Positions 1 through 29,402 of a DNA stretch of 29,402 bases are shown in pieces; positions within the stretch are counted from its first letter, which is position 1; each line of letters begins with the position of its first letter. A model generated the notes under the pieces. It was given only the letters and a program-made list of their open reading frames with translations, was not told the origin of the DNA and searched no databases. The position numbers were made by a program, and so were the translations under genes. Origin of the DNA: a virus; IMG/VR virus record IMGVR_UViG_3300032086_002387, positions 1 through 29,402 of that record. One strand, given 5' to 3'.

Positions 1-306
1 GAAAAAGGTCAGGGTGCTCTTGAAGAGATGATGGAAGTCGCTAAGCAACTGGAACATCCCAGAGCATTTGAAGTTGTGTCTGGGATGATTAAGAATATAT
101 CGGACGTGAACGACAGACTTATGGATCTCCATAAGAAAAAGAAAGATTACTTGAAGAAAGATCAGCCTAAGCAAGTTGAAGGAACCACGAATAACAACTT
201 ATTCGTAGGTTCAACCACTGAGCTTCAAAGAATGCTTCAAGATATGAACAAAAACCATGACAATGTAATTGATATTACAGATAGACTAGAAGATGATGCA
301 AAATGA
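1..306 (+). CDS. 16: Terminase small subunit gp16, 5'-truncated
   Basis: The reading frame is open from base 1, so the start lies outside the window and 101 C-terminal residues remain. The segment around EHPRAFEVVSGMIKNISDVN resembles the central oligomerising helices of T4-like gp16, which recognises concatemeric DNA and stimulates the gp17 ATPase during packaging. It is followed by a lysine-rich, hydrophilic stretch and a low-complexity tail ending in DRLEDDAK. The last 14 bases overlap the start of gp17, the usual 16-17 arrangement. Identity rests on this local similarity plus position directly before an unmistakable gp17. The N-terminal DNA-binding part cannot be judged here. Confidence 0.85.
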   Translation, partial: EKGQGALEEMMEVAKQLEHPRAFEVVSGMIKNISDVNDRLMDLHKKKKDYLKKDQPKQVEGTTNNNLFVGSTTELQRMLQDMNKNHDNVIDITDRLEDDAK

Positions 307-1879
307 ATCATATCTCGGTAATCCTAACGTAAAAAGAGACGGTGTAGTTCAGCAGTGGACACCCAGTGAAATACAAGAGTATGCTAGGTGTATGAACGAT
401 CCATCATATTTTGCGAAGAAATACTGTAAGATCATCTCACTTGATGAGGGTCTTGTCGACTTTGATCTGTATCCGTATCAGGAAAAAATGTTTACTGCAT
501 TTAACGCAAATAGATTTAATATTGTTCTAGCTTGTAGACAATCCGGAAAATCAATCTCTTCAGTAGCATATCTACTTTGGTTTGCAATATTCCATTCAGA
601 AAAAATAGTTGCGGTCATGGCCAACAAAGGAGCAACAGCTCGTGAAATGTTGGGTAGAGTAACTCTTATGCTTGAGAATCTTCCTTTCTTTCTGCAGCCC
701 GGTTGCAAAGCACTTAACAAAGGTTCGATAGAATTCAGTAATAATTCAAGAATCGTAGCGGCAGCAACGTCCGGTTCTTCAATTCGTGGTATGTCTGTTA
801 GCTTACTATACTTAGACGAGTTTGCCTTTGTCGAAAGAGCAAATGAGTTTTATACATCAACGTATCCGGTTGTTTCATCTGGTAAAGACACAAAGGTTAT
901 TATTACTTCAACGGCGAACGGTATCGGTAATGTTTTTCATAAGATATGGGAGGGTGCTACTCAAGGAGTCAATGAGTACAAACCGTTTAGAGTCGACTGG
1001 TGGGATGTTCCCGGAAGAGATGAAGCATGGAAGAATCAAACCATTGCTAATACTTCTCAATTGCAGTTCGATCAAGAATTTGGAAACACCTTCTTTGGAA
1101 CAGGAGATACACTCATTGGAGCCGAGACTCTTTTATCTTTAAGGAGAAAAGATCCTTCTAAAGTTACGAGCGAAGGAGTTAAGATATACGAAGTTCCTAA
1201 GAAAAATCATACTTATATAATGACTGTGGATGTTGCGAAGGGAAGAGGACAGGACTATTCTACTTTCAATTTACTCGATGTGACGGCTAATCCGTTTAAA
1301 CAGGTTGCAGTCTATCGCAACAACACTATATCTCCATTACTCTTCCCAAATATTATTTATAAATTTGCGACTTCCTACAATGAAGCTATGGTAGTAATAG
1401 AATCAAATGATGCTGGTCAGGTAGTTTGTAATGGTCTTTATCATGATCTCGAGTATGAAAATATGTTTGTTGAGTCTACTGTAAAGGCTAATGCGCTTGG
1501 TATACTTATGACTAGAAAAGTAAAAAGAATTGGTTGTTCATCATTCAAAGATCTTATTGAGAATCAAAAGATTGAGGTGGTGGATGAAGACACTATTCTT
1601 GAAATATCAACTTTTGTTGCTAGAGGTACATCATACGAAGCTTCCGAAGGAAATCATGATGATCTAGTAATGAACTTGATACTCTTTGGTTACTTCGTAG
1701 GAACCAACTACTTCAATGAGTTGACGGACATTGATATTAAGCAACTAATGTTCGAGAATAGAATGAAGGAGATAGAGGAAGACATTCTACCCTTTGGGTT
1801 CATAGATAACGGTTTGGATGATATACCTCGTCATCCAGAAAATGACGGATGGGCTATAGAGTATGATCCAAACTTCTAA
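293..1879 (+). CDS. 17: Terminase large subunit gp17 (packaging ATPase/nuclease)
   Basis: This 528-aa protein powers DNA translocation into the prohead and cuts the concatemer. The N-terminal ATPase has a Walker A-like loop ACRQSGKS (about 80-87), Walker B LLYLDE (171-176) and a coupling motif TSTANG (205-210). The C-terminal RNase H-like nuclease shows three acidic positions: D313 in TVDVAKG, E370 in VIESND and D456/D457 in NHDDLV. Length is a little below T4 gp17 (610 aa). Two adjacent ATG codons (293 and 296) are possible starts, both inside the end of gp16, implying translational coupling. It docks on the portal gp20 encoded downstream. Nothing appears broken. Confidence 0.97.
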   Translation: MMQNESYLGNPNVKRDGVVQQWTPSEIQEYARCMNDPSYFAKKYCKIISLDEGLVDFDLYPYQEKMFTAFNANRFNIVLACRQSGKSISSVAYLLWFAIFHSEKIVAVMANKGATAREMLGRVTLMLENLPFFLQPGCKALNKGSIEFSNNSRIVAAATSGSSIRGMSVSLLYLDEFAFVERANEFYTSTYPVVSSGKDTKVIITSTANGIGNVFHKIWEGATQGVNEYKPFRVDWWDVPGRDEAWKNQTIANTSQLQFDQEFGNTFFGTGDTLIGAETLLSLRRKDPSKVTSEGVKIYEVPKKNHTYIMTVDVAKGRGQDYSTFNLLDVTANPFKQVAVYRNNTISPLLFPNIIYKFATSYNEAMVVIESNDAGQVVCNGLYHDLEYENMFVESTVKANALGILMTRKVKRIGCSSFKDLIENQKIEVVDEDTILEISTFVARGTSYEASEGNHDDLVMNLILFGYFVGTNYFNELTDIDIKQLMFENRMKEIEEDILPFGFIDNGLDDIPRHPENDGWAIEYDPNF

Positions 1880-1890
1880 ATCTATGTTTA

Positions 1891-1898
1891 TATAAATA
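1891..1898 (+). promoter_or_regulatory. Late promoter (TATAAATA) for gp18
   Basis: An exact match to the T4 late -10 octamer TATAAATA lies in the 77-base gap between gp17 and gp18, 58 bases before the sheath start. T4 late promoters need no -35 box and are read by the gp55-bound polymerase; a gp55 gene is present in this window. There is no sigma70-type -35 in front of it. Confidence 0.85.
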
Positions 1899-1956
1899 TA
1901 GTTAATTGAAGATAACCGTATTATGAACATCTTATAATTAAAAAAAGGAAAGAGAC

Positions 1957-3738
1957 ATGGCTTTATTCGCACCATCAGAGTCTCCGGCAGTAATAGTAAA
2001 AGAAATTGACCTCACTAACGCCGTTCCCAATGTTCAATCATCTACAGGAGCATTCGCGGGAGCTTTTCGTTGGGGACCAGTCGAAGAGCCGAGACTCATA
2101 ACAAGCGAAGCGGGACTAGTAGAAACTTTCGGTTCTCCAAAAGGTGTTGGGACCGAAGAAACAGAATCAAATCAGGCTATTACCTATGATTTTCATACCG
2201 CTTCATACTTTTTAAAATATTCAAACGCAATGCAAGTAGTAAGATCTTCTGGCGACTCGATGATAAATGCTGGAGTAGATGGACAGACTCATTTAATTAA
2301 AAATAAAGAAGCTTTTGATGCTTGGTCTCCCATTCAAGGAAAGAGTTGGTTAGCCAGATATCCCGGAAAACTAGGAAACTCAATAGCCGTTCATATGATG
2401 GCTTCAGAGTCTGATGGTATCGATGCATCCGAGTTTTCATCTTGGACGTATGCTACTCACTTCAACAGCAAACCTGGTACTTCGGCTTACGTGGCTCAAG
2501 AAGGCGGTCTACATGACGAAATGCATGTTGCTGTCGTTGATTCAGACGGTCTTATCACCGGAACTAAGGGTTCTATTCTTGAAACATACTCATATGTTTC
2601 GAAAGCCGGAGATGCTAGAAACGCCGACGGTACGACTAACTACATAAAAGACGTAATCAACAATAAGTCAAACTACGTTTATCTAGGAAACGTGGCTTCT
2701 TTAGGTTCCGTAAATGCTGATCCAGTTACAGGATTCGGTCCGGCCGTAGGTAAAACAACTGCTGAACATAAAGACTTTTCAAACCAGTCTGGAACTCAAG
2801 AAGTTCAGGTACAAAGACTGAGCGGTGGTCTAGACGGAAATGCTCCAAGCTTAGCACAGTATCAAAATGGATTTAATCAGTTTGCTGATGTAGACACGAT
2901 AGAAGTTGATTTCTTGATGAGTCCGGGAATGTCTAGTAGAACAAATCAAACGACTATAACCAACCATCTAACATCCATCGCTACTTCTAGAAAAGACTGT
3001 GTTGCTGTAAGTTCTCCAGCAAGGAGTGATGTAGTAGGTAATATCGGCGGTGAAACTACGGATGCTGTATCAACGGCTGATACGTTCACTAATTCAAGTT
3101 ACTTGATCGTGGATAACAACTATCTTAAAATATACGATAAGTATAACGATAAATTCATTCATATTCCTGCAGCTTCTTCAACCGCTGGTCTTATGGCTGC
3201 TACAGACAGAAACTCAGCCCCTTGGTTCTCACCGGCTGGTCCAAGAAGAGGAGCGTATCTTGGCATAACCGGTCTAGCTTATAATCCTACAAAGGGTGAA
3301 AGAGATACACTCTATAAGGCAGGTGTAAACCCGATCGCTAATATTCCAGGTCAAGGTCTGCTTCTATACGGTGACAAAACTCACCAAAATAGAGCATCGG
3401 CGTTTGACAGAATCAACGTACGCAGATTGTTCTTGGTGCTTGAAAGAGCTATCGCAAGAGCAGCACAAAATGTAATGTTTGAGTTCAATGATGAGTTTAC
3501 AAGAGCTGAATTCGTCGGTATCATTGAACCAGTATTGAGGAACGTACAGGGTCGAAGAGGTATTACAGACTTTAAACTGGTATGTGACGAAACCAATAAC
3601 GGTCCAGAAATCGTTGATGCCAATCAATTCGTAGCGAATATCTTCATCAAACCTGCTCGTTCAATCAACTTCATTACTCTTAATTTTGTTGCTGTACGGT
3701 CAGGCGTTGCCTTTGAAGAAGTCGTTGGCACGGTATAA
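1957..3738 (+). CDS. 18: Contractile tail sheath protein gp18
   Basis: The 593-aa product is the sheath subunit that polymerises around the tail tube and contracts on infection. The N-terminus MALFAPSESPAVIVKEIDLT and the following GAFRWGPVEEP segment are characteristic of gp18 in T4-like phages. The C-terminal third (from about residue 420, APWFSPAGPRRGAY, through NINFITLNFVAVRSG-like strands) is the conserved sheath core, and the middle is the variable protrusion region. It is shorter than T4 gp18 (659 aa). The ATG at 1957 follows a purine-rich AAAAAGGAAAGAG ribosome site and a late promoter. gp19 follows after 13 bases. Arginine is mostly AGA here, unlike gp23. Confidence 0.97.
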   Translation: MALFAPSESPAVIVKEIDLTNAVPNVQSSTGAFAGAFRWGPVEEPRLITSEAGLVETFGSPKGVGTEETESNQAITYDFHTASYFLKYSNAMQVVRSSGDSMINAGVDGQTHLIKNKEAFDAWSPIQGKSWLARYPGKLGNSIAVHMMASESDGIDASEFSSWTYATHFNSKPGTSAYVAQEGGLHDEMHVAVVDSDGLITGTKGSILETYSYVSKAGDARNADGTTNYIKDVINNKSNYVYLGNVASLGSVNADPVTGFGPAVGKTTAEHKDFSNQSGTQEVQVQRLSGGLDGNAPSLAQYQNGFNQFADVDTIEVDFLMSPGMSSRTNQTTITNHLTSIATSRKDCVAVSSPARSDVVGNIGGETTDAVSTADTFTNSSYLIVDNNYLKIYDKYNDKFIHIPAASSTAGLMAATDRNSAPWFSPAGPRRGAYLGITGLAYNPTKGERDTLYKAGVNPIANIPGQGLLLYGDKTHQNRASAFDRINVRRLFLVLERAIARAAQNVMFEFNDEFTRAEFVGIIEPVLRNVQGRRGITDFKLVCDETNNGPEIVDANQFVANIFIKPARSINFITLNFVAVRSGVAFEEVVGTV

Positions 3739-3751
3739 CTAGGAGAAGAAA

Positions 3752-4309
3752 ATGGCAGTTTTAAGCGTAAATGATTTTAAACAGCAGCTTGCCGGTGGCG
3801 GCGCTAGACCTAATCTATTCAAGGTTACTTTTAGAGCACCTCCTGGTATAGCTGGCGTTGAAGCTATAAGGGATGAGAAAACATCCTTTATGTGTAGAGC
3901 AGCACAGCTTCCGTCTTCCATTATGGGAAACATCATAGTCCCATTTCGTGGTCGTCAAGTTCAAATAGCTGGAGACAGAGTTTTTGAACCGTGGGTAGCA
4001 ACCGTGTTTAACGATACGGACTTTGCTATTCGTACGGCTATGGAAACATGGATGAACGGAATCAATAACCACGAAGATAACTCGGGTGTTACGACTCCCG
4101 ATCAATATCAGGTAGATCTTGATGTAGAACAGCTCGATAAAAACGGAGACACACTATATACTTACAAATTTGTAGGAGCGTTTCCAACCAACATCTCACC
4201 CATTGATCTATCTTATGATAATAATGACATTATTGAAGAATTCAGTATTGAGTTCCAGATTCAGTACTGGCATTCGTTTAACCAAGCGAAAGCACAAGTA
4301 ACTTCATAA
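3752..4309 (+). CDS. 19: Tail tube protein gp19
   Basis: A 185-aa tail tube subunit, forming the inner channel inside the gp18 sheath. Conserved features include the N-terminal MAVLSVNDFKQQLAGGGARP, the FKVTFRAPPG strand, the CRAAQLPSSIMGNIIVPFRG loop and the C-terminal EEFSIEFQIQYW segment. Length is close to T4 gp19 (163 aa). An AGGAG site lies 8 bases before the ATG, and the gene sits 13 bases after gp18, so both are probably read from the same late promoter. A smaller protein with the same fold pattern is encoded at 10616. Confidence 0.96.
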   Translation: MAVLSVNDFKQQLAGGGARPNLFKVTFRAPPGIAGVEAIRDEKTSFMCRAAQLPSSIMGNIIVPFRGRQVQIAGDRVFEPWVATVFNDTDFAIRTAMETWMNGINNHEDNSGVTTPDQYQVDLDVEQLDKNGDTLYTYKFVGAFPTNISPIDLSYDNNDIIEEFSIEFQIQYWHSFNQAKAQVTS

Positions 4310-4323
4310 TGTTTGAATAAATA

Positions 4324-4348
4324 GTCTGAGAGGTTTAACCTCTCAGAC
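4324..4348. promoter_or_regulatory. Strong hairpin between gp19 and gp20 without a U-tract
   Basis: The arms GTCTGAGAGG and CCTCTCAGAC pair perfectly (10 bp) around a TTTAA loop; extended symmetry gives 12 bp around one central base. The next bases are AAATTATG rather than a T-run, so it does not look like an intrinsic terminator. It could stabilise an mRNA 3' end, mark a processing site or pause polymerase. A one-mismatch late box, AATAAATA (4316-4323), directly precedes it. Confidence 0.75.
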
Positions 4349-4368
4349 AAATTATGAAAGGTAATTTC

Positions 4369-5913
4369 GTGGCAGAAAATAGTATTAAGTTATTTGGCTT
4401 TGAGATAAAAAGAGCTAACGATAAAAGTGCGGAGAAGTTAAAGTCCGTAGTTCCACCTCAGTCTGAGGATGGAGCCGGATACGTTACTGCTTCAGCCGGT
4501 CACTACGGTCAGTATGTTGATATAGACGGAAATGAAGCAAAAGATAACTATCAACTTATTAACAAATATAGAGGTGTTGCTCTTCATCCTGAAGTTGATG
4601 CGGCGATAGAAGATATAGTTAACGAGGCGATCGTTGGTGATGATGATAATGGTGTGGGTGTATCCATAGCGCTGGATGATATCGAAGCTCCTAAACAAAT
4701 TAAAGATCAGATAACAGAAGAATTTGATAATATTTTAGGTATGCTTAATTTTAAAGAAAACGGTCATGATATTTTTAAAAGATGGTATACCGATGGCAGA
4801 ATCTTTCACCATCTCGTAGTAAAAGATGGGGCTGAGAAAGCAGGCATTCAAGAAATTAGATACATTGATGCCATGAAGATGCGTAAAGTGAAAGAAGTCA
4901 AGAAAGAAAAAGATCGGATTACTAACGCCGAAATCATTAAAAGTGTTAAAGAATATTTTATATTTCAAGAAAGGCCTGGACAAAATAGTGCGAGAAATAA
5001 TGCTATTAAGTTTACGGAAGAATCTATAAGCTACGTAACATCCGGTCTACTTGATGAGAACCGTAAGAAAGTTGTTTCACACTTACATAAGTCGATAAAA
5101 CCGATTAACCAACTAAGAATGATGGAAGACTCGCTTGTCATATATAGACTTGCTCGAGCACCGGAACGTAGAATTTTTTATATTGATGTAGGTAACCTTC
5201 CAAAAGGTAAAGCCGAAGAATATATGAAAAATATCATGACTAAGTATAGAAACAAACTTGTATATGATGCCAATTCGGGGGAACTAAGAGATGATCGTAA
5301 GCATATGTCGATGCTTGAAGATTTTTGGCTTCCAAGAAGAGAAGGTGGTAGAGGAACGGAGATATCCACTCTGCCAGGAGGCGAGAATCTTGGACAAATC
5401 GATGACATCATCTATTTTCAAAAACGTCTATACAGGTCACTCAATGTTCCTATAAACAGGCTTGAACAAGAAGCTCAGTTTTCACTTGGTAGATCCACTG
5501 AAATATCCAGGGATGAAGTTAAGTTTCAAAAATTTATTGATAGACTTAGAAACAAATTCTCTCATTTATTCTTGGGTATCTTAAAGAAACATCTTTTACT
5601 CAAAAATATTATAACAGAGGAAGACTGGGATACTTGGAAGAATGATATTAGAGTCGAGTATTCAAGAGATAATTATTTCAGTGAATTAAAAGAAAGCGAG
5701 CTGTTTAAGGAAAGAATTCAGACTCTTGACATGATTAATCAGTATGTCGGTGAGTATTTCACCAAAGCTTGGGTCATGAAAAATATCTTGAAACTTTCAG
5801 AGGAAGACATGAAAGAATTGGAACAAGAAGTCGATGATGAAAATGAGGAAGAAGCACGTAAAGATGCTGCCGACATTAATAGGCAGAATGCTGATGACAA
5901 AGATGAAAACTAA
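4369..5913 (+). CDS. 20: Portal vertex protein gp20
   Basis: The portal dodecamer forms the head-tail connector, nucleates prohead assembly and carries the packaging motor. The GTG at 4369 (MAENSIKLFGFEIKRAND) is preferred because GAAAGG sits 7 bases upstream; an in-frame ATG at 4354 has no ribosome site and would add five residues. The 514-aa product is close to T4 gp20 (524 aa). Conserved segments include YRGVALHPEVDAAIEDIVNE, RAPERRIFYIDVGNLPKGKA and the EISTLPGGENLGQIDDI block. The C-terminus is a highly acidic tail. It overlaps the next ATG by one base. Confidence 0.95.
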   Translation: MAENSIKLFGFEIKRANDKSAEKLKSVVPPQSEDGAGYVTASAGHYGQYVDIDGNEAKDNYQLINKYRGVALHPEVDAAIEDIVNEAIVGDDDNGVGVSIALDDIEAPKQIKDQITEEFDNILGMLNFKENGHDIFKRWYTDGRIFHHLVVKDGAEKAGIQEIRYIDAMKMRKVKEVKKEKDRITNAEIIKSVKEYFIFQERPGQNSARNNAIKFTEESISYVTSGLLDENRKKVVSHLHKSIKPINQLRMMEDSLVIYRLARAPERRIFYIDVGNLPKGKAEEYMKNIMTKYRNKLVYDANSGELRDDRKHMSMLEDFWLPRREGGRGTEISTLPGGENLGQIDDIIYFQKRLYRSLNVPINRLEQEAQFSLGRSTEISRDEVKFQKFIDRLRNKFSHLFLGILKKHLLLKNIITEEDWDTWKNDIRVEYSRDNYFSELKESELFKERIQTLDMINQYVGEYFTKAWVMKNILKLSEEDMKELEQEVDDENEEEARKDAADINRQNADDKDEN

Positions 5914-6803
5914 TGGCAGATGTAGTACTATACAGGAATCCTGATGGGCAAGTAGTACGACTAACATCTGATTCTTTTAATGTTACATATGAAGATTCTT
6001 TCATCGATATTACTATCGATGCTCCAAGATCTACGGATCAAGTTGGGCTGTGGTATGAGGTTAATACTTCTGACTTCTATCAGCCTTTAAACTATAGTCT
6101 TAGATTAAACTTAGACTCGAATCAAATAACAACAGTTACCCTGCAGTCAGCTACTGCTTCAAGCTATCACAATGCTCTAGACGGAGCGTGGGAAACTATC
6201 AATAAAACCTTTAATCTTAGAATACATCGTCCTACTAACCCTGTAGTAACTCTAGCAGACTCAGATTTTGTAGAAGATATCATAGTTGACTCAGATAATA
6301 TTCTTTATTCTGAAGAAATTGAAATAACGGGAAATGAGTCAGAGATACAAGAACTTTTAGTATCCGGTGTCAATATAAAAACGATAAACGCTCAATCACT
6401 ATTGGGATCTGGTAACCTAGTTATCTCTGGTCTGCAATCAAGAAATACTGCATTAACAGCTACTGGATCAGGCGAATTCAACTCCGACATAACCGGTTAT
6501 AAAGCCTACATGCTTATGAAGATACAAACGAGTGGGGCTGCTTGGGTAAGAATATACACAAGCAGCACAGCGAGAACTGCTGATGTAAATAGTGGTAGAA
6601 CACAGTTGTCTGATCCATTGCCAAATGCTGGAGTAATTGCCGAAGTTATTACAAATGGTGCTGAGACAGTAGTCATGTCTCCGGGTGTTCTTGGATTTAA
6701 TGAATCAGAAAGTAGTAGTGATATTCCGGTTAGAGTATCCAGCTTAGCTTCGGGTGCGCCTTCAGTTACAGTTACTTTAACTGCTTTACAACTGGAGGCT
6801 TAA
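5913..6803 (+). CDS. Putative virion structural protein with fibre-like motifs
   Basis: The 296-aa protein is not a T4 gene product and lies between portal and gp67. It begins with beta-rich sequence (residues 1-110), then an acidic linker, then TINAQSLLGSGNLVISG (about 157-173), a motif common in tail-fibre and tail-spike-like phage proteins. The C-terminal part (about 195-296: YKAYMLMKIQTSGAAWVRIY, LPNAGVIAEVITNGA, SPGVLGFN, IPVRVSSL) resembles a beta-sandwich domain recalled from virion proteins of marine T4-like phages. No catalytic motif, signal peptide or membrane segment is seen. A decoration, fibre or neck-associated protein is plausible; the exact role is unknown. The start codon overlaps the portal stop (TAATG), so translation is coupled to gp20. 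Confidence 0.6.
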   Translation: MADVVLYRNPDGQVVRLTSDSFNVTYEDSFIDITIDAPRSTDQVGLWYEVNTSDFYQPLNYSLRLNLDSNQITTVTLQSATASSYHNALDGAWETINKTFNLRIHRPTNPVVTLADSDFVEDIIVDSDNILYSEEIEITGNESEIQELLVSGVNIKTINAQSLLGSGNLVISGLQSRNTALTATGSGEFNSDITGYKAYMLMKIQTSGAAWVRIYTSSTARTADVNSGRTQLSDPLPNAGVIAEVITNGAETVVMSPGVLGFNESESSSDIPVRVSSLASGAPSVTVTLTALQLEA

Positions 6804-6841
6804 TGTGGGTAATTTTATTTTAATCCTAAAAACTTTACTTA

Positions 6842-6849
6842 TATAAATA
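6842..6849 (+). promoter_or_regulatory. Late promoter (TATAAATA) for the gp67-gp23 block
   Basis: An exact TATAAATA lies in the 67-base gap after the structural protein. Transcription would begin near 6856, so the first ATG (6859) would be almost leaderless. This supports starting gp67 at 6871. It is the last clear late promoter before gp23. Confidence 0.85.
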
Positions 6850-6870
6850 AACTAAAATATGGAGAACAAA

Positions 6871-7164
6871 ATGGATAATGAAGAAAATTTTGATGATGAA
6901 GTCGAAACAGTTGATACAACTGCGGAGCAAGACATCGAAGATATTGAAGAGCCTGAAGTAGAAGTAAATCCTATTTCAGAGCTTATTGGTTCTATTGAGG
7001 ACAAAGATTTTGTTAAGTCTAATGATATTTTTAACAGTATGATTAGTGATAGATTGTCCACAGCATTGGATAACGAAAGAATAGCGATCGCTAATCGTCT
7101 TTATAATGACGCACCTGAAGCAGAAACTGAAGAAGGTGATATGGAGTACGATGAAGCGGTTTAA
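6871..7164 (+). CDS. 67: Prohead core protein gp67
   Basis: A 97-aa acidic protein of the internal prohead core. The segment ELIGSIEDKDFVKSNDIF through DNERIAIANRL follows the T4 gp67 pattern (GLIEAIKSNDL, EEKIAIARN) and is followed by an acidic tail, as in T4. It differs by an extra acidic N-terminal extension of about 30 residues. The ATG at 6871 is chosen because GGAG sits 6 bases upstream; the ATG at 6859 overlaps that ribosome site and lies at the expected transcription start. Its position between portal and protease is the T4 order. Like T4 gp67 it is probably degraded by gp21 during head maturation. Confidence 0.8.
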   Translation: MDNEENFDDEVETVDTTAEQDIEDIEEPEVEVNPISELIGSIEDKDFVKSNDIFNSMISDRLSTALDNERIAIANRLYNDAPEAETEEGDMEYDEAV

Positions 7165-7345
7165 TGATATACGACATTCTCTAAACGAAAACAAAAAGAT
7201 GAATATATCTGGAGTAAAAGTAGAGATAGTCAAAGATAAAAACAAATTTAAAGTAATGGTTGACGGAAGTCTTCTTGATAGCTACCCTACCGAGAATCAA
7301 GCTGTAAAGATGGCTAAAGAATTCGTCAAGCAATATAAAGGATAG
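7151..7345 (+). CDS. Small basic protein in the gp68 position
   Basis: This 64-aa, lysine-rich protein (MKRFNDIRHSLNENKKMN...) overlaps the end of gp67 by 14 bases and ends 4 bases before gp21. GGAG lies 4 bases before the ATG at 7151; an internal ATG at 7199 is an alternative. T4 encodes the prohead core protein gp68 at exactly this place, but gp68 is about twice as long and I see no convincing sequence match. A core-protein role is inferred from position only. The central KVEIVKDKNKFKVMVDG segment looks like a small beta-hairpin domain. Confidence 0.55.
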   Translation: MKRFNDIRHSLNENKKMNISGVKVEIVKDKNKFKVMVDGSLLDSYPTENQAVKMAKEFVKQYKG

Positions 7346-7349
7346 AACT

Positions 7350-8048
7350 ATGAAGCTTATTGCGGAATATAACGATCAAGATATATCTTATATTACTGAG
7401 GAAGTAGAAGGCTCAGGAAAGAAAAACTATGTGATTGAAGGTATCTTCGCACAAGCTGAAAGTAAGAATAGAAACGGTAGAATATATCCAAGAGAAATTT
7501 TGGAGTCTGCCGTACATAAATTTGCAACCGAGCAGGTTGCAACTAAGAGAGCGGTTGGAGAACTCAATCATCCGGATGGTCCGACTGTTAACTTAGATAA
7601 GGTTTCACATCGCATAACCGAACTTAAGTGGGACGGTAATAATGTGATGGGAAAAGCGCTTATATTAGATACTCCAATGGGAAACATTGTAAAAGGTCTC
7701 CTCGATGGTGGTGTTCAACTAGGCGTTTCAACTCGTGGTATGGGAAGTCTTGAGAATCGTAATGGGACAATGTATGTTAAAGAAGATTTTCATTTAGCAA
7801 CTGTCGACATTGTACAAGATCCATCTGCTCCGCAAGCATTCGTTAATGGGATAATGGAAGGCGTAGAGTGGGTTTGGAACAATGGTGTAATTCAACCTCA
7901 GCACCTTATTGAAGAGGATGTTGAAGAGATTGAAGAAGAAATTCAAGACGTTGAAAAAATTGAGACTGAAATTAAAAAAGCTCCACGTGCTGATCTGCAT
8001 TTAGTGCAGGAACGTGAGTTTAAAAATTTCCTCTCGTTGCTCAAATAA
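7350..8048 (+). CDS. 21: Prohead core protease gp21
   Basis: A 232-aa serine protease that digests the scaffold and trims head proteins during maturation. The family signatures are clear: IEGIFAQAESKNRNGRIYP (about 29-47), the histidine motif GELNHPDG (H74), the serine motif GVSTRGMGS (S127) and VDIVQDPSAP (D153 region). The fold is the herpesvirus-assemblin-like phage protease type. After residue 190 an acidic EEDVEEIEEEIQ tail follows, probably an auto-cleavage or scaffold-binding segment. It starts 4 bases after the preceding gene and is followed 15 bases later by its substrate gp22. Length is near that of T4 gp21 (212 aa). Confidence 0.95.
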   Translation: MKLIAEYNDQDISYITEEVEGSGKKNYVIEGIFAQAESKNRNGRIYPREILESAVHKFATEQVATKRAVGELNHPDGPTVNLDKVSHRITELKWDGNNVMGKALILDTPMGNIVKGLLDGGVQLGVSTRGMGSLENRNGTMYVKEDFHLATVDIVQDPSAPQAFVNGIMEGVEWVWNNGVIQPQHLIEEDVEEIEEEIQDVEKIETEIKKAPRADLHLVQEREFKNFLSLLK

Positions 8049-8063
8049 AAAAGGGAGTCAAAC

Positions 8064-9155
8064 ATGACTGATCAAATTAAGGAACAGGATGTTGAGCTCG
8101 ATGAAATCGACGAGATCGAAGAAGCTCATGATCCTAAGAATGCAGAGGCACAATCAGTGGCTGCGGCTGATAAAGCTACAGACGCTGGACCCACTGCAAA
8201 AGAGCCTGGCGGGAAAGGTTTAAAAGCCGAGCCGATGCCAAAAACAAAAGCTGGCATGGTTAACGCCATGTATAACAAAATGAATAAGATGAAGAAAGAA
8301 GATCTGAAAGCATCTTATAAAACCATGATGGGTGAAGAAATTGAACTCGAAGATGAGATCATTACTTCAGACCATTCACAAGACCTGGAAGCTTTAATCG
8401 CTAACGAAGAAGGACTAGCGGAAGGTTTCAAAGATAAAGCTGCTACTATTTTCGAAGCTGCTGTTAGCTCAAGAGTCCAAGAGTACGTTTCTGCTAAACA
8501 AGCAGAGATGGATGCTCAGATGGAAGAAAGAGTTGCTGCACTTGAAGAGCAGTTTGCTATTGAAACTGAAGAAAGTCTCAATGAAACCAGAGAAGAGCTT
8601 ATCGGTAAAATCGATAGCTACCTCAACTACGTAGTTGAAACTTGGATGGAAGAAAACAGAGTGGCTGTTGAAAAAGGTCTGCGTACAGAAATCGCAGAAA
8701 CCTTTATGAGCAACCTGAAAGATCTGTTTAAAGAATCTTATATCGAAGTTCCTGAAGGAAAAGTTGACCTAGTCGACGATCTAGTGGAAACTATTGAAGA
8801 TTTGGAAAGTCAAGTTAACGCTAAAACAGAACAAGCCATGGCAATGAAGGAAGAAGTAGATCAACTTCGTCGTACTATTATTGTACGTGAAGCATCTAAA
8901 GGTCTTGCTGATACTCAAGCTGCCAAGCTAGAAAAACTCGCAGAAAGCGTAGAATACGAATCAGATGAAAAATTTGCTGAAAAAGTAGCGACTCTGAAGG
9001 ACTCATACTTTGGATCTAAAACTTCATCTGATGACACAATCGTAGAAGAAGAACTGTCAACAGAAGCTGAAGTCATCAAAGAAGAATCTGACAATGCTTC
9101 AACTGGTTCAGACGCGATGTCACGTTACATTTCTGCACTTAGAACTACATCTTAA
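8064..9155 (+). CDS. 22: Prohead core scaffold protein gp22
   Basis: This 363-aa, highly charged, mostly helical protein is the main internal scaffold, removed by gp21 after head assembly. Residues from about 115 onward follow T4 gp22: FEAAVSSRVQEYVSAKQAEM, a long acidic coiled coil, YLNYVVETWMEENRVAVEKG, and FKESYIEVPEGKVDLVDDL. The N-terminal 110 residues, including KAGMVNAMYNKMNKMKKEDL, are an extension absent from T4 (269 aa) but recalled from marine T4-like phages. An AAAAGGGAG ribosome site precedes the ATG. Its position between protease and capsid protein is the conserved order. Confidence 0.93.
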   Translation: MTDQIKEQDVELDEIDEIEEAHDPKNAEAQSVAAADKATDAGPTAKEPGGKGLKAEPMPKTKAGMVNAMYNKMNKMKKEDLKASYKTMMGEEIELEDEIITSDHSQDLEALIANEEGLAEGFKDKAATIFEAAVSSRVQEYVSAKQAEMDAQMEERVAALEEQFAIETEESLNETREELIGKIDSYLNYVVETWMEENRVAVEKGLRTEIAETFMSNLKDLFKESYIEVPEGKVDLVDDLVETIEDLESQVNAKTEQAMAMKEEVDQLRRTIIVREASKGLADTQAAKLEKLAESVEYESDEKFAEKVATLKDSYFGSKTSSDDTIVEEELSTEAEVIKEESDNASTGSDAMSRYISALRTTS

Positions 9156-9172
9156 TAAGGGGACAAAAGAAA

Positions 9173-10510
9173 ATGTCTAATATGTATAAAAATCTCACGG
9201 AGAAATGGGCACCCGTTCTCAATGAAGAATCTGCAGGTAAAATTGAAGATTCTTACAGAAAGCAGGTGACCGCGGTTGTTCTTGAAAACCAAGAGCAAGC
9301 TCTTAAAGAAGCACGTATGATCACTGAAGACGTACCTGGAACTTCAACGGCGTCTATTGATCGCTGGGATCCCGTGCTTATCTCACTCGTACGTCGTGCA
9401 ATGCCAAACATGATGGCGTATGACGTCTGCGGTGTTCAGCCAATGACTGGTCCAACTGGCTTGATCTTCGCTATGAAGTCACGCTATAAAACAACACGTG
9501 GTGGTGTAACTGCTGGTGATGAAGCACTGTTCGATGAAGCAAATACTGCATACTCAGGTGATTCTTCCGGAACACACACTAACAACCCATCAGGTCTTTC
9601 AGGTCTTACAGACGGTGATGCAGACAGCACCATCGATGGAGAGCGTTCATCTACTCATCCTGCAGGCGCTATGCCAACGGCTGACGGTGAAGGTCTTGGT
9701 TCAGGTGGCAACGTAGATCCAAACTCAGCATTCGCTGAAATGGGTTTCACCATCGAGAAATCAACCGTAACAGCGAAAACACGTGCTCTGAAAGCAGAGT
9801 ACAGCTTGGAGCTGGCTCAAGACCTTAAAGCAATTCATGGTCTTGATGCAGAATCAGAACTGGCAAACATCTTGTCAGCAGAAATTCTTGCAGAAATCAA
9901 CCGCGAAGTTATTCGCACAATCAACAGCCAAGCTAAAACAGGCGCTTCAACGGGTAACACCGCAATCAACGGTATCTTCAACGTACAAACGGATGCAGAT
10001 GGTCGTTGGTCAGTTGAGCGTTTCAAAGGTCTCATGGTACAAATCGAGCGTGAAGCAAACGCGATTGCTAAGCAAACTCGGAGAGGCCGTGGTAACTTCA
10101 TCATCTGTTCATCAGATGTAGCTTCTGCTCTTGCTTCAACTGGTATGCTTGACTACGCACCAGCGATGTCAACGAATCTGAACGTTGATGACACAGGCAA
10201 CACTTTTGCTGGTGTTCTTAACGGTCGTACACGTGTATACATCGACCCATATGCTGTCGCTGATTACATCACTGTTGGCTACAAAGGTACTAACGCATAC
10301 GATGCAGGTCTCTTCTACTGCCCATACGTACCACTTACGATGGTTCGTGCTGTCGGTGAGGAAGACTTCCAGCCACGTATCGGGTTTAAAACTCGTTACG
10401 GCATGGTATCAAACCCATTCGTTGGTTCTACACCAGCAGATGGTCTTGCTGCAGCGAAGTCAAACCAGTACTACCGTATCTTCCGCGTGGACAACATCCT
10501 CGGCGCATAA
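9173..10510 (+). CDS. 23: Major capsid protein gp23
   Basis: The 445-aa precursor of the hexameric shell subunit, with the HK97 fold. Diagnostic stretches match T4 gp23: RRAMPNMMAYDVCGVQPM, GPTGLIFAMKSRY, NEMGF-like AEMGFTIEKSTVTAKTRAL, LKAEYSLELAQDLKAIHGLD, GRGNFIICSSDVAS, and FQPRIGFKTRYGMVSNPF. gp21 cleaves after (L/I)-x-E, and ARMITE|DVPG places the likely mature N-terminus after E52. It is shorter than T4 (521 aa), mainly in the variable insertion region, which here is rich in Gly, Ser, Thr and Asp. Arginine is overwhelmingly CGT/CGC, unlike neighbouring genes, consistent with selection for very high expression. AAGGGGAC precedes the ATG. Confidence 0.98.
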   Translation: MSNMYKNLTEKWAPVLNEESAGKIEDSYRKQVTAVVLENQEQALKEARMITEDVPGTSTASIDRWDPVLISLVRRAMPNMMAYDVCGVQPMTGPTGLIFAMKSRYKTTRGGVTAGDEALFDEANTAYSGDSSGTHTNNPSGLSGLTDGDADSTIDGERSSTHPAGAMPTADGEGLGSGGNVDPNSAFAEMGFTIEKSTVTAKTRALKAEYSLELAQDLKAIHGLDAESELANILSAEILAEINREVIRTINSQAKTGASTGNTAINGIFNVQTDADGRWSVERFKGLMVQIEREANAIAKQTRRGRGNFIICSSDVASALASTGMLDYAPAMSTNLNVDDTGNTFAGVLNGRTRVYIDPYAVADYITVGYKGTNAYDAGLFYCPYVPLTMVRAVGEEDFQPRIGFKTRYGMVSNPFVGSTPADGLAAAKSNQYYRIFRVDNILGA

Positions 10511-10551
10511 GGGTTACCCCCAAAATAATAAAAATAATGAAGAAACGAACT

Positions 10552-10580
10552 GGGCCGGTTTTTACCGGCCCTTATTTTTA
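10552..10580 (+). terminator. Rho-independent terminator after gp23
   Basis: An 8-bp GC-rich stem GGGCCGGT / ACCGGCCC with a TTTT loop is followed directly by TTATTTTTA. It lies 41 bases after the gp23 stop codon and 9 bases before the next late promoter, closing the head gene transcript. Confidence 0.93.
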
Positions 10581-10589
10581 GATGATATA

Positions 10590-10597
10590 TATAAATA
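10590..10597 (+). promoter_or_regulatory. Late promoter (TATAAATA) for the tail-tube-like gene
   Basis: An exact late octamer immediately follows the gp23 terminator, 18 bases before the next ATG, with AAAAAAGGAA as ribosome site between them. It restarts late transcription towards 10616 and probably UvsY and UvsW. Confidence 0.85.
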
Positions 10598-10615
10598 GAT
10601 AAAAAAGGAATCTAT

Positions 10616-11098
10616 ATGGCCGTTCGTACAGATAATGTTAATTACTTACAACCGAGTAATTTTAAGATAACAATTGAAAGACAGAAGTATGGCAACTTGC
10701 AATTTTTTGCGCAGTCTGTCATACATCCCGGTATAGCCGTATCTTCTGCTCAAGTGCCATTCAGTAGAATTCAAACGGTGTCTATTCCTGGTGATACTTT
10801 AAACTTTGACGAGTTACAGATAGATTTGATAATTGATGAAGACATGAACTCATATACTGAGATTTTTAACTGGATAAAATCTCTTACTGATAGTAGATCA
10901 AATCCTACAGAAAATTTTATAGAGCAAGACATACAGGTTAGTATACTATCTAGTTCTAACAACGTCATAAGAACAATAAGATATTTAAATGCCGTGCCGA
11001 CAAGTATAGGGTCTATAACCTTTACGGCTAGCTTATCGGATACTGATGTTATAACTATGCCGGTATCTTTTAGAATAGATGAGTTTGAAGTAGTTTGA
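10616..11098 (+). CDS. Tail-tube-like (gp19-fold) structural protein
   Basis: A 160-aa protein with the same motif order as gp19: SNFKITIERQKYGN aligns with gp19's NLFKVTFRAPPG, FFAQSVIHPGIAVSSAQVPF with its CRAAQLPSSIMG...VPF segment, PGDTLNFDELQIDLIIDEDM with GDRVFEPWVATVFNDTDF, and the IFNWIKSL helix with ETWMNGI. The family of tail-tube-fold proteins in T4 also includes gp48 and gp54 (tube initiation) and gp3-like end proteins. I cannot tell which role applies: tube variant, initiator or terminator. It occupies the place where T4 has the vertex protein gp24. A late promoter of its own supports a virion role. Confidence 0.65.
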   Translation: MAVRTDNVNYLQPSNFKITIERQKYGNLQFFAQSVIHPGIAVSSAQVPFSRIQTVSIPGDTLNFDELQIDLIIDEDMNSYTEIFNWIKSLTDSRSNPTENFIEQDIQVSILSSSNNVIRTIRYLNAVPTSIGSITFTASLSDTDVITMPVSFRIDEFEVV

Positions 11099-11128
11099 TA
11101 TATAATACTATATGATGGAGAATATAAC

Positions 11129-11572
11129 TTGAATCTGGAAACAATCCTTAAGGAGTGGGAAGAAGATAGTAAGATCAACGCAAGTGATCTAGCTAGAACT
11201 TCGGTAGATACCGCTAAACTGCACTCAAAATATCTACAGCTTCTATCAATCAATAAACTACAGCTGAAGAAAGCAGAGTTGAAACAAAAAACTTTGTTGA
11301 AAGATAAGTGGTTATACTATAACAACAAGATGTCGAAGGAAGAGATTGAAGAGAAGGGGTGGGAGTATGATCCTTTCAATGGTCTAAAAGTCATGAAGGG
11401 TGACATGAATCACTACTATGATTCTGATATAGATATTCAAAAGAGTGAGGAAACCGTAACTTACTATAAGACATTGGTTGAAACTTTACAAGAAATCGTT
11501 ACTAATATAAATTGGCGACATCAAACAATTGGTAATATTATAAAATGGAAACAGTTTGAACAAGGTGGATGA
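11129..11572 (+). CDS. uvsY: UvsY recombination mediator
   Basis: A 147-aa protein that loads the UvsX recombinase onto gp32-coated single strands. The pattern agrees with T4 UvsY (137 aa): an N-terminal helical LETILKEWEEDSKI, then LHSKYLQLLSINKLQLKKAE, WLYYNNKMSKEEIEEKGW, and a C-terminal helix IGNIIKWKQFEQGG. The start is TTG at 11129, with GGAG 8 bases upstream; the ATGs at 11112 and 11115 are in another frame that stops at once. UvsW follows after one small gene, as in T4. The coding strand and position next to late genes are also as in T4. Confidence 0.88.
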   Translation: MNLETILKEWEEDSKINASDLARTSVDTAKLHSKYLQLLSINKLQLKKAELKQKTLLKDKWLYYNNKMSKEEIEEKGWEYDPFNGLKVMKGDMNHYYDSDIDIQKSEETVTYYKTLVETLQEIVTNINWRHQTIGNIIKWKQFEQGG

Positions 11573-11793
11573 TGGTTAAACCTAATAAAAATTTTGAGTT
11601 AACTGTAAGAGATATAGAAGTAATCGAGCAAGCTCTAAGAGCTAAAGCCGGTCGAAGAGGCATAGCTATAGCTCAAGGTGAGACTTCTCCTGAGTTTAAA
11701 GCTGAAATGAATGAGATTCAGGATCTTTTAGGTAGGATACATGAACAGAAGCAGTGGTTTAGACCAAAAGATGGTGTATATATAAGTGGATAA
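11569..11793 (+). CDS. Small conserved-looking protein between uvsY and uvsW
   Basis: A 74-aa hydrophilic protein of unknown function. The core TVRDIEVIEQALRAKAGRRG followed by EFKAEMNEIQDLLGRIHEQK suggests two helices in a hairpin. Starts at 11569 or 11572 are equally possible (ATGATG), with AAGGTGG upstream; both overlap the UvsY stop. Its end overlaps the UvsW GTG start by 8 bases, so the three genes are translationally linked. This suggests a role in recombination or repair, but no motif supports a specific activity. Confidence 0.6.
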   Translation: MMVKPNKNFELTVRDIEVIEQALRAKAGRRGIAIAQGETSPEFKAEMNEIQDLLGRIHEQKQWFRPKDGVYISG

Positions 11794-13300
11794 AGTTGTC
11801 TTACAGAAGATGAATCATAGTAATATGATTGTAGGATGTGACTGGGGAATAGCACAAGAACTTAGTGACTATTTCTCATTCTTTGTCCCTGGGTATAAGT
11901 ATATGCCCCTATACCGTAATAAAGTATGGGACGGTAAAGTAAGACTATTTAATGTCAACAACCATGAGCTACCATGCGGATTACTTCCTTACGTAAAAGA
12001 TTTTTGTGAAAAAAGACAATATACAGTTGAGTATGAGGATAGTAACTATGGTCCTCCTGAATCAATTAATGACATCGATCCAAACAAGATAATGTCTTTC
12101 ATTAAAAGTTTGGACTTATGTAGCAGTGGTCAACCGATAGAAATTAGAGATTACCAGTTTAACGCTATATGTGAAGGTATTCGTAGAAAAAGAGCTATCA
12201 TGCTTTCTCCAACTGGTTCCGGTAAATCACTTATAATATATGTATTAATGAGATGGTTTCTTGAAAACTACGATCAAAAAGCTCTAATCATTGTTCCTAC
12301 GACTTCTTTAGTTGAGCAGATGTACGGTGACTTCGATGACTACTCTTCCAATGATGAATCTTGGTCTGCTAATGAAGAGTGTCACGTAATATATTCCGGT
12401 AAACCAAAAACTAATGTAACGGAAAAAGTATTCATTAGCACTTGGCAGTCTATATACAAGCTTCCTATAACTTGGTTCGAACAGTTTGGATCAGTATTCG
12501 GAGACGAGTGTCATGGGTTTAAATCTAAGTCGTTAACTAACATTATGAATAAGTCTAGAGATGCTGAGTATAGGTTTGGTACTACGGGTACTTTGGATGG
12601 AACACAGACACACCAACTTGTGCTGGAAGGGTTGTTTGGTAAAGTTATGAAAGTAACCACCACCAAGAACCTTCAAGATAAGAACACCTTAGCCGATCTC
12701 GATATCTTTATGCTTGAATTAAATTATGATGATGAGACTAAGAAAAATAATGTTGGTTTAACGTATATTGATGAAATAGATTTTATAGTAAGAAATGAAA
12801 AAAGAAATAAGTTTATACGTAACTTAGCTTTAGACCAGACTGGTAATACATTGGTTTTATTTCAGTTTGTCGAAAAACATGGAAAACCACTTTTTGACCT
12901 TATAAATAATAAGGTGGAGGTAAACAGAAAGGTTTTCTTCGTATCTGGAGCTACTGAAACCTCTGACAGAGAAGCTATTCGTAAAATAACTGAAGGACAA
13001 AAAAATGCTATTATTGTTGCAAGTCTTGGTACCTTTAGTACTGGTATTAATATTCGGAATCTGCACAATATCATCTTTGCTAGCCCGTCAAAGTCTCAAA
13101 TTAAAGTTTTACAGAGTATCGGAAGAGGGTTACGTAAGTCCGATAACGGAAGAAGCACTAAGCTCTACGACATAGTAGATAATATGCAGCATAAGTCTAA
13201 GAAAAACTACGCTCTCTTACACTCCGAAGAAAGATTAAAGATATATAAAAAAGAAAAATTTAATTTTAAGCTATATAAGGTAGAAATTAATGGGAATTGA
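11786..13300 (+). CDS. uvsW: UvsW RNA-DNA/DNA helicase
   Basis: A 504-aa superfamily 2 helicase that in T4 unwinds R-loops and branched DNA and switches replication from origin-dependent to recombination-dependent. The N-terminal domain (GYKYMPLYRNKVWDGKVRLF) matches the T4 UvsW start region. Motif I is SPTGSGKS (141-148), motif II GDECH (239-243), motif III TTGTL (266-270), and motif VI SIGRGLRKS near 435. Length equals that of T4 UvsW (about 500 aa). The start is GTG at 11786, chosen because MDKVVLQKMNHSN aligns with the T4 start. The last 11 bases overlap the next gene. Confidence 0.95.
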   Translation: MDKVVLQKMNHSNMIVGCDWGIAQELSDYFSFFVPGYKYMPLYRNKVWDGKVRLFNVNNHELPCGLLPYVKDFCEKRQYTVEYEDSNYGPPESINDIDPNKIMSFIKSLDLCSSGQPIEIRDYQFNAICEGIRRKRAIMLSPTGSGKSLIIYVLMRWFLENYDQKALIIVPTTSLVEQMYGDFDDYSSNDESWSANEECHVIYSGKPKTNVTEKVFISTWQSIYKLPITWFEQFGSVFGDECHGFKSKSLTNIMNKSRDAEYRFGTTGTLDGTQTHQLVLEGLFGKVMKVTTTKNLQDKNTLADLDIFMLELNYDDETKKNNVGLTYIDEIDFIVRNEKRNKFIRNLALDQTGNTLVLFQFVEKHGKPLFDLINNKVEVNRKVFFVSGATETSDREAIRKITEGQKNAIIVASLGTFSTGINIRNLHNIIFASPSKSQIKVLQSIGRGLRKSDNGRSTKLYDIVDNMQHKSKKNYALLHSEERLKIYKKEKFNFKLYKVEINGN

Positions 13301-13688
13301 ATCTGACAATATAAAGCAACTTTTATTATCAGATGGTTCTGAAATTATCTGTAAGATAGAAGAAGAACTCGAAGACGATCTAGTAATTTCAAGTGCTTTT
13401 AAGATTGTGAGGATAGATACTCCTATTACTGGAAACAGCTACTATACTTTTAAGCCTTTCATGACTTATGTGGAAGATAGCAATCACTTTATATCTTTGA
13501 ATCTGTATCATATCGTATCTGCTACCGTTCCTTATAGTGAGCTACATAATCAATACGTAAAAATTATGGCGAATGTTAAAGAGATAATGTTGAGGCAAGA
13601 AGAAGAATTTAATGAAGAAGACGTTTTAGAAGAGAGTATAGAAGATTACAGTAACGTGATCAGCATAGACAGAAGCAAGCTGCACTAG
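13290..13688 (+). CDS. Small acidic protein, possible Sm-like fold
   Basis: A 132-aa protein not recognised from T4. Residues 8-80 alternate strands and turns (QLLLSDGSEIICKIEEELED, DLVISSAFKIVRID, YYTFKPFMTYVED, HFISLNLYHIVSATVP) in a way reminiscent of LSm/Hfq-type small barrels; this is a pattern impression only. The C-terminal 45 residues are acidic and probably disordered. The start overlaps the end of uvsW by 11 bases. It is the last gene before the divergent promoter region, and the minus-strand promoter there would produce RNA antisense to it. Confidence 0.55.
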   Translation: MGIESDNIKQLLLSDGSEIICKIEEELEDDLVISSAFKIVRIDTPITGNSYYTFKPFMTYVEDSNHFISLNLYHIVSATVPYSELHNQYVKIMANVKEIMLRQEEEFNEEDVLEESIEDYSNVISIDRSKLH

Positions 13689-13719
13689 TACTACTGCCCA
13701 CCATAAAGACCACTTTATT

Positions 13720-13747
13720 ATTATATACTATTTGTCAAAAAAGTAAA
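13720..13747 (-). promoter_or_regulatory. Minus-strand sigma70-type promoter
   Basis: Read on the minus strand, TTTACT (13747-13742) is followed by 16 bases and then TATAAT (13725-13720). This is nearly the same design as the plus-strand early promoters. It points into the 3' end of the 13290 gene and uvsW. No minus-strand gene follows, so the product would be antisense RNA. Confidence 0.5.
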
Positions 13748-13780
13748 CCCCAAAAATGCCTTTTTTTGAAAAAAAAGTGT

Positions 13781-13809
13781 TTTACTTTACTTTATTTTTA
13801 GTGTATAAT
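13781..13809 (+). promoter_or_regulatory. Early promoter for gp55 and the recombination operon
   Basis: TTTACT (13781-13786), 17 bases, TATAAT (13804-13809). Upstream A- and T-tracts (13761-13776) could act as UP-like or curved DNA. Transcription would start near 13816, which supports the gp55 start at 13839 rather than at 13821. Confidence 0.8.
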
Positions 13810-13838
13810 ATATCTAAATTATGTTTAAGGAATTTGTA

Positions 13839-14435
13839 ATGAGTAAAAAGAAATCAAAGAACGTACATTACATTAACAATCAAGAATTTTCTCAGGCTGT
13901 AGTAAACTATGTCACTGAGGTAAAGAAATCTAAAGAAAAAGATGAATCTCTTCCCGTAGTTCCAGACTACATAGCGATATCATTTTTAAGAATAGCCGAA
14001 AACTTATCACATAAATCTAACTTTATCAGATACACCTATCGTGAAGAAATGGTGATGGATGCTGTAGAAAACTGTCTTAAAGCAATAGAAAACTACGACA
14101 TAAATGCTGAGACGAGAACAGGAAAACCAAACGCTTTCGCGTACTTCACACAAATTATTTGGTATGCTTTCCTGAGAAGAATTCAAAAAGAAAAGAGACA
14201 ACAGGATATAAAAGAAAAATATCTTTCTCAATCCGGAGTTGAAGCTTTTATAGCCAATGAATTGGCTGATGACGCTGCTACTCAGGTAGCAACTCACTTC
14301 ATCGATACTCTTAAAGATAGGATAGATAAAGTAAAAGCTTATGATACTGAGATAAAAGAATTCGCGAAAACCACCAAAAAGAAAAAGAAAAGAGCGGTTC
14401 ACGTAGACTCAGACCTTACAGAATTTTTGGAATAA
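13839..14435 (+). CDS. 55: Late transcription sigma factor gp55
   Basis: A 198-aa divergent sigma factor that directs host RNA polymerase to TATAAATA late promoters and is activated by the gp45 clamp. T4-like segments are VHYINNQEFSQAVVNY, FLRIAENLSHKSNFIRYTY, EEMVMDAVENCLKAIENYD and the region 2-like PNAFAYFTQIIWYAFLRRIQ. The C-terminal DSDLTEFLE is the kind of hydrophobic-acidic tail that contacts the clamp. The ATG at 13839 has AAGGA 7 bases upstream; the in-frame ATG at 13821 lacks a site and nearly coincides with the transcript start. The five exact TATAAATA sites in gaps of this window are its probable targets. gp47 follows after 3 bases. Confidence 0.95.
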   Translation: MSKKKSKNVHYINNQEFSQAVVNYVTEVKKSKEKDESLPVVPDYIAISFLRIAENLSHKSNFIRYTYREEMVMDAVENCLKAIENYDINAETRTGKPNAFAYFTQIIWYAFLRRIQKEKRQQDIKEKYLSQSGVEAFIANELADDAATQVATHFIDTLKDRIDKVKAYDTEIKEFAKTTKKKKKRAVHVDSDLTEFLE

Positions 14436-14438
14436 TAA

Positions 14439-15500
14439 ATGAAGATAGCAGTACTGAATGATACTCATTGCGGTATTAGAAACAGCAGTGAAGTTTTTTT
14501 GAATAATGCAGCTGATTTTTGGGGAAAAGTATTTTTTCCTCATTGCATTGAGCATGATATTAAACACATAGTTCATCTCGGTGATGTCTATGATCATCGT
14601 AAGTTCGTTAACTTTAGAGCTCTTAATCATAATCGTAAGCACTTTTTAGATAAGCTTCGTGAAAACAAGATGACTATGGACGTCATCCCAGGTAATCATG
14701 ATACTTATTATAAGAATACGAATGATTTAAATTCTCTTAAAGAACTTCTTGGACACTATATGAATGAGATCCATATTATTATGGAACCAACAGTTATGGA
14801 GTATGGATCTTTAAAGATGGCTCTGCTCCCTTGGATTAATCAAGAAAACTATGAAAAAAGCATTAACTTTGTACGAAACTGTAAAGCTGATTGGTTAGGT
14901 GGTCATTTAGAACTATCTGGGTTTGATCTTATGAGAGGTGTGGTTAACCATCATGGTATGGACCATAAGATATTTGATAGGTTCGAAAAAGTTTTATCTG
15001 GTCACTTCCACGTAAAATCACAAAAAGATAATGTCATGTATCTTGGTTCTCAAATGGAGTTCTTCTGGTCTGATGCTCATGATCCCAAGTATTTTCATGT
15101 CATTGACACCGAGACTCGTGAGATAGAAGCCATTCGTAACCCACATACTCTTTATGAAAGAATTCACTACGATGATTCTAAAAAAGATTACACCGATATG
15201 AATGTGGATTTTGTAGACAATAAATTTGTAAAAATAGTTGTAATAAATAAGCAAGACCTATTTACATTTGACCGATTTGTTGATAGAATACAAAATAGGA
15301 AGATACATGAACTCAAGATTGCTGAAAACTTTAATGAGTTTATTGGTGAAAACGTTGATGATGAAGGTGTTTCTGTCGAAGAGACTGAAACTCTTCTGGA
15401 TAGTTATATTGATGCTGTTGAAACGGATCTGGATAAAGACAAGATCAAAGTAAGCATGCGCAATTTGTTAAGTGAAGCACAGGCTCTCGAAATAGTATGA
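14439..15500 (+). CDS. 47: Recombination nuclease subunit gp47 (Mre11/SbcD-like)
   Basis: A 353-aa metallophosphoesterase, the nuclease half of the gp46/47 complex that resects ends for recombination-dependent replication and degrades host DNA. Metal-binding motifs are in order: NDTHCGIR (D8, H10), HLGDVYDHR (D49), PGNHDTYY (N86, H87), GGHLELSG and SGHFHVKS. Length matches T4 gp47 (339 aa). The acidic C-terminal segment after about residue 280 is probably the gp46-binding part. The stop overlaps the gp46 ATG (ATGA), so the two subunits should be made together. Confidence 0.97.
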   Translation: MKIAVLNDTHCGIRNSSEVFLNNAADFWGKVFFPHCIEHDIKHIVHLGDVYDHRKFVNFRALNHNRKHFLDKLRENKMTMDVIPGNHDTYYKNTNDLNSLKELLGHYMNEIHIIMEPTVMEYGSLKMALLPWINQENYEKSINFVRNCKADWLGGHLELSGFDLMRGVVNHHGMDHKIFDRFEKVLSGHFHVKSQKDNVMYLGSQMEFFWSDAHDPKYFHVIDTETREIEAIRNPHTLYERIHYDDSKKDYTDMNVDFVDNKFVKIVVINKQDLFTFDRFVDRIQNRKIHELKIAENFNEFIGENVDDEGVSVEETETLLDSYIDAVETDLDKDKIKVSMRNLLSEAQALEIV

Positions 15501-17215
15501 TCGTATTTAAAACTGTTCGTTGGAAAAATTTTCTATCCACCGGTAATAAGTGGACTGAAATTAATCTAAATAAAGTGAAATCAACTCTTATCGTTGGTCA
15601 AAACGGTGCTGGTAAATCAACTTTACTGGATGCTTTATCGTTTGCTCTGTTTGGTAAACCTCACCGTAACATCAATAAACCTCAGCTTGTAAACACTATT
15701 AATAATAAAGACTGTATAGTAGAAGCAGTATTTACTATCGGTTCATCTGAATTCAAAGTAGTACGTGGTATAAAACCGGGTATCTTTGAGATCTGGAAGA
15801 ATGGGACAATGATTAATCAATCATCTCATTCCAAAGAGTACCAGAAGGTCCTCGAGCAAAACATCATTAAGCTTAATCATAAGAGCTTCCATCAGATTGT
15901 TGTGCTTGGTTCCTCCTCCTTTATTCCTTTCATGCAGCTGCCAGCACAGCATAGACGGGATGTTATCGAGGACCTTCTGGATATTAATATATTTTCAAAG
16001 ATGAACCAGCTTATTAAGGAAAAGAACGCCAGTCTTAAAGATAAATTAAAAGATAATGATTACCAGCTCGATATCGTAAAAAACAAGATAGAAGCTCAAC
16101 GCAAATATATTCGAGACATCACTCAAATGAATGAGGATGAGATTAATGATAAAAAAGATAAGATCGCCGAAGTACAAAAGAACATCGAAGACTTACAATA
16201 TTCAAATGGCGAGCTCTCACATTTTATTCAAGACAGTGCCGAAAACACATCAGAAGCACTTAAAGAAGCCAATGATGAGAAACAGCGCCTTCTTCACGAT
16301 AAGGCTACAGCCACATCAGCCATTAAATCAATTGTTAAAGATTCAAAGTTTTATGAAGAGAATGATAATTGCCCGACGTGTTCACAAGTTATCGACCCAG
16401 AACTTAAATCCAAAAAGATCGAGGAGTGTAAACATGATGCTCATGAGATCAAAAAGCAGATGGATGCTCTCCAAGAAAAAAGTAAAGAGCTAACCGAAAG
16501 ACTAGACTATTGGAATGCTCAAGCAGAAAAGCTTAGAGAGTTTCAATCTAAGATAAACGGTAACAATCAAACCATTACATCTTTACAAAAACAAATATTC
16601 GGTTTGAATAAAGACATTGAAAGACTTACCGCTAAGGAGGGTGATATCGGCGAAGCTAATAAAGACCTTCAAGAAATGAATGATGATCGTAACTCTCGTA
16701 TGGAAGAAAAGCTCAAGCTTAACGAAGAGTATTCTTATAACATGGTCATGTCTGAGATGCTGAAAGATACTGGTATCAAGACCAAAGTAATCAAGCAGTA
16801 TATTCCAATCATAAATAAGCTAGTCAACCAGTACCTACAAGTTCTTGATTTTTTCGTACACTTTAACTTAGATGAAAGTTTTCAAGAAACTATACGTTCA
16901 AGACATCGGGATGCTTTCTCCTATGATTCTTTTTCTGAAGGAGAAAAACAAAGAATTGATTTGGCTCTATTATTTACATGGCGCCAGATTGCTAAAATGA
17001 AAAATTCAGTAGCCACGAATTTGCTCATTCTTGATGAAACGTTCGACTCATCTCTCGATCATGATGGTGTAGACAATCTTATGAAAATTCTATACACACT
17101 TGGTGAGGATACGAATGTATTTGTCATATCTCATAAGGGAGAAATACTTGACGGGAAATTCGCAGAAAAAATAGAATTTATGAAAGAGAAAAACTTTAGC
17201 AAAATGGTGGCATAA
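15497..17215 (+). CDS. 46: Recombination ATPase subunit gp46 (Rad50/SbcC-like)
   Basis: A 572-aa SMC-type ATPase that partners gp47. The N-terminal Walker A is VGQNGAGKST (33-42). Two long coiled-coil arms flank a zinc hook CPTC (C292, C295). The signature motif FSEGEKQRIDLALLF begins at 479, and Walker B LLILDETFDSSLD lies near 509-521, followed by the VISHK histidine switch. Length matches T4 gp46 (560 aa). It overlaps gp47 upstream by four bases and the next small gene by one base (TAATG). Confidence 0.98.
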   Translation: MIVFKTVRWKNFLSTGNKWTEINLNKVKSTLIVGQNGAGKSTLLDALSFALFGKPHRNINKPQLVNTINNKDCIVEAVFTIGSSEFKVVRGIKPGIFEIWKNGTMINQSSHSKEYQKVLEQNIIKLNHKSFHQIVVLGSSSFIPFMQLPAQHRRDVIEDLLDINIFSKMNQLIKEKNASLKDKLKDNDYQLDIVKNKIEAQRKYIRDITQMNEDEINDKKDKIAEVQKNIEDLQYSNGELSHFIQDSAENTSEALKEANDEKQRLLHDKATATSAIKSIVKDSKFYEENDNCPTCSQVIDPELKSKKIEECKHDAHEIKKQMDALQEKSKELTERLDYWNAQAEKLREFQSKINGNNQTITSLQKQIFGLNKDIERLTAKEGDIGEANKDLQEMNDDRNSRMEEKLKLNEEYSYNMVMSEMLKDTGIKTKVIKQYIPIINKLVNQYLQVLDFFVHFNLDESFQETIRSRHRDAFSYDSFSEGEKQRIDLALLFTWRQIAKMKNSVATNLLILDETFDSSLDHDGVDNLMKILYTLGEDTNVFVISHKGEILDGKFAEKIEFMKEKNFSKMVA

Positions 17216-17355
17216 TGAGTCAAAATTACTGTACTACAAAAGGTTTAGGATGGGCTGTTCTTATATCAGTCTTTATCATATTAGGTATTCCAATTATTAT
17301 TAATTTGTTAGCTTGGCCTGACGTTGGTGTGTGGACTTTGTTCAATGACGCCTAG
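17215..17355 (+). CDS. 46-aa single-pass membrane peptide
   Basis: The ATG overlaps the gp46 stop (TAATG) and encodes 46 residues starting MSQNYCTTKG. Residues 11-33 (GLGWAVLISVFIILGIPIII) form one clear transmembrane helix, followed by a short tail ending TLFNDA. The function is unknown. It overlaps the following membrane-peptide gene by 11 bases in a different frame. The reality of the gene rests on its start-stop coupling and hydrophobic pattern; no ribosome site is needed if it is coupled to gp46. Confidence 0.55.
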   Translation: MSQNYCTTKGLGWAVLISVFIILGIPIIINLLAWPDVGVWTLFNDA

Positions 17356-17548
17356 AGAAGAAGCACAGAAAGAAGCGGAAAAAACTTTTGAGTTGTTTAT
17401 GCTTTGGACAAAGAGAGCCACAATTTATAGTATTTTGTTTTTGATGGTAGTTGTTTTTGGATGTAACAGTGGTGTAGAAACAGGACCAGATAAAACTGGC
17501 TCACAATATAATGGTGAGGTTTATGCTCCCATGAATGTAGGAGATTAA
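17345..17548 (+). CDS. 67-aa membrane peptide, resembles aa3-oxidase subunit IV
   Basis: Starting at the ATG at 17345 the product is MTPREEAQKEAEKTFELF..., with a transmembrane helix (about 25-45, ATIYSILFLMVVVFGC) and a short polar tail. The pattern EAEKTFELFMLWTKRATIYS resembles bacterial aa3-type cytochrome c oxidase subunit IV peptides of alphaproteobacteria, which have an acidic N-terminus, K-T-(F/Y)-x-x-F, then one helix. VVFGC could instead be read as a lipobox, though the preceding charged stretch is too long for a typical signal. It ends 2 bases before the PEP carboxykinase start. The oxidase link is a tentative family impression. Confidence 0.5.
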   Translation: MTPREEAQKEAEKTFELFMLWTKRATIYSILFLMVVVFGCNSGVETGPDKTGSQYNGEVYAPMNVGD

Positions 17549-17550
17549 TA

Positions 17551-18753
17551 ATGCCAAATATTGAGATTACAACTAACCCCACAGGTAGAAGTCCAGAAAA
17601 CAAATATCATTTTGGTACATTGACTAGAGAGCTAGATAAATCAAGACCGAAATATTATAAAATTGGTGATGAAGCTGATTACTACGAATTTTATAAAGAT
17701 TTAAAAAATGATGATTGTTATAAGCATGATATAGAATTTGAAACTTGTGGGTATAGGTTTCGTGTTGTGACAAATGATGACAGACACGCACAGTTTGTTC
17801 GTAATATGTTTACGCCCGTTATAAAAGGTAAGATTCCAGATTGGAATATTATTCACAACACGAATTTAGAAATGGATCCAAAGATTTATGTGCATCTTGA
17901 TAAGCAAGAAATGCTTATTGCTGGAACAACCTTTCTTGGTGAAATTAAAAAAGGTGTGTTTGGTATAATAAGTTTTCTTTTACCTAAGAACGGTGTACTA
18001 CCAATGCATTGTAGCGCATTTACATATAAAGATACTACGAACCTAATGTTTGGATTAAGTGGAACTGGAAAAACAACGCTTAGCAGCGATCCTGACTTCA
18101 ATCTTATTGGAGATGATGAAATTTCTTGGAATCATTATGGAATTGAAATGGTTGAAACCGGTTGTTATGCTAAAAGTGAAGGTTTAACTCCAGAAACACA
18201 CAAGACCATTTTTGATGCTGTTGAGTTGGCCAGAAAAAGAGAAACACTTGTGATAGAGAATCCCGGTGTACCAAACGCTAGATTGAGTTATCCAATAGAC
18301 TGCGTTGAAAATTCTCATAGACTACAAAGAGAATTTGAACACCCAAATAACATCTTCTTTTTAACTATGGATGCAAAGGGATTATTTCCACCAGTAAGTA
18401 AAATTAAAGGAGACACGGTTAGAAGATTTTTTGAAACTGGATACACTAGCCAGATGCCGGGAACAGAAGCTGGTAGTAATGAAATTAAAGCCATATTCAG
18501 TCCATGTTATGGTTCACCCTTTATGCCAAGAAAGATAGAAGAATATAGTGATCTTCTTATGCAAAAAATTCATGCTAATGAGTGTAATGTTTTTCTCATA
18601 AATACTGGAATGGATAAAGCCGGTAAGCGCTATCCTCTTCCATTTACTCGCGATTGTGTTAAAAATGCTATTTTGAGAGGAGCCACTGATAATAGTCAAG
18701 AGTGTTTAAAAATATTGGAAAATCTATTAAATGATAGTTTACAAGCAGCTTAA
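17551..18753 (+). CDS. pckA: ATP-dependent phosphoenolpyruvate carboxykinase homologue
   Basis: The 400-aa protein matches PckA, which converts oxaloacetate and ATP to PEP, ADP and CO2. Against recalled E. coli numbering it keeps TGRSPENKY (R13 = R65), GEIKKG (K133/K134 = K212/K213), MHCSA (H153 = H232), the P-loop GLSGTGKTT (K174 = K254), LIGDDE (D188/D189 = D268/D269), ARLSYP (R244 = R333) and GKRYPLPFTR (R360, T366 = R449, T455). Position 128 is Phe where E. coli has Tyr207. It is about 140 residues shorter than PckA (540 aa): the N-terminal ~50 and C-terminal ~100 are largely missing, with trimmed N-domain loops. AGGAG lies 7 bases before the ATG. Codons look more AT-rich than in gp46 or gp45, suggesting acquisition. 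It probably acts in the cytoplasm; a kinase of altered specificity is the alternative. Confidence 0.88.
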   Translation: MPNIEITTNPTGRSPENKYHFGTLTRELDKSRPKYYKIGDEADYYEFYKDLKNDDCYKHDIEFETCGYRFRVVTNDDRHAQFVRNMFTPVIKGKIPDWNIIHNTNLEMDPKIYVHLDKQEMLIAGTTFLGEIKKGVFGIISFLLPKNGVLPMHCSAFTYKDTTNLMFGLSGTGKTTLSSDPDFNLIGDDEISWNHYGIEMVETGCYAKSEGLTPETHKTIFDAVELARKRETLVIENPGVPNARLSYPIDCVENSHRLQREFEHPNNIFFLTMDAKGLFPPVSKIKGDTVRRFFETGYTSQMPGTEAGSNEIKAIFSPCYGSPFMPRKIEEYSDLLMQKIHANECNVFLINTGMDKAGKRYPLPFTRDCVKNAILRGATDNSQECLKILENLLNDSLQAA

Positions 18754-18766
18754 AATAGTTTATAAT
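18738..18766 (+). promoter_or_regulatory. Early promoter for gp45 operon
   Basis: TTTACA (18738-18743), 17 bases, TATAAT (18761-18766). The -35 box lies inside the last codons of the PEP carboxykinase gene. Transcription should start about 25 bases before the gp45 ATG, whose ribosome site is AAAGGAG. Confidence 0.88.
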
Positions 18767-18797
18767 AGTTTTATGATTTACAAAGGAGAAATATATA

Positions 18798-19472
18798 ATG
18801 GAACTCAGTGATTCAACACTGCAGGTATTGAAGAACTATGCCTCTATCAATTCTAATCTCGTGGTTGAAGAAGGTAATACTCTTCAAACTATTTCTGAGG
18901 CTAAAAATGTTCTTTCAAAATCTACTATCAGTGAAGTGTTTCCTTCTAGGTTTGGCATTTATGATTTAAACGAATTCTTAAATGTGCTTGGTCTAGTTGA
19001 TAGACCTCGTTTAAAATTTGAAGACAACTCCGTGCTCATTGGAGATTCTACTGGTAGGTCAAAAGTACGTTACTACTTCTCAGACACAGAGATGCTCACA
19101 GCACCGTCTAAAGAAGTGAAGATGCCAGACACAGACGTAAGGTTCTCTCTTGATAACGACACCTTAAATAAAATCAAACGTGCGGCTTCAGCTCTTGGTC
19201 ATAATGAACTTCAAGTATCACCAAGTGGAGGTGTGGTATCTCTTACCGTTACTTCTACTGAAAACTCAACCGCAAATTCTTTTTCTATTGACGTGGAGGG
19301 CTCTGCAAACATTGATAAATACAACTTTATATTTAACATCTCAAACCTTAAAATGACTCCAGGTAATTATGAGGTTGAGATATCATCTAAACTAATTTCG
19401 AAGTTTACCAATACTGAAACTGACTTGAAGTATTGGATCGCTCTTGAAAAGACATCAACATACGGAGAATAA
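18798..19472 (+). CDS. 45: Sliding clamp gp45
   Basis: A 224-aa processivity clamp (T4: 228 aa) forming a trimeric ring that tethers gp43 and also activates gp55-dependent late transcription. T4-like stretches include the N-terminal LSDSTLQVLKNYASINSNLV, FGIYDLNEFLNVLGL, and the C-terminal YWIALEKTSTYGE. No catalytic residues are expected. It has its own early promoter and a good ribosome site, giving strong expression apart from upstream genes. A 66-aa gene follows after 3 bases, then the clamp loader. Confidence 0.95.
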   Translation: MELSDSTLQVLKNYASINSNLVVEEGNTLQTISEAKNVLSKSTISEVFPSRFGIYDLNEFLNVLGLVDRPRLKFEDNSVLIGDSTGRSKVRYYFSDTEMLTAPSKEVKMPDTDVRFSLDNDTLNKIKRAASALGHNELQVSPSGGVVSLTVTSTENSTANSFSIDVEGSANIDKYNFIFNISNLKMTPGNYEVEISSKLISKFTNTETDLKYWIALEKTSTYGE

Positions 19473-19475
19473 TTA

Positions 19476-19676
19476 ATGTTTGATAATGAAGATCAAAAAC
19501 GTGCAATGGAACTAATGAATCAAATCTCACGTAGCACTATTGCTATCATTGATACAATTACTCAGCGTGGTGGTTTCCGCGGTGAAGAACTTTCAACCAT
19601 CGGTAACCTACGTGATCAGTGTACACAGGGTGTACAAATTGTAGAAGCTTGGAAACAGGAACAAGCTGAAGAGTAA
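19476..19676 (+). CDS. Small helical protein between gp45 and gp44
   Basis: A 66-aa protein (MFDNEDQKRAMELMNQISRS...) with two predicted helices separated by RGGFRGEEL. GGAG lies 8 bases before the ATG, overlapping the gp45 end. No T4 homologue is recognised at this position; T4 has rpbA on the other side of gene 45. Function unknown. Position within the clamp/clamp-loader operon suggests a replication or transcription accessory, by inference only. Glu/Gln-rich C-terminus; no membrane segment. Confidence 0.6.
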   Translation: MFDNEDQKRAMELMNQISRSTIAIIDTITQRGGFRGEELSTIGNLRDQCTQGVQIVEAWKQEQAEE

Positions 19677-19693
19677 AGGGATAGTTTTATATT

Positions 19694-20632
19694 ATGAATG
19701 ATGATTTCTTGTGGGTTGAAAAATATCGGCCACAGACTATTGAACAAACTATCTTACCAGAAAAACTAAAAACTATATTTAAGAATATTGTCAAGTCTGG
19801 CGAAGTACCGAATATGTTATTTAGCGGTACTGCTGGCCTTGGTAAAACTACTGTTGCAAAAGCAATGTGTAATGAGTTAGATCTCGATTATATTCTTGTT
19901 AACGGTTCAGAAGAAGGCAATATTGATACTCTTCGCACGAAGATAAAACAATTTGCCTCTTCTGTTTCTTTATCTGGTGGATACAAAGTAGTAATACTTG
20001 ATGAAGCGGATTATCTTAATCCTCAATCAACACAACCCGCTCTTCGTGGATTCATTGAAGAATTTGCAAATAACTGCAGGTTTATTCTTACTTGTAATTT
20101 TAAAAATAGAATTATCGAACCTCTACATTCTAGATGTTCAGTATACGAATTCAATACAAGTAAGAAGGATATGGCACCCTTAGCCGGACAAATGATGTCC
20201 AGACTAAAAGACATTCTTGAAAAAGAAAATGTTGAATATGAAGATAAAGTACTCGCCAATCTAATTATGAAGTACGGTCCGGATTGGAGAAGAGTATTAA
20301 ATGAGTGTCAAAGGTATTCTATAGGTGGAAGAATTGATTCCGGTATTCTGATTAATATCGGGGACGAATCTTTTCAGAATCTTTTTTCGTTTTTAAAAAC
20401 CAAAGACTTTAAGAAGATGAGGTCTTGGGTCGTAAACAACATCGACACTGATGCATCGTCTATATTTCGCGGTCTTTACGATAGAATGTATGATTCCGTA
20501 AAGCCTCATTTCATTCCTCAACTGGTTTTAATACTAGCTGACTACCAGTATAAGAATGCTTTTGTTGCAGATCATGAGTTGAACGTAGTGGCGTGTATGA
20601 CTGAAATTATGGCTAACGTGGAGTTTAATTAA
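19694..20632 (+). CDS. 44: Clamp loader large subunit gp44
   Basis: A 312-aa AAA+ ATPase (T4: 319 aa) that with gp62 opens and loads the gp45 clamp. Walker A is GTAGLGKTT (45-53), Walker B VILDEAD (100-106), sensor 1 TCN (133-135) and the arginine finger SRC (146-148). The N-terminal WVEKYRPQTIEQTILP is the typical RFC-type start. The C-terminal helical collar is complete. The ribosome site (AAAGGGA) is somewhat distant. The stop overlaps the ATG of the next gene (TAATG). Confidence 0.97.
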   Translation: MNDDFLWVEKYRPQTIEQTILPEKLKTIFKNIVKSGEVPNMLFSGTAGLGKTTVAKAMCNELDLDYILVNGSEEGNIDTLRTKIKQFASSVSLSGGYKVVILDEADYLNPQSTQPALRGFIEEFANNCRFILTCNFKNRIIEPLHSRCSVYEFNTSKKDMAPLAGQMMSRLKDILEKENVEYEDKVLANLIMKYGPDWRRVLNECQRYSIGGRIDSGILINIGDESFQNLFSFLKTKDFKKMRSWVVNNIDTDASSIFRGLYDRMYDSVKPHFIPQLVLILADYQYKNAFVADHELNVVACMTEIMANVEFN

Positions 20633-21240
20633 TGGTAAAGTATGAAGGATTAGACAACGCAGTAATCTTTGATTTTGAAACGTTATCTCAAGATCAAATG
20701 AACGGTGTAGTGGTATCCATGGCCATGTTAACTTTTTCTGAGACAAGGTTTATTGGAGACTTAGCATATACTTTTGATGAGTTAGTTAAAAACACTCACT
20801 TAATTAAATTTAATGTTGAGGAACAAGTAAAAAAGTTTGGAAGAAAGATTGATAAATCAACTCTCGAATGGTGGAACAAACAGGGTGAATTAGCTAAAAA
20901 GCAGCTAGCTCCTAGTGAAGAAGATGTTTCAATATCTGAACTCTATCAGTTTTTTATCATAAATAAAAGAGTAAATGTTAAGAAAGTATACACTCGCGGC
21001 AATACTTTCGATCCAATTATTATGGAGCATATTCTCAAACAATTTGATAGACCTATGCCATACGAATGGTGGGAAGTTCGTGATACAAGATCTCTTATAG
21101 AAGGTCTATCTTGGGGTACAGATCTAAATAATAGCTTCATGCCTCCTAACTGTGAATCGTTTATACACCATGATCCAAGACACGACATCGCTCTTGATGT
21201 TATGAGAATGCAAACACTAGTACAGGCTATCAATGAATGA
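20632..21240 (+). CDS. dexA: DexA-like DEDD 3'-5' exonuclease
   Basis: A 202-aa exonuclease similar to T4 DexA (227 aa). The DEDD motifs are visible: Exo I VIFDFET (D14, E16), Exo II YTRGNTFDPII, and Exo III HHDPRHDIALD near the C-terminus (histidine form). The internal KSTLEWWNKQGELAKKQLAPS strongly resembles the T4 STIEWWKNQSPEARKNIAPS stretch. T4 dexA lies elsewhere in its genome; here it is inserted between the two clamp-loader genes and overlaps both (1 base with gp44, 4 bases with gp62). A role in DNA turnover or proofreading-like trimming is likely. Nothing is missing. Confidence 0.92.
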   Translation: MVKYEGLDNAVIFDFETLSQDQMNGVVVSMAMLTFSETRFIGDLAYTFDELVKNTHLIKFNVEEQVKKFGRKIDKSTLEWWNKQGELAKKQLAPSEEDVSISELYQFFIINKRVNVKKVYTRGNTFDPIIMEHILKQFDRPMPYEWWEVRDTRSLIEGLSWGTDLNNSFMPPNCESFIHHDPRHDIALDVMRMQTLVQAINE

Positions 21241-21617
21241 ATCATTTTGACTTCTTAAATTCTATTAATTCTACTAAAGAAAATATAATGAAAGATGATT
21301 TGGATGAAAAAGCTTATAGTAGCTTTATGGTGAACAGAGGCTTGTCATACTTCAATGATACAGTAATTTATGCAAATGAAATGAACAAGTACTCTCATCT
21401 TGATTCTAAACTTCAATATGATTTTTTACGACACATTGTTAGAAAAAGAAAAAGATTTTCTAAATGGAATAAAGCAGATAAGATGCCAGATGTTGAAGTT
21501 GTTTCTAAATACTATGGATACTCAAAACAAAAATCTATTGAAGCTTTAAAAGTCTTAAATCAAGATCAACTACAAGTTTTACGTAAAAAAGTCAGCAAGG
21601 GTGGAAGAAATCCTTAA
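21237..21617 (+). CDS. 62: Clamp loader small subunit gp62
   Basis: A 126-aa protein completing the gp44/62 loader. The T4 gp62 pattern is present: YSSFMVNRGLSYFNDTVIYA (T4 [20 protein letters not shown]), FLRHIVRKRKRFSKWNK (T4 VPRGKRYGKWAK), and VVSKYYGYSKQKSIEALKVL. It is shorter than T4 (187 aa), mostly because the N-terminal region is reduced. The ATG overlaps the dexA stop, so synthesis is coupled. The gene ends before a 71-base gap with a late promoter for regA. Confidence 0.9.
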   Translation: MNHFDFLNSINSTKENIMKDDLDEKAYSSFMVNRGLSYFNDTVIYANEMNKYSHLDSKLQYDFLRHIVRKRKRFSKWNKADKMPDVEVVSKYYGYSKQKSIEALKVLNQDQLQVLRKKVSKGGRNP

Positions 21618-21628
21618 AACTCAAATTT

Positions 21629-21636
21629 TATAAATA
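21629..21636 (+). promoter_or_regulatory. Late promoter (TATAAATA) before regA
   Basis: An exact TATAAATA lies in the 71-base gap between gp62 and regA, 52 bases before the regA ATG. The leader also contains TCATGA twice (21643-21648 and 21656-21661). No -35/-10 pair of the early type is visible in this gap. Confidence 0.75.
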
Positions 21637-21688
21637 TATCTATCATGAATGATAATCATGAGTAATATAATAAAAAGTGAGTTGAAAT

Positions 21689-22102
21689 ATGACTGAATCT
21701 GAAATACTAGTGGAGTGGTCTCCAGATATAATGCTGGAAGTAACACTCAATGAGCCGGATGATTTTTTAAAGGTAAGGGAAACTCTTACACGTATCGGCG
21801 TAGCATCAAGAAAAGATAAAAAGCTGTATCAATCTTGCCATATACTTCATAAGCAAGGTAGATACTTTATCGTACACTTCAAAGAATTGTTTTTATTGGA
21901 TGGTAAAAAAGCTAACCTCGAAGAGTCTGATATAGCTAGAAGAAATACCATTGCAACATTAATGTCAGACTGGGGTTTAGTAACCATTGATAATTTAGAA
22001 AAGGTTCAGCCGCTTTCACCACTGAGACAAATAAAAATTATTTCTTATAAAGAAAAAGATCAATGGGAATTATGCCCGAAGTATAATATCGGAAAAAAAT
22101 GA
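21689..22102 (+). CDS. regA: RegA translational repressor
   Basis: A 137-aa RNA-binding protein that in T4 blocks ribosome binding on many early mRNAs, including its own. The T4 similarity is strong: DDFLKVRETLTRIGVASRKD, KLYQSCHILHKQGRYFIVHF and the C-terminal WELCPKYNIGKK. Relative to T4 (122 aa) there is a 14-residue N-terminal extension; an ATG at 21731 (MLEVTLNEPDD) would align with the T4 start but has no ribosome site at proper distance, whereas AAGTGAG lies 7 bases before 21689. It sits between gp62 and the hsp20 gene. A late promoter just upstream suggests expression into late phase. Confidence 0.93.
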   Translation: MTESEILVEWSPDIMLEVTLNEPDDFLKVRETLTRIGVASRKDKKLYQSCHILHKQGRYFIVHFKELFLLDGKKANLEESDIARRNTIATLMSDWGLVTIDNLEKVQPLSPLRQIKIISYKEKDQWELCPKYNIGKK

Positions 22103-22112
22103 ATAAGGGCTA

Positions 22113-22141
22113 TTTACTTTCGTAATGGCTTGTGATATAAT
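22113..22141 (+). promoter_or_regulatory. Early promoter for hsp20 operon
   Basis: TTTACT (22113-22118), 17 bases, TATAAT (22136-22141), with an upstream TGTGA that also gives an extended -10-like context. Expected start near 22148, 68 bases before the hsp20 ATG. Confidence 0.85.
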
Positions 22142-22146
22142 TAATG

Positions 22147-22154
22147 TATAAATA
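22147..22154 (+). promoter_or_regulatory. Late promoter (TATAAATA) for hsp20 operon
   Basis: An exact late octamer begins 6 bases after the early -10 box, overlapping the expected early transcript start. The two promoters in tandem would keep the operon on through early and late phases. Confidence 0.8.
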
Positions 22155-22215
22155 ATCTTGTAATGCGGAGTATTCCGGTTACACTCTAATCTTGCTTGTA
22201 TAAAAGGAGATAACT

Positions 22216-22686
22216 ATGACAGGCTTACAAACACTTTTTCCACGTTCATCTTTTGTTGGTTTTGACCATTTGTTTAATGAACTAGAGTTCACAGCAAAGC
22301 ACGCACAAGATCATTATCCACCCCATAATATTATTAAGACCGATGAGAACGATTACCTCATTGAGCTTGCTATTGCTGGGTTTACGAGAGATGAAATTAC
22401 AGTAGAGGTCAAAGACCGAACACTGACAGTTACAGGAGAACACGTGTCCAAAGGTCGTGAGTTTATTCATCGTGGTATTTCGACGAAGAAGTTTAAACGC
22501 ACGTTCCGGCTGTCCGAACATGTAAATGTACTCGGAGCAGATATTCAGGATGGAATACTTGCAATAGAATTGAAGTATATCATTCCCGAAGAAATGCGTC
22601 CTCGTAAAATCGAAATCGGTAAAGCGAGGAATTTAAATGACACAGGCAGTATTAGTAGCCCACAGCTACTTAACGAAGACGGTTGA
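22216..22686 (+). CDS. hsp20: Small heat shock protein Hsp20
   Basis: A 156-aa holdase chaperone. The alpha-crystallin domain spans about 38-130: HNIIKTDENDYLIELAIAGF, EITVEVKDRTLTVTGEH, FIHRGISTKKFKRTFRLSEH, ADIQDGILAIELKYIIPEE, followed by the C-terminal IEI anchoring motif in PRKIEIG. Hsp20 genes are known in marine T4-like phages, where they may assist virion protein folding. AAAGGAG precedes the ATG. The final 50 bases overlap the start of the DUF1127 gene. A short inverted repeat (CGGA/TCCG near 22167) lies in the leader, but I see no convincing RNA thermometer. Confidence 0.95.
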   Translation: MTGLQTLFPRSSFVGFDHLFNELEFTAKHAQDHYPPHNIIKTDENDYLIELAIAGFTRDEITVEVKDRTLTVTGEHVSKGREFIHRGISTKKFKRTFRLSEHVNVLGADIQDGILAIELKYIIPEEMRPRKIEIGKARNLNDTGSISSPQLLNEDG

Positions 22687-22867
22687 ACTCATCTTTGATT
22701 TTTTTAAATCAATTGATGAAGCAAGACAGAGAAGAAAAATAGTAAAACAAACCATCAGAGAATTGTCATCTTTGAACGACAGAGAATTGACAGACATCGG
22801 AATTTCAAGAAGCGATATCTTGCATATTGCTCACAGTAAGAATCCAAACTTGAAAGGATGGGTGTAA
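22637..22867 (+). CDS. DUF1127 (YjiS-like) small protein
   Basis: A 76-aa protein whose C-terminal half contains the DUF1127 signature TIRELSSLNDRELTDIGISR (39-58), preceded by a basic RQRRKIVKQ stretch and a hydrophobic N-terminal helix. In bacteria, mainly alpha- and gammaproteobacteria, such arginine-rich small proteins influence small-RNA turnover and phosphate or carbon metabolism. GAGGA lies 6 bases before the ATG, which is inside the hsp20 coding end, so it is co-transcribed with hsp20. A host-derived origin is likely, and the phage role is unknown. Confidence 0.85.
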   Translation: MTQAVLVAHSYLTKTVELIFDFFKSIDEARQRRKIVKQTIRELSSLNDRELTDIGISRSDILHIAHSKNPNLKGWV

Positions 22868-23058
22868 TGATTGCTAAAACAACACACTATTGGTGGTCAT
22901 TGAAAGAAGAACTAATTAATATCTTCTCATCTATGTTTTCTGGTTTTATGAGAACAGCAGAAGTCATTGGTTACACACGAGCAGCTTCAGAGCTTGCTAG
23001 AATGGGTTACCATGAACAAGCAAAAGAAGTTATGATGCAAATCAGAAAATTAAAATAA
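22867..23058 (+). CDS. 63-aa protein of the hsp20/DUF1127 operon
   Basis: The ATG at 22867 overlaps the DUF1127 stop (TAATG) and has AAAGGATGGG upstream; an ATG at 22858 lies too close to that site. The product begins MIAKTTHYWWSLKEELINIF, has an amphipathic N-terminal helix and ends with YTRAASELARMGYHEQAKEV and a basic tail. The tail resembles short alphaproteobacterial helical proteins often found with DUF1127, but I do not recognise a defined family. It is the last gene before a terminator 9 bases downstream. Confidence 0.65.
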   Translation: MIAKTTHYWWSLKEELINIFSSMFSGFMRTAEVIGYTRAASELARMGYHEQAKEVMMQIRKLK

Positions 23059-23066
23059 ATAATATT

Positions 23067-23089
23067 GAGGGCCGCCCTGGCCCTCTTTT
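23067..23089 (+). terminator. Rho-independent terminator after the hsp20 operon
   Basis: A 7-bp stem GAGGGCC / GGCCCTC with loop GCCCT is followed by TTTT. It closes the hsp20-DUF1127 unit 9 bases after its last stop codon. Confidence 0.88.
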
Positions 23090-23113
23090 ACACACAAACA
23101 CAGGAGAAATAAA

Positions 23114-23338
23114 ATGACAAATAAGAATCCATTCGAAATCCGTGCAGACATGCTTAAACTTGCAAAAGACTATATGGATCAACAGTATCACATGAATGTA
23201 GACTTTTGGAGACAACAGTTTGATACAAACAAAGCAACAGCTGAAGAATTTCAAAAAGCAATCCAAGAATATTATACAATGGATGATTTAATGGATAAAG
23301 CAAAAGAGATGTATTCTTTTGTTTCAAAGAAAGACTAA
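23114..23338 (+). CDS. Small conserved-looking phage protein
   Basis: A 74-aa hydrophilic helical protein starting MTNKNPFEIRADMLKLAKDY. The NPFEIRADMLKLA pattern followed by an aromatic MNVDFWRQQF segment is, by recollection, frequent among marine T4-like phage hypotheticals, but no function is known. AGGAG lies 8 bases before the ATG. It follows a terminator with no clear promoter in between, so expression may come from read-through. The last codons are adjacent to the ATG of the next gene (CTAATATG). Confidence 0.65.
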   Translation: MTNKNPFEIRADMLKLAKDYMDQQYHMNVDFWRQQFDTNKATAEEFQKAIQEYYTMDDLMDKAKEMYSFVSKKD

Positions 23339-23339
23339 T

Positions 23340-23528
23340 ATGAAAGATTGGTATAACTGGTGGAAACTTTTGAGATCTAAAGGTTATTCATTTTTTCATA
23401 GTATTGAGTGGGCTTATTATAACAATAAGTACTGGAAACCAAAAGGCGACTGGCCTTATGGAATGGAAAAAAGAGACAGAAGTTTTCACCGCCAACACAC
23501 TATAAAATATGAAGATTTATGTATGTAG
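23340..23528 (+). CDS. Small aromatic-rich protein upstream of gp43
   Basis: A 62-aa basic, tryptophan- and tyrosine-rich protein: MKDWYNWWKLLRSKGYSFFH, then SIEWAYYNNKYWKPKGDWPYG. The ATG at 23340 directly follows the previous stop; no separate ribosome site is needed if coupled. The aromatic/basic composition suggests a nucleic acid or membrane-surface interaction, but nothing specific can be named. It ends 3 bases before the -35 box of the gp43 promoter. Confidence 0.55.
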   Translation: MKDWYNWWKLLRSKGYSFFHSIEWAYYNNKYWKPKGDWPYGMEKRDRSFHRQHTIKYEDLCM

Positions 23529-23531
23529 AGG

Positions 23532-23560
23532 TTTACAATTCTTTTAGACTATGATATAAT
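23532..23560 (+). promoter_or_regulatory. Early promoter for DNA polymerase gp43
   Basis: TTTACA (23532-23537), 17 bases, TATAAT (23555-23560), preceded by GG as in the promoters at 26828 and 28630. The start is expected near 23567, leaving a very short leader with GGAGG before the TTG start. Confidence 0.9.
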
Positions 23561-23583
23561 AGACCTCAAATGGAGGTTATAAG

Positions 23584-26115
23584 TTGAGTTCATTCTATAC
23601 ATCTGTGAACCGTTACGGCAACAGCATACTTTATCGTGGCTATACGAGTAACGGTTCACCTATTACACAGAGATATAAATTCTCTCCAAAATTTTATTTA
23701 CCAACAAAAGAAATTACTCAGTATCGCTCGTTTGACGGTGATCCCGTTAAGTCGGTAGAGTTTTCTACAATGCGAGATGCTAAAGACTTTCTTGAACAAT
23801 ATTCAGAAATGGATGGTGTAAAAGTCTACGGCACTCGCAACTACATTCATCAGTTCATAACTGATATGTATCCTGATAATATTTCCTTCAATCCTAATCA
23901 TGTTAACGTAGTTAATATCGACATCGAGGTGGCCTCAGACGATGGCTTCCCCGTACCAGAAAAAGCTGCGTATCCCATCATATCGATTGCCCTGAAATCA
24001 AGCAAGTCTTCGATATATCAAGTGTGGGGTTTGGATACTTATGATCCACTCAAAACGGAACTCGACATGCAAGGTGATCAAATTAAGTATCACCATTGTG
24101 AATCGGAAGTTCACCTCCTTTCCTCGTTCTTGAGTTACTGGACGAAAAATTATCCAGACATCATCACTGGTTGGAATACGCGGTTTTTTGATATTCCATA
24201 TCTCGTAAATCGTATCTCTATCGTTGGTAGTGAAGAAGCAAAGAAACGATTGTCTCCATGGAAAATGGTAGATGAGCGCAATATCGTTATGGGTGGTCGT
24301 CAACAATATGGATACGATATTGGTGGTATTCAACAAGCAGATTACTATGAACTATTTAAAAAGTTTGGTTATTCGTATGGTCCACAAGAATCATATAAGC
24401 TTGATCATATCTCATATGTAGTTCTTGGTGAAAAGAAACTGTCATACGAAGAAGCTGGTAATCTATATACACTATATAAGATGAATCACCAGAAATTTAT
24501 CGATTATAACATTAAAGACGTACAGTTGGTTGACCGCATTGATAAAAAGATGGGGTTGATTAATCTGGTTATGACTATGGCTTATAAAGCAGGTGTTAAC
24601 TTTGCGGATACTTTTGGTACTACATCGATATGGGAATCTATCATATATCGTAAGCTACTCCAAAATAATATCATATCACCCGTGGATCAGATACGAAAAG
24701 TCGCGTATCAGAATAACTCCAATCCTAACATGATTGAGGGTGGCTACGTTAAGAATCCACAGGTCGGTGAACATGAATGGGTGGTATCTTTTGATCTAAA
24801 CTCTCTGTATCCAAACATCATTGTTGAGTATAACATATCACCCGAAACTCTTGTTAAAGAAAAATCATTTGGTGTCTTTGTTCAAGACGTAAGTCATTAT
24901 CTTAACGATGATCCAACTAAATCATCTAAAGAGTATTCTATATGTGCAAGTGGTGTACCCTTCTCTCATGAAAAACAAGGTATCATTCCGGAACTTATCG
25001 TTGAGTATTATGCTGAACGTAGTGAAATAAAAAAGAAAATGCTGCATGCAAAATCACAATATGAAAAGACGAAGTCTACGTATCTTGAGTCTGAGATTAA
25101 CCAGCTTGAAAACAATCAGATGGCTATCAAGATCTTGATGAACTCACTTTATGGTGCTTTGGCTAACAAGTACTTTAAATATTTTGACACAGCACTCGCC
25201 GAATCCGTAACTCTGACCGGTCAGCTTTCTATCAAGTGGGCGGAAAAAGCTATCAATAGAGAAATGAATCGCATACTTGGTACAGATAAAGACTATGTAA
25301 TAGCGATTGATACCGATTCAGTCTATATCAATATGGGTCCACTCGTAAAGAAACTGAATCCTTCAGATCCAGTCAAAGCACTTGATAAGATATGTAAAGA
25401 ACACTTTGAAAAAATTATTGCTGATGCTTACGGTGAGCTATTCAATAAGATGAATGCCTACACGCCAAGAATGGAAATGGGAAGGGAAGTTATAGCTGAT
25501 CGTGGTATCTGGATGGCTAAGAAAAGATATATTCTTAACGTACATAACAACGAAGGTGTACAATACGCTGAACCAAAACTTAAGATCATGGGTATCGAAG
25601 CAATTAAGTCTTCTACACCTGAAGTTGTTCGAGATAAGTTCAAAGAAATATTTAAAGTTATTATAACTGGAAATGAATCGGATACAAGAAAATTTATAAA
25701 CAATTTTAAACAATACTTTAAATCTCTTCCTCCCGAATCAGTTGCTTTTCCTCGAGGAGTTCAAGAAGTAGATAAATGGTCTGATCGTTTAAAAATCTAT
25801 ATTAAAGGTACACCTATTCATGTTAGAGGTGCTTTGCTATATAATCATACTATAAAAGATAAAGCACTCGAAAAGAAACATACTCTTATTCAATCTGGAG
25901 AAAAAATCAAGTTTTCTTACTTAAAAATGCCAAATCCTCTTCGTGAAAACGTGATATCTTTCCCAGATTATTTACCAAGTGAGTTGAATCTTCATAAATA
26001 TATAGACTATGACACTCAGTTTGAAAAAACATTTATCGAACCCTTAAATCCAATCCTTGAAGCGGTGGGTTGGTCAGTCAAAGAACAAGCAACACTAGAG
26101 GATTTTTTCGGATGA
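23584..26115 (+). CDS. 43: DNA polymerase gp43 (family B)
   Basis: An 843-aa replicative polymerase with proofreading (T4: 898 aa). Exonuclease motifs: NIDIEVAS (D113, E115), ITGWNTRFFDIPY, and YNIKDVQLVDR. Polymerase motifs: A DLNSLYPNII (D404), B KILMNSLYGALANKYF, C IDTDSVY (D576, D578), then KKRYILNV. The C-terminal end TLEDFFG fits the T4-type clamp-binding peptide. It starts at TTG 23584, with GGAGG 7 bases upstream; no ATG is suitably placed. It has its own early promoter. The stop overlaps the next ATG (ATGA). Confidence 0.98.
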   Translation: MSSFYTSVNRYGNSILYRGYTSNGSPITQRYKFSPKFYLPTKEITQYRSFDGDPVKSVEFSTMRDAKDFLEQYSEMDGVKVYGTRNYIHQFITDMYPDNISFNPNHVNVVNIDIEVASDDGFPVPEKAAYPIISIALKSSKSSIYQVWGLDTYDPLKTELDMQGDQIKYHHCESEVHLLSSFLSYWTKNYPDIITGWNTRFFDIPYLVNRISIVGSEEAKKRLSPWKMVDERNIVMGGRQQYGYDIGGIQQADYYELFKKFGYSYGPQESYKLDHISYVVLGEKKLSYEEAGNLYTLYKMNHQKFIDYNIKDVQLVDRIDKKMGLINLVMTMAYKAGVNFADTFGTTSIWESIIYRKLLQNNIISPVDQIRKVAYQNNSNPNMIEGGYVKNPQVGEHEWVVSFDLNSLYPNIIVEYNISPETLVKEKSFGVFVQDVSHYLNDDPTKSSKEYSICASGVPFSHEKQGIIPELIVEYYAERSEIKKKMLHAKSQYEKTKSTYLESEINQLENNQMAIKILMNSLYGALANKYFKYFDTALAESVTLTGQLSIKWAEKAINREMNRILGTDKDYVIAIDTDSVYINMGPLVKKLNPSDPVKALDKICKEHFEKIIADAYGELFNKMNAYTPRMEMGREVIADRGIWMAKKRYILNVHNNEGVQYAEPKLKIMGIEAIKSSTPEVVRDKFKEIFKVIITGNESDTRKFINNFKQYFKSLPPESVAFPRGVQEVDKWSDRLKIYIKGTPIHVRGALLYNHTIKDKALEKKHTLIQSGEKIKFSYLKMPNPLRENVISFPDYLPSELNLHKYIDYDTQFEKTFIEPLNPILEAVGWSVKEQATLEDFFG

Positions 26116-26855
26116 ATAACATGAACTACGTATTCGATGTAGACGGAACACTTACACCAAGTAGGATGAAGATGGATCCTGTTTTCCAAAAGTTTTTTCT
26201 CGAGTTTGCGGATAGGAATAAGTGTTACTTAGTTACTGGTTCAGACTATGAAAAAACAGTTCAACAAGTTGGAAAAGAAATATGTGAAACAGTCATAACC
26301 GTATGGAACTGCTGCGGTAACAGCGTTTGGCAGAGAGGAGTTGAAGTTTACAGAGATTCGTGGAGACTTCCTGATCATATGCGTAAATGGTTAGAAAAAA
26401 AGATAAAGACAAGTAAATTTAGTCTTAGAACCGGTGGCCACATTGAAGACAGACCTGGGCTGGTAAACTTTACTGTCCTAGGAAGAAACTGCACACTTGG
26501 TGAAAGAATGCTGTATCGTCAATGGGATGAAGAAAATAACGAAAGAAAAACAATTGCAAGAGAATTTAATATTGCTTTCAACCACGAAGGTGTTGTAGCT
26601 CAAGTAGCAGGTGAAACCGGTCTTGATATAATGATGATAGGTTCTGATAAATCACAAGTAGCCATGAGCTTATTTGGACCTACGATGTTCTTTGGCGATA
26701 AGATGGAAGTGGGTGGTAATGATTACCCTTTAGCTCAGGAACTAAAACAGCGTGATGATAATGTCTGCATTGCAGTCAAAGACTGGAAAGATACACAAAA
26801 ATATTTATTTGGATTGTCATATGAGGGTTTACAAGAAAGAGTAAATATTGTATAA
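26112..26855 (+). CDS. Eukaryotic-type phosphomannomutase-like HAD phosphatase
   Basis: A 247-aa HAD-superfamily protein matching the eukaryotic PMM1/PMM2 pattern: nucleophile motif YVFDVDGTLTPSR (D9, D11), TGSDYEKTVQQVG, CCGNSVW, the substrate-binding RTGGHIEDRPGLVNFTVLGR, LGERMLYRQWDEENNERK, IGSDKSQ, and FFGDKMEVGGNDYPL (metal-binding and FFGDK motif). Such enzymes convert mannose-6-phosphate to mannose-1-phosphate for GDP-mannose synthesis. Length equals human PMM2 (246 aa). It starts at 26112, overlapping the polymerase stop, or at 26121. The last bases carry the promoter for the next gene. Precise substrate is not provable here; another hexose-phosphate is possible. Confidence 0.88.
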   Translation: MNNMNYVFDVDGTLTPSRMKMDPVFQKFFLEFADRNKCYLVTGSDYEKTVQQVGKEICETVITVWNCCGNSVWQRGVEVYRDSWRLPDHMRKWLEKKIKTSKFSLRTGGHIEDRPGLVNFTVLGRNCTLGERMLYRQWDEENNERKTIAREFNIAFNHEGVVAQVAGETGLDIMMIGSDKSQVAMSLFGPTMFFGDKMEVGGNDYPLAQELKQRDDNVCIAVKDWKDTQKYLFGLSYEGLQERVNIV

Positions 26856-26856
26856 T
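26828..26856 (+). promoter_or_regulatory. Early promoter for the MazG-primase-nuclease operon
   Basis: TTTACA (26828-26833), 17 bases, TATAAT (26851-26856), fully inside the end of the phosphomannomutase gene. The start is expected near 26863, which favours the MazG-like gene start at 26876. Confidence 0.88.
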
Positions 26857-26875
26857 ATACAAAATGGAGAAAAAT

Positions 26876-27286
26876 ATGAGTGATTGGGCTTTTGATATCT
26901 ACCAAATGCATAATAAGTTTGGTGTAAAAGAATGGTTTGAAAATAACAAACATGATAAAGAACTAATGAAAACATACCTACGTTTTCGTTTGAATATGTG
27001 TAATGAAGAAATGGGTGAATGCTTTGATGCACTCGACAACGAAGATCCTGAAGAAATCGTAGATGGTCTTATTGATATCTGTGTATTTGCTATCGGTACT
27101 CTTGATGTCTTTGGTGTAGATGCCAATGAAGCATGGAATCGTATCTACGAAGCAAACATGGCAAAGTCACCTGGTGTGAAAGAAGGTAGACCTAATCCAT
27201 TTGGTTTACCAGATCTAATCAAACCCGACGGATGGGAATCACCTAACCACGAAGGTAATCATGGAAGTCTCAGCGACCTTTTTTAA
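26876..27286 (+). CDS. MazG-like nucleotide pyrophosphohydrolase
   Basis: A 136-aa all-alpha NTP pyrophosphatase-type protein. The metal-binding helices are seen as MCNEEMGECFDAL (EExxE) and EEIVDGLIDICVFAIGTLD (ExxxD), followed by the typical AWNRIYEANMAKSPGVKEGR signature. Such enzymes hydrolyse (d)NTPs or related nucleotides to monophosphates; in phages they may adjust nucleotide pools or alarmones. The ATG at 26876 has GGAG 6 bases upstream, while the ATG at 26864 overlaps that site. The C-terminal HEGNHGSLSDLF is Gly/Asn-rich. It overlaps the primase-like gene by 26 bases. Confidence 0.88.
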   Translation: MSDWAFDIYQMHNKFGVKEWFENNKHDKELMKTYLRFRLNMCNEEMGECFDALDNEDPEEIVDGLIDICVFAIGTLDVFGVDANEAWNRIYEANMAKSPGVKEGRPNPFGLPDLIKPDGWESPNHEGNHGSLSDLF

Positions 27287-28196
27287 AAACATATATGATA
27301 ACAAAACGCACAAGCGCTTTGACTTTGAAGACTTCAGTAAGTTTGAAGAGTTCTTGTACAAGTTATCGAGAAGAAGGCTGAAGGGTAAGAAAGACGCCGC
27401 GCTTATGTCACCCGCAACTTATGTCGAGGGTACTACACGTGCTAATAAGAACGTAGTCAGTTGGGCTGGCTGGGCAGCCATTGATGTTGATGATCACGAG
27501 TTTAAAGGAGATCTGAAAAATGAATTGGCTTCCACTCATGGTAAATGGCATTATGTTTGCTATTCTACTGCTAGCTCTAGAGAAAGTTTACCAAAGTTTA
27601 GGCTATGTTTCCCACTTAGAACAAGAGTTGAACCAGACAAGATCAGACATTTCTGGTTCGCCCTTAACAAAGAGTTCGGATCGCTCGGCGATGAACAAGC
27701 TAAAGATCTATCACGAATGTATTATATCCCTGGCACGTACGATGACGCTTTCAACTTTATTTTTACTAATACTGGCGATTTTCTAGATCCTCAGACAATT
27801 ATGGATAAACACTCGTATGTTGAAAAGAAAACCGGAAGCTTTCTTGACAGATTGCCCACTGAGATACAAAAACAAATCGTAGAACATCGCAAGAAAAAAA
27901 TGGACAATACTAGTATATCTTGGACTAGTTATGAAGACTGTCCTTTTGTAAATAAAAACATGATCCGTGATTTTAAAAACATCGCTCATGTCGATAATAG
28001 TGGTAGATACGCAATGATCTATAAGATTATGGTATCCATCGCAAGTAACGCAGTTGATAGGCGTTATCCAATAAGCGTATATGAAATCGTAGAGTTAGTC
28101 AGACAGCTAGATGCTGACACGGCTCGTAGATATGAAAACAGACCATTGAATGTAGAAGCAGATAGGGCTATAGAGTATGCATACCGAAACGTTTGA
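27261..28196 (+). CDS. Archaeo-eukaryotic primase (PrimPol)-like protein
   Basis: The 311-aa protein carries the pattern of archaeo-eukaryotic primase-type catalytic domains: motif I WAAIDVDDHE (D75, D77), motif II-III region YSTASSRESLPKFRLCFPLR (101-120), and LSRMYYIPGTYDD (150-162). The C-terminal third (about 240-311) is helical and may correspond to a primase C-terminal domain. T4 uses a DnaG-type primase (gp61), which is not in this window, so the two could coexist or this could replace it. GAAGG lies a few bases before the ATG, inside the MazG-like gene, indicating coupling. The next gene overlaps its end by 20 bases. Primer synthesis is inferred from motifs only. Confidence 0.65.
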   Translation: MEVSATFFKNIYDNKTHKRFDFEDFSKFEEFLYKLSRRRLKGKKDAALMSPATYVEGTTRANKNVVSWAGWAAIDVDDHEFKGDLKNELASTHGKWHYVCYSTASSRESLPKFRLCFPLRTRVEPDKIRHFWFALNKEFGSLGDEQAKDLSRMYYIPGTYDDAFNFIFTNTGDFLDPQTIMDKHSYVEKKTGSFLDRLPTEIQKQIVEHRKKKMDNTSISWTSYEDCPFVNKNMIRDFKNIAHVDNSGRYAMIYKIMVSIASNAVDRRYPISVYEIVELVRQLDADTARRYENRPLNVEADRAIEYAYRNV

Positions 28197-28626
28197 TTAT
28201 GATATGAGTTTTAATATTTCTGATATTATTAACGTCGATGAATGGCATGAAAGGGCTATGAATGAAGCTAAACAGATTCATAGTAAAAAAAGTACAAGAA
28301 GAGGTCGTACTCTTAAGGAAATTTATGAAACTTGTAAGTACGGGCATGCCGCTGAGCAGTACCTCATAGAAACGGGTTGGACTGACGATGAAAGACCATA
28401 TAAAGATTTGTTAGACCCATACCTTGATCCGGTTGAGATAAAAGTAACACAAGGAAAATACTATATACCATATGTTCTTGAAAGCTGCAGAAAAGCTAAG
28501 CTTGATAAATGGAGAAAATATCCAGACATAGTTTATATTTTTATAAACAATAAGAAAGACGGTGAGTACATACATGAAGGAGTGTATGTTTGGGATGGAA
28601 AAAAATTTGCAAGAAATACATTTTAG
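28177..28626 (+). CDS. Probable PD-(D/E)XK-fold nuclease
   Basis: A 149-aa protein with a layout typical of small PD-(D/E)XK nucleases: an N-terminal helix with GHAAEQYLI (E60), an acidic YKDLLDPYLDP strand-turn (D77/D80), then PVEIKV (E87-x-K89), followed by helix YYIPYVLESCRKAKLDKW and strand DIVYIFINN. Basic residues KKSTRRGR precede the core. Substrate is unknown. The ATG at 28177 lies inside the primase-like gene; an in-frame ATG at 28204 is an alternative that keeps the whole core. Co-expression with the primase-like protein suggests DNA processing, by inference. Confidence 0.6.
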   Translation: MHTETFDYDMSFNISDIINVDEWHERAMNEAKQIHSKKSTRRGRTLKEIYETCKYGHAAEQYLIETGWTDDERPYKDLLDPYLDPVEIKVTQGKYYIPYVLESCRKAKLDKWRKYPDIVYIFINNKKDGEYIHEGVYVWDGKKFARNTF

Positions 28627-28629
28627 GGG

Positions 28630-28661
28630 TTTACATTTCATGAAAAATATGTTAGTATATT
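28630..28661 (+). promoter_or_regulatory. Probable early promoter before the GIY-YIG gene
   Basis: GGTTTACA (hexamer 28630-28635) matches the -35 boxes of this phage, but the -10 is less clear: TATATT at 28656-28661 is 20 bases away and TTAGTA at 28652 is 16 bases away. It lies in the 65-base gap before 28692. Confidence 0.5.
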
Positions 28662-28691
28662 TTTGCATGAAACTTAAAGGACAAAAATAAA

Positions 28692-29261
28692 ATGGCTTAC
28701 GAGGAAATAAATGGAATACAAATTATAGGCCGTTCCCCTTGGATACCTATTTCAAAAATACCAACAAAAGATACGGCTGATTTTTTAGATTTAAATGAAA
28801 AATATGGTACGTGTGGAATATACCAAGTTGCCGAAACAAAATATATAGAAGAAATAGGTAATGAAGTAATACACGATAAAATAGGCTATACTGGTAAATC
28901 AGGTAGCATTCTTCAAAGAACTTACGATATACGTCAACCAAAAGGTACTCACGGCGCTGGACGTTATATCCGTCAAAACGATCTTTGCAAAGAAGCTGAA
29001 GTTAAAATACGCTATATTTACACATCTTCGGAAGATTATAAAAGTCTTGAAGACTATATTCATCATGAAACAACACGTAATTATGGTTTTCGATTTGCTT
29101 GGAAAGACGCGTCACAAGGTAATGTTGGGGTATATTCACAATGGCTTGAATTATCTAAACGATTAACAGCTGATGAAATATTATCAGGAATTCCAAATTT
29201 AAAAGAATTGGCTATAGAAAAAAACATAGAAGAATTTCAAGAAAGGTTGAATGAAGTATGA
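28692..29261 (+). CDS. GIY-YIG endonuclease
   Basis: A 189-aa protein with a GIY-YIG nuclease core: GTCGIYQVAE (GIY at 42-44), KIGYTGKSG (63-71, the YIG position reading KIG), an arginine in ILQRTYDI (R76), and a glutamate in SLEDYIHHE (E120 or E126). The remainder (NYGFRFAWKDASQGNVGVYS) is not recognised. GIY-YIG enzymes in T4-like phages include free-standing homing endonucleases; a restriction- or repair-type role is equally possible. It has a possible promoter of its own and AAAGGAC 10 bases before the ATG. AT-rich codons suggest mobility. The stop overlaps the next ATG. Confidence 0.8.
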   Translation: MAYEEINGIQIIGRSPWIPISKIPTKDTADFLDLNEKYGTCGIYQVAETKYIEEIGNEVIHDKIGYTGKSGSILQRTYDIRQPKGTHGAGRYIRQNDLCKEAEVKIRYIYTSSEDYKSLEDYIHHETTRNYGFRFAWKDASQGNVGVYSQWLELSKRLTADEILSGIPNLKELAIEKNIEEFQERLNEV

Positions 29262-29402
29262 AAGATAAGTACTCACTAAAGTTTCTTCAGCGTTGTGCTG
29301 AGATACAAATTAAAAAGGGTAATGATTACCAAAACCCAAACTCACGTGTAAGACAAGCACACTACTATCCACGTGGTTGTGCTACTATTCTTGACACTAT
29401 GG
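29258..29402 (+). CDS. 3'-truncated small gene, possible nucleotide-modification-type protein
   Basis: The ATG overlaps the GIY-YIG stop (ATGA) and the frame stays open to the window end, giving 48 residues: MKDKYSLKFLQRCAEIQIKK, then GNDYQNPNSRVRQAHYYPRG and ATILDTM. The K-x-x-DY-x-N pattern early in a helical protein is reminiscent of phage DUF1599/nucleotide-modification-associated proteins, but too little is visible to be sure. Confidence 0.5.
   Translation, partial: MKDKYSLKFLQRCAEIQIKKGNDYQNPNSRVRQAHYYPRGCATILDTM

Follow-up and report, generated by a model that had tools for sequence, protein, structure and literature searches.

The open reading frame at positions 17551-18753 of the window (the whole 29.4-kb stretch analysed, an IMG/VR virus record with ordered T4-like head, tail and replication genes) was confirmed, by sequence family and predicted fold, as an ATP-type PEP carboxykinase (PEPCK). 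Viral PEPCK was known before, as were PEPCK itself and metabolic genes in phages; new, as far as the literature searched shows, are a compact phage PEPCK family with its residue signature, its KDO/triose context, and chromosomal replacement. From sequence and model, we consider it quite probable that the gene (phage pck) encodes a functional compact ATP-dependent PEPCK, expressed by the phage together with its replication genes and converting oxaloacetate to PEP for synthesis that the phage needs; we infer the activity, the decarboxylating direction, the timing and the use of PEP. Such a role would fit the intact catalytic residues, the purifying selection, the wide distribution in T4-like phages, the PEP- and triose-using neighbours, and the position of the short form as the sole PEPCK found in a bacterial lineage.

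A compact PEPCK within a T4-like replication module

Pfam and PHROGs matches gave the gene order terL, gp18, gp19, gp20, gp21, gp22, gp23, uvsW, gp55, gp47 and gp46, with gp23, gp20, gp18 and terL at the left end of the window. After gp46 came two small membrane ORFs, PEPCK, gp45, gp44, an exonuclease, gp62, regA, Hsp20 and gp43. The original prediction had placed the gene in a T4-like replication setting, and gp47, gp46, gp45, gp44, gp62, regA and gp43 were all identified by these searches. The features around pck are as follows.

13821..14435, + strand: gp55 late sigma factor (phrog_234, E = 9e-50)
14439..15500, + strand: gp47-like subunit, SbcD-like (phrog_100, E = 2e-89)
15497..17215, + strand: gp46-like recombination endonuclease subunit, SbcC-like, upstream of PEPCK (phrog_77, E = 2e-173)
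17215..17355, + strand: small membrane ORF, 46 aa, overlapping the end of gp46 (from sequence)
17345..17548, + strand: small membrane ORF, 67 aa, stopping 2 bp 5' of the pck start codon (from sequence; weak Pfam match to COX4_pro_2, E = 4.8e-5, 23.9 bits)
17551..18753, + strand: compact ATP-type PEP carboxykinase (phage pck), 400 aa, ATG start (PF01293, E = 1e-89)
18798..19472, + strand: gp45 sliding clamp, downstream of PEPCK (phrog_223, E = 3e-72; Pfam gp45-slide_C)
19694..20632, + strand: gp44 clamp loader (phrog_168, E = 3e-121)
21237 (start): gp62
21689 (start): regA
23584 (start): gp43

The nearest relatives of the window gp23 were those of phage C48C1 (64%), Methylophilales phage Melnitz (60%) and Pelagibacter phage HTVC008M (59%), all Kyanoviridae. 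In phage C48C1, gp46 and gp45 directly adjoin; in HTVC008M, Melnitz and Mosig the gap between them is filled by other genes. The T4-type late promoter TATAAATA did not occur within window positions 12908-21629. Because pck is packed in the gp47-gp46-gp45-gp44 run and this consensus is missing nearby, it would probably be expressed together with the replication genes.

Several other window genes were observed. The Rv2179c-like exonuclease (20632-21240) is an insert between gp44 and gp62, and two proteins (3752-4309 and 10616-11098) matched the tail tube family phrog_45. The Hsp20 small heat-shock protein (22216-22686) and a MazG-like pyrophosphohydrolase (26864-27286) are common in the marine T4-like relatives of this analysis too. 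COX4_pro_2, weakly matched by the 67-aa ORF, is the bacterial aa3 cytochrome oxidase subunit IV domain; an ORF resembling this one was found near pck in contig L005 and just upstream of it in L009.

The Pfam PEPCK_ATP match scored 302 bits against a cut-off of 26.5 bits, and aligned residues 7-381 with positions 34-442 of the 465-position profile. The closest solved structure by sequence was the Thermus PEPCK 1j3b (E = 2.7e-60). An AlphaFold2 model, built with 17 family sequences, had a pLDDT of 89.2 and a pTM of 0.88; VIA-align superposed it on 1j3b with Z 39.0 (378/400 residues, 2.2 Å, 33% identity) and on GTP-type PEPCKs with Z 27-28 only, well below the 1j3b score. The original prediction had named the enzyme from its ATP-PEPCK motifs and proposed a profile search and a superposition as checks; both agree with it, and all of the motifs are present, in order and aligned with the E. 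coli catalytic positions, which excludes chance.

The protein has 400 aa versus ~530 in typical members. Compared with E. coli Pck, to which it is ~30% identical, residues 1-52, residues 474-540 and several loops are missing, making ~52 N-terminal, ~66 C-terminal and ~140 total residues fewer. All relatives are open frames of 394-444 aa, so that the ORF encodes a whole member of a compact family and not a fragment, and the short-form PEPCKs form their own long-branched clade in the tree. The match to the NCBIfam pckA equivalog TIGR00224 reached 253 bits versus a cut-off of 590, as expected for a compact and divergent protein outside that curated equivalog; the PRK09344 match was likewise below its cut-off.

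Catalytic residues were surveyed in 49 distinct short-form members (47 phage-type and 2 chromosomal). Those of the window protein are R13, K133, K134, H153, GLSGTGKTT at 168-176, D188, D189, K208, R244, R360 and T366, in which both the kinase motif GxxGxGKTT (168-176) and the second metal motif DD (188-189) are present; these motifs were invariant in the 49 members. By E. coli numbers, Arg65, Lys212, Lys213, His232, Ser250, the GTGKTT loop, Asp268, Asp269, Lys288, Arg333, Arg449 and Thr455 were invariant in 49/49. The Mn ligands Lys213, His232 and Asp269 (window K134, H153 and D189), the oxaloacetate/PEP arginines Arg65 and Arg333 (R13 and R244) and the ATP contacts Lys254, Thr255, Lys288 and Arg449 (K174, T175, K208 and R360) are all invariant.

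At two other positions the short form differs. Glu297 was replaced by His in 49/49 short-form members and was Glu in 30/30 full-length enzymes. Tyr207, which we take to have a role in CO2/PEP binding, was Phe in 48/49 (window Phe128), with Tyr kept only in L022, a 245-kb contig; it was Tyr in 29/29 readable full-length enzymes compared. In PEPCKs, losing the Tyr207 hydroxyl is expected to weaken PEP binding; the literature searched held no account of how Y207F alters kinetics. Crystals of the E. coli Y207F mutant with oxaloacetate (structure 6at3) show the fold kept, so the site survives the change and Tyr207 is not absolutely defining. Together the two substitutions may give kinetics different from those of an ordinary PEPCK. 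Relative to the known ATP-dependent enzymes (EC 4.1.1.49; E. coli Pck, Thermus 1j3b), the phage form thus shares the near-full-length fold, the motif order and all checked Mn/ATP/oxaloacetate residues, but differs in its length, its low identity to E. coli Pck, Tyr207Phe and Glu297His.

Distribution and selection of phage pck

Scanning with the window protein recovered 23 viral contigs, and scanning with the family alignment at least 99 IMG/VR contigs, as counted by two peptide patterns (80 of 99 kept). All copies uncut by contig ends have open frames. Purifying selection on phage pck is strong: pairwise dN/dS had a median of 0.065 (range 0.02-0.16, 82 pairs), and the short-form proteins diverge to ~53% identity while the checked catalytic residues stay fixed. 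The gene was inserted at gp46/gp45, directly after gp43 (4-bp overlap), near a gp41-like gene and in other non-core cargo regions, and overlaps adjoining phage genes by 1-4 bp. Intact and flanked by clear phage genes across many related phages, it has the genomic setting of an auxiliary metabolic gene.

As a control, gp45 relatives were gathered irrespective of PEPCK, and 76 contigs also had gp46 in view. The two genes were <100 bp apart in 61/76, a single PEPCK gene lay between them in 9/76 (gap ~1.26 kb), and gaps of other kinds were seen in 6/76. PEPCK is therefore an optional insert, in keeping with the earlier view that this is not a standard T4-like gene. Among 50,697 phage records no T4-like isolate with phage-type pck was found, and PHROGs held no family matching it. 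Isolated phages were rejected as carriers, matches in the phage collection being only 33-37% identical.

Four contigs (L273-L276) have a different insert of ~1.1 kb at the gp46/gp45 junction, which, together with the many genes found there in the Pelagibacter phages HTVC008M and Mosig, marks the junction as an insertion hotspot. Other PEPCK records were of different kinds. The phage-collection records AGRM01000003, AFYI01000003 and MG543995 hold host-type PEPCK, and the half-megabase Salmonella records look like bacterial contigs. L194 (LR756504.1), a 636-kb uncultured phage, encodes an ordinary full-length PEPCK (524 aa), which groups with Bacteroidota and was acquired independently. Phage-type PEPCK also occurs in L108 (PBPT01000016.1) and L109, contigs assigned to Neomarinimicrobiota and Flavobacteriales bins; since each of the two genomes has an ordinary full-length PEPCK as well, these contigs appear to be phage DNA that was binned with them.

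Phage-type pck at a chromosomal locus

A scan of bacterial genomes found phage-type pck (~66% identical to the window) in five alphaproteobacterial single-cell genomes (SAGs): AG-404-G18, AG-414-O15, AG-911-F16, AG-910-B21 and AH-287-M23. The gene lies at L152:6776-7969 in AG-414-O15, and the other chromosomal copies are on L153-L156. Where the contig was long enough, the upstream flank held etfB, etfA, 3-hydroxybutyryl-CoA dehydrogenase, rapZ and hprK, and the downstream flank DUF429 and acyl-CoA dehydrogenase; the AH-287-M23 contig ends at the gene on one side. A phage infecting the single cells was rejected as the source of these copies because the flanks are chromosomal. Neither a second ATP-type nor a GTP-type PEPCK was found in the five SAGs, all of which are probably incomplete.

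In most regions fetched from relatives of the same order, a full-length pckA lies between hprK and acyl-CoA dehydrogenase, with a histidine kinase and a response regulator between hprK and pckA in the relative region scanned with Pfam. At the SAG locus the short pck begins 165 bp from hprK, and so occupies the ancestral pckA position beside hprK-rapZ. Four nearer relatives (G008-G011) carry full-length pckA at a different, urease-flanked locus. PEPCK was present in 292/293 genomes of the order, with the short form only in the SAG genome of that sample.

A tree joining the short clade with the order's native pckA, as vertical descent of the SAG gene would require, was rejected (AU p = 0.00026), which shows the gene to be foreign at its SAG position. 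Descent from any alphaproteobacterial pckA was weakly rejected (AU p = 0.04). In the free tree the SAG copies were nested in the phage clade, and phages were kept apart in 0/200 bootstrap trees. The AU test did not reject a tree with the phages alone as a clade and the SAG copies outside (p = 0.58), because the outgroup branch is very long, and the rooting leaves the direction unfixed. Phages were the only other carriers found, which makes phage-to-bacterium transfer the simplest account, and we judge it the likeliest, with fairly good confidence; the reverse transfer, from bacterium to phage, or a shared donor is less likely.

Whichever the direction, cells relying on the short-form protein suggest a working PEPCK, so that the bacterial copy is a natural hint that the phage-type enzyme works. 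Candidates for the replacement of a cell's central-metabolism gene by a viral one are rare, and the SAG pck is among them.

Metabolic neighbours and the proposed role

Genes within 6 kb of PEPCK were counted over 45 distinct loci (95% clusters). Class-I FBP aldolase was found in 14/45, KDO8P synthase in 12/45 (as immediate neighbour in 9 of these), GAPDH in 10/45, a KdsB-like cytidylyltransferase in 7/45 and PRPP synthetase in 4/45. On three T4-like contigs kdsA, pck and kdsB stand in this order with overlapping ORFs (L010:796-3417, L015:4829-7462 and L088:5232-7853), a possible operon that would both make PEP and use it for CMP-KDO. The order is kdsA-kdsB-pck in L006 and pck-kdsA in L009; these differing orders suggest that the association probably formed more than once, though many of the loci are close kin, and many of the kdsA-adjacent ones fall in one subclade of the PEPCK tree. 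One T4-like contig type (L016:1563-12213, also L333 and L341) has PRPP synthetase, class-I aldolase, PEPCK and GAPDH within ~11 kb. On seven contigs of 82-178 kb, aldolase was present in 5/7, GAPDH in 3/7, PRPP synthetase in 2/7 and KdsA in 1/7. The 29 kb of the window contain PEPCK and none of these partner enzymes. Only 3/16 larger aldolase contigs carry PEPCK; aldolase is thus more widespread and the two are no obligate pair. Cargo genes may also cluster without a joint pathway.

When the viral loci were searched with the E. coli enzymes, no match was obtained for eno, pgk, gpmA, gpmM, tpiA, fbp, glpX, ppsA, aceA and aceB, nor by tblastn for pfkA, pykF and ppc, although distant or non-homologous forms could escape them. 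A complete phage gluconeogenesis was rejected, as no contig had the whole route by these queries, and with enolase, PGK, PGM, TPI and FBPase not found, host enzymes would be required. Aromatic synthesis was rejected as the main PEP sink: the E. coli AroG query was without a match, and the neighbours of the DAHP family score best as KDO8P synthases. Of the PEP uses first suggested, the sugar-phosphate and nucleotide branches would fit the KDO8P synthase, GAPDH, class-I aldolase and PRPP synthetase neighbours, and the aromatic branch found no support.

During infection the enzyme would convert oxaloacetate and ATP to PEP, CO2 and ADP while the phage DNA is replicated. In relatives with an adjoining kdsA, PEP would be a direct substrate of KDO8P synthase; it could otherwise be passed to hexose and pentose phosphates, PRPP and sugar nucleotides by host enolase, mutase and PGK and by phage or host GAPDH and aldolase. 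We favour, by a little, a wider picture as a whole, in which a compact PEPCK evolved in phages entered marine alphaproteobacteria, replaced the native pckA in place beside hprK-rapZ and now runs their gluconeogenesis, and in which the phages carry a partial gluconeogenic cargo (PEPCK, GAPDH, class-I aldolase and PRPP synthetase) and produce CMP-KDO through a kdsA-pck-kdsB operon.

The PEPCK reaction is reversible, and an active enzyme could run mainly in the carboxylating, anaplerotic direction, turning PEP, CO2 and ADP into oxaloacetate and ATP. Pyrimidines need aspartate, which this oxaloacetate could supply along with ATP, and no phage PEP carboxylase was found with the E. coli query. However, pck recurs beside the PEP consumer KDO8P synthase and beside GAPDH and class-I aldolase, with neither pyruvate kinase nor phosphofructokinase found, which points to PEP production, and the lost Tyr207 hydroxyl would disfavour carboxylation; we regard this direction as unlikely. 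It is less probable again that the PEPCK fold was kept while the function shifted, for instance to decarboxylating oxaloacetate, to phosphorylating some other substrate or to serving as a regulatory decoy. The family-wide Tyr207Phe and Glu297His, the 140 fewer residues and the scores below the NCBIfam equivalog cut-offs would agree with a shift, but every other checked catalytic residue is invariant under strong purifying selection, and the short form is the only PEPCK-like gene found in five bacterial genomes, where it stands at the pckA position.

Phages do pick up host genes, and the pck sites vary, as would be seen for a passenger without fitness effect or for host DNA misassembled into a viral contig. 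The occurrence in at least 99 viral contigs, the clean 1.26-kb insert at gp46/gp45 in nine, the 1-4 bp overlaps with phage genes, the open frames throughout and a dN/dS of ~0.07 make either hardly credible. The reading we retain is a working auxiliary metabolic gene whose decarboxylating PEPCK would supply PEP for the synthesis of KDO and pentose phosphates.

PEPCK is the entry step of gluconeogenesis, and heterotrophic ocean bacteria live largely on organic and amino acids. The conservation of a compact PEPCK across many marine T4-like phages suggests that, on infection of such bacteria, carbon of the TCA cycle is drawn into surface sugars and sugar phosphates. The cyanophage carbon genes talC, zwf, gnd and cp12 are a parallel in which T4-like phages steer host carbon to pentose phosphates; they serve the oxidative pentose phosphate pathway in cyanobacteria, whereas phage pck would enter at oxaloacetate. 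Another parallel is a T4-like environmental genome with aceBA and KdsA (PMC5332604), which also has a gluconeogenic feeder and a KDO synthase, but with the glyoxylate shunt instead of PEPCK; aceA and aceB were not found in the phage pck contigs with the E. coli queries.

The main text of the ocean surveys compared makes no mention of a phage PEPCK. Gene lists include pckA, by annotation, among trench sediment virome genes (PMC12448302) and ppsA in deep Mediterranean viromes (PMC10653327). These share the idea of viruses boosting PEP formation but, as lists, hold no analysis of family, structure, residues, synteny or host replacement. Giant viruses of the Mimiviridae encode an ATP-type PEPCK with a proposed gluconeogenic role (PMC9270025). 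Unlike phage pck, the giant-virus enzymes (Klosneuvirus and Catovirus models) belong to viruses of eukaryotes, and the Catovirus protein has 480 aa and is 28% identical.
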